Source: Sphingobacteriales bacterium
GTDB lineage: Bacteria; Bacteroidota; Bacteroidia; Sphingobacteriales; Sphingobacteriaceae
Reading direction: 5' to 3'
Length of the DNA stretch: 64,000 nt
NCBI GenBank assembly: GCA_025353765.1
Contig: JANXOD010000008.1
Coordinates: 248,001-312,000 of the forward strand
In this document: one piece after another, positions 1 to 64,000 of the stretch
Layout of the letters: the number at the start of each line of letters is the position of its first letter
Numbering within the stretch: position 1 is the first letter of the stretch
Made by a program: the position numbers and the translations under genes
Notes under the pieces: model-generated
Seen by the model: the letters and a program-made list of their open reading frames with translations, nothing else
What the model was told of the DNA's origin: nothing
The model's database searches: none

Positions 1-461
1 CTAATTCCAATATTACCCCACGTATTATAATATTCCATTACTTTACCTGCCACCCAATAGAGGGTAATGGCTTCTTTTTCATCAATGGTATGATTCGCAT
101 TAATATATGGGCCATAACCGCCCCCAGTATTATCCACAAATTCATCATCGCTACTCATATCATTAGCCACATCCGTATTCCAATGAATTACTATTTTGGG
201 CAGTACTGAATTTTGAGCATCTGGAATATTTTTAAGGGAATATTTGTCAGCACCCAAAAGGCTACTTTCATGGCATACCTGTATATCCTGATTACCATAA
301 TACAGGGTGGGTAAATTTTTCCGGGTAACCATTTGTTGGCCTTTAACCAAGGAAACACCGCTCATAATGATAAAAAAAAGAAAGAAACTTGGAATTTTGA
401 GGCGAGAATATTTAGAATAAATCAATGCTTTAAATTTTAATATGAATAGTTTTCCATCCAT
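1..461 (-). CDS. Secreted protein, N-terminal part, possibly M4-like metallopeptidase (runs off the window)
   Basis: This open frame starts at the ATG at 461 and reads 153 codons without a stop to the window edge, so the C-terminal part is missing. A hydrophobic stretch at about residues 26-42 (FFLFFIIMSGVSLVKG) ending before Gln-Gln looks like a signal peptide; an internal ATG at 365 is an alternative start but would cut into it. The last visible segment (ITLYWVAGKVMEYYNTWG) resembles the stretch of thermolysin-family (M4) peptidases just before the catalytic HExxH helix, where a Tyr-Tyr pair is common. The HExxH motif would lie outside the window, so the peptidase call is tentative; the secreted nature is better supported. 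Confidence 0.5.
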   Translation of the reverse strand, partial: MDGKLFILKFKALIYSKYSRLKIPSFFLFFIIMSGVSLVKGQQMVTRKNLPTLYYGNQDIQVCHESSLLGADKYSLKNIPDAQNSVLPKIVIHWNTDVANDMSSDDEFVDNTGGGYGPYINANHTIDEKEAITLYWVAGKVMEYYNTWGNIGI

Positions 462-632
462 AACAATTTATTATAGCTATTGTTTCAATTATTATATTTT
501 TTTTAACTAAAAACTATAATCTGATATTTCGCGGGATTTATACAACTTTATTGGGAGAATTGGTGCCGGATTTGGCTGCTGAAAAAGCAAATGTTTAAGT
601 AATAAAATATCCTCAACACTCAAATAGGTTTA

Positions 633-666
633 AACAAGCTGAAATAATATTATTTCAGCTTGTTTG
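633..666 (-). terminator. Stem-loop terminator after the DUF3276 gene
   Basis: A nearly perfect inverted repeat (arms AAACAAGCTGAAATAAT and its complement) lies within about 11 bases of the stop codon of the minus-strand gene ending at 677. The arms begin and end with A or T runs, which suits a bidirectional intrinsic terminator. The exact outer base of the right arm may be off by one. Confidence 0.6.
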
Positions 667-676
667 GATATTAATT

Positions 677-1006
677 CTATATATCAAATGAAAAATCATC
701 ATCTGTTTTTGTAGTATCTATATGATTCTCATTGTATTCATATCTTTTTTCAACTACTTCTTGGTGTGTTTTAATATAGTCTATGGTTTCTTTTAAGCCC
801 TCTGCAAATTTTTCGAAATCTTCTTTATATAAGAAAATTTTATGCTTGATAAAAACACCATCCTCTAAACGCTTTTTACTTTCTGTAACGGTTACATAAT
901 AATCATTTGACCGTGTAGCTTTAACATCGAAAAAATAGGTGCGTTTTCCTGCTCTTACTTTTTTTGAAAAAACCTCTTCTCTCTCTTTGTTATCAAAATC
1001 TCCCAT
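677..1006 (-). CDS. DUF3276 family PUR-alpha-like nucleic-acid-binding protein
   Basis: This 109-residue protein matches the small, highly conserved Bacteroidota/Spirochaete family DUF3276, which is structurally related to the eukaryotic PUR-alpha single-stranded DNA/RNA-binding repeat. Visible family traits are the start MGDFDNKEREEVFSKKVRAG, the strand-rich core (KRTYFFDVKATRSNDYYVTVTESKK) with many Lys, Arg and aromatic residues, and the C-terminal helix (YKEDFEKFAEGLKETIDYIK). The acidic tail ends DTTKTDDDFSFDI. It is a cytosolic single-gene unit closed by its own stem-loop. Its cellular role is not established in this group, although a nucleic-acid-binding or regulatory role is usually inferred from the Borrelia homologue. 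Confidence 0.88.
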   Translation of the reverse strand: MGDFDNKEREEVFSKKVRAGKRTYFFDVKATRSNDYYVTVTESKKRLEDGVFIKHKIFLYKEDFEKFAEGLKETIDYIKTHQEVVEKRYEYNENHIDTTKTDDDFSFDI

Positions 1007-1174
1007 TGACTTTATAGTTTTTATGGCGGTAAATATAATAGATATATCTAAAGTTACAAATTGAAAATTAACAAAGTATACATGTTTTTAAATACAAATC
1101 CCATATACTGAAATTAATTATGGAATTGTGTGATGCTTGACATCTTAGTATTAACCAAATTAAATTCTAAGCAG

Positions 1175-2003
1175 ATGTTAAACTCAAAATCAGATTTATA
1201 CAGGAACGAGTGGCTCGAACTTGTATTTGCCAATCGTAATAAAACTTACGGAGCCTATGAATTAAGGCGTCATAATATTCAAACGACTTTAAAAGCTTTA
1301 GTTATGGCTTGTACTTTAATGATAAGTGCTGTAACAGCACCTGATGTATAATAAACTATTTAAGAAAACTGATATTGAAAAACCGGAGATAGCTAAGGAA
1401 ACTATTGTTCAACTTTCTAATATCACCCTTAAATTAAATAAGGTAAAACCAAGTACATCTAAAACCATAAAGGCAGAATCGGTAAAAATAAAAACCTTGA
1501 AATTTGTGCCTATGAGAGTAGTAGATGCTGTAAAGGTTAAAACAGATGTCCCCACTGTAGCAGCTCTACAAACTGCTGTGATTGGTCAAACTACGCAAAC
1601 AGGCGTATCGGTATCATCTAATACCAATGTGAGTGAGTTGCCAAGTAATGGCACTCAAGCTCATGTTTCTAATGGGGACGAAATTACTACTATAGACTTT
1701 TTAGAATCATACCCTGAATTCCCCGGAGGAAAAGATGCATTTGCAAAATACCTGAGTAAAAGTTTAAAGTATCCATCTTTAGCTTTTGAAAATGGAATTA
1801 GTGGACGTGTAATTGTGAGTTTTGTAATTGAAAAAAACGGCGATCTTTCAAATATAAAAGTGCTAAAGGGAATTGGTGGAGGATGTGATGAAGAGGCTAT
1901 CAGAGTTCTGAAAAATTCACCTGCATGGAAAGCCGGGAGGCAAAATGGGCGGAATGTACGTGTAGCTTATACTGTGCCCATTGTGTTTCAGTTGGGGGAA
2001 TAA
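1175..2003 (+). pseudogene. TonB family energy transducer, split by a frameshift
   Basis: Two overlapping frames together give one TonB-type protein. The first begins at the ATG at 1175 (MLNSKSDLYRNEWLELVFANRNKTYGAYELRR), the typical cytoplasmic start of Bacteroidota TonB proteins, continues into a membrane segment (LKALVMACTLMISAVTAP) and stops at 1351. The second, from 1344, starts MYNKLFKKT, which is how the membrane segment normally continues, and ends with the TonB_C domain (YPEFPGGKDAFAKYLSKSLKYP ... GRVIVSFVIEKNG ... VPIVFQLGE). One extra base (or two missing) near 1340-1344 separates them. An upstream in-frame GTG at 1130 is possible but less likely. Either the gene is broken, the base is a sequencing error, or the halves are made by coupled translation through the ATG-TAA overlap. 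Confidence 0.78.
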
Positions 2004-2185
2004 GTTGTATGCTGGCACCCATAATTAAAATTAAAATATAGATTTACGACTTAGAATTGCTTTATATTTAAAGCTTTCTTATGCGAAGTATTTTTTAATA
2101 GAAAGTGGCTGATTAGATAGGGGGTTATACCTCTATAAATTCTTCTACTTTAATAAAAGGTACTTAATAGGTAAGCTTTACTCTA

Positions 2186-3379
2186 ATGAAAAGAATTCTT
2201 TCTACTTTTCTGGCCAACGTGTTTTCTGTAGTCATAAGTTTTTTGTTGCTCATTATAACGGCTAAACATTTAGGCGCTGTTGGGAGAGGAGTAATTAGCC
2301 TTGTTGCAGTACAATCAACAATTCTTCAAGTTTTTTGTGGAGTAATAGGAGCAGGAATAATTTATCTTTTATCTGCCAAATATCGTTATGGAAATATTAT
2401 TTTATTATCTTATTGTTGGAGTTTTATAATTAATATTATTTATGTAATTGTTATTTATTTTTTAAAAGGAAGCCTAGATAGAACGACTTTTTATATTGCT
2501 TTTATCAGCTTTTTAGCTTCCGGTTATACTGTAAATTCTTTGTTGTTGATTAATGTCAGCAAAATTTTGGCGTATAATATAATTAAATTGGTTCAACCTT
2601 TACTTATCCTGGGTATTTTATTGTTAATTGGAATAAGCAAATTTCATGTTAATGATTACTTTAATTCACTAATAGCTTCTTACATTATTTCGATTGGTAT
2701 TTCTTTTGTTTTTCTAAAAAATGTAATGGGTAAAATTGAATTGCATGTATTGCCGGATATTTTTAAGTTTTCTATGAAATATGGAGGATTAAATCAGCTC
2801 TCTAATACTATACAAGCGGTTAATTACCGGTTCTCTTTTTTTATATTAAATAAAAATTTTAGCCTTTCAGTTCTAGGCGTTTTTGGACTATTGATAACAT
2901 TAATTGACACTATATGGCTATTTTGTGCCACCGTATCTATGTTATTATATAGTGATGTTTCTAAGGAAGAGAACCCGGCAAAAAACTTTATACTTACTGA
3001 AAAAACAGCTATAATTTCGGCTATTGGAACATGTTTATTTATTGCTTTTGGCCTGCTTTTACCCAATAGCGTATATGTGTATGTGTTAAGTAAAGATTTC
3101 ATTGAAATAAAAAGCTTGCTTTTGCTTTTTGCACCTGCTACAATTATATTTTCTGTAGGAAAAGTTATTGCCCATTATTTTTCAGGAAGAGGATTAGTAA
3201 AATGGAATGTATTTTCTTCCTTAGGAGGAGCTATCTTTGCTATAAGTATTGGAATTATTATTATTCCGTATTGGGGTTTAAAAGGCGCTGTTTTAACCAA
3301 CTCGTTTGCTTATATTATTAGCAGTATAATTTTATTCTATTATTATCGAAGTGAAAAGAAAAATGCAGTATTAAAATAA
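2186..3379 (+). CDS. Polysaccharide/lipid-linked oligosaccharide flippase (MOP/Wzx-like)
   Basis: A 397-residue, very hydrophobic protein with roughly 12 predicted membrane spans, opening MKRILSTFLANVFSVVISFLLLIITAKHLGAVGRGVISLVAVQ. The Gly-Arg-Gly-Val after the first span is typical of the polysaccharide biosynthesis (Wzx/RfbX-like) branch of the MOP exporter superfamily. These proteins flip lipid-linked sugars across the inner membrane for O-antigen, capsule or exopolysaccharide. Its neighbours, a FemAB/GNAT-like transferase directly after and a GT4 glycosyltransferase beyond the C25 gene, fit an envelope-glycan locus, but no polymerase or sugar-nucleotide genes are present, so the substrate cannot be named. 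Confidence 0.82.
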   Translation: MKRILSTFLANVFSVVISFLLLIITAKHLGAVGRGVISLVAVQSTILQVFCGVIGAGIIYLLSAKYRYGNIILLSYCWSFIINIIYVIVIYFLKGSLDRTTFYIAFISFLASGYTVNSLLLINVSKILAYNIIKLVQPLLILGILLLIGISKFHVNDYFNSLIASYIISIGISFVFLKNVMGKIELHVLPDIFKFSMKYGGLNQLSNTIQAVNYRFSFFILNKNFSLSVLGVFGLLITLIDTIWLFCATVSMLLYSDVSKEENPAKNFILTEKTAIISAIGTCLFIAFGLLLPNSVYVYVLSKDFIEIKSLLLLFAPATIIFSVGKVIAHYFSGRGLVKWNVFSSLGGAIFAISIGIIIIPYWGLKGAVLTNSFAYIISSIILFYYYRSEKKNAVLK

Positions 3380-3449
3380 CATTGTATTACACATATTCTG
3401 CTAAATATCTTTGAAAACAGCAATCATGATTTGCTATAATTTACACTAA

Positions 3450-4370
3450 ATGATTTTAGAAATTGATTCAACAAGATGGCGAAATGTACTTCCATTAAAT
3501 AATTTATCGCTTTTTTTTAATCCGGATTATTTAGAGGCTGTTGGATATGCATTTAATGTGAAGGTGACATATTTCATTTTTTTTGAAAAAGAAACACCCC
3601 TTTTTGCTTCCGCAGTTTTTGAGAAGAATAAGAATATCGTTTTGCCAGAACAGTTTACTTATTCTCCCCTTTGGATGTGTGAGACTTTAAGTGATTATAA
3701 AAAAGTAGAAATGCAAAAATTATTCATTCAAAGTTTAAAAAAGAGATATAGAAAAATCACATTCAAATTTAATATTGATATTATAGATATAAGACCTTTT
3801 AAATGGCAAAAATTTCAGGAAGAAATTAAGTATACTTATATAAAAAATACATCTAGACCTCCACATAAAAAGATAACACGCGACTTAAAAAGCATAGATC
3901 ATAATATATTCAAATCTGAAATAAAAATTACACAAATTTCTTGCTTAAATATTTTTAGTCCATTCTTTAAAGAGCTTGGATATTCCAAAAATAAATGGCA
4001 TTGTTTTAAAAAGATGTTTATCAAATGGTCTGAATTGGGCTATTTACAAACATTTAATATATTAAAAGATGATCAGGTTACTGCCTCTTTTTTAGTTCTG
4101 TTAGATAACAATATGCAAAAAGCATATACTATAGTATTAAATCCTACAAATAGTGAGGATAAACATACCCATACTTATTTGTATCAATACATCATTGATT
4201 GGCTTCATGTAAATGGATATACAGAAGTAGACTTTTGCGGTGCTAATATGGAAGGGGTAGCAAGCTTCAAATCATTTTTTCTGCCTGTATTAAAATCGTA
4301 TTATTATATTTCATATACACCATTTAACCATTTGTTAAGGATTGCAGGAAATATAGTGAAACGATTATAA
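3450..4370 (+). CDS. FemAB/GNAT-like acyltransferase (Acetyltransf_6 type)
   Basis: A 306-residue soluble protein without a signal peptide. The second half carries the double-GNAT/FemAB fold signature: a helix with a basic patch (HKKITRDLKS), a WSELGYLQTFNILKDDQVTASFLVLLD strand pair, an IVLNPTNSEDK loop, and the terminal YQYIIDWLHVNGYTEVDFCGANMEGVASFKSFF segment, where FemAB-like enzymes have the conserved D-x-G..(G)..FK pattern. Such enzymes transfer amino acids or acyl groups onto cell-wall or polysaccharide precursors. It lies 70 bp after the flippase gene on the same strand and its stop is adjacent to the stop of the convergent C25 gene. The donor and acceptor are unknown. Confidence 0.65.
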   Translation: MILEIDSTRWRNVLPLNNLSLFFNPDYLEAVGYAFNVKVTYFIFFEKETPLFASAVFEKNKNIVLPEQFTYSPLWMCETLSDYKKVEMQKLFIQSLKKRYRKITFKFNIDIIDIRPFKWQKFQEEIKYTYIKNTSRPPHKKITRDLKSIDHNIFKSEIKITQISCLNIFSPFFKELGYSKNKWHCFKKMFIKWSELGYLQTFNILKDDQVTASFLVLLDNNMQKAYTIVLNPTNSEDKHTHTYLYQYIIDWLHVNGYTEVDFCGANMEGVASFKSFFLPVLKSYYYISYTPFNHLLRIAGNIVKRL

Positions 4371-7300
4371 CTATCTCATTAAATAAATCTTTCCGAAGTT
4401 TTTCTTGAACATTTTATCTGTTGAATTAGAACGATGTTTTATATCGGATTTATCATTGTTTTCTACAAGTACTTGATAAAAATAAACACCATTAGCCAAC
4501 CGATCACCAAACTGATCGGTTCCATCCCAAGTGAAATCAGATATATTATTTCCAATGTTTAAATTACCCAGTTCTCCTTTTAAAACTTCTCTCACTATTT
4601 TACCAGTGGCTGTCATAATCTGAATTTTAATTTTATCCGGTATATTTTGCCCTGTAATCTGAAACACAAATTTCATAGCAGTTGTAAAGGGATTAGGATA
4701 GGGCAGAAAGTTGGTAACAGATGCTTCATTTATTACTTCAAAGCCTATTTCATAATCATTTTGGATAACGTAATTGCCAGATTTATCTTTACTTCTCACT
4801 TTAAGAGTATAATTCCCGTCAGCCAAAAGATCCGGACTAAAAATATAAGAAGCTCTATTTTTCTCTGATGTGCCCCCTGACTGTAACGTAATCTTATTAG
4901 AACTGAAAGAAATTCTTTTAAAATCCGCATCTGTTTCTTTTTTCAAATAAACCTCCACACTTGTGGTATCATTTAACAATAAAAATTTGTTGTCATCTGT
5001 CACTGAAATTAGAATTTCTGGCTTAGGTGAGATAATTTCTCCGTTAATAATACGGCGTCCGTCAAAAAATACATCAACCAAGGGATCTTTTTTGTCTGTT
5101 AAAACAACAAATGGAAAACTAATTTGATTATTAAAGGCTAGTTTATCTTTATTATTGGGGAACTCAAGACTAACTTGTAATATATTGGAACCCGCTAATC
5201 CTACGGTAGGATATTTAAAATCTGCAGAAGTATTTTGATTAGCATCAAGAGAAGCAATATTTTTTATCAATCCGGTAATTTGAGTGTTATCGCTTTTTGT
5301 GATCTTATAATTTATATTAAAAGGGCCGCTAATTATCTGCGAGAGATTAGTAAATCCTAAGCTCAACCTAACTGAATCTCCTTCCTGTAGTTGATCTGCA
5401 TGGAAAGAATTTTTAAAAGCAGGATTGATAGACACTTCGGGATAAGTATCATAAAGTACTTTCCAGGACAGTAATTGAGCTACAGTTCGATTGGTATGAT
5501 CTGTTGACTGTACTTTTATCCTTATCCAAGGATAGCTATTAACGGAGATGGAAGATAAGTCAACACTAGGATCTGTTAGATTACTATATAATGGGGATTC
5601 AGAACCATCATTTTTAACACCAATTATACTGTAATTTAGTTGATCACTGTTCTCTATAGCATTAAAATTAAAAGTTGCGGTTTTCCAGTTTAATGATGGG
5701 CCTATTTTCTCTGATAAATAAGATCCATCATCCCATGGATATAATAAATCGTTACTCTGTTTAAATGACTGAGACCGGGCAGAAATACCTGATGAATAAT
5801 CTGCTGTTCTTTCGATAGCAGTTCCAGGGTTTGTTCCTTTCTTCCCCCAAAAAGCATAAGGCTCTCCTAATGCTACTGTTTCAAAAATAGATAATCCTAC
5901 CGTTTTTAAAGCATCCTTAGCAGTTGAAGGCAAATTTTGCAAAGAAAGATTTCTGCCATTATAACCTACTACATAATATCCGGGAGGTATATTATTGATA
6001 TAGTCAACCATGGCATCCAGTTCAGCAGGAGTATTGGTATCAAAGAAAAATTGGCCTGAGTTAGTATTATTGTAAGGACTGGGATAATTGAAAGCTTGTT
6101 GCGGTTGAATAGGATCAAAAGCGATGATGCATATTCCTGAAAACTCCTGATCATGTTCAGAAATTTTATTGCCATTATAATTTCTGAATATCCGTTCATC
6201 TACAGGTGGAACATCATCTCCACGAGTGTTTATATAAGCCGAATAAGCGGTATTGATATAGGTAAATTTTTTAGTATTAGCATCAAGCTGGATATTGTTC
6301 AATGTGATTTTATCAAATTGTTGATAATGTGCCTGATTCCAGCCATCAGGACTTAGATTAATATAAGTAAAGGATGATGTTTGCCACTGACTTATTGCAT
6401 TATCTGTACTATTAATATGTGCTCTCCAGTAATAAACCTTATTATTATCTAAGTTCACAGAGGGGTGCCAGGACGAAAATAATCCCCCGGAAATAATGCC
6501 TGAGTTTTTTTTCCAGGAGCTGTCAAAGGTTTTTATAGTATCAATTTCAAATTCGTAATTAGCATTTTGGGTAAATAGATTGTTAGCTTGTATCTGTAAT
6601 ATTGGATCTTGAGTATTTACTATTGCATATTCATCTGGAGCGAGTAAAGTAACTCCATTTGCCGGAATAAAATAATTTAATTCTGCAGTATTATTTGATT
6701 CATCAAACTCATCAATAGAATTTTGCGGATCTATTGTTACTGTAAATTTATTATTTCCGGCTGAGTTTGGGATTTCATTATTAACATCGAAATATAGGGT
6801 ATCCGTATTAAAAACCGGATTATATGTTTGAAGCGGATAAGTAATTACAGAATTATCTGCCAAGGTTCTTTTTATAGAAACAGGTAAATTCTGATTTGGA
6901 GCCTTGCCATTATTTCTAATAACTATTCTTAGTTGAAAGTTTTGAGTACTGGCTGTAATATTTGGTGTTTGAAAAGAAACATCCTGTGTTCTAATTTCAT
7001 AATCTGGTTTTTGCGGAGAGTAAAAAGCGATAGACGGATCTCCTAAAAATATATACTGCCTGCAATGGGCTCTGTTATAATTATCTGCAGGTTGTTGGTA
7101 AGTTCGTATAGTTTCTTTTAAATTTTCAGCCACCGATTTTCCAAAGTTGCTATGAAAGGATTTATCATAAAAAATGTTTGTAAAACTTGTAAGATAAGAT
7201 ACTATACCTTCGCTACTGGTTCCAATCCAACCTATAGCCGCTTTATCTTTTTGTAAAATAAATTGCTCTCCCATAGAGTAAGTAGTAAATGCATTACCCA

Positions 7301-9248
7301 CAATACAGCCATCTATTAAATAAAAAAGAGGTTTTGCTTTGTTATTTAGATCAGTCGAATTACCAAAATTTACTTCTGTAGAAAGTGCACTGCCATGACC
7401 AAAAAATGTTAATAGTCCAACACCTTTATTAATTTCATTTATAATTTTATCAGTTAAATTGTTTGTTTCGGGGTCAGTAACTTTTTTGTAAAAATTTATA
7501 ATCTTAGCTCCAAACAGATCTTTTTTTGCAATTGGAGCAAAACTATTTACAGAGCTTATCAATAGATTATTTTCTCCGGCATTCTTTCCGCCATTAATAT
7601 GAATAATATTTTTTCTCCAAATGGCATCAGGTAATTGATCATATATTTTTAATTTTTCTAAATAATCTCTTACTTCCTGGCTAGTTTTTGCCGGAATTCT
7701 CCCCGTTGCTAAAGCAGGGGCTAAATTATTATCAATTATTTGAGATGTTAAAGCAACATCCGATGCAGGATTCCCCATAGTTGGAACCAGATCTTCAGCT
7801 AATGAAAAACGTGGCTCTTCCCTTCCTTTCCCTATTAACAAAAGATATTTTGGTTTTATTGGAGCTGTGTTCAATAAATATCTGGCAAAATTCCGAATAG
7901 CCTGTGAATGGTGAACACCATAATAAAATTGATTATATAATTCGTCTACATTTATAACCAGGCTTGTAATACCTTTAGATGCTTTATAGGCACTAAATTC
8001 AGCAGAGGCATTTGCTAAAGAAGAATGTGTAATAATGAGCATATCAGCATTGAATGTAGCTGCATCTATTAAATTAAATGTTACATTTTCTAAAATTGGA
8101 GTCTTTATAGCAGCATCTCCATAAACGAAAAGTCCAGTGTTTGAAGGGTTGTTTATAGTAAAATCTACCGAGCTTCCTGCAATAATACCGGGATAACGAA
8201 AAGCATTCGTTGTATCAATGAGTATTGGATTTTGCCAGGAGCTATTTGTAAATCTTAGCAAAGATGTTGGACTTACACCGTTTAACTTGAAAGGTAATTC
8301 CTGCAATCCGCTTGCGTCAAATGATCTCGGATACGTTATTCGGGCATAAGCTGGCGCCTGAAAATCTGTTAAGGATCCGATATCATCTACAGTACTGAAA
8401 GTAACAGTTGTAGTATTCCCGATAAAATTCGGATCAATATTTACATGAGATCTACTGGTTTCATATCCTTTATATAAGCTCTCTTTTAAAATACTTTTTG
8501 GGTTATTAAACCCAGCTTCAACCTTTAAATGATGATTATATCCAAAGTTATTTGTAGAAGCCGCGTTTGACCTTCCTGCAACATAAAAATCCACATAAGG
8601 TGTAAAATTAACTGTGTTTAATAGATTTGGAGTATTTAAGATGTGGCTTTTTGAGCTGACTAAACTAATTGTATCTCCCAAATATCCTTCCCCTTCAATA
8701 TACTCTGATAAACTTAGGGCATCTAATATATATGCTCCCGGATAATATTTATCTACATAATTCCCCGATGCAGTATAAATCATATAAGGCTCGGGCAAAA
8801 GTGCATTCCCATTTAAATTAAGAGTCTGATATCTTTTACCAGGCTGGGTTGCAATTGTCAAAAAATAGCTAGCTTCATCCGTGAATAAACTTACTTCGGG
8901 ATTAGGCAAATCATCTGGATTAGTGTACAGAATATTATCTAAACTACCATCGTTCATCTTACCATAAAATTGTATAAAATCAGCCGGATCAAAAGCATGA
9001 TCAGTTTCTCCATTAATGTATATTGGAATTTCTTTTCCCTGGAATAACAATTGGAAATTAATAGGATCCGGATTGTTACTCAAAAACCCCAATGATTGTA
9101 GTTGGCTATAGTTTATTTGATAAACACCGTTTTGTGAAACCTTTACCTTGAGATATACCTGATCTTTTTTAATCCATTCGTTGCCATAAGGTTGAGCCAT
9201 GACACTTCTAATTAAAAAACAGAAAATGATGATAAACCTATATTTCAT
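4371..9248 (-). CDS. C25 (gingipain-type) peptidase, putative type IX secretion sortase PorU2
   Basis: A 1625-residue exported protein (signal MKYRFIIIFCFLIRSVMA, cleaved before QPYG). The central part, about residues 400-740, is a peptidase C25 domain: catalytic His618 in FFGHGSAL and Cys648 in LIDGCIVGN are both present. A CARDB-like module follows (about 745-860), then FN3-like beta domains, and a C-terminal FlgD-Ig-like/T9SS-type module from about 1513 (PYPNPF ... GKIVRE ... FTWDGTDQFGDRLANGVYFYQV). The family is annotated as PorU2, related to the PorU sortase that cleaves type IX signal domains and attaches cargo to the surface. porV is not adjacent. The start is favoured because a TAACTTTG promoter element lies just upstream (9256-9263, minus strand). 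Confidence 0.85.
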   Translation of the reverse strand: MKYRFIIIFCFLIRSVMAQPYGNEWIKKDQVYLKVKVSQNGVYQINYSQLQSLGFLSNNPDPINFQLLFQGKEIPIYINGETDHAFDPADFIQFYGKMNDGSLDNILYTNPDDLPNPEVSLFTDEASYFLTIATQPGKRYQTLNLNGNALLPEPYMIYTASGNYVDKYYPGAYILDALSLSEYIEGEGYLGDTISLVSSKSHILNTPNLLNTVNFTPYVDFYVAGRSNAASTNNFGYNHHLKVEAGFNNPKSILKESLYKGYETSRSHVNIDPNFIGNTTTVTFSTVDDIGSLTDFQAPAYARITYPRSFDASGLQELPFKLNGVSPTSLLRFTNSSWQNPILIDTTNAFRYPGIIAGSSVDFTINNPSNTGLFVYGDAAIKTPILENVTFNLIDAATFNADMLIITHSSLANASAEFSAYKASKGITSLVINVDELYNQFYYGVHHSQAIRNFARYLLNTAPIKPKYLLLIGKGREEPRFSLAEDLVPTMGNPASDVALTSQIIDNNLAPALATGRIPAKTSQEVRDYLEKLKIYDQLPDAIWRKNIIHINGGKNAGENNLLISSVNSFAPIAKKDLFGAKIINFYKKVTDPETNNLTDKIINEINKGVGLLTFFGHGSALSTEVNFGNSTDLNNKAKPLFYLIDGCIVGNAFTTYSMGEQFILQKDKAAIGWIGTSSEGIVSYLTSFTNIFYDKSFHSNFGKSVAENLKETIRTYQQPADNYNRAHCRQYIFLGDPSIAFYSPQKPDYEIRTQDVSFQTPNITASTQNFQLRIVIRNNGKAPNQNLPVSIKRTLADNSVITYPLQTYNPVFNTDTLYFDVNNEIPNSAGNNKFTVTIDPQNSIDEFDESNNTAELNYFIPANGVTLLAPDEYAIVNTQDPILQIQANNLFTQNANYEFEIDTIKTFDSSWKKNSGIISGGLFSSWHPSVNLDNNKVYYWRAHINSTDNAISQWQTSSFTYINLSPDGWNQAHYQQFDKITLNNIQLDANTKKFTYINTAYSAYINTRGDDVPPVDERIFRNYNGNKISEHDQEFSGICIIAFDPIQPQQAFNYPSPYNNTNSGQFFFDTNTPAELDAMVDYINNIPPGYYVVGYNGRNLSLQNLPSTAKDALKTVGLSIFETVALGEPYAFWGKKGTNPGTAIERTADYSSGISARSQSFKQSNDLLYPWDDGSYLSEKIGPSLNWKTATFNFNAIENSDQLNYSIIGVKNDGSESPLYSNLTDPSVDLSSISVNSYPWIRIKVQSTDHTNRTVAQLLSWKVLYDTYPEVSINPAFKNSFHADQLQEGDSVRLSLGFTNLSQIISGPFNINYKITKSDNTQITGLIKNIASLDANQNTSADFKYPTVGLAGSNILQVSLEFPNNKDKLAFNNQISFPFVVLTDKKDPLVDVFFDGRRIINGEIISPKPEILISVTDDNKFLLLNDTTSVEVYLKKETDADFKRISFSSNKITLQSGGTSEKNRASYIFSPDLLADGNYTLKVRSKDKSGNYVIQNDYEIGFEVINEASVTNFLPYPNPFTTAMKFVFQITGQNIPDKIKIQIMTATGKIVREVLKGELGNLNIGNNISDFTWDGTDQFGDRLANGVYFYQVLVENNDKSDIKHRSNSTDKMFKKNFGKIYLMR

Positions 9249-9295
9249 ACCTTTACAAAGTTAGTATTTCTATCCTTTTAGCTTTAAAATATCCA

Positions 9296-10468
9296 ATGAC
9301 TAAAATAAATTATGTATTAGTTTTGCCAAGTTGGTATCCAAGCAGGGTAGACCATTTCAATGGAGATTTTAACCAACGATTGGTAAAAGCACTTTCTAAA
9401 GATATAAAACAAGTGGTATTATATGTAGTTAAAGATGCGACTATCAAAAAAAGCCAAACAGAAATTCTTATAGAAGAAAATACAGTAACTCATTTTGTAT
9501 ATTATCCTGCCTGCAAAATCCCATTAATAGGTAGAATACATTCTCTATACAACTATTATTATCTCAATAAAAAGCATTCCCTTCGCATTATTTTAGAACA
9601 TGGCATTCCATCATTAATTCATTGTTATGTTTTTTTTAAAGCAGTATGGATAGCCAGATGGTTGAAAAGAACGTATCATATTCCAATAATTCTAACCGAA
9701 AACTGGACTGCCTTTTATGATTATTCTAAATATGGTTTGCATACCTACTCTTTATCTATAAGGCTTTTTATGATAAAGTTAATAAGATCTATTGATCATA
9801 TAATTCCAGTTTCTGAAAGTTTGGGAATGCAAATAAAAAAATGGGGCGCTGCCGAAACTCCTCAAACAGTAATCCCTAATGTAGTTGATGTAACGTTATT
9901 TAATGATGAATACATACAAGCGCCTGTAATTGATAAAATTAAGTTCATTCATATTTCTACTATGAACTTTCAAAAAAATGTGGAAGGTCTACTTCGGGTT
10001 TTTGAAACTATTTTAAAAGAGTATGATACCGAATTGTGGCTTTTAGGTTCATTTCCAGAGCATATTGAAAGGATGATTAATGCTTCACCAATATTAAAGG
10101 CAGGAGTTATACACAAAGGAGAACTGCCCTACGCAGAAGCTGCGAAAACTATTCAACAATGTAACTGTCTGGTTATGTTTAGTCGTTGCGAAACTTTTTC
10201 ATGCGTTATAGCAGAAGCTTTATGTTGTGGAGTGCCTGTCATTGCTACTGACGTTGTAGGTATTGCTGATTATATAAATTCATCAAATGGGATCTTAGTG
10301 CCATCAGAAAACGAAGGAGAACTTAAAAAAGCTATTATTCACATACTAAACAACACAGAAGGGTATGAAAAGGAAAAAATTTCTAAAGCAGCAATAAAAG
10401 TATTTAACTATGAAACGGTTAGTGCACAAGTGTTGGAGGTTTATAAAACAGTTTTAAATAAAAAATGA
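9296..10468 (+). CDS. Glycosyltransferase family 4
   Basis: A 390-residue GT-B fold enzyme. The N-terminal half opens with LPSWYPSRVDHFNGDFNQRLVKAL, the acceptor-side start of GT4 enzymes, and the C-terminal half has the donor-binding elements: FIHISTMNFQKNVEGLLRVF, HKGELPY and SRCETFSCVIAEALCCGVPVIATDVVGI, containing the E-x7-E motif that contacts the nucleotide sugar. It is divergent from the C25 gene with only 47 bp between the starts, so the two may share a promoter region. It probably adds a sugar to a surface glycan. The sugar and linkage cannot be read from sequence. Confidence 0.88.
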   Translation: MTKINYVLVLPSWYPSRVDHFNGDFNQRLVKALSKDIKQVVLYVVKDATIKKSQTEILIEENTVTHFVYYPACKIPLIGRIHSLYNYYYLNKKHSLRIILEHGIPSLIHCYVFFKAVWIARWLKRTYHIPIILTENWTAFYDYSKYGLHTYSLSIRLFMIKLIRSIDHIIPVSESLGMQIKKWGAAETPQTVIPNVVDVTLFNDEYIQAPVIDKIKFIHISTMNFQKNVEGLLRVFETILKEYDTELWLLGSFPEHIERMINASPILKAGVIHKGELPYAEAAKTIQQCNCLVMFSRCETFSCVIAEALCCGVPVIATDVVGIADYINSSNGILVPSENEGELKKAIIHILNNTEGYEKEKISKAAIKVFNYETVSAQVLEVYKTVLNKK

Positions 10469-10494
10469 TACAACTTAATATTATCCTTTAAATA

Positions 10495-11064
10495 ATGAAT
10501 ACCTCAAAAAATAATCTATTTCTTATTAAAGTACGAAAGGAATGGCCTGCCCTATATTGGTTTTCTCTAGTTTATATTTTAGGTGTTTTGATTTGTGCAT
10601 TTATTATAAAAAGTACAGTTACGCCTTTTTTTGTTTTCCCGATGTATTCATTTGTTGAAAAGCCCACTCCGATTTATGAAAGTGGTATTATTGAGATTAA
10701 TGGCTATCCTTTAGCTAAATATAATTTCCCAAAAGAAAAGGAAGATATTATTGTAGTAAATTATCTAAGATATATTCACTTGAAACATAAACCATATAAT
10801 GATATGAAAAGTATGTATTTAAATAAACTGGCAAAACTCATAGGTCAAAAAAAAGCAACTGATCTATACGAAAAGCTCTTCACTTATCCTGATTTAAATG
10901 ATATCAATTTTGGTGCTTGGCTTAAACGTTATTTAGAAAAAAACAATTCCATGAACATATTTTCCATTAAAATATATAGAACTACACTTGAGTATACAAA
11001 AAATGGTGAAGTTAAAGTTTTAAATAAAGTTCAGGAATTAAGTTACCAGGTAAATGTTAAATAG
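10495..11064 (+). CDS. Hypothetical protein with one N-terminal membrane segment, partner of the HTTM-like protein
   Basis: A 189-residue protein I do not recognise as a named family. It has a single clear membrane span (LYWFSLVYILGVLICAFII, about residues 19-37) followed by FFVFPMYSF, and then a charged, probably extracytoplasmic domain of about 140 residues. Its last 11 bases overlap the start of the next gene, which indicates translational coupling with the HTTM/DoxX-like membrane protein. The FPMYSF patch resembles sequence near HTTM domains, so the two may work as a membrane complex. No catalytic motif is visible. Confidence 0.6.
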   Translation: MNTSKNNLFLIKVRKEWPALYWFSLVYILGVLICAFIIKSTVTPFFVFPMYSFVEKPTPIYESGIIEINGYPLAKYNFPKEKEDIIVVNYLRYIHLKHKPYNDMKSMYLNKLAKLIGQKKATDLYEKLFTYPDLNDINFGAWLKRYLEKNNSMNIFSIKIYRTTLEYTKNGEVKVLNKVQELSYQVNVK

Positions 11065-11851
11065 GAAGTTATTAACGCAGTTTACCTTTGCAGGATATTT
11101 TATCCTCCTTTTATGGAAAACTTATAATGCAGCCCTAATTAGTCAGGCATTTAACCCTGTTCTTACTTATCCGGGACTAAATATAACTTATTGGATACCC
11201 TTATTTTTTAATTTCCATAAACTTTTTTTTGAATCTTATTGGTTATCAATTGCATTAGATATCACTCTTTTTGTATCATGTTTATGTTGTATTATATTTC
11301 CTAAAAAAGTTATTTATCCAAGAATATTTGTCATTCTTATATATCTATATCATTTTTTATATACGCAATTTTTAGCTTATCAGCCTTATGCTATTGGATT
11401 GCTCATTCCGTGTATACCCTTTATATTTGAGAAAGATTATAAATTTAAACTGGCTTTTGAATTTGGACGCTATGTTTTTTGTGGATTATATTTTTTAAGT
11501 GGGATTTTAAAACTCTATAACGGAGCTTTTTTCCATGCTAATAATATGAGTGCCAGTTTAAAGGCAACATTAACGGAGTTTTTGCAATATAATTCATCAT
11601 CTTCAGGATTTCGAGTTGAAGGAATGGAATATCTTATTTCCCATTCAGAGCTTGCACAGCTCCTTTTTTGCTGTGCTACCTTACTCGAATTATCTTTTCT
11701 GGTTGGATTTATAACCAAAAAATTTGACTGGCTTTTAGCTGTTCTTTTTCTATTTTTTCATTTTTCAAATAGCTATTTACTAGACATTCCTTTTGCTAAC
11801 CATGCGATAATTTTAGTGCTATTAATTAAGCCAAAGTTTGAAGAAGAATAA
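11054..11851 (+). CDS. HTTM/DoxX-like polytopic membrane protein
   Basis: A 265-residue protein with about seven membrane spans. The segment GRYVFCGLYFLSGILKLYNGAFFHANNM resembles the SG..K(L) signature of HTTM proteins (bacterial relatives of the vitamin-K-dependent gamma-carboxylase membrane domain) and of DoxX-like proteins. It overlaps the upstream single-span gene by 11 bp. The ATG at 11838, sometimes read as the start of purL, lies inside its last codons. Function is unknown; a redox or membrane-enzyme role is a family-level guess only. Confidence 0.55.
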   Translation: MLNRKLLTQFTFAGYFILLLWKTYNAALISQAFNPVLTYPGLNITYWIPLFFNFHKLFFESYWLSIALDITLFVSCLCCIIFPKKVIYPRIFVILIYLYHFLYTQFLAYQPYAIGLLIPCIPFIFEKDYKFKLAFEFGRYVFCGLYFLSGILKLYNGAFFHANNMSASLKATLTEFLQYNSSSSGFRVEGMEYLISHSELAQLLFCCATLLELSFLVGFITKKFDWLLAVLFLFFHFSNSYLLDIPFANHAIILVLLIKPKFEEE

Positions 11852-11884
11852 TCAAATAAAGCTAAGATTAATACCCCTTTTCCC

Positions 11885-11892
11885 TACTTTTG
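11885..11892 (+). promoter_or_regulatory. Probable -7 promoter element for purL
   Basis: TACTTTTG matches the Bacteroidota -7 consensus TAnnTTTG exactly. It lies 30 bp before the in-frame TTG at 11922 and inside what would be the purL N-terminal extension if the ATG at 11838 were used. No clear -33 TTTG is seen at the right distance, so the call is moderate. Confidence 0.45.
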
Positions 11893-11921
11893 CCCAACTC
11901 CCATTCAATAAAACCCAAACA

Positions 11922-14144
11922 TTGGAAAATACCCAAATATCCACACTCGAAACCGCTAAAGAATTAGGTTTGCTACCCCAAGAATACGACCGGATTAAAG
12001 AAATTTTAGGCCGCATTCCAAATTTTACGGAGCTTTCTATTTTCTCCGTGATGTGGAGTGAGCATTGCTCCTATAAAAATTCAATAACCTGGCTTAAAAC
12101 CTTACCCAAAGAAGGCCCGCGGATGTTGGCCAAAGCCGGAGAAGAGAATGCCGGAATGGTAGATTTAGGTGATGGAATTGCTTGTGTTTTTAAAATAGAA
12201 TCACATAATCATCCATCAGCTTTAGAACCTTATCAGGGAGCTGCAACAGGAGTAGGAGGGATCAATCGCGATATTTTTACCATGGGAGCCCGTCCCATTG
12301 CCCAGCTTAATTCTCTGCGTTTTGGCGATTTAAGTTTAGATCGTACGAAATGGCTCATAAAAGGAGTAGTGAAAGGTATTGGGGATTATGGCAACGCGTT
12401 TGGTATTGCCACAGTTGGGGGTGAATTATTCTTCGACGAATGCTATAATATTAATCCACTGGTCAATGCTATGTCAGCCGGAATTGTAAAGGTGGGAGAA
12501 ACCGTTTCTGCCACCTCTTACGGTGTAGGAAACCCAGTTTATATTGTAGGCTCAGCAACCGGTAAAGATGGGATTCACGGAGCCGCCTTCGCATCTAAAA
12601 ACATTACAGAAGATTCTATAAATGATCTTCCTGCAGTTCAGGTTGGTGATCCTTTCCAGGAGAAATTACTGCTTGAAGCCACACTGGAAGTCATCAAAAC
12701 CGGCGCTGTTGTGGGAATGCAAGATATGGGAGCAGCAGGAATCATCTGTTCCAATTCAGAAATGTCTGCCAAAGGTGAACATGGAATGCGCATTGATCTG
12801 GATAAAGTCCCTATGCGACAGGAAAACATGAAGCCTTTCGAGATCTTATTATCAGAATCTCAAGAACGCATGTTGATTATAGTTGAAAAAGGTCGTGAGA
12901 AAGAAGTAGAAGCAGTTTTTGATAAATGGGATTTAAATTGTGTCATTATCGGCGAAGTAACAGATACTAAACGTCTCCAATACTTTATGAACGGAGAATT
13001 GGTAGCCGATGTTCCGGCAGATGACCTGGTTTTAGGTGGCGGAGCTCCTGTTTACGAACGTGAATACCGTGAACCTGCTTACTACAAGCAAAACCTGAAG
13101 TTTAAACTCGAAAATATTCAAGAACCTTCAGATTTTAAAGCCGTCGCAGATCATTTAATCTCTCATCCAAATATAGCCTCAAAGCGTTGGGTTACGGATC
13201 AATATGATTCTATGGTTGGAACTGCGACCATCACAACCAACAGGCCTAGCGATGCAGCCATAGTAAATATTAAAGGAACTCATAAGGCGATTGCATTAAC
13301 AGTAGATTGTAATTCACGTTACGTATATGCTGATCCGGAAAAAGGTTGTGCCATTGCGGTAGCCGAAGCTGCACGAAATATTACTTGTGCCGGAGGCGAA
13401 CCTGTAGCCATCACCAATTGTCTTAACTTTGGAAATCCATACGTGCCCGAAGTGTACTGGCAGTTTGTTGGAGCTATTAAGGGAATGAGTGCAGCCTGTA
13501 CTAAATTCGAAACTCCAGTAACGGGCGGTAATGTGAGTTTTTATAATCAATCATCAGATGAAGGACCAGTATTTCCAACGCCAACTATCGGGATGTTGGG
13601 AATTCTGGATGATATTTCCAACTTCATGACTTCTGACTTTAAGAATGAAGGCGATTTAATCTACCTTATCGGTAAAAGCGTAAACGATATCGCATCCTCA
13701 CAATATTTAGCCTCTTTTCATGAAATAACTTCTTGTCCGGCTCCTTATTTTAATCTGGATGAGGAATATGCCATGCATCAGGTGATTAAGCAATTAATAA
13801 AACAGGGTTTAATTGAATCTGCACATGATGTTTCTGATGGCGGATTGTATATTACCCTGTTAGAATCGGCTATGCCCAATGATTTAGGCTTTGAAATTGA
13901 AACAGATGCTGAGATTCGTAAAGATGCTTTCCTTTTCGGCGAAGCCCAGGGCAGGATAGTGGTTTCGGTTAAACCGAATACACAGGAAGCTTTTATTGAA
14001 TTAATGGCTACGTCCGAAGTAGACTTTAGTTTACTTGGAATAGTTAATAATGGTGAGTTGAAAGTCGACGATCAGTCATTTGGATCTGTGAATGAAGTGA
14101 AAAACAGCTATGATCATGTTTTGCACCATATTTTGGGAGAATAG
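11922..14144 (+). CDS. purL: Phosphoribosylformylglycinamidine synthase subunit PurL (small type)
   Basis: PurL makes FGAM from FGAR, ATP and the ammonia supplied by PurQ, the fourth step of purine synthesis. The protein is of the small (about 740-residue) type that needs PurS and PurQ; purS is at 44853-45104 in this window. Recognisable pieces are PNFTELSIFSVMWSEHCSYKNS near the start, the Gly-rich ATP site (GDGIACVFKIESHNHPSALEP), the GGEL and GMQDMGAAGI segments, and the second half with SAHDVSDGGL. The frame is open from the ATG at 11838, but the extra 28 residues do not look like PurL and cover a promoter-like TACTTTTG. I therefore prefer the TTG at 11922 (740 residues); this start is not certain. 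Confidence 0.93.
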   Translation: MENTQISTLETAKELGLLPQEYDRIKEILGRIPNFTELSIFSVMWSEHCSYKNSITWLKTLPKEGPRMLAKAGEENAGMVDLGDGIACVFKIESHNHPSALEPYQGAATGVGGINRDIFTMGARPIAQLNSLRFGDLSLDRTKWLIKGVVKGIGDYGNAFGIATVGGELFFDECYNINPLVNAMSAGIVKVGETVSATSYGVGNPVYIVGSATGKDGIHGAAFASKNITEDSINDLPAVQVGDPFQEKLLLEATLEVIKTGAVVGMQDMGAAGIICSNSEMSAKGEHGMRIDLDKVPMRQENMKPFEILLSESQERMLIIVEKGREKEVEAVFDKWDLNCVIIGEVTDTKRLQYFMNGELVADVPADDLVLGGGAPVYEREYREPAYYKQNLKFKLENIQEPSDFKAVADHLISHPNIASKRWVTDQYDSMVGTATITTNRPSDAAIVNIKGTHKAIALTVDCNSRYVYADPEKGCAIAVAEAARNITCAGGEPVAITNCLNFGNPYVPEVYWQFVGAIKGMSAACTKFETPVTGGNVSFYNQSSDEGPVFPTPTIGMLGILDDISNFMTSDFKNEGDLIYLIGKSVNDIASSQYLASFHEITSCPAPYFNLDEEYAMHQVIKQLIKQGLIESAHDVSDGGLYITLLESAMPNDLGFEIETDAEIRKDAFLFGEAQGRIVVSVKPNTQEAFIELMATSEVDFSLLGIVNNGELKVDDQSFGSVNEVKNSYDHVLHHILGE

Positions 14145-14187
14145 AAGTTGGCATAACCTTTATACATGTCAAAACGAGCATCCATCT

Positions 14188-14907
14188 ATGGCAACAGATA
14201 ATATTTTCCACTTTAAACAGTTTTCAGTCGATCAATCCGGCTGTGCCATGAAAGTAAACACCGATGGCGTTTTACTGGCAGCACTGGTAGAAGCTGAAAA
14301 TCTAAAGCAAATTTTAGATGTTGGAACCGGAACAGGTATTATCGCTTTAATGCTTGCTCAACGCTACCCCAAAGTTCGTATTGATGCCATAGAAATAGAT
14401 GGAAAAGCTGCTCAAACCGCTCAGGAAAATTTCAATAATTCTCCTTTTGTAGACCGCGTTACTCTTTATTCTCAATCATTTGAAGAATATTTCGATCAGT
14501 ATCCGCAAACTAAATTTGACCTGATTATATCTAATCCTCCTTTTTTCATAAATTCTTTTAAATCTAATACTGCTACAAAAGGGCTGGCAAGACATACCGA
14601 TAAGCAATTCTTCCACCGATTAGTTTCACAGTCGGCAACATATTTAAACGAAAGCGGTTTATTAACTTTAATATTACCTATTGATACAGCGGAATTGGTT
14701 TGTAAAATTGCTTATGAACATCACTTACATCTTCAAAACGAGGTTATAATTTCCTCCTTTTCAAATTCAACTCCACATCGTACCATCATTTCATTTGGAT
14801 TGCATCCTCAAACAAAAACTATAAAACCGTTTGTTATTTATGATGAGCCAAAGGTTTATTCTAAAGAGTATAGTACCTTGCTGAAAGATTTTTTGACCAT
14901 CTTTTAA
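14188..14907 (+). CDS. trmN6: tRNA1(Val) (adenine(37)-N6)-methyltransferase TrmN6 (YfiC)
   Basis: A 239-residue SAM-dependent methyltransferase. Motif I is ILDVGTGTGIIALMLAQRYP, an acidic motif II follows (DAIEIDGKAA), and the amino-methyltransferase motif IV is ISNPPFF, where NPPF binds the adenine. The start FHFKQFSVDQSGCAMKVNTDGVLLAAL matches YfiC/TrmN6, which methylates N6 of A37 in tRNA-Val. The frame is open from 14110 inside purL, but the first ATG giving a family-length protein is at 14188, 43 bp after the purL stop. It lies in a same-strand run with purL, a phosphodiesterase gene and fbp. Confidence 0.85.
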   Translation: MATDNIFHFKQFSVDQSGCAMKVNTDGVLLAALVEAENLKQILDVGTGTGIIALMLAQRYPKVRIDAIEIDGKAAQTAQENFNNSPFVDRVTLYSQSFEEYFDQYPQTKFDLIISNPPFFINSFKSNTATKGLARHTDKQFFHRLVSQSATYLNESGLLTLILPIDTAELVCKIAYEHHLHLQNEVIISSFSNSTPHRTIISFGLHPQTKTIKPFVIYDEPKVYSKEYSTLLKDFLTIF

Positions 14908-14925
14908 TTTTTAATTCCTGCCAAT

Positions 14926-15420
14926 ATGAAAACAATAGGCTTACTTTCAGATACTCACGGTTACTTGGATGATGCTGTTTTCAAACATTTTGATAAATGT
15001 GATGAAATATGGCATGCAGGCGATTTTGGAAACATTGAACTGGCAGATCAATTAGCTGCCTTTAAGCCCTTGCGTGGAGTGTATGGAAATATTGATGCTC
15101 AGGATATTCGTCTCGTTTATCCCGAACATCTAAAATTTTCCTATGAAGATGTAAATGTTTGGATGACACATATTGGAGGTTATCCCGGAAGATACAACCC
15201 TGCAATAAAGGAAGAACTAAACAAAAAACCACCAGATCTGTTTATATCGGGGCATTCCCATATATTAAAAGTAATGTATGATAAAAAGATAGCTTGTTTA
15301 CACTTAAACCCGGGAGCAGCCGGAAAGCATGGCTGGCATAAAGTGCGCACATTACTTCGTTTTTGCATTTCGGAGAAAAAAATTCATACCTTAGAAGCCA
15401 TAGAACTAGGAATTAGATAG
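14926..15420 (+). CDS. YfcE/MJ0936-family metallophosphodiesterase
   Basis: A 164-residue enzyme of the calcineurin-like superfamily. All metal-binding blocks are visible: LLSDTHG (D-x-H), WHAGDFG (GD), GNID (GN-D), WMTHIGG (H) and ISGHSH (GH-x-H). Members hydrolyse small phosphodiesters in the cytosol with Mn or similar ions; the natural substrate is usually unknown. It lies 18 bp after trmN6 and 21 bp before fbp, consistent with one transcript. Confidence 0.88.
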   Translation: MKTIGLLSDTHGYLDDAVFKHFDKCDEIWHAGDFGNIELADQLAAFKPLRGVYGNIDAQDIRLVYPEHLKFSYEDVNVWMTHIGGYPGRYNPAIKEELNKKPPDLFISGHSHILKVMYDKKIACLHLNPGAAGKHGWHKVRTLLRFCISEKKIHTLEAIELGIR

Positions 15421-15441
15421 CGTAAAAAATACACTAAGTAT

Positions 15442-16512
15442 ATGCAGGTAGTCATAACATTGGGTCAGTTTATTATAGAAAAGCAAAATGATTTTCCCTA
15501 TGCAAAAGGGGAGTTATCACGGCTTTTGCGGGATATTGGAATTGCAGCCAAAATTGTAAATCGCGAAGTAAACAAAGCCGGACTCATGGATATTTTGGGT
15601 GACGCAGGAACGATGAATATTCAGGGTGAATCCCAAAAAAAATTAGATGTATATGCCAACGATCAATTCATATCTGCTTTAAAAAGTGGTGGCGAATGTT
15701 GTATTGTCGCTTCAGAAGAGAATGATGAGTTTGTTTATATTGATGGCGAAGTATCTAAAAATGCCAAATATATTGTAGCAATTGATCCTTTGGACGGTTC
15801 TTCAAACATCGATGTAAATGTAGCAGTTGGTACCATATTTTCTATTTATCGCCGTAAAACAACAGATGGTAAAGCTACTTTAGAAGATGTTCTGCAAAAT
15901 GGAACTAAACAGGTTGCCGCCGGATATGTTATTTATGGTTCCTCTACCATGATGGTTTATACTACCGGTAAAGGTGTAAACGGTTTTACGCTCGATCCTT
16001 CTATTGGCGAATTTTGCCTTTCACATCCCGCAATGAAAATCCCGAAAGATGGAACGATCTATTCTATTAACGAAGGTAATTATGTTCATTTCCCGGATGG
16101 TGTAAAGAAATATCTCAAATATTGCCAGGTAGAAGATTTAGAGAGTAAACGTCCCTATACATCACGTTATATTGGTTCTATGGTTGCAGATATTCATCGT
16201 AATTTGATAAAAGGAGGAATATTTATTTACCCTAAAACGGCCAGTGCGCCACAGGGTAAACTTCGTTTAGTTTATGAATGTAATCCGATGGCTTTTTTAA
16301 TTGAACAGGCTGGTGGTCGTGCTACTGATGGTTATGAGCGTATCCTGGAAAAAGAAGTAGTCTCTTTACATCAGCGTTCCGCTATTTTTATCGGATCTGA
16401 AAATATGGTTTATAAAGCTGAAAGCCTAATGCATCAGTTTTCGCCACAAGTTGAGGATGATGTAGCAGAAACAAAACTTGCAAAGCTGGGTGTTATTGGC
16501 GGGATAGACTAA
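15442..16512 (+). CDS. fbp: Class I fructose-1,6-bisphosphatase
   Basis: A 356-residue gluconeogenic enzyme that removes the 1-phosphate from fructose-1,6-bisphosphate. The metal and substrate sites are intact: [35 protein letters not shown] (the class I DPLDGSSN motif), [21 protein letters not shown] and [21 protein letters not shown]. The C-terminal residues overlap the convergent rnhA stop by 4 bp. The length fits class I enzymes of this phylum. Confidence 0.96.
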
Positions 16513-16979
16513 AAAAGATCAGGTTTATTATTTTCAGTTTCAAAAACAGTATCAATTAAAAGGCTTTTTTGTTGGGATGCTTTTACAGCAAGTTCATCAC
16601 ATCTTTCGTTTTCCAGATGTCCGTTATGGCCTTTTACCCAGGTAAATCTAACTTTATGTAAATTGTAAACAGATAAAAAGCGTAACCACAAGTCTTTATT
16701 CTTTTTACCTTTAAAACCAGTTTTAATCCATCCAAAAACCCATTTTTTTTCTACAGCATCAATAATATACTTAGAATCAGAAAAAATCATAACCTCTTCT
16801 CCAGAATTTTTAATCGCTTCTAATCCTACAATGACAGCAAGCAATTCCATGCGGTTATTGGTCGTTTTTCGGTATCCTTCAGATAGTTCTTTATAATGTT
16901 TACCCGAACGAAGGATAGTTCCATATCCACCCGGACCGGGATTACCACTTGATGCACCATCCGTATAAATTTCGATCAT
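16509..16979 (-). CDS. rnhA: Ribonuclease HI
   Basis: A 156-residue cytosolic nuclease that cuts RNA in RNA-DNA hybrids (R-loops, primers). The DEDD active site is visible: Asp in [17 protein letters not shown], Glu in [16 protein letters not shown], Asp in [14 protein letters not shown], and the final Asp in [12 protein letters not shown]. The basic handle ([16 protein letters not shown]) and [11 protein letters not shown] loop are also present. It converges with fbp, sharing 4 bp, and is followed upstream on the same strand by the copper ATPase gene. Confidence 0.96.
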
Positions 16980-17001
16980 TAACTTATGCTGTAAAGCGCA
17001 A

Positions 17002-19107
17002 TTATAAGGATTTTGTTTTTAAGCGTATAGAATTTCCAATCACAATTACATCAGAAAATGCCATAGTTAATGCACCAACCATCGGATTTAAAAAACCTAA
17101 AGCAGCTACAGGAATTGCAACCACATTATAGAAAAATGCCCAGAATAGGTTTTGTTTAATGGTTAATAGTGTGTGTCTGCCAATACGAAGCATAAAATCA
17201 ATAGCTTTTAAATCACTTTTTAATAGCACCACTTCGGCAGATTGAATAGCAATCTGACTGGCATTACTCATAGAAATTCCAACATCAGATAAGGTAAGTG
17301 CCGGAGCATCATTTATTCCATCGCCAACCATGGCTGTTTTACCTTTATGCTTGAACTGTTCAATAATTGCTAATTTTTGATCTGGCAATTTTTCAGCATA
17401 TACTTCTGTAATTCCTAAAGTTGAAGCTAATTCATCACATTTTTTTTGCTGATCGCCGCTTAACAATACAGGCACAATGTTTAATTGTTTCAATGTATTG
17501 ATGAGTGTGGCAGCTTCCGGTTTTATTTCATCTTCAATAGCAATCCGGGCAATTAAATGGTTATTCTTTTTGAGAAATAAACTGTAATCGCCTGCTTCTT
17601 CATTAGCATTAAGAATGTGTTTAGATCCAAACTTATAGGCATTCCCATCTGCATCTGTAGCAGACATGCCTACACCTTTTTCTTCCAAGACTTTTGTAAA
17701 TATGATTTTTGTTTTGTCCTGTTTAGACAATTCGTTTACTAAGGATTTTGCAATAGGATGATTGGAATAACTTTCTATCCCCCAAATAATAGAACGAACT
17801 TCCTGATCTGTTAAATCCAGAACGTCTAATTTCTTTATTTTAAAATTTCCTGATGTTAATGTGCCGGTTTTATCAAAAACCATATACTTTAATTTAGCCA
17901 ATTCTTCCAACGTATTACCACCTTTGATAAGAATCCCGTTTTTGGCGGCTCGTCCTAAACCAACCATTACAGCAGTAGGAGTTGCCAGTCCCATAGCACA
18001 AGGACAAGAAATCACTAAAACTGCAATCGCATTCAATAATGCTTTTTGAAAAGCCAGGTCAAACACCAAGTAGGCTAATCCAAAAGTGAGTAAAGAGATG
18101 CTAATAACAACAGGAACAAATATGGCTGCAACTTTATCCCCAAGTTTTTGGATAGTAGGTTTGGAAGCCTGGGCACGTTTCATCAGCTCTATAATTTGTG
18201 AAAGAACGGTTTGCTTTCCAACTTTAGTTGCCAGCATGTGAATATTTCCTTTCTCAATAATAGTCCCTCCAATAACCTGATCGTATTTATTTTTTTCTAC
18301 AGGGATGCTTTCGCCTGTTATCATAGCTTCATTAACAGAAGCCTCTCCCCAAATTACTTCACCATCGGCTGGGATTTTTTCGCCTGTATTTACAACAAGT
18401 GTATCTCCGACTTGTATTTCATTAGAAGGTATAATTACGGCATTTCCGTCAACCATTTTTGTTGCTTTTACTTCCTGAAATTTCACCAAATCTCGTACAG
18501 CTGAGGTTGTTTGACTAACAGAACGTTTTTCTAAAACATTGCCTAATAAAACCAATGTAATAATGGTAGCAGATGTTTCATAAAATAAGTATTCTGAACC
18601 CAAATGCTGAAATGTTCCTACGAGACTGTAAATAAAAGCAGCGCTTGAACCAATGAATATCAACACATCCATATTGGGAATGCCGTTTTTTAAAGAATTA
18701 AATGCGCTTTTACCAAAATGAAAGCATCCTAATATAAATACCGGAAGACAAAGAGCCAGTTGAACGTAGGGATTATGCAACCAATGAAATGGAAGCAACA
18801 TATGTAAAAATAAAGGAACAGTAAAGATGAGGCTGAATAAAAACTTGTTCTCTATTTTTTCATAAAATTTATCCCGGTAAGGTATATCTGCTTCTCTGAC
18901 TTTATAGCCAAGCCCTTCAATATCTTTTACTATTTGTGGTATAGCGGCTGCATCATGTGTTCTGAATTTTACTTCTTCATTAGCAAAATCTACATAAACA
19001 TCCTCCAATCCTTTCTTTTCAAGTATTTTATGGACAGAAAGTGCACAATTATTACAATGCATTCCAGTTACTTGTAGTTCTACTAGTTCATCTGTATGAG
19101 ACATCAT
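17002..19107 (-). CDS. copA: Copper-exporting P1B-type ATPase
   Basis: A 701-residue inner-membrane pump. It has one N-terminal heavy-metal-binding domain with GMHCNNC (Cys18, Cys21), about eight membrane spans, the actuator motif MITGESIPVEK, the intramembrane metal site Cys368-Pro-Cys370 (ISCPCAMGLATPTA), the phosphorylated Asp412 in DKTGTLT, and the hinge GDGINDAPAL. CPC with a single MxCxxC domain is typical of Cu(I) exporters. A TATTTTTG -7-like element lies upstream at 19137-19144 on the minus strand. The SCO1 and cytochrome genes a few kb away also concern copper, but they are not co-transcribed with it. Confidence 0.93.
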   Translation of the reverse strand: MMSHTDELVELQVTGMHCNNCALSVHKILEKKGLEDVYVDFANEEVKFRTHDAAAIPQIVKDIEGLGYKVREADIPYRDKFYEKIENKFLFSLIFTVPLFLHMLLPFHWLHNPYVQLALCLPVFILGCFHFGKSAFNSLKNGIPNMDVLIFIGSSAAFIYSLVGTFQHLGSEYLFYETSATIITLVLLGNVLEKRSVSQTTSAVRDLVKFQEVKATKMVDGNAVIIPSNEIQVGDTLVVNTGEKIPADGEVIWGEASVNEAMITGESIPVEKNKYDQVIGGTIIEKGNIHMLATKVGKQTVLSQIIELMKRAQASKPTIQKLGDKVAAIFVPVVISISLLTFGLAYLVFDLAFQKALLNAIAVLVISCPCAMGLATPTAVMVGLGRAAKNGILIKGGNTLEELAKLKYMVFDKTGTLTSGNFKIKKLDVLDLTDQEVRSIIWGIESYSNHPIAKSLVNELSKQDKTKIIFTKVLEEKGVGMSATDADGNAYKFGSKHILNANEEAGDYSLFLKKNNHLIARIAIEDEIKPEAATLINTLKQLNIVPVLLSGDQQKKCDELASTLGITEVYAEKLPDQKLAIIEQFKHKGKTAMVGDGINDAPALTLSDVGISMSNASQIAIQSAEVVLLKSDLKAIDFMLRIGRHTLLTIKQNLFWAFFYNVVAIPVAALGFLNPMVGALTMAFSDVIVIGNSIRLKTKSL

Positions 19108-19136
19108 TACTCGGTTTATACTGAAATATTACTGTA

Positions 19137-19144
19137 CAAAAATA
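19137..19144 (-). promoter_or_regulatory. Possible -7 promoter element for the copper ATPase
   Basis: On the minus strand TATTTTTG fits TAnnTTTG and lies 29 bp before the copA start. No convincing -33 TTTG is seen at the usual distance. Confidence 0.35.
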
Positions 19145-19262
19145 CCCTTATTTAAAGTTCTTTTTGGAATGAATTTTATTATGTAGTTCTTATGACTTTA
19201 TAATCATTTGATGGGAGAGCGATCAATTGATGACTATAATTATTAATTGATTAAGGAAAAGA

Positions 19263-19293
19263 TTTGCAGAATGTGCTGAAATAGTTACTTTTG
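19263..19293 (+). promoter_or_regulatory. Promoter of tRNA-His
   Basis: TTTG at 19263-19266, a 19-bp spacer and TACTTTTG at 19286-19293 match the Bacteroidota sigma-A consensus (TTTG, 17-23 bp, TAnnTTTG). The mature tRNA starts 15 bp downstream, which leaves a short leader. Confidence 0.65.
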
Positions 19294-19307
19294 CAAACAC
19301 AATAAAT

Positions 19308-19382
19308 GGTGGTTGTAGCTCAGTCGGTTAGAGCATCGGTTTGTGGTACCGAGGGTCGTGGGTTCGAGCCCCATCATCCACC
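19308..19382 (+). tRNA. tRNA-His (anticodon GTG)
   Basis: The cloverleaf can be folded by eye: G-1 at 19308 opposite C73 (the His-specific extra base pair), D stem GCTC/GAGC, anticodon stem TCGGT/ACCGA with loop TTGTGGT (anticodon GTG), variable loop GGGTC, T stem GTGGG/CCCAT with loop TTCGAGC. CCA is not encoded. The acceptor stem GTGGTTG/CATCCAC has a U-U mismatch at pair 5:68; related bacteria normally have CAACCAC here. The last bases of the gene are part of a 19-bp sequence repeated at 20255. Confidence 0.96.
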
Positions 19383-19387
19383 CTTTT
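19369..19387 (+). repeat. att-like direct repeat, left copy (3' end of tRNA-His)
   Basis: The 19 bases starting CCCCATCATCCACCC and ending TTTT cover the end of the T arm, the 3' acceptor strand and four following T. The same 19 bases occur at 20255-20273 with no mismatch. A duplicated tRNA 3' end is the usual footprint of integration by a tyrosine recombinase. Confidence 0.8.
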
Positions 19388-19425
19388 CCCTCTTTACACA
19401 TACGTAAAGAGGGATTTTTGTTTTT
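19388..19425 (+). terminator. Intrinsic terminator after tRNA-His
   Basis: A perfect 10-bp stem (CCCTCTTTAC / GTAAAGAGGG) with a 6-base loop is followed by ATTTTTGTTTTT. It lies immediately after the left att-like copy, so in the integration model it belongs to the inserted DNA. Confidence 0.85.
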
Positions 19426-19564
19426 ATCGTCACTTGTCGTCATATCAAGATATAGCAGTCTATAAAAAAAAGCATAATGCCTGCGAGATGAAACACATTA
19501 TTAAAAAGCAGTCTTGACGGTAAGAATAAAATTATAAGGTTATTAAGTAGGAAATAAATTAGAT

Positions 19565-20164
19565 ATGAATAAAGCTATTATTAGAGACGTATTACCATCA
19601 AGAAAGGATATAGTAAAAGCAATAATACTATTTTTTTTCGCCATTGTTTTTAAATGGATTTGGAATTATGGATTTGAAACGCTTTTAGAAGTAAATACTA
19701 AATTTTCAAATTTCTATTATACAGAAGTAGCCAAGAATGTATCTTATGATTGGCTTATTAAATATATTATTCTGCTTTTTTTTATAATAGCGATGTCAAT
19801 ATTACATTTACTAGCATTAAACAATTTAAATAGATTTAAAAAAACATTAGATAAAGAATTTAAGAAGGCTGAAATTTCAAATGAAACTTTTTTAGTCAAG
19901 TTGAAACGGATGGCAAATCTTACCTTGGGGATGCTTATCTTATTACCGTTTATATGCTATTCAATTTATTGTACAGGCATATTAATTGAAAAAAAGAATG
20001 AGTCTTTTATATGGAAATTAAATGTAATCTCACCATATATTAATGAAAATCAAGTTCTAAAACTTAAATCTGACTGGGCCCTTATGAAAAATAGCCATGA
20101 TTACGAAAAAATTAATAATCAACTTGACTCTACTATGAAGATTAAGAAATTATACCGTCAATAA
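19565..20164 (+). CDS. Hypothetical membrane protein inside the tRNA-His-bounded segment
   Basis: A 199-residue protein of unknown function with three likely membrane spans (about residues 18-36 IVKAIILFFFAIVFKW, 62-83 WLIKYIILLFFIIAMSILHLLAL, 114-138 LTLGMLILLPFICYSIYCTGI). A Lys-rich cytoplasmic loop sits between spans 2 and 3, and a polar C-terminal tail (INENQVLKLKSDWALMKNSHDYEKIN) is probably helical. It is the only gene between the two copies of the tRNA 3' end. It could be cargo of the former element or a leftover of its border. No integrase motif is present. Confidence 0.6.
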   Translation: MNKAIIRDVLPSRKDIVKAIILFFFAIVFKWIWNYGFETLLEVNTKFSNFYYTEVAKNVSYDWLIKYIILLFFIIAMSILHLLALNNLNRFKKTLDKEFKKAEISNETFLVKLKRMANLTLGMLILLPFICYSIYCTGILIEKKNESFIWKLNVISPYINENQVLKLKSDWALMKNSHDYEKINNQLDSTMKIKKLYRQ

Positions 20165-20254
20165 TTTGCTATCAATGGGAAATGTGATCGTCACCAACTT
20201 TATACAATTGATAATGAGGGCACTAAATGGAATTATTTTAAGTATTTCAGCAAA

Positions 20255-20273
20255 CCCCATCATCCACCCTTTT
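20255..20273 (+). repeat. att-like direct repeat, right copy
   Basis: Exact 19-bp copy of 19369-19387. Upstream bases do not continue the tRNA, so this is an isolated 3' end and not a second tRNA gene. Confidence 0.8.
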
Positions 20274-20314
20274 ATGGGATAAGTCGATTTCTTCGATTTA
20301 TCCCATTTTTGTTT
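20274..20314 (+). terminator. Intrinsic terminator after the right att copy, probably the original tRNA-His terminator
   Basis: A 14-bp stem (ATGGGATAAGTCGA / TCGATTTATCCCAT, one G-T pair) with a 5-base loop is followed by TTTTGTTT. It stands in the same position relative to the repeat as the terminator at 19388 does to the tRNA, but its sequence differs. Confidence 0.8.
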
Positions 20315-20481
20315 AATGCTATTTGTCTTTATTTCTTAAACAATCCCTAGTACTCATCTGTTATTTAAATATTGCCAGATGGGGTTTAAATGCCTTTAAA
20401 TTACTCATTCTTGATCGTATTTCCCGGGTTTTGACTTTCATCGTTCGTTGCAAGTTTTTTATATCTTAATTTATAAAGACC

Positions 20482-21582
20482 ATGGAAATCAAAGCGGCTG
20501 TACTTAAGGAACCCAAATCAAAATTTGAAATTGAAAATGTTGAATTAGATCAACCCAGGGCCAATGAAGTGTTGGTTAAGATTGTGGCCACGGGTTTGTG
20601 TCATACCGATCTTGCTGTAAGAGATCAGGATATACATGCTTTTGGATTTCCTGCTATTTTGGGTCATGAAGGTGCGGGTATTGTGGAAAGTGTAGGGAGT
20701 GAAGTTGCCAAGGTTAAGCCGGGCGATCATGTGATTTTGGCGCCTGCATCCTGCGGTATCTGTGAATTTTGCCAGTCGGGGCACCCTTCATATTGCCTGG
20801 AGTTCTTCCAGCTCAATATATCGGGAAGGCGTTTAGATGGTTCTGACCCTTATCATCAAAATGGACATCCCATTAACGGGCTGTTCTTTTACCAGTCATC
20901 TTTTGCAACCTATGCATTAGCATCAGAGCGTAATGTGGTAAAAGTATCTAAGGATGTTCCTTTGGAAATGCTTGGCCCTTTGGGTTGTGGCCTGCAAACA
21001 GGAGCGGGGAGTGTATTGAATGTATTAAAACCCAATGCCGGTGAAAGCATTGCGGTATATGGGGTTGGGCCGGTGGGTTTAGCTGGCATTATGGCTGCAA
21101 AAGCAGTGGGTTGTACTACGATCATAGCCGTTGATATTAATGATGAGCGATTGGAGCGGGCAAAAGAATTAGGCGCTACGCATGCTGTAAATAGCAGAGG
21201 GGTAAATTCTGCCGAAATCATTAAAAAACAAATAGCACCCGATGGCATACATTATGCGTTTGACACTACCGGGCGAAACGATGTCATCAATCAAGCAATC
21301 ATCGCTTTAAAAAACTTAGGGAAATGTGCACTCGTAGGCGTATCTGCTGCTCCTAAACTGGAAATAGATAATGCTGTTTTTACGATGGGGAAATCCATCC
21401 GGTTTGTAATTGAAGGTGATAGCGTTCCTGATATATTTATTCCACGTTTAATTGAACTGTATCAAAAAGGATTGTTTCCTTTTGATAAATTAATTAAATT
21501 CTATGATATGGATGAAATCAACCAGGCTGTGGAAGATTCGGAGAAGGGAAGTACATTAAAGGCGGTTATACGGTTTGCATAA
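20482..21582 (+). CDS. Zinc-dependent alcohol dehydrogenase (aryl/benzyl alcohol dehydrogenase-like)
   Basis: A 366-residue medium-chain dehydrogenase. Catalytic zinc ligands Cys40 (GLCHTD) and His62-Glu63 (GHEGAG) and the structural zinc cysteines 91, 94, 97 and 105 are all present. The Rossmann motif is VYGVGPVGLAGIMAAKAVG, followed by an acidic residue in IAVDINDERLERA, which suggests NAD over NADP. The pattern around the active site (FQLNISGRRLDGSDPY, FFYQSSFATYALASERN) is closest to benzyl/aryl alcohol dehydrogenases. It oxidises an alcohol to an aldehyde or the reverse; the real substrate is unknown. It is a single-gene unit downstream of the tRNA-His scar, so it may be affected by that insertion. 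Confidence 0.88.
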   Translation: MEIKAAVLKEPKSKFEIENVELDQPRANEVLVKIVATGLCHTDLAVRDQDIHAFGFPAILGHEGAGIVESVGSEVAKVKPGDHVILAPASCGICEFCQSGHPSYCLEFFQLNISGRRLDGSDPYHQNGHPINGLFFYQSSFATYALASERNVVKVSKDVPLEMLGPLGCGLQTGAGSVLNVLKPNAGESIAVYGVGPVGLAGIMAAKAVGCTTIIAVDINDERLERAKELGATHAVNSRGVNSAEIIKKQIAPDGIHYAFDTTGRNDVINQAIIALKNLGKCALVGVSAAPKLEIDNAVFTMGKSIRFVIEGDSVPDIFIPRLIELYQKGLFPFDKLIKFYDMDEINQAVEDSEKGSTLKAVIRFA

Positions 21583-21631
21583 AGATTTTTAAGATATTTT
21601 AAAATAACCCCAAATCTGTCAAGTTTTTTAG

Positions 21632-21946
21632 GAAAGAGTCAGACTTTACAGAGAAACCAGCTGACTTTGCATGGAAATCGATAAGCTTCGTGCGGAAATA
21701 GAGAAGCTTTGCATGGAAATCGACAAGCTTCGTGCGGAAATAGGGAAGCTTTGCATGGAAATCGACAAGCTTCGTGCGGAAATAGGGAAGCTTTGCATGA
21801 GAATCGACAAGCTTCATACGGAAATAGGGAAGCTTTGCACGGAAATCGATAGGCTTCGTACGGAAATAGGAAAGCTTTGCATGGAAATTGATAAGCTTCA
21901 TGGGGAAATAGAGAAGCTTTGAATGGAAATCATAAGCTTTGCTGAG
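21632..21946 (+). repeat. Tandem array of about fifteen 21-bp units (42-bp higher-order unit)
   Basis: Two alternating 21-mers, GAAATCGACAAGCTTCGTGC(G) and GAAATAGGGAAGCTTTGCAT(G), repeat head to tail. Central units are identical or nearly so, and both ends are degenerate (from 21632 and to 21946). The unit is a multiple of three, so every frame repeats a short peptide. Most of the 370-bp space between adh and the cytochrome gene is this array; the remainder shows nothing recognisable. Confidence 0.9.
21671..21922 (+). CDS. Possible small coiled-coil repeat protein
   Basis: An 83-residue frame through the repeat array gives a near-perfect leucine-zipper: units of 14 residues (MEIDKLRAEIGKLC) place Ile at heptad position a and Leu at d throughout, with charged residues between and one Cys per 14 residues on the same face. 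Such regularity is expected of a parallel coiled coil. No clear ribosome-binding site or promoter is seen, and the opposite strand also has a 100-residue open frame with a less protein-like composition. It may be an expressed protein or only an effect of the 21-bp repeat. Confidence 0.35.
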   Translation: MEIDKLRAEIEKLCMEIDKLRAEIGKLCMEIDKLRAEIGKLCMRIDKLHTEIGKLCTEIDRLRTEIGKLCMEIDKLHGEIEKL

Positions 21947-21952
21947 AAGAAA

Positions 21953-22384
21953 TCAATTACAATTTTTTAAATCTTTATTAGCAGTGCTTGCATCATAAAA
22001 ACCCTGTTTATTACCAAATGAATTGGTTATGTATACCATTAGCTGGGCCACATCAATATCTGATAATTCATTATGAGCTGGCATTTGTCCTTCAAATTCT
22101 TTTGCGGTCAGCTTAATTTTACCGGTTAAACCGTATTTGATGATGCAGGATAATTGAGTTTTATTTTGCTTGAGATAAAGGGTATCTGTAAGTGGCGGAT
22201 ATAAATTACTTAAGCCTGTTCCATCTGCATTATGACAATTCTGGCAATATTGCTCATACAGGCCTTTTCCATTTACATAATAGCGTTTATAGGTTAATTG
22301 CTGTTCGTTTTCACATGATTGTAGCAATGAGCAGCAAATACAAATGGAGAAGAAAAAGCAGAATACTTTATTTCTCATCTTCAT
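21953..22384 (-). CDS. c-type cytochrome lipoprotein
   Basis: A 143-residue exported protein with a lipobox (CCSLLQSC, Cys24) and one heme-attachment site Cys47-x-x-Cys50-His51 (YCQNCHNADGTG). The distal Met ligand is probably in EGQMPAHNELSD. It is a class I monoheme cytochrome c anchored in the envelope. Its first bases overlap the SCO1 gene by 17 bp, so both are made from one message, which suggests electron transfer to, or assembly of, a terminal oxidase or another copper enzyme. Confidence 0.85.
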   Translation of the reverse strand: MKMRNKVFCFFFSICICCSLLQSCENEQQLTYKRYYVNGKGLYEQYCQNCHNADGTGLSNLYPPLTDTLYLKQNKTQLSCIIKYGLTGKIKLTAKEFEGQMPAHNELSDIDVAQLMVYITNSFGNKQGFYDASTANKDLKNCN

Positions 22385-23009
22385 TTAGCAAGGTTTGCAT
22401 ATCCACCATCATTTGTTGTACCTGGTCTTCTTTTGTGCCGTCGTAAGCTCCGCGAAGGCGCTTTTGTTTATCCACTAATACAAACCACCCTTGATGAACC
22501 AAGCCCTGAGGATCTTTTACATCCTCATAGGCAGCTACCAGGTAGCTTTTGGCAGCAACATCAAAAATAGCATCATGCGAGCCATGAACAAATTCCCATT
22601 GATTGCCCTGAACGCCAAGTTTATTGGCATATTTTTTTAATCGGGATGGGAGATCATACTTTACATCAATGGAATGGGATAGGATCTTAACTTGCGGATT
22701 GTTTTTAAATTTCTCATATACCTTTAACATATTGCGATGCATAATAGGGCAAATGGTATTGCAGGATGTAAAAAAGAAATCAGCCACATATATTTTGTTG
22801 TTGAAATCTTTATTGGTCACCTGTACGCTATCCTGGTTTAGAAAACTAAAAGCCGGAACGGTTTGATAAACAGTATCAACAACCGTTTTACCGTTAACCT
22901 GATGTTCTATAGCTTCGCGATTCCCGAGTATTGGAAGTTTATGATCCTGTTTACTGGTGCAGGATTGCAATAGTGTTGTAATTATTAAAATAAGGGATAC
23001 GGTTTTCAT
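22368..23009 (-). CDS. SCO1/SenC/PrrC-family copper chaperone lipoprotein
   Basis: A 213-residue thioredoxin-fold protein with lipobox LLQSCTSK. The copper ligands are Cys83 and Cys87 (FTSCNTICPIMH) and His172 (LVHQGWFVLVD). SCO proteins deliver copper to, or reduce, the CuA site of cytochrome oxidase in the periplasm. The gene precedes and overlaps the cytochrome c gene and follows a barrel gene on the same strand. Two overlapping inverted repeats in its leader (23033-23086) could affect expression. Confidence 0.9.
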   Translation of the reverse strand: MKTVSLILIITTLLQSCTSKQDHKLPILGNREAIEHQVNGKTVVDTVYQTVPAFSFLNQDSVQVTNKDFNNKIYVADFFFTSCNTICPIMHRNMLKVYEKFKNNPQVKILSHSIDVKYDLPSRLKKYANKLGVQGNQWEFVHGSHDAIFDVAAKSYLVAAYEDVKDPQGLVHQGWFVLVDKQKRLRGAYDGTKEDQVQQMMVDMQTLLNEDEK

Positions 23010-23032
23010 TGAGAATTTATTTTTTAAGTGGT

Positions 23033-23086
23033 AATAAAGCTTGCATGAGCTTTATTCATTTTAATTTGTGAACGGAAGCTCATGCA
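23033..23086 (-). promoter_or_regulatory. Two overlapping, mutually exclusive inverted repeats in the SCO1 leader
   Basis: AATAAAGC / GCTTTATT (23033-23040 and 23049-23056) and TGCATGAGCTT / AAGCTCATGCA (23042-23052 and 23076-23086) share bases, so only one hairpin can form at a time. They lie between the barrel stop and the SCO1 start. No U-run follows, so this need not be a terminator. Confidence 0.35.
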
Positions 23087-23098
23087 GGTCTCATTTGG

Positions 23099-24091
23099 CT
23101 AATTTATTAAATAATACAATTGATTAAAATTATAGGTTACACCTAATACCACACGGCCGGCAGGTTGTGGATGATCATCTTTTGCAGACCAGGCTTTAGT
23201 TTGAACGGCCATATTCAGGGTTATATTTTTAATGAACAGATCCAGTCCAACTCCAGACATTAAATTATTCATGACATGTTCTCCGGTTTTAACTCCTTTA
23301 TATTTTTCACCTCCCGAATACTCATAAGCCAGTTGAACAGATGGAACAAGCTTAATCATTTTGTTTAATCCCACATTATAAAACACATTCATAAAGCTAG
23401 TTGTACTGTTAGCAATACTTTCCTCTTCTTTATTTTGTCCATTTACTTTGTAAGTTGTACTCAGGCTTAATCCTGCCTTTTTATATCCCAAAAGGTAATT
23501 AAAGTAAACAAAACCATCGGTACTGCCTGTTCCAGCTTGTGAAAGAGTATTGTATCTATCGCCTTCGAAGTTCTTCGCATCGCTTTTTCCGGTAGGAAGT
23601 TTAATACCTGCACCCACAATTAAACGCTGATTAAACTTTTTCTGATCCAATTTTCTTAACAGATGATAACCTGCATACACATTTATATCGCCTAAACCGG
23701 CAACTGTACTTAAATTACCATTAACCTGTTCTGAATTAGAATTATAGGGAATAATTGCATTTAACTCTATTTTTTTACTTAGAAAATATCTTCCACGTAT
23801 TTCAGTAGCACGATAAACTTCATAATCAGAAGGGTCGCCATTATGCTCTGTAATTGGTGCATTATGTTGATTCCCTGTTGGGAAGAAGTGAGAACCTGAC
23901 GGGAAGAAATGCTGGTTTTGTCCTACATATCCGCTGAATGATCTGTAACGGTGTAAGAAGCTAAAACTGCTTTGGTTATCATAAGGAGTTATACCCATAA
24001 AACAGCCGCAAATATCACAGGCAAATAGGTTACTTGCACTTAGAATGATAAGAACAGTTAAAAAAATGGAAAAAGTATAATTAGATTTCAT
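23099..24091 (-). CDS. Outer-membrane beta-barrel protein with N-terminal CDICGCF motif
   Basis: An exported protein of 330 residues counted from the ATG at 24091, which gives a clean signal peptide (MKSNYTFSIFLTVLIILSASNLFA) cut just before CDICGCFMG; the frame is open to an ATG at 24115. The mature part is alternating beta strands typical of a transporter-like outer-membrane barrel and ends in an aromatic-rich strand (VVLGVTYNFNQLYYLI). The three-Cys CDICGC directly after cleavage looks like a metal site. It shares strand and vicinity with SCO1, cytochrome c and the small Cys-rich protein. The family is seen in Bacteroidota but, to my knowledge, not functionally described; copper handling is inferred from context. 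Confidence 0.72.
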   Translation of the reverse strand: MKSNYTFSIFLTVLIILSASNLFACDICGCFMGITPYDNQSSFSFLHRYRSFSGYVGQNQHFFPSGSHFFPTGNQHNAPITEHNGDPSDYEVYRATEIRGRYFLSKKIELNAIIPYNSNSEQVNGNLSTVAGLGDINVYAGYHLLRKLDQKKFNQRLIVGAGIKLPTGKSDAKNFEGDRYNTLSQAGTGSTDGFVYFNYLLGYKKAGLSLSTTYKVNGQNKEEESIANSTTSFMNVFYNVGLNKMIKLVPSVQLAYEYSGGEKYKGVKTGEHVMNNLMSGVGLDLFIKNITLNMAVQTKAWSAKDDHPQPAGRVVLGVTYNFNQLYYLIN

Positions 24092-24112
24092 GTTATTTTT
24101 TAGAATACATAT

Positions 24113-24146
24113 CATTCAGAAAGAATACAAACATCCTTTCTGAATG
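24113..24146 (-). promoter_or_regulatory. Stem-loop in the leader of the CDICGCF barrel gene
   Basis: A perfect 11-bp inverted repeat (CATTCAGAAAG / CTTTCTGAATG) with a 12-base loop ends 22 bp before the preferred start at 24091. Confidence 0.4.
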
Positions 24147-24177
24147 GATTTACGGTAAACAAAATAGATTAATTAAC

Positions 24178-24200
24178 AGCATGCTTTTATAAAGCTTGCT
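24178..24200 (-). terminator. Weak stem-loop after the Cys-rich protein gene
   Basis: AGCATGCTTT pairs with AAAGCTTGCT except for one T-T mismatch. It is located 16 bp after the stop at 24216 and is not followed by a strong T run. Confidence 0.3.
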
Positions 24201-24215
24201 GCGGGTTATTAAGGT

Positions 24216-24608
24216 TTAAGAAAAGATTAAATCAGAGTGAGAGAATTGTGGCGGATGAAATATGCCATACATTTTCAGAGACGAATAAGGTAATGGGGTT
24301 GGAGGGAGAAATTCATCTGTTTGCCGGGTAAAAAATTTAAACCCTTGTGTAGTTGGTAAAAATACCTCCACAGAAAAGCGTTTTGAGGATGATTTTTCCT
24401 GCTTTTGTTCTTCTTGTTCTGCCTGTTTTAATTTTTTTGTCAGGTAGCATTTTCCATTACAATGCAGCATGGGTTTAGCTTTATTTATGCAAAGCGTTTT
24501 GGCGATATAATCTTTGTTTAATTCATAGTTGGCATATATAAATAACTTGGTAAACCCCGTAGATAGAGTCACAAAAATTAATAGCATGCTGAGGAACTTG
24601 TGGATCAT
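24216..24608 (-). CDS. Small exported Cys-rich protein (CNGKC motif), putative metal-binding
   Basis: A 130-residue protein with an N-terminal hydrophobic segment (FLSMLLIFVTLSTGFTKLFIYANY) acting as signal or anchor. Cys40, His49, Cys50 and Cys54 (LCINKAKPMLHCNGKCYLTKKL) form a compact candidate metal site, followed by a Glu/Lys/Gln-rich helix and a His-containing C terminus (GIFHPPQFSH). I do not know a named family. Similar short CxGKC proteins accompany copper or cytochrome genes in Bacteroidota, and here the downstream genes are the CDICGCF barrel, SCO1 and cytochrome c. Confidence 0.6.
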   Translation of the reverse strand: MIHKFLSMLLIFVTLSTGFTKLFIYANYELNKDYIAKTLCINKAKPMLHCNGKCYLTKKLKQAEQEEQKQEKSSSKRFSVEVFLPTTQGFKFFTRQTDEFLPPTPLPYSSLKMYGIFHPPQFSHSDLIFS

Positions 24609-24618
24609 TTGATTTCTG

Positions 24619-24651
24619 CAAACGTAGGGATAATTGATGAATTATCCCTAC
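24619..24651 (-). promoter_or_regulatory. Promoter with an embedded 12-bp inverted repeat (candidate operator)
   Basis: On the minus strand a TTTG near 24651-24654 is followed by a 24-bp spacer and TACGTTTG (24626-24619), a TAnnTTTG element 11 bp before the start of the Cys-rich protein. The spacer and the edge of the -7 element are occupied by a perfect inverted repeat, GTAGGGATAATT / AATTATCCCTAC (24624-24651, 4-base loop). No T run follows, so an operator is as likely as a terminator of the upstream mutase gene. Confidence 0.45.
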
Positions 24652-24654
24652 AAA

Positions 24655-26391
24655 TCACACAGCCAGGTCATTCATAATAGAAGTAATTTTTTCCTCTAAT
24701 TGCTTTTCAGCCTCTTTAAATGCTCTTTTGTCGGGGAGATCGGTTTTTACGCTACAATAAAACTTAATTTTGGGTTCGGTGCCAGATGGACGTGCAGATA
24801 TCACACTACCATCTTCTGTAATAAATTGTAAAACGTTAGATTTTGGCAAGTCTATCCCTTTTGTTTTTGCGGATAGGAGATCAGTTTCTGTACCCAATTC
24901 ATAATCTTTTAAGGTAACTACTTTAGCTCCATCAAGAGTTGTGGGGGGTGTAATTCTAAACTTTTGCATCATGGCTTTTATTTCTTCGGCGCCACTTTTT
25001 CCTTTTTTGGTAATTGAAACCAGTTTTTCTTTGTAAAAGCCATATTGCTGATACATATCTAACATGGCATCAAATAAACTACTTCCCTGATCTTTATAAA
25101 AAGCGGTCATTTCTGCAATAAATGCACAGGAAATTATGGCATCTTTATCTCTTACTAAGTCGCCAATAAGATATCCGTAACTTTCTTCACCGCCGGCAAT
25201 AAACGTTTTTTTTCCTTCCAATGCAGTCATCACAGCACCAATCCATTTAAAACCGGTAAGCGTATTATAACAAGCTACATTTTTAGATTTAGCTATTTCA
25301 TCAATTAGATTAGTGCTAACAATGGTTGATATAATATACTCATTTCCAGTAATTTTTTCTTTTTCTTGCCATGCATTAAGTATGTAATTAATTAGCAAAC
25401 TCAAGGTTTGATTTCCATTTAGAAGGATAAATTCGCCTTCATGATTTTTAACAGCAACACCCACACGGTCGGCATCGGGGTCTGTTGCCAAAACAAGGTC
25501 GGCATCAATTTCTTTTGCTTTAGCTAAGGCTAGTGTTAAGGCTTCTTTTTCTTCGGGGTTAGGATAAATAACGGTTGGGAAATTGCCATCCGGAGTAATT
25601 TGTTCTTTTACCAGATTCACATTGGTAAACCCAAACTTAGCCAATGCCTTAGGAACCATCGTAATCCCGGTTCCGTGAATAGGAGAGTACACTATTTTTA
25701 AATCGTGTTGACGTTTAATCGCATCCTGTGAGACAGAAAGTTTAATAATCTCGTCCAAGTATAACTGATCCATCTCTTCGCCAATGAGTTCTATGTTTCC
25801 AGTTACCCTATCAAATTTGATTTTACCTATCCTTGTTATTTTAGAAACTTCATCCATCACCACTTCATCGTCCGGTGATATAAATTGGCCACCATCTGCT
25901 CCATAAGCTTTATAACCGTTGTATTCCTTCGGATTATGAGATGCGGTGATCATTACTCCACCACGGCAACCCAGACGACGTATGGCAAAAGAGAGCTCGG
26001 GAGTAGGTCTTAATTCTTTGAAAAAATAAATATGGATGCCATTGGCAGAAAATACATCTGCAGTAATTCGGGCGAAATAATCAGAGTTATTGCGGCTATC
26101 ATGAGCAATAGCTACTTTAATTTTTTCGCCGGGATATTTATTGATCAGGAAATTGCTTAATCCCTGTGTTGCTGCACCTATGGTATATTTATTGATCCTG
26201 TTTAAACCGGGTCCCATAATACCTCTAAGTCCACCCGTACCAAACTCAAGGTCTTTATAAAAAGAGTCAGTTAATTCTATATATGCTTTTTCATCCCATA
26301 GCTTTTGGATTTGATTGCGAGTATCGATATCATAATCCGGCTGAAGCCATTGATTGATTTTTTGTAAAATGGATGGTTCTAATTCCTGCAT
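24655..26391 (-). CDS. Phospho-sugar mutase (phosphoglucomutase/phosphomannomutase)
   Basis: A 578-residue alpha-D-phosphohexomutase that interconverts sugar 1- and 6-phosphates. The phosphoserine loop is MITASHNPKEYNGYKAYGADGGQ, the Mg site is LATDPDADRVGVAV, the sugar-specificity loop is GGEESYGYLIGD, and the phosphate-binding loop is SARPSGTEPKIKFY. The length and the GEESYG loop fit the larger PGM/PMM2-like class common in Bacteroidota. It probably supplies glucose-1-phosphate or mannose-1-phosphate for glycogen and surface polysaccharides. Confidence 0.93.
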   Translation of the reverse strand: MQELEPSILQKINQWLQPDYDIDTRNQIQKLWDEKAYIELTDSFYKDLEFGTGGLRGIMGPGLNRINKYTIGAATQGLSNFLINKYPGEKIKVAIAHDSRNNSDYFARITADVFSANGIHIYFFKELRPTPELSFAIRRLGCRGGVMITASHNPKEYNGYKAYGADGGQFISPDDEVVMDEVSKITRIGKIKFDRVTGNIELIGEEMDQLYLDEIIKLSVSQDAIKRQHDLKIVYSPIHGTGITMVPKALAKFGFTNVNLVKEQITPDGNFPTVIYPNPEEKEALTLALAKAKEIDADLVLATDPDADRVGVAVKNHEGEFILLNGNQTLSLLINYILNAWQEKEKITGNEYIISTIVSTNLIDEIAKSKNVACYNTLTGFKWIGAVMTALEGKKTFIAGGEESYGYLIGDLVRDKDAIISCAFIAEMTAFYKDQGSSLFDAMLDMYQQYGFYKEKLVSITKKGKSGAEEIKAMMQKFRITPPTTLDGAKVVTLKDYELGTETDLLSAKTKGIDLPKSNVLQFITEDGSVISARPSGTEPKIKFYCSVKTDLPDKRAFKEAEKQLEEKITSIMNDLAV

Positions 26392-26444
26392 AATTTTATG
26401 TCTAGATGTATAAGCTTTTGCATTTACGCAAGTATAAAAATCAT

Positions 26445-26474
26445 TTGTGGCAATTTAAAATCAATACTTAAAAT
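26445..26474 (+). repeat. Direct repeat flanking a two-gene segment, left copy
   Basis: TTGTGGCAATTTAAAATCAA followed by TACTTAAAAT matches 28279-28309 with one substitution and a one-base gap. Weaker similarity continues about 15 bp further left (AGTAT..AA..CA). Confidence 0.6.
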
Positions 26475-26479
26475 TCAGT

Positions 26480-27160
26480 CTATAGGCCTCTTTTATACCT
26501 TTTAAAACGCATTCGCTTTTTATACTCATTTATTAAAATAAGTTCTTTGCTATCTAACTTTTCTATTTTATAAATTTCTTCCTTCCTTTCTATATAATTA
26601 GCCAATTGGGGTTTAAGAAAAGCTGTTATTACTACAGATTTACCTTTAAATTGAGATGTAGGAATATGGATCCGATCGTATCCTAAAAGATCAATGGATA
26701 TTATTTTTATTATATCAAAATTATAGAGGGTGATATTAGCCTTCCCTAAAGTATCTGTTAGTATCACAGAGATGAGTTTCTCTTTATTATTTCTTAACCC
26801 ACAAGAAGCAAATGGAAATACTTTGCCACTTGAAGCATCCACTACTTTTATAGACAAAACTCCCATATCTGATGGCTTAATATTTTTTGTTTCTATCTTA
26901 ACTATAGAAGTGTCTGGATTTTTAACATTTTGGTACTTTAGCAAAAGTTTATTGCTTTTTATCTGATAAATGCCTTTCCCTATTATAGGAGTAAGATGCC
27001 CCTGTATATTTTTATTAAAAGTTTTCTCTGAAAATTCCAATACAATTCCTCCTTCGCCAGGAAAAGGATAAAAATATTTGCCAGATAAACTATGACTCTG
27101 TCCGTGTAGAAATAGGGGAGATAAAATTAAAAGAAAATATAAAAAAATGTATTTTATCAA
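26480..27160 (-). CDS. Secreted protein with a carboxypeptidase-regulatory-like (CarboxypepD_reg) domain
   Basis: A 226-residue exported protein (signal MIKYIFLYFLLILSPLFLHG, cut before QSHSL). Residues about 95-170 (GVLSIKVVDASSGKVFPFASC ... TDTLGKANITLYNFDIIKIISIDLLGYDRIHI) have the pattern of the carboxypeptidase regulatory-like domain (transthyretin fold), common at the start of TonB-dependent receptors but also in small secreted proteins. The C terminus is strongly basic (KKRMRFKRYKRGL). No receptor barrel follows. It is paired with the metallopeptidase-like gene upstream and lies inside the repeat-bounded segment. Confidence 0.55.
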   Translation of the reverse strand: MIKYIFLYFLLILSPLFLHGQSHSLSGKYFYPFPGEGGIVLEFSEKTFNKNIQGHLTPIIGKGIYQIKSNKLLLKYQNVKNPDTSIVKIETKNIKPSDMGVLSIKVVDASSGKVFPFASCGLRNNKEKLISVILTDTLGKANITLYNFDIIKIISIDLLGYDRIHIPTSQFKGKSVVITAFLKPQLANYIERKEEIYKIEKLDSKELILINEYKKRMRFKRYKRGL

Positions 27161-27223
27161 TGCAGTTAGTCATTTTTTAGGATTGCTTTGCTAAGTTCTG
27201 CTTTTTGATTGATAGTTTAAAGC

Positions 27224-28081
27224 TTAATATTGACAAGCACTCATTCTGCCCCGTTGATTTTGTGGATTCCCTTCACTATCTATTCCTGTTTGTTCAATAA
27301 TTATAACATTTTGTATGCGTTCTCTATCCTTATAAGAAGGAATTATGTTTTTAAATATTTGAGTAGGATATCCATATTCATCTGTTGTTAAACCACCCCA
27401 AGCTAGATCACTATAAAACCGAGAGCCTAAATTATACCCTTTTAATTGACCGTATTCCTCTAAAGATAAGGCTATATCTTTCATAAATGTCCTTATCATT
27501 TCATGATGATGGATATCATTAAAATCAGGATTTTCGACTTTTTCCCATTCTGAAACCATATCTCCATATGTTTTAGGAGCATTAATGCGGTCAGTATAAA
27601 AATAGGCAATTAGATAAGCATGCACAGACTCATGCAATATGGCTGTTACTAAAGCTAAGTCAGAAGCATTAGTAAATTTTTGGCTATCAAACGTGGTGGT
27701 TATCGTACCCGTTACCGAATTATACACAGGATTTGTTTTGCCATTATAGTTTACATCTAAATGCCCTTCTCTTACTGTCCAGTTATAACCGGGCATTTCT
27801 GCTGAAAACTCTCGAATAATACCAGCCACAGAACCATTGGATAGATTCTGGATATCTCTCAATATAGGTTTCATACAGGGGTTTAGCTGTGTATCATCAA
27901 TTTTTGAGAGAAACAATTGATTAGGGATGAGATTGTTTGTATTTAAAACTAATTGGCTATTAGATGCGCTTTTAACCCCGTATAAAAAGTAGGAGTTCAA
28001 AGACAAATCATTTATTTTAATAGGTGGAGTTTCTGCAGAAGTTCCGATAACTGCTGCTAAAAAAAAGCAATAAATTTTCAT
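27224..28081 (-). CDS. Secreted putative zinc metallopeptidase (HExxH)
   Basis: A 285-residue exported protein (signal MKIYCFFLAAVIGTSA, cut before ETPP). It has a zincin-type helix, VTAILHESVHAYLIAYF, with HESVH giving two metal His and the catalytic Glu; a third ligand may be in the NDIHHHEMIRTFM region about 40 residues later. Many Bacteroidota encode such SprT-like/minigluzincin-like secreted or toxin-type domains. I do not assign a named family. It is a gene pair with the 26480-27160 gene and sits between direct repeats, which suggests acquisition as a unit. Confidence 0.6.
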   Translation of the reverse strand: MKIYCFFLAAVIGTSAETPPIKINDLSLNSYFLYGVKSASNSQLVLNTNNLIPNQLFLSKIDDTQLNPCMKPILRDIQNLSNGSVAGIIREFSAEMPGYNWTVREGHLDVNYNGKTNPVYNSVTGTITTTFDSQKFTNASDLALVTAILHESVHAYLIAYFYTDRINAPKTYGDMVSEWEKVENPDFNDIHHHEMIRTFMKDIALSLEEYGQLKGYNLGSRFYSDLAWGGLTTDEYGYPTQIFKNIIPSYKDRERIQNVIIIEQTGIDSEGNPQNQRGRMSACQY

Positions 28082-28278
28082 CTAAATAGTAGGTAAACAT
28101 TAAGTTGTAATTCTTTAAGTAAACCTATTTTTAAATTAAAATGTTTTTGAGTTTAATATTTATTTTAAATTAAGAGAGAGCATTTTGTACAAATTAGAAA
28201 GAGTTAAATTTAGATCAGTATTAAAAATACAATGCTTTTATCTAATTTTAGTGCCTCTGTGCACAAGTATCAAACCAG

Positions 28279-28309
28279 TTGTGGCAAATTAAAATCAATA
28301 CGTTAAAAT
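28279..28309 (+). repeat. Direct repeat flanking a two-gene segment, right copy
   Basis: TTGTGGCAAATTAAAATCAA followed by TACGTTAAAAT. It overlaps the lysC start codon at 28308 and matches 26445-26474. Confidence 0.6.
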
Positions 28310-29621
28310 GAAAGTATTAAAGTTCGGTGGAACATCGGTTGGCAGCCCCGAAAGAATTAAAAGTTTACTCCATATTATTCACCCGGAAGAACGACAGATT
28401 GTGGTACTTTCCGCCGTATCTGGCACTACAAACAGTCTACTAGAAGTTTCTCAGGCCCACCTTAACGGAGATAGAAAAAAGGCACATGATTTAACTAGCA
28501 TTTTGCAAGAAAAATACAATTCTTTTATTCGTAAATTATTTTCAACAGACGAGGGTTATTCGAATGCAAAAGAACTTATTGAATATCATTTTAACCTGAT
28601 TTCATCTCTCGCAAATGAGAAATTTACGGCCATCGAAGAAAAGATTATCCTGGCACAGGGCGAATTAATTTCTACTACATTATATCATATTTATCTCACA
28701 GAAATTGGTGTAAGTTCTACTTTGTTGCCGGCATTAGATTTTATGAAGATTGATGAAGATAGCGAACCGGACATGGATTATCTCAGTAAACATCTTCGAC
28801 CATTATTGGATAAAAATTCCGATCAAACCTTATTTATTACACAGGGATACATTTGTCGCAACCCTTTTGGTGAGATTGATAATTTACGTCGTGGCGGAAG
28901 CGATTATACTGCTTCCCTAATTGGAGCGGCCATACAAGCAGAAGAAGTCCAAATCTGGACTGATATTGATGGTATGCACAATAACGATCCTCGTATTGTA
29001 AATGGTACTAAGCCTGTTGCGGTATTATCATTTGATGAAGCCGCAGAATTAGCCTATTTCGGCGCTAAAATTTTACATCCTCAAAGTGTTTTTCCTGCCC
29101 AAAAATATAAGATCCCTGTTAGGTTGCTTAATACCATGGAGCCATCTGCAGCCGGAACCTTAATTACCCATGATAGTGAGCGTGGCAAGATTAAATCTAT
29201 TGCCGCAAAAGATGGAATTACTGCTATCAAGATCCAATCCAGCAGAATGTTATTAGCTTATGGTTTTCTGCGTCGTGTGTTTGAAGTTTTTGAACGGTAT
29301 AAAACTCCTATTGATATGATTACTACATCAGAGGTTGCCGTTTCTGTTACTATTGATGAAACACGCAATTTGAATGATATCATCAAAGAATTAAACCGTT
29401 TTGGGACCGTTGAAATTGATTCAGACCAAACCATCATTTGTGTGGTGGGTGATTTTGGCGCTGATAAACATGGCTATGCTTCACGGATTTTTGAAGCATT
29501 GAAACATATTCCCATTCGTATGATTTCTTATGGTGGGAGCAGTTATAATATTTCTTTGCTTGTAAATACATCTGATAAAATAGAAGCCCTAAGATCATTA
29601 CACAATCGTTTATTTGAATAA
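28308..29621 (+). CDS. lysC: Aspartate kinase
   Basis: A 437-residue enzyme that phosphorylates aspartate, the first step toward lysine/DAP, threonine and methionine. The nucleotide motif KFGGTSVGSPERI is at the N terminus, followed by RGGSDYTASLIGAAIQAEEVQIWTDIDGMHNNDPR, the substrate-binding core. Two ACT-like regulatory segments fill the C-terminal 140 residues (ITAIKIQSSRML ... VFERYKTPIDMITTSEVAVSVTID and IICVVGDFG). It is monofunctional, with no homoserine dehydrogenase domain. lysA follows after 51 bp on the same strand. Confidence 0.92.
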   Translation: MKVLKFGGTSVGSPERIKSLLHIIHPEERQIVVLSAVSGTTNSLLEVSQAHLNGDRKKAHDLTSILQEKYNSFIRKLFSTDEGYSNAKELIEYHFNLISSLANEKFTAIEEKIILAQGELISTTLYHIYLTEIGVSSTLLPALDFMKIDEDSEPDMDYLSKHLRPLLDKNSDQTLFITQGYICRNPFGEIDNLRRGGSDYTASLIGAAIQAEEVQIWTDIDGMHNNDPRIVNGTKPVAVLSFDEAAELAYFGAKILHPQSVFPAQKYKIPVRLLNTMEPSAAGTLITHDSERGKIKSIAAKDGITAIKIQSSRMLLAYGFLRRVFEVFERYKTPIDMITTSEVAVSVTIDETRNLNDIIKELNRFGTVEIDSDQTIICVVGDFGADKHGYASRIFEALKHIPIRMISYGGSSYNISLLVNTSDKIEALRSLHNRLFE

Positions 29622-29672
29622 TCGCCTCATTCTAAATCGCCAATAAAGGAGAAGAAGGAATTTTATACCATT

Positions 29673-30917
29673 ATGTTCAACAAAAATACGCTCAAACGCT
29701 TTCAATCACTGGAAACACCTTTTTATTATTATGACCTGGCTTTGCTGGATCATACCTTAAAAGCATGTAAGGCAGCAGCAGATAAATATAATTTTCATGT
29801 GCATTATGCCTTAAAAGCTAACTTTAATGAAAAGATTTTATTAGCCATTGAAGAAGTTGACTTTGGTGCAGATTGTGTAAGCGGTAATGAAGTTAAGAAG
29901 GCCATTGAAATAGGCTTTAAACCTGAAAAAGTGGTATTTGCGGGAGTGGGTAAATCTGACAAAGAGATAAGGGATGCCTTGGATAGAAAGATTTTTTGTT
30001 TCAATGTAGAATCTATTCAAGAGCTGGAAATTATAAATCAACTGGCTAAACAAAAGAATAAGATTGCCAAAGTTGCTTTACGCATTAATCCAAATGTGGA
30101 TGCACATACTCATGAGTATATAACTACGGGATTAGAAGAAAATAAATTTGGTATAAATCAATGGGAATTAATAACTTGTATAGAAGTACTTAAACAATCT
30201 AATTATTTAAATTTTATTGGAATTCATTTTCACATTGGTTCACAAATAACAGATCTGGATGTATTTAAGAGTCTCTGTATTAAAGTAAATGAAATTCATA
30301 ACTGGTTTGAAGAGCGTGGTCTCTCTTTGAAAATATTAAATGTAGGTGGTGGCTTAGGAGTAGACTATCATCATCCCGATGAGCATGCTATACCCGATTT
30401 TGAAAATTACTTTAAAATATTTGATCAATTTTTGGAACGCAGGCTCGGACAAGAAGTTCATTTTGAATTAGGAAGAGCTTTAGTAGCACAATGCGGTAAT
30501 TTAATCAGCCGCATATTATATGTAAAGAATGGCTTAAAGAAAAACTTCCTCATTCTGGATGCAGGAATGACTGAATTAATGCGCCCGGCTTTGTATCAGG
30601 CTTATCATAGGATTGAAAATATCTCTTTCAAGTATCAAGAATTAGGAAAAGGAGTTGAAAGTTCAAAGTTGAAAGTTCAAAGTAAAGACCTGCAACCTGC
30701 AATTCACAACTTGCAACTTACCACTAAATACGATGTTGTTGGCCCCATTTGCGAAAGCACGGATTGTTTTGACAAAGAGGTAGAAATGCCACAATCATTT
30801 CGTGGTGATCTTATCGCTATCCGAACAGCGGGAGCTTATGGTGAGGTAATGGCTTCGGGGTATAATTTGCGTGAGAGGGTGAAATCTGTATATGCCCGAG
30901 TAAAGAATCAGGAATAA
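29673..30917 (+). CDS. lysA: Diaminopimelate decarboxylase carrying an in-frame repeat insertion
   Basis: A 414-residue PLP enzyme of fold III that makes lysine from meso-DAP. Lys48 in HYALKANFN binds PLP; the HFHIGSQI, GGGLGVDY, ELGRALVAQCG and CESTDCF (active-site Cys) motifs are intact. Between the YHRIENIS strand and KYDVVGPICES there is an extra stretch of about 23 residues (327-349, GVESSKLKVQSKDLQPAIHN and following) encoded by an interspersed repeat. It probably sits in a surface loop, since the flanking motifs are preserved. It follows lysC closely and is probably co-transcribed with it. Confidence 0.93.
   Translation: MFNKNTLKRFQSLETPFYYYDLALLDHTLKACKAAADKYNFHVHYALKANFNEKILLAIEEVDFGADCVSGNEVKKAIEIGFKPEKVVFAGVGKSDKEIRDALDRKIFCFNVESIQELEIINQLAKQKNKIAKVALRINPNVDAHTHEYITTGLEENKFGINQWELITCIEVLKQSNYLNFIGIHFHIGSQITDLDVFKSLCIKVNEIHNWFEERGLSLKILNVGGGLGVDYHHPDEHAIPDFENYFKIFDQFLERRLGQEVHFELGRALVAQCGNLISRILYVKNGLKKNFLILDAGMTELMRPALYQAYHRIENISFKYQELGKGVESSKLKVQSKDLQPAIHNLQLTTKYDVVGPICESTDCFDKEVEMPQSFRGDLIAIRTAGAYGEVMASGYNLRERVKSVYARVKNQE
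30652..30719 (+). repeat. Interspersed repeat inserted in lysA
   Basis: Repeated AAAGTTCAAAGTTG blocks on the left and CAACCTGCAATTCACAACTT on the right, with AAGTTG/CAACTT complementarity between the ends. The style is that of the short dyad repeats scattered between genes in Sphingobacteriaceae. Its length keeps the lysA frame open. A degenerate relative is at 30951-30996. Confidence 0.7.
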
Positions 30918-30950
30918 AGGCATAAGCGTGTATGATAATGTAGTAGAAAA

Positions 30951-30996
30951 ACCTAAAGTCCAAAACTTACAACCTCCAACCCACAACTTCAACTTA
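30951..30996 (+). repeat. Degenerate copy of the lysA repeat, intergenic
   Basis: Contains AAAGTCCAAAACTTACAACC and CCAACCCACAACTTCAACTT, matching the right half of 30652-30719 with scattered changes and a deletion. Confidence 0.5.
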
Positions 30997-31079
30997 TTTT
31001 TAGTACAGCAATAAACTTTTTTCCATAAGCATAGTTGTAGATAATAAATAGCAATCATTATTTATTCAAAATTTACAGT

Positions 31080-31784
31080 ATGGAAACTAAGTTTAATCCT
31101 AATGATGAGCGGCTGGAAGCCGGCTCAGGTACATGGCCGGAAGACAATCGCAGGTTTGACTGGCATCAACGAATTAGCTGGGGGGCAGTTATAGCAGGAA
31201 CTATTATTGCCATATTTATTCACTTAACATTAAGCTTACTTGGCGTTGGTATTGGCGCCAGTACTGCAAGTGGAGGTAATGGTGTTGATGGCGGGAATCT
31301 GGCTTTGGGATCTGCAATCTGGTATATTGTAAGTATGCTCCTCTCACTTTTTGCCGGTGGCTGGGTTGCAGGCAGACTTGCCAAAGACAAACACACTTCA
31401 GAAAGTGTTATTCACGGACTATTGGTTACCGGATTAATGATTATCCTCACTTTTTATTTGTTATCAAATGCGGTGGGTAATATTTTAGGCGGAGTTACGT
31501 CCATGGTGGGTAACAATATTTCTTCAATTCAGGACAGGTATCAATCTTCTACTAATCAATCTGATATTGATACTACTCAGGTTCGGCAGGATAGGGCCAC
31601 TCTAGAAAGAAAGGCAGAAAGAATTGCCGGCCAGGCAGCAGAAGGAGCTGCAAAAGGTGCTTTATATGGTTTTGCCGCACTATTACTTAGCGGAGTAACA
31701 GGAGCTTTGGGGGCAAAAATGGGAAGAGATTCGAAGGAACCAGATATTGATCATAAAAAAAGGCAGCATCAATCAAGATTATAA
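31080..31784 (+). CDS. Conserved membrane protein (PhnA-like/YrzE-like)
   Basis: A 234-residue protein with three clear membrane spans: ISWGAVIAGTIIAIFIHLTLSLLGVGIG, LGSAIWYIVSMLLSLFAGGWVAGRLA and VIHGLLVTGLMIILTFYLLSN, and a fourth (LYGFAALLLSGVTGALGAKMG) near the C terminus. Before the last span there is an Ala/Glu/Lys-rich helix (LERKAERIAGQAAEGAAKG). Related proteins are annotated PhnA-like or YrzE-like without known function; the Gly-rich spans resemble small-residue packing in stress-related membrane proteins. It is monocistronic with its own terminator. Confidence 0.7.
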   Translation: METKFNPNDERLEAGSGTWPEDNRRFDWHQRISWGAVIAGTIIAIFIHLTLSLLGVGIGASTASGGNGVDGGNLALGSAIWYIVSMLLSLFAGGWVAGRLAKDKHTSESVIHGLLVTGLMIILTFYLLSNAVGNILGGVTSMVGNNISSIQDRYQSSTNQSDIDTTQVRQDRATLERKAERIAGQAAEGAAKGALYGFAALLLSGVTGALGAKMGRDSKEPDIDHKKRQHQSRL

Positions 31785-31820
31785 CTTATTAGAATTTCTA
31801 TTGCTCAACTTTAAAAATGT

Positions 31821-31858
31821 AATAGAACGTATTTTATTAAATGCGTTCTATTTTTATT
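31821..31858 (+). terminator. Intrinsic terminator between the membrane-protein gene and the convergent acyl-CoA dehydrogenase gene
   Basis: A 14-bp stem (AATAGAACGTATTT / AAATGCGTTCTATT, one G-T pair) with a 4-base loop is followed by TTTATTT. It touches the stop of the minus-strand gene at 31854. Confidence 0.75.
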
Positions 31859-33089
31859 TAAACGCATTTAATCCTGTAACATCCATTCCAGTAATCAGTA
31901 AATGGATATCATGAGTTCCTTCATATGTAACGACAGATTCTAAATTCATCATATGGCGCATAATCGGAAATTCGCCTGTTATACCCATACCGCCTAACAT
32001 TTGGCGAGCTTCACGAGATACATTTAAAGCTGTTTCCACGCTATTACGCTTAGCCATTGATATTTGAGCAGGAGTGGCCCTGTTCTCATTTCTTAATACG
32101 CCTAAACGCCAAACCAAAAGTTGACCTTTAGTTATCTCGGTAATCATTTCGGCTAATTTCTTTTGCTGTAATTGAAATCCGCCGATAGGACGATCAAACT
32201 GCATCCGTTCCTTAGAATAGCGTAAAGCCGTATCATAACAATCCATTGCTGCACCTAAAGCGCCCCAGGCAATACCATAACGAGCCTGGTTAAGACATCC
32301 TAAAGGACCTTTCAATCCCTTTACATTGGGTAATAGATTTTCTTTCGGAACTTTTACATTATCAAAAACTAATTCGCCGGTTGATGAAGCCCGCAAACTC
32401 CATTTATTATGCGTTTCGGGAGTGGTAAAACCTGCCATTCCACGTTCTATAATAATGCCACGGATGTCACCTTGTTCATCTTTAGCCCAAACAACTGCAA
32501 TATCTGCAAAAGGGGAGTTGGAGATCCACATTTTTGCCCCATTTAACAGGTAATAGTCGCCTTTATCTTTAATATTAGTTTCCATGCTGGACGGATCTGA
32601 ACCATGGTTAGGCTCGGTCAAACCGAAACAACCCATAAATTCACCAGAAGCAAGTTTAGGTAGATACTTTTTCTTTTGTTCTTCCGATCCATACGCATAA
32701 ATAGGATACATTACCAATGAACCTTGAACAGATGCGGTTGAACGTATTCCGGAATCACCCCGCTCAATTTCCTGCATGATAAGGCCGTAAGAAATATAAT
32801 CCAACCCTGCCCCGCCATATTCTGTAGGTATAGTTGGCCCGAAAGCACCGATATCTGCAAGGCCTTTAATCAGGTGTTTTGGAAATTCTGCACGTTGAGC
32901 ATAATCTTCAATAATTGGACTTACTTCTTTTTTAACCCAATCACGAACGCTATCACGTACCAGACGATGTTCTTCAGTCAGTAATTCATCTATCTGATAA
33001 TAATCAGGAGCTTCATACAAGTCTTTTTTAGCTGATCTGTGGATCTCTTTTTCGGGTGTTAACGTTGGCATAGAAAAATATTTTTTCAA
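31854..33089 (-). CDS. Acyl-CoA dehydrogenase, glutaryl-CoA dehydrogenase type
   Basis: A 411-residue flavoenzyme. FAD-binding segments CFGLTEPNHGSDPSSM and WISNSPFADIAVVWA, and the C-terminal YEGTHDIHLLITGMDVTGLNAF with the catalytic Glu, are all present. EGTHDIH followed by a Gly-x-x-(I/V)TG ending and RMQFDRPIGGFQLQQKKLA are the pattern of glutaryl-CoA dehydrogenase, which converts glutaryl-CoA to crotonyl-CoA in lysine and tryptophan breakdown. Other short-chain activities cannot be excluded. No other genes of the pathway are adjacent. Confidence 0.85.
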   Translation of the reverse strand: MKKYFSMPTLTPEKEIHRSAKKDLYEAPDYYQIDELLTEEHRLVRDSVRDWVKKEVSPIIEDYAQRAEFPKHLIKGLADIGAFGPTIPTEYGGAGLDYISYGLIMQEIERGDSGIRSTASVQGSLVMYPIYAYGSEEQKKKYLPKLASGEFMGCFGLTEPNHGSDPSSMETNIKDKGDYYLLNGAKMWISNSPFADIAVVWAKDEQGDIRGIIIERGMAGFTTPETHNKWSLRASSTGELVFDNVKVPKENLLPNVKGLKGPLGCLNQARYGIAWGALGAAMDCYDTALRYSKERMQFDRPIGGFQLQQKKLAEMITEITKGQLLVWRLGVLRNENRATPAQISMAKRNSVETALNVSREARQMLGGMGITGEFPIMRHMMNLESVVTYEGTHDIHLLITGMDVTGLNAFK

Positions 33090-33152
33090 AATTAATAAAA
33101 TAGGCTCAATAATGCCTGATAATTTTGCGTGCTATTATTATCCACAATTTCC

Positions 33153-34331
33153 ATGTCTATAAATTTTCGATATTTTAAGATTGTTATCAAAAATATCTTT
33201 ATTTCTGCTATTATTGTTTACCTAAACAGAAAAACATTGGCACTATTACATCAAATTGCTTTAACCTGCATTCCAGGAGTGGGGCATATAACAGCTCGTA
33301 ATTTATTAAGCAACTGTGGGGGTGCCGAAGAGGTATTTGATACAAATAGTAAACAACTAAAATCCATCCCGGGTATTGGGCCTAAAACGATTGAAAATAT
33401 ATTAAATCATTCTGCTTTTAAACGAGCTGAACAGGAACTCCAGTTTATAGAGAAATATAAAATAAAACCCCTGTTCTTTACGGATGCTAATTATCCTAAA
33501 CGGCTTAGAAATTGCTTTGATGCACCGGTTATGCTTTATTTTAAAGGTGATACAGAGCTTAATTCAGATAAGGTGATTAGTATAGTTGGAACCCGTAATG
33601 CAACCGAGTATGGCAAAGAAATTTGCAAACAATTAATTGCTGATCTGCGTGTTCATAATCCTTTAATTATTAGTGGCCTGGCTTATGGAATTGATAGCAT
33701 AGCACATAAAGAATGTGTTAAAAATAATATTCCTACTGTTGGCATATTAGCTCATGGGCTAGATCGTATTTATCCGGCTCAACATAGAAACCTGGCAGAA
33801 AAGATGTTAGATTCCGGGGGCTTATTGACCGAATTCCTTTCAGAAACAAACCCCGATCGGGAGAATTTTCCTAAACGTAATCGCATTATTGCCGGCATGG
33901 CCGATGTAACTATTGTGGTGGAAGCAAGCATTAAAGGCGGTGCGTTAATTACTGCCGAAATTGCTAATTCGTATAACCGAGATGTATTTGCTTATCCTGG
34001 AAAGATAAATGATGAATTTAGCTCTGGATGTAATTTTTTGATTAAAACAAACCGGGCTAATTTAATTTCTAAAGTGGCCGATCTGGAGTATATTTTAGGC
34101 TGGACCGACTTGCAGAGGCAAAAAACTAAGCCTCAATTAAGTTTAATGTTAAATCTTTCTGCCGATGAGCAGATAATTGCTGATGTATTATTAAAGGAAG
34201 AAGTAGTTGGTGTAGATCAATTAGCTATTCTTACTAAATTTCAGCAAAGTAAACTGGCCGTTACCATTTTAAGTATGGAAATGCAGGGAATAGTCATTTC
34301 ATTGCCTGGTAAAATGTATAAACTGGCTTAG
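33153..34331 (+). CDS. dprA: DNA-processing protein DprA
   Basis: DprA protects incoming single-stranded DNA and loads RecA in natural transformation. The N terminus has a helix-hairpin-helix-like segment (IALTCIPGVGHITARNLLSNCGG ... SIPGIGPKTIENIL), the Rossmann-like core is intact (SIVGTRNATEYGKEICKQL, ISGLAYGIDSIAHKECV, VGILAHGLDRIYPAQHRNLAE, PKRNRIIAGMADVTIVVEA, KGGALITAEIANSYNRDVFAYPG), and a winged-helix-like C terminus follows. The frame is open from 33129. The first ATG is 33153, but family alignment would also suit a TTG at 33237, so the first about 28 residues are doubtful. Confidence 0.93.
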   Translation: MSINFRYFKIVIKNIFISAIIVYLNRKTLALLHQIALTCIPGVGHITARNLLSNCGGAEEVFDTNSKQLKSIPGIGPKTIENILNHSAFKRAEQELQFIEKYKIKPLFFTDANYPKRLRNCFDAPVMLYFKGDTELNSDKVISIVGTRNATEYGKEICKQLIADLRVHNPLIISGLAYGIDSIAHKECVKNNIPTVGILAHGLDRIYPAQHRNLAEKMLDSGGLLTEFLSETNPDRENFPKRNRIIAGMADVTIVVEASIKGGALITAEIANSYNRDVFAYPGKINDEFSSGCNFLIKTNRANLISKVADLEYILGWTDLQRQKTKPQLSLMLNLSADEQIIADVLLKEEVVGVDQLAILTKFQQSKLAVTILSMEMQGIVISLPGKMYKLA

Positions 34332-34366
34332 TTAACACATTGAAATATGTATAACTATAAACAAAA

Positions 34367-34392
34367 ATCCCGGCTGCCTGCGCAACCGGGAT
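34367..34392 (-). terminator. Intrinsic terminator after the OMP gene
   Basis: ATCCCGG / CCGGGAT stem with a 12-base loop. On the minus strand it is followed by TTTTTGT, so it serves the minus-strand gene ending at 34439. Confidence 0.7.
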
Positions 34393-34438
34393 CGTAAATC
34401 CGTTAACCTGTTTCAGGTCGATTTAAAACAATGATTTT

Positions 34439-35122
34439 TTAAAACATAAAACCTACCGAAAATGAGATGACACTATTTGTTTGCTTATTTTTTGGATTAT
34501 TGTCTGGCTCTAAATTAACCAGGCCTAAACCATAATTAGCACCTATATTAAGTCCGTTTTTTAATTGGTAACCACCTAAAAAATTGAAACCAAAATCAGT
34601 CGATTTATAATTGTCTTTAGCCGCATCTGAACCAAAATGAAGATCACCAGTATCTTTTGTAGTTGAGCTTTGGCTACCCGAAGTGGTTACGGTCTCCTCT
34701 TTATATTTTCCTGCTAAGGCAAAAGCAGCATAAGGCCCCATACCAAAATACACTCCTTTAGTTTTAAAAACTAAATTGACAGGAACCTCCAAATACATGA
34801 TGGTATTACTCTCTGTTATTTTAGTTTGTGTCATTGTATTTGCATCAGTTACTAATACCCTTGCTTCTGCCCCTTTATTGGTCAGGCTCAAACCTGGTTG
34901 AAGCCAAAGAGAATTAGATATAGGTAAATCAACTAAGCCAGATACATGAAATGATGTGGTGTATTTAACCTCATCTTTGTTTTCCTGAGTATAATCACTT
35001 CCTGATAATACGAACTTTGACAAATTAACCCCGGCTTTTACTCCAAATTTAATGTCAGATTTTTGAGCGAATGCTCCAATTGTAAGAATGCAACTTATTG
35101 TTAAAACTAAAAAAAATTTCAT
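34439..35122 (-). CDS. Outer-membrane beta-barrel protein (porin family, PorT-like fold)
   Basis: A 227-residue exported protein (signal MKFFLVLTISCILTIGAFA, cut before QKSD). The mature start IKFGVKAGVNLSKFVLSG and the alternating strand pattern to the final VISFSVGFMF, ending in Phe, identify the OMP_b-brl_2 family of small 8-stranded barrels common in Bacteroidota. PorT of the type IX system belongs to the same broad fold, but this is not enough to call it PorT. The function is unknown. It is a single-gene unit. Confidence 0.82.
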   Translation of the reverse strand: MKFFLVLTISCILTIGAFAQKSDIKFGVKAGVNLSKFVLSGSDYTQENKDEVKYTTSFHVSGLVDLPISNSLWLQPGLSLTNKGAEARVLVTDANTMTQTKITESNTIMYLEVPVNLVFKTKGVYFGMGPYAAFALAGKYKEETVTTSGSQSSTTKDTGDLHFGSDAAKDNYKSTDFGFNFLGGYQLKNGLNIGANYGLGLVNLEPDNNPKNKQTNSVISFSVGFMF

Positions 35123-35190
35123 TTTCTATATTTTTTATATGTGGCTGCAAAGATATATTTAATAATTAATTCAAAGGAAGAGCTTGAATT

Positions 35191-35688
35191 TTATTTCAAA
35201 AACTCATTTTTAGGATAATCAAAGAAAATTAATTCTCCTGTTTTGGCACTAATCATAGCCCAGTCATCAAATGGAAATTGAATCATCACCATACCGCAAG
35301 TGGGTAAATTAGATAAATATATGTCGCATAAAGCATCAGCAAGATTAGCCAAACCTGGATTATGGCCAATAAAAGCAATAAAATCTAAATGATTGTCAAG
35401 ATTATTTATAACGCCAAATAAAGTTTGAACCGTAGCCTCATAAATAGCTTTATTTTTAATGATATCTGATTCTTTAATTTCAAAAGCATCTGCAAAATAG
35501 CTGGCGGTGGTGTACGCACGTAATGCCGGACTACTAATTAGTTGCTGAGGAATTAGTTTTTCTGAACTAATCTACGAGCCATTTCAGGAGCATTTTTTTT
35601 ACCTCGTTTGTTTAAAGGGCGATCAAAGTCATTGAGGCGAATCATCCCAGTCTGATTTAGCATGACGAATAAGAAGTAATTTCTTCAT
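35191..35688 (-). pseudogene. SixA-type phosphohistidine phosphatase, two frameshifts
   Basis: Three reading frames together reconstruct a full histidine phosphatase of about 164 residues. The first frame begins MKKLLLIRHAKSDWDDSP with the catalytic RHAK, the second continues LNDFDRPLNKRGKKNAPEMA, and the third runs KLIPQQLISSPALRAYTTAS ... FIGHNPGLANLADAL to the end (FFDYPKNEFLK). Shifts occur near 35632-35640 and 35556-35562; the second is explained by loss of one T (RRLVSEKLIP would be restored). SixA removes phosphate from the Hpt protein of phosphorelays in E. coli. As written the gene cannot make the enzyme. It fills most of the 633-bp gap between its neighbours. Confidence 0.85.
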
Positions 35689-35755
35689 CGGTTTTAAATT
35701 TAAAAAGATCTTCCATCAAGAAAACCTTTTTAAATAATTAGAGCGTTATTGTCAT

Positions 35756-36876
35756 TTATTTCAATTCAAAAATATCAACTGTAGCACTTTTTGCATTATT
35801 CCCATTTTTACCTCCTGCAAAAAGTAATTTATTACCAGTTGCTGTGGCTGCAAGACGAGATCTGGCTTCACTAAGCTCACTTGTACTCCATAATCCTGTT
35901 TGTGTATCGTAAATATCAACCACTTTAGAAGGAGTATCATCAGCTTTTAATCCGCCACCAAACACTACTTTATTTCCTATAGCAGCACTTGCTAAGTCAG
36001 ATCTGGATGCACTAAGGTAATCTCCATGTGTCCATTCTTTTGTATCTACATTATATATATCAACCCTGGAAGAGGTAGCGTTATTACCTTTATAACCCCC
36101 TGCAAAAAATAATTTATTGCCTAAAGCTACTGCTGTTAAATCTGCTCTTGCTTCACTCAGTAAATCTCCAGATGTTAATATGCCAGTTTGTACATCATAT
36201 ATATCAACTCTTTTAGAGACATTTCCGTTATTATCATATCCCCCGGCAAATACAATCACATTTCCTACAGCAGCAGCACTTAAATAAGCTCGAGGTAAAC
36301 TAAGTGTGGGACGTGATGAAACAGGTAAAAAAAGAAGGAATTTTTTATTTGTTATATCGTAAACATCCATAACAGCAGAATAACCGGTAGCATCAACAGC
36401 ACCGCCTGCAAAAACAACTTTATTCCCTGTAGTTGCACTTGCTAAGCCATATCTTGCCTCATATAACTGGGGTATAGAACTAGTCCACCCGTTAGTTTGA
36501 GTATCGTAAATATTTACAGTATTTTTCTCACTGGTAGCATCATTACCTCCTGCAAAAAAAACCTGTGTAGTCGTTGCAACAGCAGTTAAATATCCTCTTG
36601 GACGCTTAATTGGTTTGAACTCCATTGATTGGTAGAAGCATTATATATATCTACTACTCCGGAATAGTTATTACCATAACCTCCTGCAAAAAATAACTTA
36701 CCACCCGCACTCGCAGCTACTAAATGATCTCTTGCTTCGCTCAGGTTAGCTGTTCCTGTAAATTTTAAAGTTAGGGGAACGTCAACACTTTTATTTTTTT
36801 TACATGCAATAAATAAAGATGTGACTATAAACATGGCAATAATGTTACTAGCAACTTTTTTTGTTAATGTTTTCAT
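35756..36876 (-). pseudogene. Kelch-repeat lipoprotein interrupted by a frameshift
   Basis: Two overlapping frames make one exported Kelch protein. The first (36876-36586) has signal and lipobox (VTSLFIACKK) and the first Kelch unit (ARDHLVAASAGGKLFFAGGYGNN). The second (to 35756) has six or so units of about 48 residues with the pattern YLTAVA..FAGG....VDIYDTQTxxW. Near 36598-36604 the frame changes; adding one C would restore LSVPRGYLTAV. A Kelch propeller of this size would be a surface or periplasmic binding protein of unknown partner. Real decay and sequencing error are both possible. Confidence 0.8.
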
Positions 36877-37123
36877 GATTAATTTTAAGTTTTATTATTT
36901 GTTTAAAAAAAAAGAAATTTATTGTAATACTTTTAAATTAAATATTTAGCAATTATTCTGTAGTTTACAATTAACATGCCATTACAGGATAGCTGTATGA
37001 ATGTAACATAAGAGTTACCTTTATTTATGAGTAAGTGTATTAGAAAATATAGATGAGTAGGGAAAGTAGTTTTTTGAAATTTATGCTAATATTTTATTTC
37101 TCATTAAGGATAGAAACAGATAT

Positions 37124-38104
37124 TTAGGCATTTATAAAATTTGCAATTTTGGATTCATCTATATCTTTCATGCATTTAAAATGGCCTTTTGGGCATTTTT
37201 CTAATCCGAATTTAGAACAGGGCCTGCAAGAAATATCAACTCCTGCTTCGTAATAATTGCTCACATGATAAGGCTGTACACCCAATAATTCAGGAATGGT
37301 ACTTCCCCAAATAGACACAATTTCTTTATCAAATGCTTCGGCAATATGGGTAAGTCCGGTATCAAACCCAATAACTTTAGCGCTGGTTTTAACCAAAAAA
37401 ACAGATTCATTGAGGCTTAATTTACCACAGGCATTATAAACGTTATCTCCAACAGCCTCTTTTATAAATACTCCGTTTGCTTCCACATCTGGGCCTCCAA
37501 GCAATACAATAGGCAAATTAATCTGCTTGCAAATGCTAATTACTTTTTCGTTTGGTAAACGCTTGGTAAAATGCGCTGCCCCTATAATGAAAACGACATA
37601 TTCCTTTTGATGGCTTATTGGTAATAAAGTCTCTTTAGTATAGGCTCCGGTAAGAAAGTAATCTATGGGTTTTTGATCATTTTTTACCCCTAAGAACTGC
37701 ACAGTTTTTAAATACCGGTCTACCAAATGTATAGGCTTAACCATATTGATTTTAAGGTTTATAGCCATCCATTTCTTTATTCTTTCCTTTTTAAAAGTAG
37801 ATGATTGGACACCCAAGCGAGCCTTCACTATGGTTGATCTTAAACTATTATGAAGATCAATTATATAATCAAAATGTTCGCTTTTTAGATCGGAAATTGT
37901 TTCTGATAGGTTTTCTTTTAATAAATGTAGTTTATCTATATGAGGATTAACATCTACCAAAAATTTAAAATTTGGCTTGGTTAAATAATGTACCTCTACA
38001 TTTTTTAACTGCTCTTTTATACAACGTACAACAGGAGTGGTATAAATAATATCTCCCATAGAACTAAAGCGGATGATTAATATTCTGAGGTTTCTTGTTT
38101 TCAA
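37124..38104 (-). CDS. Glycosyltransferase family 9 (ADP-heptose:LPS heptosyltransferase-like)
   Basis: A 326-residue GT-B enzyme. The start ILIIRFSSMGDIIYTTPVVRCIKEQ is the typical GT9 entry (RxSSxGD), and the C-terminal half has VVFIIGAAHFTKRLPNEK, IVLLGGPDVEANG and VIGFDTGLTHIAEAFDKEIVSIWGST, the donor site. A Cys-rich end (ISCRPCSKFGLEKCPKGHFKCM) is common in this group. It likely adds heptose or a related sugar to the LPS core at the cytosolic face. It stands alone. Confidence 0.87.
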   Translation of the reverse strand: MKTRNLRILIIRFSSMGDIIYTTPVVRCIKEQLKNVEVHYLTKPNFKFLVDVNPHIDKLHLLKENLSETISDLKSEHFDYIIDLHNSLRSTIVKARLGVQSSTFKKERIKKWMAINLKINMVKPIHLVDRYLKTVQFLGVKNDQKPIDYFLTGAYTKETLLPISHQKEYVVFIIGAAHFTKRLPNEKVISICKQINLPIVLLGGPDVEANGVFIKEAVGDNVYNACGKLSLNESVFLVKTSAKVIGFDTGLTHIAEAFDKEIVSIWGSTIPELLGVQPYHVSNYYEAGVDISCRPCSKFGLEKCPKGHFKCMKDIDESKIANFINA

Positions 38105-38203
38105 GGAGATGCTAATTTTGATGTAAAAGTAGCATATTACTAAGAGAAAGCCTAAATCTTATCTATTACGGACAATAAACTTAAAATCTGAATAGCAAAA
38201 AAA

Positions 38204-38226
38204 TCCGAAGTCTCCGACTTCGGATA
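38204..38226 (-). terminator. Intrinsic terminator after the Big2 lipoprotein pair
   Basis: A perfect 9-bp stem (ATCCGAAGT / ACTTCGGAT) with a 5-base loop. On the minus strand it is followed by TTTTTTT. Confidence 0.8.
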
Positions 38227-38323
38227 ATTAACTTATAGCTTAAGAATTGAAATACTGCTTTTTATAGCACTGGTATCATAAATCCCGACAAGCTGAATTT
38301 ATAATACCAAATTTTAATTATTA

Positions 38324-39214
38324 TTAAAAACTTCTTATTGCACGAACATATTCATAATACTCAGTCTTATTTTTTCCATGACCACCATCATTATCATGGA
38401 AGGATTTTCCATTATTACTACCAATATTAGTAAAGAGTGTATACCATGCATAGTTGACATCATATTGTGTAGAAGACCAATAGGTACCACTAGTAAAACC
38501 ACCAACTTCAGTTTTTTTGCCATTTAATGTTTCTAATTGGCTTTTTGCAGGCAAATACCAACCAGTACCTAAATTTTTGCACATTAAAGCAGCATAAGTT
38601 AGGTAAGCGCTATTATTTGCAGTTTGAGCTTGAATAATATTCTGGGTGTTTGTATATCCATCCGTATTGTTTGTATTAGGTACATTAAAAGCAGCAGATG
38701 ACCAGTAAATAAAATTGCCGGTACCACTTTGAGTAATATTTGTTTTTGCTGCTATTAAACCATGTACTCCTGTAGCATCCACATCAAATATTTTACCACC
38801 ACCATACAGTATAGGATTTAATACACCTGCAGTCCCTGCACTTGCTGTAGGCACTGTTAATGTAATTGTTTTAAATGTTGCATCAAAACCATTCGCAGCA
38901 GCTTGGCTAACTGTTATTTTTGTTGTGCCGGCTTTTAACATAGTTACAGTACCAGCAACAATTGTAGCAACAGTTTTATCACTACTATCGTAGGTAAAAG
39001 TCCCTGTGGTATTTTTACTACTAACAGTTAATTTAAATGTTAGAGTAGATGGAAATGTTGAGAAACCTGCTGTATTGGGAGGGTCTTTAAACTCATATTT
39101 AGGTACCGTAAAACTAAGATAACTTACGGAGCTTGCTTTTGATGCTGTAGTTGATTTTTTACAGGCAGATGCAATCAATAGTACAGATAGCATGGTTAAG
39201 GTTAATTTTTTCAT
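38324..39214 (-). CDS. Lipoprotein with Big2-like domain and DUF1566-like C-terminal domain (paralogue 1)
   Basis: A 296-residue exported lipoprotein (LTMLSVLLIASACKK). Residues about 50-125 form a bacterial Ig-like domain (FKLTVSSKNTTGTFTYDSSDKTVATIVAGTVTMLKAGTTKITVSQ), then PILYGGGKIFDVDATGVHGLIAA and a C-terminal domain with GTGWYLPAKSQLETL and TYWSSTQYD ... YVRAIRSF, the pattern of DUF1566/Lcl domains seen in surface proteins. Paralogue 2 (39292-40164) is 77 bp upstream on the same strand. The pair probably arose by tandem duplication. A surface-binding role is inferred only. Confidence 0.78.
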   Translation of the reverse strand: MKKLTLTMLSVLLIASACKKSTTASKASSVSYLSFTVPKYEFKDPPNTAGFSTFPSTLTFKLTVSSKNTTGTFTYDSSDKTVATIVAGTVTMLKAGTTKITVSQAAANGFDATFKTITLTVPTASAGTAGVLNPILYGGGKIFDVDATGVHGLIAAKTNITQSGTGNFIYWSSAAFNVPNTNNTDGYTNTQNIIQAQTANNSAYLTYAALMCKNLGTGWYLPAKSQLETLNGKKTEVGGFTSGTYWSSTQYDVNYAWYTLFTNIGSNNGKSFHDNDGGHGKNKTEYYEYVRAIRSF

Positions 39215-39291
39215 AGTTTTTAATTTTTTATAAAGTAATTATATAAGAAGTTTTATGCGTTATTTACTTATAGCAGACTAAAAAATTAGTA

Positions 39292-40164
39292 TTAAAAACT
39301 TCTTATAGCACGAACATAATAACCTGTAGTTTTATTAGTTTGAGTATTACTCTGAAAATCAGTAATACCACTCTTAAAGTTTGTGTTCCATGCATGGTTA
39401 GCATCCTGTTCTGTAGAAGACCAATAGGCAGTAGTGGAAACAAATCCTCCGATTTGGGTTCTTAAAGTATATAATGTTGCTAATTGATCTTTTGCTGGTA
39501 AATACCAATCAGAGTAAATAAAACCATTAACTGTAACTGAATAATTTACGGAAATTTTAGCAGCATAATCGCCACTGCCAAAATTTTTTTCAATAGCAAT
39601 AATGTTTTTTGGATTTTGCGATCCATCCAAATAATTAGCATTAGCAATTAAAACAGTATTTAGAGCCCAAGGATAGGTGCCTTGGTCTGCTGTTGCAGCT
39701 ATTAAGCCATGTATCCCATTAGCTGGGTCTACATAAAATATTTTACCACCACCATATTTTATTGGATTTAGAACCCCTGCAGTTCCAGTACTTGCTGTAG
39801 GGATTTTTAAAGCAATAGTTTTAGAAGCTGCATTAAAACCATCCGCAGCATCCTGGCTTACGGTGATGTTTATTGTCTTACCTCCTTGTAGCATAGTTAC
39901 AGTACCATCAGATGCAACTTTTGCAACAGTTGGATCACTACTTTGGTAGGTAAAAGGAGCTGTTTTATTTTTACTGCTTACAGCCAGCTTAAACGCTGGA
40001 GAAAATGTAACAGCTGGTGCGGTTGGTATATCATTAAACTCAAAGGTTGGAACTGTAAAAGTAAGATAACTCGTTGAGGCTATTTTTGATGCCGTACTTG
40101 TTTCTTTTTTACAGGCAGATACTATAAATAGTATAGATAAAATAATTAGGCTTAGTTTTTTCAT
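39292..40164 (-). CDS. Lipoprotein with Big2-like domain and DUF1566-like C-terminal domain (paralogue 2)
   Basis: A 290-residue lipoprotein (LIILSILFIVSACKK) with the same architecture as the next gene: Big2-like KLAVSSKNKTAPFTYQSSDPTVAKVASDGTVTML, the PIKYGGGKIFYVDPANGIHGLIAA linker, and DUF1566-like SDWYLPAKDQLATLYTLRTQIGGF, YWSSTEQDANHAWN and YVRAIRSF. It differs mainly in the middle loops, including a longer linker before the SDWYLPA motif. It is the first gene of the pair; both end at the terminator at 38204. Confidence 0.78.
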   Translation of the reverse strand: MKKLSLIILSILFIVSACKKETSTASKIASTSYLTFTVPTFEFNDIPTAPAVTFSPAFKLAVSSKNKTAPFTYQSSDPTVAKVASDGTVTMLQGGKTINITVSQDAADGFNAASKTIALKIPTASTGTAGVLNPIKYGGGKIFYVDPANGIHGLIAATADQGTYPWALNTVLIANANYLDGSQNPKNIIAIEKNFGSGDYAAKISVNYSVTVNGFIYSDWYLPAKDQLATLYTLRTQIGGFVSTTAYWSSTEQDANHAWNTNFKSGITDFQSNTQTNKTTGYYVRAIRSF

Positions 40165-40244
40165 AATCTTAATCGTTCATAGGATTTAGGTAAAGTGCAA
40201 ATATAATAAATAATGCATTCTATAAATTATAATGCATATTCTTG

Positions 40245-41924
40245 TTACTTAAAACTCAATTTTTTGTTAGTGAATAATTTTTCTATTTCTCCTATACTCA
40301 TCGCATTCAGACAATTCTGTACCGAAACTCCGCCTTTACGGGCAATTAATGTGCCATAATGCATGTCATAAAATCCATCTTTTCGGTGTGCATCCGGGTT
40401 TATGGATAATAAAACTCCTTTTTCAATAGCATATTGGTGCCAACGCCAGTCGAGATCTAAGCGTAATGGGTTTGCATTAATTTCTATTACCACGTTATTG
40501 GCCGCACAGGCATCAATTATTTTCTGATGATCTATCGGATAACCACTTCGGGTTAACAGCAATCTGCCTGTTGGATGTCCCAAAATGGTGGTGTAGGGAT
40601 TTTCGATGGCTTTAATTAAACGTTCGGTAGCTTTCTTTTCATTCATTTTTAAGGTAGAATGAACAGAGGCCACTATAAAATCGAATGTGGCCAATACTTC
40701 ATCAGCATAATCTAAAGAGCCATCGTATAAAATGTCAGATTCTATTCCTTTAAAAATATGAAATGGAGCTAGCTTAGTATTCAATTCATCAATTTCTCGC
40801 TGTTGTGCGGCTACACGCATCTCATCTAATCCTTTGGCATAAAAAGCCGATTTAGAATGGTCGCAGATCCCTAAATACTCTAGTTTTAATTCATCGCGAC
40901 AGAAAACAGCCATTTCTTCAAGTGTATGAACACCATCACTCCAGGTACTGTGATTATGTAAACTTCCTTTTAAATCGGGATAAGTAATTAAAGTGGGTAA
41001 TTTATTGTTTTTGGCGAGTTCAATTTCATTGCCGCCTTCTCTTAGTTCGGGTTCTATGAAAGCAATGCCGGCAATAGTGTATATCTCTTTTTCAGTTTTA
41101 TGGGTGACTGGCTTATTAGCAATTAGCTTCTCTAATTCATTTACATGCAATTCGTTACCTGTTTGTTTAATAAGCTCCCAGCCAAAATTTAGTTCATTGC
41201 AAAAAATGATATTAATTTTCAGAAGTTGTTCAGTTTCACATTCTAACTGATGTTTATCTCGACCTATAATTTTCAAGCCTTCTTTTTCGAGATCAGAAAT
41301 CACTTCGTCTGTTAAGGGAACGGCAACAAGCAAATCTAAACTATCAATTATTTCACATCTTCTGCGATAAGGGCCAGTGTATGATAAAAGTCCTGTTCCC
41401 CATTTTTGATGAAGTTTTTGAATTAAATTTTCTACAAACGGCTCAATCTTGGCATATAAAAAACGGCCACTGCTGGCCATTTTAAATTCAATTACCTGTT
41501 TAATCTCTTCCTGTGTTTTTAAGCCAAAGCCTTTCGCCTCAATCAGCCGGTTTTCATTACAGGCATAATACAGTTCTCCTATATTTTCAATACCCATATC
41601 TTTCCAGATCACATTGATCTTTTTGGGCCCAATACCTTTAATTTCCAGCATTTCTACAATTCCTGCAGGAGTTTGTTCCAATAGATCATCCAGATCCTGA
41701 ATGGAACTATGATGGATTAATCCCCAAATTTTAGCGGCTGTACTTTTACCTAATCCATCAATCTGTTCCATTTCTTCCAGACTTTTATCAGCAATAGCGT
41801 ACGGAAGTTTATCAACCTTAAAGGCCGCATTTGCAATGGTTCGTATTTTAAATGGATTTTCATCGTGTAGTTCCATAAGTTGACCCAAAAGACGTAAAGT
41901 TTTCGCGATGATTTTATTTTCCAT
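40245..41924 (-). CDS. polX: PolX-type protein: family X polymerase-like part plus PHP domain, polymerase site degraded
   Basis: A 559-residue protein with the PolX layout: N-terminal helix-hairpin-helix region (IDGLGKSTAAKIWGLI, IKGIGPKKINVIW), palm, and C-terminal PHP domain. The PHP metal site is intact (HNHSTWSDG, CDHSKSA, GIESDI, VASVHS, LGHPTGRLL, NPDAHR), as needed for 3'-5' exonuclease or phosphoesterase activity. The nucleotidyltransferase signature, normally G-S-x-R-R...D-x-D, reads GPYRRRCEIIDSLDLL, so Ser195 stands where the first catalytic Asp should be; Asp197 is kept. Polymerase activity is therefore doubtful. The gene lies downstream of sppA beyond a terminator. Confidence 0.88.
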   Translation of the reverse strand: MENKIIAKTLRLLGQLMELHDENPFKIRTIANAAFKVDKLPYAIADKSLEEMEQIDGLGKSTAAKIWGLIHHSSIQDLDDLLEQTPAGIVEMLEIKGIGPKKINVIWKDMGIENIGELYYACNENRLIEAKGFGLKTQEEIKQVIEFKMASSGRFLYAKIEPFVENLIQKLHQKWGTGLLSYTGPYRRRCEIIDSLDLLVAVPLTDEVISDLEKEGLKIIGRDKHQLECETEQLLKINIIFCNELNFGWELIKQTGNELHVNELEKLIANKPVTHKTEKEIYTIAGIAFIEPELREGGNEIELAKNNKLPTLITYPDLKGSLHNHSTWSDGVHTLEEMAVFCRDELKLEYLGICDHSKSAFYAKGLDEMRVAAQQREIDELNTKLAPFHIFKGIESDILYDGSLDYADEVLATFDFIVASVHSTLKMNEKKATERLIKAIENPYTTILGHPTGRLLLTRSGYPIDHQKIIDACAANNVVIEINANPLRLDLDWRWHQYAIEKGVLLSINPDAHRKDGFYDMHYGTLIARKGGVSVQNCLNAMSIGEIEKLFTNKKLSFK

Positions 41925-41948
41925 TATTTAAAATTTGGTCAAAAATAT

Positions 41949-41978
41949 AAAACCCTTCCCTGAAAAAGGAAGGGTTTT
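41949..41978 (-). terminator. Intrinsic terminator between sppA and polX
   Basis: AAAACCCTTCC / GGAAGGGTTTT stem (11 bp) with an 8-base loop, 49 bp after the sppA stop and 25 bp before the polX start. Confidence 0.8.
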
Positions 41979-42026
41979 GACAATAAATTAAATGAATATG
42001 GTTTTATCTTGAAAAGGAGTGAGGTT

Positions 42027-43796
42027 TTATTTTATAGTAATGGTATAAGGTAATCTGGCTTGTATCCCTGTAAAGCTTAAAGCAGATTTCATATCCTGAT
42101 AATAGGTATAATTTTCACCCAGTTCCTGCTTAGCGAAATATGTACGCACTTTATCCGAAGAATGGTCAAATAATGATTGCAAAGGATCTATTTGTGCGGG
42201 ATAACTAACCAGTTTATAATCTTTTAAATTTGCTTTTTTAGCGGCAGAACTGATAGCATCATTAATATTTCCAAGACGATCAACTAAACCATTACCTAAA
42301 GCTTCTTTTCCGCTCCAAACCCGTCCTTGTCCAATGCTATCAATATATACCTGTGTTTTTTTGCGTCCGTTGGCTACTTTTGTAGTAAAATTTTTATAGA
42401 TTTTGTTCACCTCATTTTGGATGATCATTTTCTCTACATCTGTAAGCGGACGACTTACGTTACCCAGATCAGCGAATTTGCCAGTTTTAACACCATCAAA
42501 AGTAATTCCGAGTTTATTATTAAAGAAATTTTTCATATTGGGTATGATCCCGAATACACCAATTGAACCGGTTATGGTATTGGGTTGAGCAAAAATAGAA
42601 TCTGCAGCACAGGCAATATAGTATCCGCCGGAAGCGGCAACATCACCCATAGAAACAATAACAGGCTTTACTTTTTTGGTTAATAGCACTTCACGCCAAA
42701 TTACATCAGAAGCCAATGCACTGCCACCAGGAGAGTTGATACGTAAAACAACGGCTTTTACTTTATCATCAGTACGGGCTTTACGTATGGCTCTTGAAAT
42801 ACGTTCGGAACCCATTGTTTTATCGTCACCTTCCCCACTAACAATTTCACCGGATGCATAAACAATGGCAATGCGATTATCTGAGGAAGGACTATCTTCT
42901 TCAGATGAAGATGCATAATCTTCGATATTTACCGATTTTAAATCTTTCTTTTGATCTATACCGGTAAGAGATTTTAACTCCTGCAATACTTCATCTTTAT
43001 AACGTAAGCCATCTACCATTTTATAGTTTAAAGCATCTTGTGCATTTCTTATTTTGGCATTATCTGCGATGGAGAAGAGGGAATCTTTGGATATTTTTCT
43101 GCTTTCGGCTATTCTATCTAAAAAATGATCGTACAGAGATCCTAAAAACGAAGTAACCTGTTTGCGATTCGGTTCACTCATTTTATCAAGAATGAACGGT
43201 TCTACTGCACTCTTATACGTTCCAACTTTTATAACCTGTGCCTCAATATCCAGCTTATCTAAAGCACCTTTATAAAACATGATCTCTGAGCTCAATCCTC
43301 TAAAATCAATTAATCCTTCGGGATTTAAATAAATTTTATTGGCCACAGAGGCCAAGTAATATGCTCCCTTTGTATATACTTCGCTGTAGGCGATGATAAA
43401 TTTTCCGCTTTTTTTGAAATCAATTAATGCATTTCTTATTTCTTCTGTAGTTGCAAAACCTGTGGCTATAGATGAAGCATCTAAATAAATACCTTTAATA
43501 TTTTCATCCGTTTTGGCATTTTTTATGCTGGCTAGAATATCATTAAGCCCCAATGATTTATCACCTCCAAAACCCATAAAATTAAAATTCTCCAGCGGAT
43601 TTTTAGCTGAACGCTCTATAATTGGATAATTCAGGCTAATATGCATGATAGTATTGGATGTTACCTTAGCTTTATTTTCTTTTCCTACGGATGAAATTAC
43701 AGCTGTTACTATTATGACCAGGAAAAGGAACATAACAAATATGGACAGGATAAAACCTATCATAGAGGCAAAAACGAATTTGAAGAATTGTTTCAT
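42027..43796 (-). CDS. sppA: Signal peptide peptidase SppA, 67-kDa type
   Basis: A 589-residue double-domain SppA. An N-terminal membrane segment (FVFASMIGFILSIFVMFLFLVIIVTAVISS) anchors it in the inner membrane. The catalytic dyad is split between halves: Lys143 in SEVYTKGAYYLAS and Ser389 in MGDVAASGGYYIACAADS. NSPGGSALASDVIW and NTITGSIGVFGIIPNM are also family motifs. It digests remnant signal peptides in the membrane. It is followed by a strong terminator and so is monocistronic. Confidence 0.94.
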   Translation of the reverse strand: MKQFFKFVFASMIGFILSIFVMFLFLVIIVTAVISSVGKENKAKVTSNTIMHISLNYPIIERSAKNPLENFNFMGFGGDKSLGLNDILASIKNAKTDENIKGIYLDASSIATGFATTEEIRNALIDFKKSGKFIIAYSEVYTKGAYYLASVANKIYLNPEGLIDFRGLSSEIMFYKGALDKLDIEAQVIKVGTYKSAVEPFILDKMSEPNRKQVTSFLGSLYDHFLDRIAESRKISKDSLFSIADNAKIRNAQDALNYKMVDGLRYKDEVLQELKSLTGIDQKKDLKSVNIEDYASSSEEDSPSSDNRIAIVYASGEIVSGEGDDKTMGSERISRAIRKARTDDKVKAVVLRINSPGGSALASDVIWREVLLTKKVKPVIVSMGDVAASGGYYIACAADSIFAQPNTITGSIGVFGIIPNMKNFFNNKLGITFDGVKTGKFADLGNVSRPLTDVEKMIIQNEVNKIYKNFTTKVANGRKKTQVYIDSIGQGRVWSGKEALGNGLVDRLGNINDAISSAAKKANLKDYKLVSYPAQIDPLQSLFDHSSDKVRTYFAKQELGENYTYYQDMKSALSFTGIQARLPYTITIK

Positions 43797-43969
43797 TTTA
43801 AAAGGTAAACATTTTATTTATGTAAGTTTACAAATATACAGACGTATTAATTTGATTTTTGTTACAGACTACTTTTAAAACTGAATGAAAATCATTATAA
43901 TCGATTGCAAATTGAACTAAATTCGCGTATGCTATTAGCTTCATTATCCCTTCAAAACAATGTACTCTG

Positions 43970-44452
43970 ATGAAAAATATATACTTATTACTTGGAGGTA
44001 ATATAGGAGATAGTAAGCAATATATTGGGGATGCTAAAAAAATGATAGAAACTACCATTGGGGCAATTAAAGAAGAATCATCCTTATATCAAACTTCTTC
44101 ATGGGGAAAAACTAATCAACCAGACTTTATAAACCAAGTAATTCATATTGAAACTGAGTATAATCCACAACAGCTTTTAAGCCGAACAATTGCCATAGAA
44201 AATGCATTAGGCCGGCAGCGGGCAGAGAAGTGGGGCTCGCGTACCATAGATATTGATATTCTGTTTTATGATAACAAAATTATAAACGAAAAGGAATTAA
44301 TTATTCCACATCCGCATCTGCATGAGCGTCGTTTTACATTAATACCCTTATTAGAAATTGCTCCAGAATTTCATCATCCCGTGTTAAATCAAACAATTAT
44401 AAATTTATGTAACAATTTAGACGATAAACTTCGCATAAAAAAGATATCTTAG
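43970..44452 (+). CDS. folK: 2-amino-4-hydroxy-6-hydroxymethyldihydropteridine diphosphokinase
   Basis: A 160-residue enzyme that transfers pyrophosphate from ATP to the pterin in folate synthesis. The motifs YLLLGGNIGDSKQYI, FINQVIHIETEYNPQQLL, ENALGRQRAEKWGSRTIDIDILFYDN and PHPHLHERRFTLIPLLEIAP cover the whole fold. It is divergent from sppA (174 bp between starts) and followed after 17 bp by the Hpt gene. Confidence 0.95.
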   Translation: MKNIYLLLGGNIGDSKQYIGDAKKMIETTIGAIKEESSLYQTSSWGKTNQPDFINQVIHIETEYNPQQLLSRTIAIENALGRQRAEKWGSRTIDIDILFYDNKIINEKELIIPHPHLHERRFTLIPLLEIAPEFHHPVLNQTIINLCNNLDDKLRIKKIS

Positions 44453-44469
44453 ATATACATTTTAAAGAA

Positions 44470-44856
44470 ATGGTAAAAAAAAATAAAAAAGATTTATCAG
44501 AAGTGAATATTGATTTGTCATATCTGCAGGATATTTCGAATGGCAGCAATAAGTTCATGATTGAGATGATTGATATCTTTCTTAAACATACACCCGGTTA
44601 TTTTGAGGAGATACGATTAGCCATACAGGAAAAAGACTGGGCTACCGTAGCAAATGTTGCTCATAAGATTGGGCCAAGCATATCATTTATGGGCATTGAT
44701 GCAGCAAAAGATAATATAATAGAGATTGAGCGTAAAGCAATAACATTAGAAAGACTGGAAGAGATCGAAGTTGATTTTAACTATTTACAAAATTTAAGTA
44801 TTCAATTTTTTGCTAAATTAGAAACTATCAAAAGAACACTTCAAGATAAAGCTTAA
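44470..44856 (+). CDS. Stand-alone Hpt (histidine phosphotransfer) protein
   Basis: A 128-residue helical-bundle protein. The phospho-accepting His65 is in NVAHKIGPSISFMGID, matching the H-x-(L/I)KG(S/P) Hpt motif, and helices before (IEMIDIFLKHTPGYFEEI) and after (YLQNLSIQFFAKLETIK) complete the bundle. Hpt proteins pass phosphate between hybrid kinases and response regulators. No kinase or regulator gene is adjacent; it sits after folK and its stop overlaps the convergent purS stop by 4 bp. Confidence 0.83.
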   Translation: MVKKNKKDLSEVNIDLSYLQDISNGSNKFMIEMIDIFLKHTPGYFEEIRLAIQEKDWATVANVAHKIGPSISFMGIDAAKDNIIEIERKAITLERLEEIEVDFNYLQNLSIQFFAKLETIKRTLQDKA

Positions 44857-45104
44857 ATGGTTTTCAGTTCAAAATTATAGCTTTCCATAATTAAATTTGC
44901 CAGTAATTGTTTGCAAGCTTGATTAACTTTCTCTTTAGCAATTATCTCATTTTGCGCTTCAACTTCTAAGGATATATGTTTTCCTATTCGTACATTTTGA
45001 ATTTCACTAAGTCCTAAATTTTTCATACTGCCTGTAATAGCTTTACCTTGAGGGTCGAGTATTTCTTTAAGTGGCATTACGTTTATCTCTGCAAGGAATT
45101 TCAT
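44853..45104 (-). CDS. purS: Phosphoribosylformylglycinamidine synthase subunit PurS
   Basis: An 83-residue protein of the PurS family (FLAEINVMPLKEILDPQGKAI ... IQNVRIGKHISLEVEAQNE), which bridges PurL and PurQ in the three-part FGAM synthase. Its presence agrees with the small PurL at 11922-14144, which is 31 kb away. The gene overlaps pssA upstream by 4 bp (ATGA), so the two are translationally coupled even though their pathways differ. No purQ is seen in the window. Confidence 0.93.
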   Translation of the reverse strand: MKFLAEINVMPLKEILDPQGKAITGSMKNLGLSEIQNVRIGKHISLEVEAQNEIIAKEKVNQACKQLLANLIMESYNFELKTI

Positions 45105-45796
45105 TTGCTTAATTTAGATTGTAATAACGATAGTAAAAAATATATGAATATAATAATAGGAACTGCGGCAAATTTAAGCAATACGAGTAAAATTAATCCC
45201 GAAAAAAGCAGAATATAACGGAACAAATTATCAGAAAGTTTTAGTGTTTTAAATTTTAATGAGAATAAAGGCACTTCTGCTATTAATAACACACTCATTC
45301 CCAAACTAAAAGTAAATAAGGAAAACGAATTAAGTATATAAGATGATAGAAATATATTCCTTTCTAATATTATAGGTAAGGAAGCAATTAACATGGCATT
45401 AGCTGGTGTTGGCAAACCAATAAAATTTTCTGTCTGCCGTTCATCTATGTTAAATTTAGCTAATCTTAATGCAGAGAAAACTGCGATTAAAAAAGCTGAG
45501 AAATTGAGGTAAGGACTTACAGAGCTAATTTGCGGAGAGAGCAAAAACAATTGGTATACTATAACAGCTGGAAGAACCCCGAAACTTACCATATCTGCCA
45601 ATGAATCTAATTCTTTTCCAATATCAGAGTATGCTTTGAGCAGACGAGCTGTCATCCCATCAAAAAAATCAAATATGGCAGCAATAATAATAGCATAACC
45701 GGCATAAATGAGGTTGCCCTGAAAAGCATAAACAATCCCAATACAACCACTAAATAGATTTAAACAGGTTATTGCATTAGGTATGTGCTTTTTCAT
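45101..45796 (-). CDS. pssA: CDP-diacylglycerol-serine O-phosphatidyltransferase
   Basis: A 231-residue inner-membrane enzyme making phosphatidylserine. The CDP-alcohol phosphatidyltransferase signature D-x2-D-G-x2-A-R-x8-G-x3-D-x3-D is clear in FDFFDGMTARLLKAYSDIGKELDSLADMVSFG, and about seven membrane spans follow. FNIDERQTENFIGLPTPANA is the pattern of the integral (subclass II, Gram-positive-like) PssA. It lies 74 bp after rho on the same strand and is coupled to purS by a 4-bp overlap. Confidence 0.94.
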   Translation of the reverse strand: MKKHIPNAITCLNLFSGCIGIVYAFQGNLIYAGYAIIIAAIFDFFDGMTARLLKAYSDIGKELDSLADMVSFGVLPAVIVYQLFLLSPQISSVSPYLNFSAFLIAVFSALRLAKFNIDERQTENFIGLPTPANAMLIASLPIILERNIFLSSYILNSFSLFTFSLGMSVLLIAEVPLFSLKFKTLKLSDNLFRYILLFSGLILLVLLKFAAVPIIIFIYFLLSLLQSKLSK

Positions 45797-45870
45797 AAAG
45801 AATTAAACGAAAGCTGGATAGTAAGAACGAAAAACTACCAACTGTAAACTGCTAGCCATCTTGTTCAAAC

Positions 45871-47481
45871 CTAACTGTTCATTGAAATTAAAAATTCTTC
45901 GTTTGTTTTTGTACCCCGCATTTGAGATTGCAAAAATTCCATTGATTCTTGGGAATTCATATCAGCCAGGTGATTGCGCAATATCCAGATGCGCTGTAAG
46001 GTATCTTTATCCAATAAAAGATCATCACGACGAGTACTAGAAGCGGTAAGATCAATAGCAGGGAAAATACGTTTATTCGATAATTTACGATCCAATTGCA
46101 ATTCCATATTACCGGTACCTTTAAATTCTTCAAAAATTACTTCATCCATTTTTGAGCCTGTTTCTGTTAAAGCGGTAGCTAGAATAGTTAATGAACCACC
46201 ATCTTCAATATTACGGGCTGCACCAAAAAAGCGCTTGGGTTTATGTAAGGCATTGGCATCTACACCACCAGAAAGTATTTTCCCCGATGTGGGTGCAACT
46301 GTATTGTATGCACGAGCCAAACGTGTGATAGAGTCTAAGAGAATAACTACATCATGACCACATTCTACCATGCGCTTTGCTTTTTCTAAAACGATGTTGG
46401 CAATTTTAACATGACGTTCGGCAGGTTCATCAAAAGTGGATGATACAACTTCTGCACGCACACTGCGGGCCATGTCAGTTACTTCTTCAGGCCGCTCATC
46501 TATCAATAATATAATCAGATATACTTCAGGATGGTTTTTTGCTATCGCATTAGCAACATCTTTAAGCAACATGGTTTTACCCGTTTTTGGCTGAGCTACA
46601 ATTAAACCACGCTGACCTTTACCTATGGGTGTAAATAGATCAATAATTCGCGTGGAATGGTTAGCAGTATCAACAAAAAGGTTTAATTTTTCTGTTGGAA
46701 AAAGTGGCGTTAAATAATCAAACGGAACACGGTCACGAACATCAGCAGGTGTACGGTTATTGATCGCTTCAACACGTACTAATGGAAAATATTTTTCACC
46801 TTCTTTTGGAGGCCGTATGCTTCCGCGTACAGTATCGCCTGTTTTTAATCCAAATAATTTTATTTGTGATTGAGATACATAAATATCATCCGGCGATGAT
46901 AGATAATTATAATCTGAAGATCTTAAAAAACCATAACCATCGGGCATGATTTCTAAAATACCTTCGTTAATTATCACATTATCAAAATCCATATTAGTAG
47001 CAGCTTCCTGATTTCTGTTTTGATTAGGATTTGGCCTGCGTTCAAACTTACGTGGGTCAGCAGGTTGGCTTACCTCTTTGGGAGGAGCTTGTACAGTTTC
47101 TACTTGAGTAGGCGCATTGGGAGAATCAGCCGAAATAACTGGTTCTCTATTCTCTGAATTCAATTCGAAATTTTCCTCTATTGAATCTTCATCATTAGAA
47201 CTATCATACAAACGTGTATCATCTAAAGGAATTTCTTCATGCTTTTTAGTTTCTGATTTTCCTTTTAGTGTTCTCAGACGCTTACGGGGCTTATCATCAT
47301 TAGCCGCTTCCCCATTCTCTAAAATAGCAGGTTCTTCCGTATTTGGAGTACTCCTTTTTTCTATTATTTGACTAATTAGGTCTTGTTTACGTAAAGTATC
47401 GCTATCCGCGATGCCATAGGTTTGAGCAATTTCACGTAACTCAGATACGAGCTTATCGTTCAAATTATTAATATCCGGCAT
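45871..47481 (-). CDS. rho: Transcription termination factor Rho
   Basis: A 536-residue RNA-dependent ATPase. N-terminal SAP-like Rho_N domain ([20 protein letters not shown]), then a long acidic, Pro/Asn-rich insertion (about residues 40-165) typical of Bacteroidota Rho, the cold-shock RNA-binding domain ([20 protein letters not shown]), and the ATPase with Walker A ([17 protein letters not shown], Lys near 300) and Walker B ([16 protein letters not shown]). It terminates untranslated transcripts. Confidence 0.97.
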
Positions 47482-47718
47482 TAAATATGGTTTATGTTTT
47501 AGGATTTTTTAGTTCAAAAAGAATTTATCATGCAGAGCAGAAAACAGCTAAATTTCAGAAAATTACACTAATAAAGAAATTCTAACTGGTTCTGTATTTC
47601 AGAGATAAACGAGATAACGACACAATTCTATACAATAAAATGAAATAATCAAAATTTTTAATTCTTTTTTTTACAGTCGACCCTCTTCTTTAATTAATTT
47701 CGCATACTATATAGACGA

Positions 47719-48546
47719 ATGAACAGGCAACAACTCACTGAACAGATTAACAGAAAAAAGTCTTTTTTATGCATTGGCTTAGATACAGATATAACGCTAA
47801 TTCCAAAATTTTTATTGGATCATGAGGACCCTGTTTTAGAATTTAATAAGCGAATTATTGGAGCAACTCACGATTTATGTGTAGCCTATAAGCCAAATAG
47901 TGCCTTTTATGAAAGCAGAGGGTTGGCCGGATGGCAAAGTTTGATAAATACTTGGAAACATATTCCTAAAGATTGCCTGAGTATTATTGATGCGAAACGC
48001 GGAGACATTGGTAATACTTCTACTATGTATGCTAAAGCTTTTTTTGATAAAACAGCATCAGGTATGAGCTTTGATGCCATAACCGTTGCACCTTATATGG
48101 GTATCGACTCCATACAGCCTTTTTTAGATTTTGAAAATAAATGGGTGATTTTACTGGTTTTAACTTCTAATAATAGCAGCAAAGACTTTCAACTTACAGA
48201 GAATACGGATGGTCATCTTTTTGAAACAGTTATTAAAAAAGCCAATACCTGGGCCGATGATGATAAACTGATGTATGTTGTTGGAGCAACACGAACGGAA
48301 GAATTTAAGATCATTCGCAAACATGCCCCGAATCATTTCCTTCTAGTACCTGGTTTGGGTGCACAAGGAGGAAGTTTACGGGAAGTCTGCAAATATGGTT
48401 TAACTAAAGATTGCGGTTTGCTGGTAAATGCCTCCCGTTCAATTATATATGCTTCTAATGGTGAGAATTTTGCCCAGGAGGCGAGAAAAGAAGTTTTAAA
48501 AATTCAAAAAGAAATGGCCATTGAATTGAATAGAATTTTTAGTTGA
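47719..48546 (+). CDS. pyrF: Orotidine-5'-phosphate decarboxylase (type 2)
   Basis: A 275-residue enzyme that converts OMP to [20 protein letters not shown] at the N terminus, and [21 protein letters not shown] with the catalytic Lys93 and Asp residues, place it in the longer type 2 class; [17 protein letters not shown] and PGLGAQGG form the phosphate loop. Upstream TAATTTCG is a near match to the -7 consensus. The TGA overlaps the ATG of the EamA gene (TGATG). Confidence 0.95.
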
Positions 48547-49478
48547 TGAATATGTCCTTATCCAATTATAAATTAATTTTAGCTCTTTTTTGTATCGCAT
48601 TATTTTGGGGCACTACGTTTTTGGCCATTCGGATAGGGGTGGAGACTATTCCGCCTTTATTAGTTACGGGCTTTCGTAATATGCTGGCCGGTTCCGTATT
48701 ATTATGCTATTTAGCACTGAATAAGAAGCTTGAGAAAATGGATTGGCCTCGGATTAAACGCAACATGATCATAGCATCTATGATGATTGTTTTAGCAAAT
48801 GGCTTAACTACTTTTTCAGAAAAGTACATCTCCAGTGGCTTGGCAGCTTTAATTTCTACCCTATCGCCATTAAGTGTATTGTCATTAAATCTTGTTTTGA
48901 AAAATGAAAAACCTTCATTAAGGATAGGAACCGGATTCTTGTTGGCAATGATTGGGATGTATCTTATATACCAGAATAATTTAACAGATCTCTTTAATCC
49001 TGAATATCGCTTAGGAATTACAGCTATATTATTTGCCGTATCAATGTGGGCTACAGGCACTATTTATTCAAAAAGAAGTTCAGTTCATCCGGGTAACATA
49101 TTTATAAATCTTTGTTTTCAAATGCTGTTTGCAGGATTTGTTCTGCTTATTACACAATTAATTATCCAGCCTAATCTACATTTCTCTGCCTGGAGTACAC
49201 GTAGCATGAGTGCCGTAGTCTACTTAGCTTTATTTGGATCTGTGGCGGGTTATGTATCTTATATGTATGCTTTATCTAAACTTCCGTCTACTAAAGTTTC
49301 TATAGTTACGTACATCAATGTGGTAGTTGCTTTAACTTTGGGATGGCTTATTCTGGATGAAAAAATAACCATTAAAATTATACTGGCAGCTACATTAATT
49401 ATTACTGGCGTTATTATAGCGAGTTATCGTCAGACCTCTGCTGCTTCTATACAAAAAAATCCTGTACCAGATGTGTAA
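48546..49478 (+). CDS. EamA/DMT-family transporter
   Basis: An inner-membrane protein of 310 residues with about ten membrane spans in two EamA repeats: first LILALFCIALFWGTTFLAIRIGVETIPPLLVTGFRNMLAG, second GITAILFAVSMWATGTIYSKRSSVHPG. It belongs to the drug/metabolite transporter superfamily; substrates are not predictable. I place the start at the ATG at 48546, which overlaps the pyrF stop by one base, so translation is probably coupled. Confidence 0.88.
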   Translation: MNMSLSNYKLILALFCIALFWGTTFLAIRIGVETIPPLLVTGFRNMLAGSVLLCYLALNKKLEKMDWPRIKRNMIIASMMIVLANGLTTFSEKYISSGLAALISTLSPLSVLSLNLVLKNEKPSLRIGTGFLLAMIGMYLIYQNNLTDLFNPEYRLGITAILFAVSMWATGTIYSKRSSVHPGNIFINLCFQMLFAGFVLLITQLIIQPNLHFSAWSTRSMSAVVYLALFGSVAGYVSYMYALSKLPSTKVSIVTYINVVVALTLGWLILDEKITIKIILAATLIITGVIIASYRQTSAASIQKNPVPDV

Positions 49479-49614
49479 TTGATTAAGATCTCATGATTTA
49501 TGTAAATAGACTTTAATAATGCAAAAATCATCATTAAATGTTAATACTTATATATTATTATTTCATCATTTTTAAATAATTTACATATTTTAAAATTTTT
49601 TGGTAAATTTAGTT

Positions 49615-50898
49615 ATGTCATTTACCGAAGATATTTTGCATTATTTATGGAAATTCCGCCTCTTTAATCAGTACGGTCTTAAAACAGCAGCCAACGAATC
49701 CCTCGAAATTATATCAACAGGAATTCATAATAAACATGCAGGTCCTGATTTTGAAAATGCAAAAATCCGTATTGGTCAAACTATATGGGCTGGAACTATA
49801 GAAATCCATTTGCGTTCTTCAGATTGGTTTAAGCATACTCATCAGCATGATGAGGCTTATAATAATGTAATTCTTCATGTGGTATACCAGCATGATAAAT
49901 CCACTTTTCGTGCTGATGGTACTGAGATTCCTGTTTTGGTATTAGAAAATTTAATACCTCCCAATATCATCCATAATTATAGTCAACTGATGCAGGGCCT
50001 AAATTGGATTCCATGTGAGAAACTGATATCAAATATAGATTCTTTCCATATAAAAAACTGGCTTTCGAGAGTATTGATCGAACGTTTAGAAGAAAAATCA
50101 GCCATTGTAAACACTACACTTCTGGAATATAAAGGAAGCTGGGATGATGCATTTTATGTTATTTTGGCTCGAAATTTTGGATTTAAAGTGAATGCAATTC
50201 CTTTCGAGCTTTTAGCACGTGCATTACCTCAACAGATCCTCGCAAAACACAAAAATAATTCCTTACAAATTGAAGCATTAATTTTTGGTCAGGCCGGATT
50301 TTTAAATGAAAGTATGAAGAATGAGTATGCTGAAAAATTAAAACAAGAATATCAGTTTCTGCAAAAAAAGTATTCGCTTGTACCTGTAGACAAATACATT
50401 TGGAAATACATGAGATTAAGGCCACAAAATTTTCCAACTATTCGCTTAGCCCAGTTTGCGGCTTTAGTTGTTAAATCAAATCATCTGTTTTCAAAAATCT
50501 TGGAAATTAAGGATGTAAAATCAATCAATCAACTATTTTGTGATTTGCCCGTAAATGGCTATTGGCAAACTCATTATAGATTTGATACAGAAGCTTCAGC
50601 TTCTTCGACAACTTTAGGAGAACAATCCATTAATAATATTTTGATTAATACCGTTGCTGTATTTCTGTTTGCTTATGGTAAGAATACAGACAATGAAAAC
50701 TATATTAACAGAGCAATATCATTACTCGAAAATGTATCAGCAGAAACAAATCAGGTAATCAATCATTTTAAACAAATTGGAATTAAAGCAGATAAAGCCT
50801 TTACATCACAAGCACTTCTACAATTAAAAAGTTCTTATTGCGACGCGAAAAAATGCGTACATTGTGGCATTGGGATGAAACTGATAAACCAGATATAA
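49615..50898 (+). CDS. DUF2851 family protein
   Basis: A 427-residue protein starting MSFTEDILHYLWKFRLFNQYGL, the characteristic DUF2851 opening; the frame is open to a TTG at 49600, but the ATG at 49615 fits the family better. Other family marks are IISTGIHNKHAGPDFENAKIRIG, WAGTIEIHLRSSDWFKHTHQHDEAYNNVILHVVYQHD, the long helical middle, and the C-terminal Cys cluster DAKKCVHCGIG. Its function is unknown; it is widespread in Bacteroidota. The PspC-domain gene follows 1 bp after its stop. Confidence 0.86.
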   Translation: MSFTEDILHYLWKFRLFNQYGLKTAANESLEIISTGIHNKHAGPDFENAKIRIGQTIWAGTIEIHLRSSDWFKHTHQHDEAYNNVILHVVYQHDKSTFRADGTEIPVLVLENLIPPNIIHNYSQLMQGLNWIPCEKLISNIDSFHIKNWLSRVLIERLEEKSAIVNTTLLEYKGSWDDAFYVILARNFGFKVNAIPFELLARALPQQILAKHKNNSLQIEALIFGQAGFLNESMKNEYAEKLKQEYQFLQKKYSLVPVDKYIWKYMRLRPQNFPTIRLAQFAALVVKSNHLFSKILEIKDVKSINQLFCDLPVNGYWQTHYRFDTEASASSTTLGEQSINNILINTVAVFLFAYGKNTDNENYINRAISLLENVSAETNQVINHFKQIGIKADKAFTSQALLQLKSSYCDAKKCVHCGIGMKLINQI

Positions 50899-50899
50899 C

Positions 50900-51121
50900 A
50901 TGTTGCAACGTTTTTTTACTTTTTTTGAGAAACGATCTTTCGGTGTTTGTGCCTATCTGGGCGAACGTTTTAATATTTCCATTTCAAAAATCAGGTTATT
51001 CTTTATCTATTCTTCCTTTCTTGCTGTAGGTTTTCCGGTAATAGTTTATGTGATGGCTGCCTTTGTTTTAGATATACGCAATTATGTAAAGCGCATCAGA
51101 ACAAGAGTGGAAGATTTTTGA
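50900..51121 (+). CDS. Small PspC-domain membrane protein
   Basis: A 73-residue protein with the start MLQRFFTFFEKRSFGVCAYLGERFNISISKIRLFFIYSSF and one membrane span (FLAVGFPVIVYVMAAFVLDI). This is the PspC domain linked to phage-shock/envelope-stress systems, here stand-alone and coupled to the DUF2851 gene. It converges with the ankyrin-protein gene; the two stops are 1 bp apart. Confidence 0.8.
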   Translation: MLQRFFTFFEKRSFGVCAYLGERFNISISKIRLFFIYSSFLAVGFPVIVYVMAAFVLDIRNYVKRIRTRVEDF

Positions 51122-51122
51122 A

Positions 51123-51770
51123 CTATATCAAAATCTTCGCAATATGAGGATGCCCTTTTTCTAAAGCCATATCAGAGGCAGTCTTTCCACTTTCTGTTTT
51201 TGCATGTACATTTGCGCCAGCTTCTAATAAAAGTATTAGAAGTTCAATATTGCCGTTTTGAGCGGCAGAATGTAAAGGAGTAAGACCAGACATCTGCGTC
51301 ACATTTACATCAGCGCCAGCTTCTAAAAGCATTTTAGCAATCATATTATAATTCGATGCCACAGCAGAATGGATGGGGTAAACAGTATAACCGTTTTGGG
51401 AAGAAATGTTAGGGTCTGCACCTTTAAGTAAAAGATACCGGGTTATATCTTCATTTCCGAAATAAGATGAAAGGCCGAGTGCCGTAAAACCATCTTCTGA
51501 AAATATGGCAACCGAGTCTGGCTTTAAATAGACTAAATGTGCAACCACATCAAACTTACCTACAGCAGCAGCTTCAAAAATAGTAATATCGTTTACGTAA
51601 TTTAAGATAATAGTAGAAATTGAGGGCTTTCTATAATAACATGAAAGCATTAATGGAGATACCTGATAACTTGTTTGTTGTTTGGCAAGTTCCGGATTTG
51701 TCACCAGCAGAGCAGATAAAGCATCAGCATTGCCAGATTGTATATATTCTTCAAGTAAAGCTATGCTCAT
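51123..51770 (-). CDS. Ankyrin-repeat protein
   Basis: A 215-residue cytosolic protein built of about five ankyrin repeats; the clearest are SEDGFTALGLSSYFGNEDITRYLLLKGADPN, and AAQNGNIELLILLLEAGANVHAKTESGKTASDMALEKGHP. The repeats give protein-protein interaction; no enzyme domain or signal is present. It is a single gene between PspC and the MATE gene. Confidence 0.85.
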   Translation of the reverse strand: MSIALLEEYIQSGNADALSALLVTNPELAKQQTSYQVSPLMLSCYYRKPSISTIILNYVNDITIFEAAAVGKFDVVAHLVYLKPDSVAIFSEDGFTALGLSSYFGNEDITRYLLLKGADPNISSQNGYTVYPIHSAVASNYNMIAKMLLEAGADVNVTQMSGLTPLHSAAQNGNIELLILLLEAGANVHAKTESGKTASDMALEKGHPHIAKILI

Positions 51771-51894
51771 TGTATTTACCGTTTAAGGTGGCTGTGTAAA
51801 TCAATACTAAAAATAACACATTTCAAATAAAAACATGTAAGCTCAAGATATTTTAAGATAGCATTAATTTAAAATATTTCATATTCAAACCCAA

Positions 51895-53244
51895 TTATGT
51901 TAATTTTTTACTGAAATAGTAAAACCTTATGAAGAGTAAACCGGCAGAAACCAGTAATCCAAGGGTTAGTCCATACCAAATACCACTAGCACCCAGTTTA
52001 AGAACTATGCCTAAATAATATCCTATAGGTAATCCTACTATCCAATAAGCCAAAAACGTAATAATGGTAGGAATATTAACATCACCCATACCTCTTAAAA
52101 CTCCCAAGCCAACAACCTGAGCTCCATCAAATAATTGAAATAATCCGGCGATGATAAGTAATTGAGCTGCAATAATTATAACAGCATGATCTGAAGTATA
52201 AATATATGGAAGATATTGATTAAATATCATAAAAACTAGAGCAGTAATAGACATAAAAGCAAGCACTATATGGTAACTTGATATAGCCGATAAACGTAAT
52301 TGAAGAAAATCTTTGCGGCCAAAACTGTTTCCTGCTTTTATGGTGGCCGCAGCCGAAATTCCACTAGCCATCATGTAAGTCATGGAGGCAAGATTTATAG
52401 CCACCTGATGTGCAGCTTGTTCAACAGCACCAATGGTTCCTATTAAAATAGCCGCAGCACTAAATGCACTTACCTCGAATGCGTATTGCAAAGCTACTGG
52501 AGTGCCAATCTTAAGAATACGCATTGAGCGAATCATATCTAGAGATTGTATCGTAAATGATTTGAGGTATAAGCGAAAATACTTCGATCTTAATACATAA
52601 ATAGCCATTACAACTCCCATTATTGATCTGTCAATTAAGGTACTCCAGCCTACACCTCGTACACCCATAGGCGCTATGCCAAAAAAGCCTTTTACAAATA
52701 TTATTCCTAAGCAAATATTTAATAAATTTCCCCAGAGGGATATCATCATGGCTTGTTTGGTAAACCCTAAACCTTCTGCAAATTGTTTAAAGGTCATAAA
52801 TATCAGTAAAGGAATAATTGAAAATCCCAATAAATTGAGATAGGGTTTTGCCTGTTTTATTACTTCAGCAGACTGATTTAAATGATCAATTATGAGCAAC
52901 GAGCCATAATAAACAGACAGGTAAAGTATGATGCCGGTTATAATATTTATCAAGAGACTATTTGATAACAATTTGCCACATTCGTCATATTGTTTACGGC
53001 CATTTTCTTGGGCTATAAGTGGGGTAAGGCCATAAGATATTCCAATACCTATTACAAGTACAACAGTAAAAACACTATTTACTAAAGAAACTGCGGCAAG
53101 CGGAATAGTACCTGCAAAATGACCAACTATAACACTATCTGCTGTATGTACAAGCGTATATCCCAGTTGGGAAATCACAACCGGAATAGCAAGTTTTAAA
53201 TTAGTTTGATAATGCGGTTTGTATTTAAGGTAGAGTTGTTTCAT
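51895..53244 (-). CDS. MATE family efflux transporter
   Basis: A 449-residue membrane protein with about 12 spans and two MatE repeats. Start features LKLAIPVVISQLGYTLVHTADSVIVGHFAGTIPLAAVSLVNSVF and the second-half VALQYAFEVSAFSAAAILIGTIG are typical; the second repeat contains AAHQVAINLASMTYMMASGISAAATIKAGNSFG. It exports drugs or metabolites using Na+ or H+. It is a single gene on the minus strand. Confidence 0.92.
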   Translation of the reverse strand: MKQLYLKYKPHYQTNLKLAIPVVISQLGYTLVHTADSVIVGHFAGTIPLAAVSLVNSVFTVVLVIGIGISYGLTPLIAQENGRKQYDECGKLLSNSLLINIITGIILYLSVYYGSLLIIDHLNQSAEVIKQAKPYLNLLGFSIIPLLIFMTFKQFAEGLGFTKQAMMISLWGNLLNICLGIIFVKGFFGIAPMGVRGVGWSTLIDRSIMGVVMAIYVLRSKYFRLYLKSFTIQSLDMIRSMRILKIGTPVALQYAFEVSAFSAAAILIGTIGAVEQAAHQVAINLASMTYMMASGISAAATIKAGNSFGRKDFLQLRLSAISSYHIVLAFMSITALVFMIFNQYLPYIYTSDHAVIIIAAQLLIIAGLFQLFDGAQVVGLGVLRGMGDVNIPTIITFLAYWIVGLPIGYYLGIVLKLGASGIWYGLTLGLLVSAGLLFIRFYYFSKKLT

Positions 53245-53358
53245 GGAAAATTACACTGGTCGCAAAGGTACAATTGATAGCTTAAACGGAACTAAACTTT
53301 TAATAATATCTAATTTTTGTTAAAGATGTTCAATACCTATCTGAAAATAGAGGCAATT

Positions 53359-53982
53359 TTAAGAAGCAGTATAAAACTCTTCTTTTTCGGTAGTATGTAG
53401 TCTTATAATACCGGAGAGAACCAAATTAATAAGAATGCGATGAGTTGTTCGTTGGGATAGTTTAAGCATGTTACCATATTCTTTGGCTGTAATCTGTTCG
53501 TGATCATCCAGATATTTTAATAGCGCTTCTTCCTTTGAAGAATATTCTAATAGAACTCCAGTTTTACTATTTTCTCGCTTTAGCACATCAATTACAATTT
53601 TACTGGCTAACACACTTTTATCCTTTACCCTAATATAAACCCACCATTTCTTATCATCCCCTAAAGAGTAATGGGGTTTAGTATCACTTTTATCAATTCC
53701 TACAACAAGTACTATTTTATTATCTATATAAATTTCTTCGAATTTTGGTTCTAAAGCAGGTTTGCAATAAAAATGAGCAGCTTTAGTAAGCATATATTTT
53801 TCTTCATCTTCAGATTTCACACCACTAATAGTCCCATCATCAGAAACTCCCACCAGTAAACGCCCGCCTTTGTTATTTGCAAATGACACCATCGTTTTAG
53901 CTATCTTTTCGCAACTGGTAATGGTTTTTTTGAAGTCTAATGTGACACCTTCGCCATCCAATATAAGTTTCCTGATGTTCAT
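53359..53982 (-). CDS. AlbA_2 (Schlafen-like) ATP-binding domain protein with a winged-helix C terminus
   Basis: A 207-residue protein. The AlbA_2 domain covers about residues 1-130 (GEGVTLDFKKTITSCEKIAKTMVSFANNKGGRLLVGVSDDGTISGV), with the typical FANNxGG(R/T)L(L/Y)(V/I)GV motif. The C-terminal part (DDHEQITAKEYGNMLKLSQRTTHRILINLVLSGIIRLH) resembles a winged helix-turn-helix. Such proteins are usually transcription-related or defence-linked. It overlaps nothing and is 12 bp from the DUF4442 gene upstream on the same strand. Confidence 0.82.
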   Translation of the reverse strand: MNIRKLILDGEGVTLDFKKTITSCEKIAKTMVSFANNKGGRLLVGVSDDGTISGVKSEDEEKYMLTKAAHFYCKPALEPKFEEIYIDNKIVLVVGIDKSDTKPHYSLGDDKKWWVYIRVKDKSVLASKIVIDVLKRENSKTGVLLEYSSKEEALLKYLDDHEQITAKEYGNMLKLSQRTTHRILINLVLSGIIRLHTTEKEEFYTAS

Positions 53983-53994
53983 GGTAGTGATATG

Positions 53995-54480
53995 TTAGTA
54001 AGCAACAGTGTGGTCTTCGCCTGAATAAAGCTTTCGTATATAAACCTCATTTGAAACGGTAGTACAAAGTTCTCCCTGCAAATTATAAATTTCTAGAGGA
54101 AATGCTTTAATAAATTTACCCACAGTACGAAGTGCCTGTTCAGCCTCGTTTATTTCTGTTTCTGATAAATTAATTCTGAAAAAAAGAGTAGTTCTTCCTG
54201 GTTTTAAATATTTTATCTCTGCACTTTTAAGCCAAACCCGGGTTTTAAGTCCACGTCTTTGCAGTAGTTGATCAAAAAGCAAGGCGTAAAATGGGTCTGC
54301 TGCACTGAATATGGTACCTCCAAATATGGAGTGATTGTAATTAGTATTCAAAAAGCTTTTGAAAATTTTAACATTAACTCCTGTAAAACCTTTTTCAAAT
54401 TTTTTAACCCAAATCCGTTGAAAAAAAAGTGGTGGATAAAATCGCATTGCCCATTTGAGCGTATTTTCTGATACTACCAT
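53995..54480 (-). CDS. DUF4442 hotdog-fold protein
   Basis: A 161-residue protein of the hotdog thioesterase-like family DUF4442. Recognisable parts are the N-terminal amphipathic helix (FYPPLFFQRIWVKKFEKGFTGVNV), FLNTNYNHSIFGGTIFSAADPFYALLFDQLL, which carries the HSIFGG(T/S)IF..ADP motif of the active-site helix region, and the acidic-basic strand pairs after it. The substrate is probably an acyl-CoA, but this is an inference. Likely co-transcribed with the AlbA_2 gene. Confidence 0.78.
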   Translation of the reverse strand: MVVSENTLKWAMRFYPPLFFQRIWVKKFEKGFTGVNVKIFKSFLNTNYNHSIFGGTIFSAADPFYALLFDQLLQRRGLKTRVWLKSAEIKYLKPGRTTLFFRINLSETEINEAEQALRTVGKFIKAFPLEIYNLQGELCTTVSNEVYIRKLYSGEDHTVAY

Positions 54481-54606
54481 TGCTTGCTAAATATCAGAAA
54501 AAGGATGAGTTAAAAAAAGGGTTCATGTATTTTTAAAAAATGACCACGATTCTCAAGTCTTTGTTTTTTCAATTTTGTTTGTAGATTAAGCCTTTAATTT
54601 AAGTGT

Positions 54607-55839
54607 ATGCCTCAAACAAATACCAATTCTAAAAATATTACGCTTCTTATCATAGTAGCTGCCTTGGGATATTTTGTTGATATCTATGATCTCTTGCTTT
54701 TTTTGATCATTAAGAACAGAAGTTTAGAAAGCATAGGTGTTGCACCACAGGATATAACCAATACCGGCTTATTTTTAATGAACTGGCAAATGGCGGGTTT
54801 ACTTATTGGTGGAATAGTATGGGGCATTTTAGGAGATAAAAAAGGCAGACTTTCTGTTTTATTTGGCTCAATTATTTTGTATTCACTGGCTAATATAGCT
54901 AATGGCTTTGTACAGGATATACATGTTTATGCCGCACTGCGTTTTATTGCAGGTGTTGGCTTAGCGGGAGAACTTGGTGCAGGAATTACTCTCATCAGCG
55001 AAACTATGAGCAAAGAAAAAAGGGGATACGGTACCATGGTAGTAGCTAGTATTGGCTTAATGGGAGCAGTAGCAGCTTATTTTGTAGGTGCACATTTCGA
55101 TTGGCGCATAGCCTTTTTTGTAGGTGGTGGTTTAGGAATGCTTTTGTTATTTTTACGTATTGGTGTTTTTGAATCCGGAATGTTTTCCAAAATAAAGAGA
55201 GATAATACCCGAAAAGGAAGTTTTATAATGCTTCTTAATAATAAAAAGCGTTTCAAAAAATATCTTTCCAGCATTTTGATTGCTGTACCCGTATGGTTTG
55301 TAGTTGGAATATTGGTAGGTGTAGCGCCAGATTTCGGCAAGGCTTTAGGAATGACAGAAACCATTGACACAGGAAGGGGAGTAATGTTTACCTACATAGG
55401 CATTTCATTGGGCGATTTTATTACCGGGACTTTAAGTCAGTTGCTTAAAACCCGTAAAAAGATTGTTTTTATTTTTATAACGCTTACATATGCTGGTATT
55501 TTATTTTTCCTGCTATCTAGGGGACTTTCCGCAACTGCCTTTTACATATTATGCATTTATTTTGGTATAGCAACAGGATATTGGGTAGTATTTGTAACCA
55601 TGGCTTCAGAACAATTCGGAACAAATCTGAGATCAACAGTAACTACTACAGCACCAAACTTTGTAAGAGGATCTCTCATATTAGTCACTTTTTTGTTTAC
55701 CTGGATAAAGCCAGGATTAGGAATTATCAATGCTGGTTTGATTGTAGGTACTTTTACTGTTTTAATAGCTTATGTGGCATTATTTCAGTTAGATGAAACC
55801 TTTGGTAAAGATTTAGATTATATAGAACCAGACTGTTAA
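54607..55839 (+). CDS. MFS transporter (sugar/metabolite:H+ symporter-like)
   Basis: A 410-residue protein with 12 predicted spans. The MFS loop 2-3 motif is visible in GGIVWGILGDKKGRLSVLFGS, and FIAGVGLAGELGAGITLISETMSKEKRGYGTMV is typical of the SP/AAHS branches. Both point to a proton-coupled symporter of a small organic molecule. The gene ends shortly before hemF and may share a transcript. Confidence 0.9.
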   Translation: MPQTNTNSKNITLLIIVAALGYFVDIYDLLLFLIIKNRSLESIGVAPQDITNTGLFLMNWQMAGLLIGGIVWGILGDKKGRLSVLFGSIILYSLANIANGFVQDIHVYAALRFIAGVGLAGELGAGITLISETMSKEKRGYGTMVVASIGLMGAVAAYFVGAHFDWRIAFFVGGGLGMLLLFLRIGVFESGMFSKIKRDNTRKGSFIMLLNNKKRFKKYLSSILIAVPVWFVVGILVGVAPDFGKALGMTETIDTGRGVMFTYIGISLGDFITGTLSQLLKTRKKIVFIFITLTYAGILFFLLSRGLSATAFYILCIYFGIATGYWVVFVTMASEQFGTNLRSTVTTTAPNFVRGSLILVTFLFTWIKPGLGIINAGLIVGTFTVLIAYVALFQLDETFGKDLDYIEPDC

Positions 55840-55884
55840 TATAATTTGCTACCAAATCTCATTGAAAAATCTCATTTTTGGGCC

Positions 55885-56784
55885 ATGACTACCAAAGAGC
55901 AGATTGCAGAAAGCTATAAGCAAATTCAGGATGAAATATGTCTTGGCTTAGAATTAGCAGATGGCAAAGGTAAATTTATTGAAGAAATCTGGAAAAGAGA
56001 AGGTGGAGGCGGAGGCCGTACACGTATTTTTCAAAACGGTTCTGTTATTGAAAAAGGAGGAGTTAATTTCTCAGCCGTATATGGTAAACTTCCCGAAGTT
56101 ATTAAAAAAGCTTTTGAAGTTGCTGAAGATGATTTTTTTGCTACCGGTGTTTCTATTGTTATTCATCCAAATCATCCCTGGATACCCATTATTCACATGA
56201 ATATCCGATATTTTGAAGTAAGTGACACTATGCGTTGGTTTGGCGGAGGTATTGATCTCACACCACATTATGTAGTTGATGAAGATGCCCGTTTTTTTCA
56301 TCAATACTTAAAGAAAGTATGCGATCAGTTTAATTCTGAATTCTATCAAAAATTCAAATCATGGGCAGATGATTATTTTTTCATCAAACATAGAGAAGAA
56401 ACAAGAGGCGTAGGTGGCATATTTTATGATCGTTTAACTCCTGAGACGGCAAGTATTAGTTGGGAACAGATATTTGAATTTTCAAAAGTTATAGGCCGGG
56501 CTTTTGTACCGATATATACCGAATTAATTAATCGTAACAGGTCTAAATCATTTACTGCTGATGAAAAACAATGGCAGTATCAGCGTCGTAGTCGTTATGC
56601 CGAATTTAACCTGGTTTACGATGCCGGAACAAAATTCGGATTGGAAACAAACGGACGCATTGAATCCATATTAATGAGTTTGCCTCCGCAAGCCAATTGG
56701 ATATATGATTTTAAAGCTAAAGCCAATAGCGAAGAAGAAAAAACATTAAGTTTATTAAAAAAAGGAATTGATTGGATATATTAA
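55885..56784 (+). CDS. hemF: Oxygen-dependent coproporphyrinogen III oxidase
   Basis: A 299-residue enzyme that decarboxylates coproporphyrinogen III in heme synthesis using oxygen. KREGGGGGRTRIFQNGSVIEKGGVNFSAVYG, SIVIHPNHPWIPIIHMNIRYFE, WFGGGIDLTPHYVV, RGVGGIFYDRL and RRSRYAEFNLVYDAGTKFGL are HemF signatures. I take the ATG at 55885 as start (the frame is open from a TTG at 55846 inside the gap after the MFS gene). The product indicates aerobic or oxygen-tolerant growth. Confidence 0.95.
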   Translation: MTTKEQIAESYKQIQDEICLGLELADGKGKFIEEIWKREGGGGGRTRIFQNGSVIEKGGVNFSAVYGKLPEVIKKAFEVAEDDFFATGVSIVIHPNHPWIPIIHMNIRYFEVSDTMRWFGGGIDLTPHYVVDEDARFFHQYLKKVCDQFNSEFYQKFKSWADDYFFIKHREETRGVGGIFYDRLTPETASISWEQIFEFSKVIGRAFVPIYTELINRNRSKSFTADEKQWQYQRRSRYAEFNLVYDAGTKFGLETNGRIESILMSLPPQANWIYDFKAKANSEEEKTLSLLKKGIDWIY

Positions 56785-56788
56785 ACTT

Positions 56789-57193
56789 ATGAAAAAACAA
56801 CATATTACAATTAGCATTTTAGTGATCATAATCCTAATGCAAACAGCATGTTCATCTAATTCTTTTAAAGGGACTTGGCAGTATGATGGAGGAATTTATG
56901 ACGGTAAGTCACAAGCAGCATCGGCTGATTTTAAAATGCAAAGGACATACACCGAAGATAAATATGAAGCCTTTATGCTTGAAGATTCTAATGGGCCTCA
57001 AAAATATGGATCTGGAAGCTATAAAATTAAAGGGGATAGTTTTTTAGTTACCAGCGAATATAGCAGTCAGCCTTCGCAGTTAGTGGGTAAAACCATTGCT
57101 TATAAGTTCAAAATAAATAATGATAAACTAACTATTAACGGAACGCTTCCTAACGGAATGAAGGTAGAAGAGTATTGGAAAAAAATTAAATAA
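56789..57193 (+). CDS. Small lipocalin-like lipoprotein
   Basis: A 134-residue exported protein starting MKKQHITISILVIIILMQTACSS, with lipobox LMQTACSS (lipid-modified Cys). The mature part (FKGTWQYDGGIYDGKS ... SGSYKIKGDSFLVTSEY ... ANGTL-like strands to KMVEEYWKKI-like end) suggests an 8-stranded lipocalin-like barrel (GTW motif). Its start is 4 bp after the hemF stop; function is unknown. Confidence 0.65.
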   Translation: MKKQHITISILVIIILMQTACSSNSFKGTWQYDGGIYDGKSQAASADFKMQRTYTEDKYEAFMLEDSNGPQKYGSGSYKIKGDSFLVTSEYSSQPSQLVGKTIAYKFKINNDKLTINGTLPNGMKVEEYWKKIK

Positions 57194-57387
57194 CATGTTG
57201 TAATCAGTTTCTAACTATTAAAACAATCTTACATTTTTAATGTATTCAAATGCTAAAACTTTTCCACAGCAACATCAAAAACTACTTATTTTGTTAACTT
57301 CGCATTCGCTTAAAAAGCGATTTTAAATCTTGTTTAGTACATGCAATTGCAAGTACATAAAATAATTAATCAGAACCTAACCAAAAT

Positions 57388-59973
57388 ATGGCTGAAGATA
57401 TAGAGAACGATGGTTTAGTACCCATTAACGATCGAATAATTCCAATCAATATAGAAGAAGAAATGAAAGCCGCTTACATCGATTATTCGATGTCGGTAAT
57501 TGTTTCTCGTGCTTTACCTGATGTACGTGATGGCTTAAAACCGGTTCACCGCCGTGTATTGTATGGTATGCTTGATCTCGGTGTTACCAGTACCAAAGCT
57601 CATAAAAAATCAGCCCGTATTGTGGGTGATGTATTAGGTAAATACCATCCACATGGCGATTCATCTGTTTATTTTGCGATGGTTCGTATGGCTCAACCCT
57701 GGAGTTTACGCTATCCTATGGTTGACGGACAAGGAAACTTTGGTTCTGTAGATGGCGATAGTCCGGCAGCAATGCGTTATACAGAAGCACGTTTAAAGAA
57801 ATTTGCGGAAGAAATGCTTGCCGACATTAACAAAGAAACAGTTGATTTTCAACTCAACTTTGATGATACTCTTCATGAACCAACCGTATTGCCAACACGA
57901 ATTCCTAACTTATTGGTAAACGGAGCTTCTGGAATTGCAGTAGGTATGGCCACTAATATGCCACCTCATAATCTGACCGAGGTTATTAATGCGACAGTTG
58001 CTTATATAGATAATAATGAAATAGACATACCAGGCTTGATGCAGTATGTAAAAGCACCGGATTTTCCTACCGGTGGTATTATTTATGGTTATTCTGGTGT
58101 GCAGGAAGCATTTGAAACCGGTCGTGGTCGGATTGTAATGCGTGCCAAAGCAGAGATTGAAACTTATGGACATGATCGTGAACGTATTATTGTAAACGAA
58201 ATCCCATACCAGGTTAACAAAGCCAATATGATTGAGCAAACTGCCGGTTTGGTTAATGATAAAAAATTGGAAGGAATTTCTGAGATCAGGGATGAATCAG
58301 ATAGAGACGGAATGCGTATTGTTTACGAAATTAAGCGTGATTCAAATGCATCCATCGTTTTAAACAATCTCTTCAAATATACCGCTCTACAAACATCATT
58401 CAGCGTTAATAATATTGCTTTAGTGAATGGTCGCCCTATGATGTTGAATCTGAAAGATTTGATTCGTCATTTTGTGGATCACCGTCATGAGGTCGTTATT
58501 CGTCGTACAAAATTTGATCTGGCAGAAGCTGAAAAACGTGCTCATATACTCGAAGGTTTATTGATTGCTCTCGATCATTTAGATGAAGTAATTAAGTTAA
58601 TTCGTGCTTCAGATACTCCTGAAGATGCCCGCACAGGCTTAATGGAAAGCTTTGGCTTGTCTGATATTCAGGCAAGAGCCATTTTGGATATGACCTTACG
58701 TCGTTTAACCGGACTGGAACGTGATAAGATCAAAGAGGAATATGCTGAATTGATGAAAGCCATTGAGTATTTAAAACTTATTCTTTCTGATGAAAGTTTG
58801 CGGATGCAGATCATTAAAGATGAATTACTTGAAATCCTTTCCAAGTTTGGTGACGAGCGCAGAACATCCATTACTCATTCTGCAGAAGATATGCGGATGG
58901 AAGATTTTATAGTGGATGAAGAAGTTGTAATTACCATTTCTCATGAAGGATATATCAAACGCACACCTTTAACAGAATACCGTAAGCAGGGCCGAGGCGG
59001 TAAAGGATCTATGGGTTCGCAATCTCGTGATAAAGATTTCATTGAGCACATGCTCATCGCATCAAACCATAATTACATGCTGTTCTTTACCGAAGCCGGA
59101 CGTTGTTTTTGGTTGCGTGTATTTGAAATCCCAGAAGGAACAAGAACAAGTAAAGGACGTGCCATACAAAACGTCATAAACATCCCGAAAGAGGAAAACA
59201 TAAAAGCATATATTAAAGTTGTTAATTTGAAAGACCAGGAATATCTGGAAAACAACTTTATTATTATGTGTACCAAGAAAGGCACCATCAAGAAAACCTC
59301 ACTTGAGGCTTATTCACGTCCCCGTGCTAATGGAATTAACGCCATTAACATTAACGAAGGAGATCAATTACTTGAAGCTTGCATGACAGACGGTAAGAGT
59401 GAAATTGTAATGGCATTACGCTCAGGTCGTGCTATCCGTTTCAACGAATCTAAAGTTCGTCCGATGGGTAGAAATGCAACTGGCGTTCGTGGTGTTACTT
59501 TAGCCAGCGAGAAAGATGAAGTGATCGGTATGATCAGTATAAATAATCCTGAAATTACTGTATTGGTAGTTTCAGAAAAAGGTTATGGAAAACGTACTGA
59601 TATTGATGATTATCGCGTTACTAATCGTGGTGGTAAAGGTGTGAAGACTATTAATGTGACCGAAAAAACAGGAGAATTGGTTGCTATTAAAGATGTTACC
59701 GATACCGATGATCTGATGATCATTAACAAATCTGGTATTGTAATTCGTATTGGTGTGGGTGATTTACGTGTAATGGGACGTGCAACACAAGGAGTTCGTT
59801 TAATTACTTTTAAAGGAGATGATTCAATCGCTTCAATTGCTAAAGTGGAGCATGAAGATGAGATTGAAGAAGAAGTTGATGGAAATGAAACAGCTGAGGA
59901 ATATGGGTCAGAAGATTCATCACCAAAAGAAACAACCGATTCCAATGAAAATTCAGAACCTGAGGGTGAATAA
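57388..59973 (+). CDS. gyrA: DNA gyrase subunit A
   Basis: An 861-residue type II topoisomerase subunit. The winged-helix/tower N-terminal part has [27 protein letters not shown], the [24 protein letters not shown], and the catalytic Tyr131 ([10 protein letters not shown]). GyrA-box-type beta-pinwheel repeats fill the C-terminal third, with the GyrA box near QGRGGKG, and an acidic tail ends the protein. It introduces negative supercoils with GyrB. Ser92 (E. coli Ser83) is wild type; Phe96 stands at E. coli Asp87. The TPR gene follows 45 bp later. Confidence 0.96.
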
Positions 59974-60018
59974 ACAATAAATAATAATATAGGAAACCAA
60001 AATTAAATTTAGAATAAC

Positions 60019-61191
60019 ATGAAAATTAAATCTTTCATTTTAGCATTTATCATTACAGCCGGTACATCTGTTGCATTTGCCCAAAAGGGAGAAGTTAGCA
60101 GCGCAAAAAGTAATTACGAAAAATTCGTTACACTAAAAGATGCGAATTCTTTTTTACTAGGCATGGTAAGTTTAAACCAGGCAAAAACTTCGATTGATAA
60201 AGCTGTGGTAAATGAGAAAACCACAAATGATCCAACAACTTGGACATATAAAGCTTTAATATATTCAGATTTAGCTCTATTAGATACTGTGCCTTCCACT
60301 TCAAAGCCGTTATTTAATGAAGCTTTAGCTGCTTCTAAAAAGGCAGAAGAACTAGATAAAGACGGAACTAATAAGCTTAACTTGGATCGTGTAAAGTCTT
60401 TAATGGCTCAATACGAATTAAATATGGGTGTTAAAGCATATCAGGCCAGTAAATTTGAAGATGCCTATGCCTCATTTGCTAATTCTTTAAATTACCATCC
60501 AGGAGATACAACACTTACTTATTATGCAGGTCTCAGCGCTATTAATGCAAAAAATTATAAAGCTGCTATTCAGCAATATGAGGCTTTAACAAAGACTAAT
60601 TATTCTGCTAATCCTCAAATTTATTTGGATCTTTCAAAAATTTATGCTATGCAGAAAGATACAACTAAGGCCTTAGCAATAGCTTCGGAAGGGGCTAAAA
60701 AATATAATAATTCTCAATTGGCAACTCAAGAAATTGAATTAAGCTTAATGACGGGTAAGCAAAAAGAGGTGATAGAAAAAATCTCAGCACAATTACAAAA
60801 AGATCCCACTAATAAACTATATGCTTTCTATCTAGGAATTGCTTATAATTCTTCGGGGGATAATAAAAATGCAGAAGAAGCATATAGAAAAGCTTTGGCG
60901 ATTGATCCTGATTTTGCAGATGCAAATACTAATATGGGAGGATTATTGTTAAATGCAGGGATTGATTTATATAATACTGCTAATAAATTGCCTCAAAGCA
61001 AGCAAAAAGAATACGATGAGATGATGAAAAAGGCTAATGTGCAATTCGACAAATCATTCCCTTATCTTCAAAAAGCAACTGAGTTAAACCCAAAAACAAG
61101 ATTAGCTTGGGAAAATCTAAAAACATATTATATCATCAAAAAGAATCAGGCAAAGGTGGATGAAATCACCAAAAAGCTAAAAGATTTATAA
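60019..61191 (+). CDS. Secreted or periplasmic TPR-repeat protein
   Basis: A 390-residue exported protein (signal MKIKSFILAFIITAGTSVAFA, cut before QKGE). It is a solenoid of tetratricopeptide repeats; typical units are FEDAYASFANSLNYHPGDTTLTYYAGLSAINAKNYKAAIQQYE and LYAFYLGIAYNSSGDNKNAEEAYRKALAIDPDFADAN. Such proteins scaffold envelope complexes or lipoprotein traffic. It follows gyrA closely but ends before a strong terminator; a link to gyrase is not implied. Confidence 0.85.
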   Translation: MKIKSFILAFIITAGTSVAFAQKGEVSSAKSNYEKFVTLKDANSFLLGMVSLNQAKTSIDKAVVNEKTTNDPTTWTYKALIYSDLALLDTVPSTSKPLFNEALAASKKAEELDKDGTNKLNLDRVKSLMAQYELNMGVKAYQASKFEDAYASFANSLNYHPGDTTLTYYAGLSAINAKNYKAAIQQYEALTKTNYSANPQIYLDLSKIYAMQKDTTKALAIASEGAKKYNNSQLATQEIELSLMTGKQKEVIEKISAQLQKDPTNKLYAFYLGIAYNSSGDNKNAEEAYRKALAIDPDFADANTNMGGLLLNAGIDLYNTANKLPQSKQKEYDEMMKKANVQFDKSFPYLQKATELNPKTRLAWENLKTYYIIKKNQAKVDEITKKLKDL

Positions 61192-61212
61192 TAAACAATC
61201 ATTTGAAATAAC

Positions 61213-61239
61213 AAAAAACCTGCTATATGCAGGTTTTTT
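61213..61239. terminator. Bidirectional intrinsic terminator between the TPR gene and ligD
   Basis: AAAAAACCTGC / GCAGGTTTTTT stem (11 bp) with a 5-base loop, flanked by A and T runs so that it works for both converging genes. Confidence 0.9.
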
Positions 61240-61242
61240 GTT

Positions 61243-63774
61243 TTAACGATTTGTAGATTCTTTCAAAATTTTTAAACCCGCTTTTAAATCCGATTTTATA
61301 TCTCTAATTCCATCCCATAAATCACCTTTATGTTTCAGGCAGTCTTGTGTATTAAAAATGGTATAATTAACAGGATTTAAACTATCGTTAACTTCATCCC
61401 AATTTAAAGGAGTTGATACTGTAGCATCAGGTTTAGGCCTTACAGAATAGGGTGCAACAATGGTTTGACCACGCCGATTTTGTAAAAAATCAAGATAAAT
61501 TAAGTTTTTTCTTTTTGCCGGACTTCTTTCTAAACTAGTAGTATGAGGCAATTCTGTATGTATCAATTTAGCCACATATTCAGCAAACATTTTTACCAGG
61601 TCATAATCGTATTTTGCTCCTAAGTGAACAAAAATATGTAAACCTCGGGAGCCCGATGTTTTTATAAATGGCTTTAATTGCATCCGTTCCATTACATCTT
61701 TAGTAATTAAAGCGGCCTCAATAACATACTTAAAATCTATATCTTGAGGATCTAGATCTATTACTGCAAAATCTGGATTTTCTGGTTTCTTATATGTACT
61801 AAGCCAAGGATTTATCTCTATACAACCTAAATTAACCATATACATTAAAGTAGGTAAATTATTGCATATCAAATAGTCTATATATTTATCATTACTTTCA
61901 GAATATAAAGGAATGGTTTTTATCCAAGATGGTATTTGCTCTGTATTCAGATCTTTTTGAAAGAAGCCTGGCTCATCTATCCCATTAGGATATCGATTTA
62001 ATGACAAAGGCCTGTCCTTTAAATAAGGTAAAATATAGTCGGCAATATTTCGATAATAATTCAATAGATCTCCTTTAGAAATACTTTCTTTTTTCCAGTA
62101 AAGCTTGTTCAGATTAGTAAGTTTAACTTTTTTATTGCCAAAATTTTCTACTATTTCATTAGACATATTACTTTTTCCCAATTGTTCATTTGATAAGAGG
62201 TCTTTACAATTAGAAAGAAGAAGCTCTTTTTGTATTTCTTCCGGATTTTTATCTAACCGTATTCCTCTAAATACCGGATGCCTCAAATGACCATCCTGTG
62301 TCCATTCGCTGTAAGTAACTTCACAAATCAGCTTTGGTTTTATCCAGGTCGCTGTTTTTTCATTTTTTACTTTTTCGGAAACAGGCTTTTGGTCGGTTTT
62401 TAAATCTATTAGTTTATCATACAAATCCTTTAAGCTTTTTTCAGTAAAGCCCGAGCCGCAATTCCCGATGTATTTAAGCTTATTAGCATCATCGTAGATC
62501 CCCAAAATTAAAGAACCAATATATTTCCTGCTTCCTGCTGGTTTTGTAAAACCACAAATAATAGCTTCCTGACTATTCTGCAATTTGAATTTTTGCCAAC
62601 TATCAGATCGCTTTCCACTTTCATACGTACTGAACCCATTTTTTGCTATAATACCTTCCCATCCATTTCGCTTAGCCTGGCTAAATAAATCTGTGCCTTT
62701 TTCCGCAACGTGATCGTTGTAAACTATAATTGGATTATTTAAATGTTTAATTATAGTTTTTAAAAGCTCTTTACGTTTAATAAGCTCTATTTGCCTGATA
62801 TCATGTCCATTTAATGCCAATAAATCAAAAACATAATACTTAAGAATTGTCTTTTTGTTATTCGGATCATAATTCTGAATGTCCTGAAAAGAACTCTTGC
62901 CTTTAGTATCTTCAATGACTAATTCCCCGTCAATAACAGCATCAGTACCAATCGCTTCTAATGCTTTTTGGATTTCTTTATACTTATCGCTATAATCAAT
63001 CCCATTACGCGAAATAAGTTTTACATTTTTTCCTGTATAAGCTATTATTCTGTATCCATCCAGCTTTTTTTCATAAATCCAATCCCGATCATCAAAAATA
63101 TGAACATGTAATTTTGCCAGCATTGGCTTATATGGTATTTCTTCCGTTTTTTTTATGGGAGCTTTTGAAAGGGTAGAGGTGAAGGAAACTTTATTTTTAG
63201 GATCTGGCAATTTCTTTTTATACTCAACCCCTTGCTTTTTTACCTGTTCAGGGACTAAGTCTTCGCTGTTAAATTTCCCGTTAACCGCAAACTCATCTTT
63301 ATGCTTGATAAGCAGCCATGCATTTTGATCAGAATTTTTAATTTTTATTAATGCAAACTCACCTTTAAGAATTTTACCATGAAGTTTAAATTTAAGATTA
63401 CCGCTATAAAGCTGCTGCTTAAGTTCATTTTCATCATTTTTTCCTTTAATAGGTTCATAAGTTCCTTCGTCAAAAATAGTTACTACACCTGCTCCATAAT
63501 TTCCTTCCGGGATAATGCCTTCAAAAGTTCGATAGTCATAGGGATGATCTTCAACCATCATAGCCAGTCTTTTATCTTTAGGATTTAAAGAAGGTCCTTT
63601 TGGAATAGCCCAGCTTTTTAATACTCCATCCATCTCTAAACGGAAATCATAATGCAGGTGAGATGCATGATGCCGTTGAACTACAAATTTTAATTTTCCA
63701 CTGTTTTTTTTGCCAGCCTTAGGCTCTGTAGTTTTTGTAAAATCACGCTTTTTAATATATTTTTCTAAGCTCAT
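61243..63774 (-). CDS. ligD: ATP-dependent DNA ligase LigD (PE-ligase-polymerase)
   Basis: An 843-residue NHEJ enzyme. N-terminal 3'-phosphoesterase domain (FVVQRHHASHLHYDFRLEMDGVLKSWAIPKGPS, residues about 30-160), then the ligase domain with the nucleotidyl Lys in EKKLDGYR (about residue 236) and motifs to about 520, then the primase-like polymerase domain from about 551 (NLNKLYWKKESISKGDLLNYY, DLDPQDIDF with two catalytic Asp, SGSRGLHIFVHL). The order PE-LIG-POL matches the Pseudomonas type and differs from the mycobacterial POL-PE-LIG. It works with Ku, encoded next on the same strand. Confidence 0.94.
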   Translation of the reverse strand: MSLEKYIKKRDFTKTTEPKAGKKNSGKLKFVVQRHHASHLHYDFRLEMDGVLKSWAIPKGPSLNPKDKRLAMMVEDHPYDYRTFEGIIPEGNYGAGVVTIFDEGTYEPIKGKNDENELKQQLYSGNLKFKLHGKILKGEFALIKIKNSDQNAWLLIKHKDEFAVNGKFNSEDLVPEQVKKQGVEYKKKLPDPKNKVSFTSTLSKAPIKKTEEIPYKPMLAKLHVHIFDDRDWIYEKKLDGYRIIAYTGKNVKLISRNGIDYSDKYKEIQKALEAIGTDAVIDGELVIEDTKGKSSFQDIQNYDPNNKKTILKYYVFDLLALNGHDIRQIELIKRKELLKTIIKHLNNPIIVYNDHVAEKGTDLFSQAKRNGWEGIIAKNGFSTYESGKRSDSWQKFKLQNSQEAIICGFTKPAGSRKYIGSLILGIYDDANKLKYIGNCGSGFTEKSLKDLYDKLIDLKTDQKPVSEKVKNEKTATWIKPKLICEVTYSEWTQDGHLRHPVFRGIRLDKNPEEIQKELLLSNCKDLLSNEQLGKSNMSNEIVENFGNKKVKLTNLNKLYWKKESISKGDLLNYYRNIADYILPYLKDRPLSLNRYPNGIDEPGFFQKDLNTEQIPSWIKTIPLYSESNDKYIDYLICNNLPTLMYMVNLGCIEINPWLSTYKKPENPDFAVIDLDPQDIDFKYVIEAALITKDVMERMQLKPFIKTSGSRGLHIFVHLGAKYDYDLVKMFAEYVAKLIHTELPHTTSLERSPAKRKNLIYLDFLQNRRGQTIVAPYSVRPKPDATVSTPLNWDEVNDSLNPVNYTIFNTQDCLKHKGDLWDGIRDIKSDLKAGLKILKESTNR

Positions 63775-63823
63775 AATTCTATCTAATTTCCAATCCTGCT
63801 AAGATTTAAGAAAACGAGTATGG

Positions 63824-64000
63824 TTAGGCTTCTTTACGTGTTGCGTTTAAGCTTTGCATTAGTTGTTCGTACAGATCTTCGCTGGGAGCTTTTTGAGGTT
63901 TCATTTTTTTAATAACAGGACGTTTACCTTGTGCTTTTGCCTTAATAATCTTCAATAATTCATGGGTATATTCATCTTTAAACTGATCAATTTTAAAAGC
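63824..64000 (-). CDS. ku: Ku protein, C-terminal end (continues beyond the window)
   Basis: The last 58 codons before a TAA at 63824 give a basic, Lys-rich Ku C terminus: DQFKDEYTHELLKIIKAKAQ, then GKRPVIKKMKPQ and SEDLYEQLMQSLNATRKEA. The YxxEL..II..K segment and the tail are typical of bacterial Ku, the homodimeric DNA-end-binding protein of NHEJ. The N-terminal core is outside the window. The ligD start lies 50 bp downstream of its stop, so ku-ligD form an operon. Confidence 0.85.
   Translation of the reverse strand, partial: AFKIDQFKDEYTHELLKIIKAKAQGKRPVIKKMKPQKAPSEDLYEQLMQSLNATRKEA

Follow-up and report, generated by a model that had tools for sequence, protein, structure and literature searches.

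The window, by which we mean the whole 64,000-nucleotide stretch of Sphingobacteriaceae DNA that was analyzed, carries a tRNA-His gene whose 3' end is found a second time 886 bp further on (Table 1). The repeated unit, CCCCATCATCCACCCTTTT, is present as two exact copies, the identity shared by both being 15 nt of the tRNA and four T residues, and behind each copy lies a terminator-like hairpin (19387-19414 and 20274-20306; two found in the region compared to 0.5 expected in shuffles). A sequence-only reading of this DNA had singled out the 19-bp repeat as the mark of an integrase-made insertion, and the repeat was confirmed: exactly two core sites exist in the assembly of the 2.83-Mb genome even when up to three mismatches are allowed, and the reversed core pattern, used as a control, gave 0 sites. 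Apart from the core pair, direct 19-mer repeats in the window are confined to a 42-bp tandem array close to 21.7 kb and two copies at 38786/39736.

Table 1. Features of the tRNA-His locus (positions in the window).
Feature	Position	Strand	Basis or remark
tRNA-His (GTG anticodon)	19309-19383	+	ARAGORN; integration target, att core is its last 15 nt
attL core	19369-19387	+	Final 15 nt of the tRNA, then TTTT
Terminator now behind tRNA-His, probably element-borne	19387-19424	+	80-nt shuffle comparison
Tandem TCGTCA	19427-19432, 19437-19442	+	Putative integrase arm-type sites, attL side
Proposed deletion zone; the integrase gene starts here in relatives	19443-19564	+	
ORF199 (199 aa)	19565-20164	+	Three predicted (hydrophobic) membrane spans; putative cargo gene
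TCGTCA, putative attR arm-type site	20188-20193	+	67 nt ahead of attR core
attR core	20255-20273	+	tRNA-His 3' end, copy 2
Distal terminator, probably the displaced tRNA-His original	20274-20311	+	Resembles terminators directly behind tRNA-His in some family genomes

The 867 bp between the cores have a G+C content of 27%, compared to 34.5% for the window, and a value as low as that of the segment is reached in only 0.7% of the 886-bp subwindows (step of 50). The low G+C content and the absence of the segment from relatives indicate that the DNA bounded by the direct repeat of the tRNA 3' end is foreign. ORF199 was the sole ORF found between the two cores, no integrase similarity inside the segment was better than an E value of 0.79, and no transfer gene is encoded there, in agreement with the earlier description of one three-span membrane protein gene and no integrase. 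Since the integrase is missing, we regard the segment as a remnant rather than a complete element.

Relatives of ORF199 were sought widely. The 886 bp are not shared by all close relatives, as the best ORF199 match in the 19 other genomes of the genus had an E value of 0.03. Among 398 other genomes of the family, the best E value was 0.004; 20 of them gave matches at E values of 0.004 to 0.02 that were partial and often interrupted by stops, which is chance level for a search of this many genomes. No relatives were found in GTDB species contigs or IMG/VR by exact-peptide seeding or in plasmids, and phages gave one weak partial match (E value of 0.6). The structure predicted without an alignment was all-helical, with a mean pLDDT of 68.6 and a pTM of 0.34, and such a model is too weak for use in fold comparison. 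The gene is a candidate for phage cargo retained after the loss of the rest of an element.

The tRNA-His loci of 20 relatives (18 members of the genus and two further members of the family) were compared, as the sequence-only reading had suggested, and neither of the two findings named there as refuting it was made. The window genes upstream of tRNA-His, which by eye are those of a copper ATPase and the RNase HI or FBPase side, also adjoin tRNA-His in 18 of the 19 other genus members, and none of the 20 relatives has a second core in the 1.0 to 15.5 kb of downstream DNA covered. These loci did not include an empty site whose right flank is that of the window, and this counts against the interpretation as a scar; apart from one 35% match 13 kb away, no gene of the right flank of the window lies near tRNA-His in any of the 20. 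In that flank, an alcohol dehydrogenase gene with 43% G+C (20482-21582) lies beside the segment and is possibly a separate acquisition; its best-scoring match among 60 other family genomes is 38% identical. The 42-bp tandem array follows at 21665-21939, with 6.6 copies, 89% matches and frames open on both strands.

The closest counterparts of the two ends come from loci that still have an integrase. In G292 (Sphingobacteriaceae MAG ES-bin-166; L140/L160, L176), an integrase gene with Phage_integrase and Phage_int_SAM_5 domains lies directly behind tRNA-His, and a second exact core is found 17,455 bp downstream. This element uses the same target and the same 15-nt core as the window and has a similar terminator and similar arm motifs at its integrase end, but unlike the window, it contains the integrase and some 17 kb of other DNA, and the ORF at its right end is not similar to ORF199. 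A PHROGs scan of 10 proteins (nine from G292 and ORF199) gave one match below 0.001, to a terminase large subunit (E value of 2.7e-5), and two further weaker ones. The terminase match and a related phage contig are the reasons why we call the G292 element prophage-like; at 17.5 kb (L140:2305-13001 and L160:1-7274), it could represent an undescribed group of small temperate phages. The related contig, L161 (IMG/VR contig 3300030617_000044), encodes an integrase that is 51% identical to that of G292 and shows the order arm-like repeats, tRNA-His-like core, terminator, repeats and integrase; the 8.5 kb examined contain no tRNA gene, and we read the core region as a free attP. The third locus, L177 in Mucilaginibacter pankratovii, has the same type of terminator as the window and a GCGTCAC motif at the same distance past the tRNA but differs in that its target is tRNA-Leu and its integrase is present.

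The 80 nt past the tRNA in the window align to the integrase sides of G292, L161 and L177 with scores of 46, 29 and 38, none of which was reached by any of 2,000 shuffles, whereas the scores for the 80 nt past the distal core (14, 12 and 18) do not exceed those of shuffles. In all four loci, the core is followed by a hairpin, a T-run and then (T/G)CGTCAC, which lies 44 nt past the core in the window, G292 and L177 and 43 nt past it in L161, and TTACA occurs in the first arm or the loop of the hairpin. The similarity extends beyond the terminator, with scores of 32 (G292), 20 (L177) and 16 (L161) compared to a best of 16 among 58 other tRNA-His tails. The window thus has the terminator and arm-type repeats found on the integrase side of integrase-bearing relatives, with the discrepancy, which speaks against a scar, that its attL motifs are spaced 10 nt apart and those of the relatives 12. 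A tandem repeat with a 12-nt spacing precedes the integrase in 7 of 12 loci of this integrase family as scored by script, and an imperfect one can be seen by eye ahead of the integrase in L177; in three of the remaining four loci, the start of the integrase could not be placed because the protein was matched only from residue 53 or later. TCGTCA occurs 10 times on the two strands of the window (12 expected), and 3 of the 10 fall in the segment, all on the plus strand; the motifs were picked after the alignment had been seen, and any chance values for them are therefore after the fact. We take the tRNA-side end to be derived from the element because of the 80-nt similarity to integrase sides together with the motif positions at both ends.

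At the distal end, GCGTCA precedes the core at -67, -86 and -101 in G292 and at -86 and -102 in L161, and the position at -67 is common to G292 and the window, where the motif reads TCGTCA. The agreement with G292 is limited to this motif position, as the whole attR side of the window aligns with neither G292 nor L161 (scores reached by 1,978 and 241 of 2,000 shuffles, respectively). The similarity of the distal terminator to tRNA-His tails of the family is marginal (5 of 200 shuffles reach the score); the distal terminators of G292 and of G220, a larger tRNA-His island described below, clearly match the tRNA-His tails of other family genomes (0 of 200 shuffles each).

Terminators alone do not polarize the locus, and comparison with the integrase-bearing loci was therefore needed. 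Each terminator of the window has look-alikes adjoining tRNA-His in relatives, the terminator part of the proximal end taken by itself also resembles some other tRNA-His tails, and the proximal terminator of G220, beside its integrase, does so too (score of 37; 1 of 200 shuffles). Over 50 nt, one other tRNA-His tail gives a score of 31 with the proximal side of the window, compared to 36, 30 and 27 for L177, G292 and L161; over 80 nt, the best and next best of the 58 other tails score 31 and 29, the best being below G292 and L177 and above L161, whose score equals the next best. Past query position 119, the joined empty-site query matched at least 8 genomes besides our own and the proximal query at least 11 genomes, with 399 searched by each query. 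A call of the host end from terminator similarity alone was rejected, as look-alikes exist on both sides. The tail comparisons kept 58 and 57 tRNA-His tails, leaving out those of G014, G292 and G220 as well as duplicates and tails truncated at the end of a contig, and without adding the L003-L045 tails; the set includes loci fetched as matches to either query, as well as L141 and L113, which are possibly disturbed. On balance, these sequence comparisons place the host on the right and the element on the left. The earlier proposal that an element brought its own terminator fits this polarity, as similar terminators separate core and integrase in three integrase-bearing loci, at tRNA-His and tRNA-Leu; the distal terminator is probably the displaced one of the host, with the marginal likeness given above.

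Similar ends in integrase-bearing loci, in addition to the repeat itself, support an insertion made by an integrase at tRNA-His. It is very improbable that the repeat arose by chance or as a slippage duplication of the tRNA tail independently of any integrase. Likeness at the level of the terminator is indeed common among the tRNA-His tails of the family, but the attL side is similar beyond the terminator, the motif positions match at both ends, and the two copies of the core are the only ones in the genome.

Conjugative elements also carry SAM_5 tyrosine integrases, and the segment could be what is left of an integrative conjugative or mobilizable element instead of a phage. The genome itself has, by eye, an ICE-like element with a SAM_5-type integrase elsewhere (C37). 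We consider such an origin unlikely, since the ends closest to those of the segment come from a phage contig and a prophage-like element, the ORFs of G292, read by eye except for about 4.5 kb of its middle, include nothing recognizable as conjugative, and the segment lacks any transfer gene.

A deletion remnant and a mini-element mobilized in trans had been left side by side in the sequence-only reading. For the latter, the segment would be a nonautonomous element of about 0.87 kb with one membrane protein gene, moved through its att ends by the integrase of a related or coresident phage. Identical cores, arm-type motifs at both ends in the positions seen in integrase-bearing loci, and a frame that is open over all 199 aa are consistent with this, and if true, it would represent a minimal single-gene phage-dependent element in Sphingobacteriaceae. 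A satellite of this type should be present in several independent copies or carriers, but the segment is a single occurrence in the data searched, with neither a second copy nor an ORF relative in the 398 family genomes, GTDB contigs, IMG/VR or plasmids and only the weak partial ORF match in phages. Nor does its own genome offer a matching integrase. The 44-contig draft, from which a helper gene may be missing, has four tyrosine recombinase matches: C38, which we take to be Xer-like, C6, presumably a second Xer, C29, which by eye lies between hsdS-like genes, and the integrase of C37. None of these four loci matched the integrases of G292 or G220 at an E value of 0.001. The remnant is thus the better supported of the two options, and mobilization in trans seems quite unlikely. 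At the C29 locus (L068), two genes that by eye are hsdS-like and a fragment that by eye is hsdR-like adjoin the recombinase, possibly forming a phase-variable type I restriction locus.

The parent phage was also sought by exact att and arm patterns in IMG/VR. Some patterns had no match, and one was found in 7 contigs, none of which has a related integrase in the DNA examined.

Integrase-less, att-flanked DNA at RNA genes has parallels. As described in PMC5704250, cis-mobilizable elements (CIMEs) are elements that have lost their integration and transfer genes while keeping attL and attR, as exemplified by ICESt1-related elements of Streptococcus thermophilus, and integrase-less islands at ssrA in Dehalococcoides are described in PMC3146451. 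The segment is like both in being att-flanked at an RNA gene and devoid of integration and transfer genes, and it differs in comprising only 886 bp, in being most likely phage derived rather than conjugative and in having att sites that are putative. With cores and motifs kept at both ends and both sets of genes gone, its architecture is CIME-like. A CIME derives from an ICE or IME, and the ends most similar to those of the segment are phage-like; as the segment is by origin most likely a prophage remnant, we do not classify it as a true CIME.

Other tRNA-His loci show related arrangements. When 250 genomes of the order were scanned for the 15-nt core with at most one mismatch, a search that covers genera whose tRNA-His ends like that of the window, pairs on the same strand of one contig and within 60 kb were found in four genomes: our own, G100 and G220, with distances of 5.6 and 46 kb, respectively, and G182. 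The two G182 sites are part of a longer repeat and are not tRNA-His. The 46-kb island of G220 (L104:11460-12872, L103:12634) occupies a tRNA-His gene next to which a divergent tyrosine integrase is encoded, and GGGACACAA occurs as a tandem repeat roughly 41 and 52 nt past the tRNA. In G100, the 3' end of tRNA-His and its terminator are duplicated 5.59 kb apart (L101:7694-7708 and 13284-13298), and the genes between them are by eye those of a response regulator, a histidine kinase, a TonB receptor and a lipoprotein, with no integrase recognized by eye; judged from its sequence, this is another integrase-less tRNA-His island. Four family genomes (G131:C14, G181:C23, G263:C12 and G163:C66) have a pair of tRNA-His-like matches that face in opposite directions, some 3.3 kb from each other. 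In G014 (L057, tRNA-His and the 300 nt behind it), a member of the same genus, tRNA-His is followed by TCCGACACA arm-like repeats about 40 and 51 nt on and by a frame that by eye resembles only the start of the G220 integrase. This end does not align with that of the window (596 of 2,000 shuffles reach the score), and the layout suggests a second tRNA-His scar in this genus from which the integrase was deleted.

Taken together, we consider the segment to be, with a probability of roughly 80%, the deletion remnant of a prophage-like element that kept attL, attR and one cargo gene. This is a known kind of element, at the very small end of its range. In this reading, the tyrosine integrase (Phage_int_SAM_5/Phage_integrase) of a prophage-like element would have catalyzed recombination between the attP core of that element and the tRNA-His 3' end, and the tRNA would have been completed by the element's own 15-nt end, followed by the element's own terminator. 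The tRNA gene would therefore have stayed whole, while its original 3' end and terminator were shifted to the far side. One or more later internal deletions would have taken out the integrase along with almost every other gene, leaving attL (core, terminator and two arm-type repeats), the membrane protein gene and attR (one arm-type repeat and core). We infer the crossover within the core, the function of the arm sites, the deletion and the role of ORF199 as cargo, the last as a gene that would be of the lysogenic conversion type beside attR. An ATGCC at 19477 lies 94 nt past the tRNA, compared to about 101 nt for the start of the integrases of G292 and L177, and is followed by only 4 open codons; no trace of integrase coding sequence was seen in the segment, which is why the deletion can be given only as the probable course of events. 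The segment is probably immobile today, although its excision would in principle be possible if a matching integrase were to arrive later.

In conclusion, the remains of a prophage next to a tRNA gene can be recognizable even when its integrase is lost, the marks being the core repeat, a terminator of the element's type and, on either side, arm-type repeats at set distances. Since a comparable layout is found in G014, this signature may be used to count hidden integration scars.
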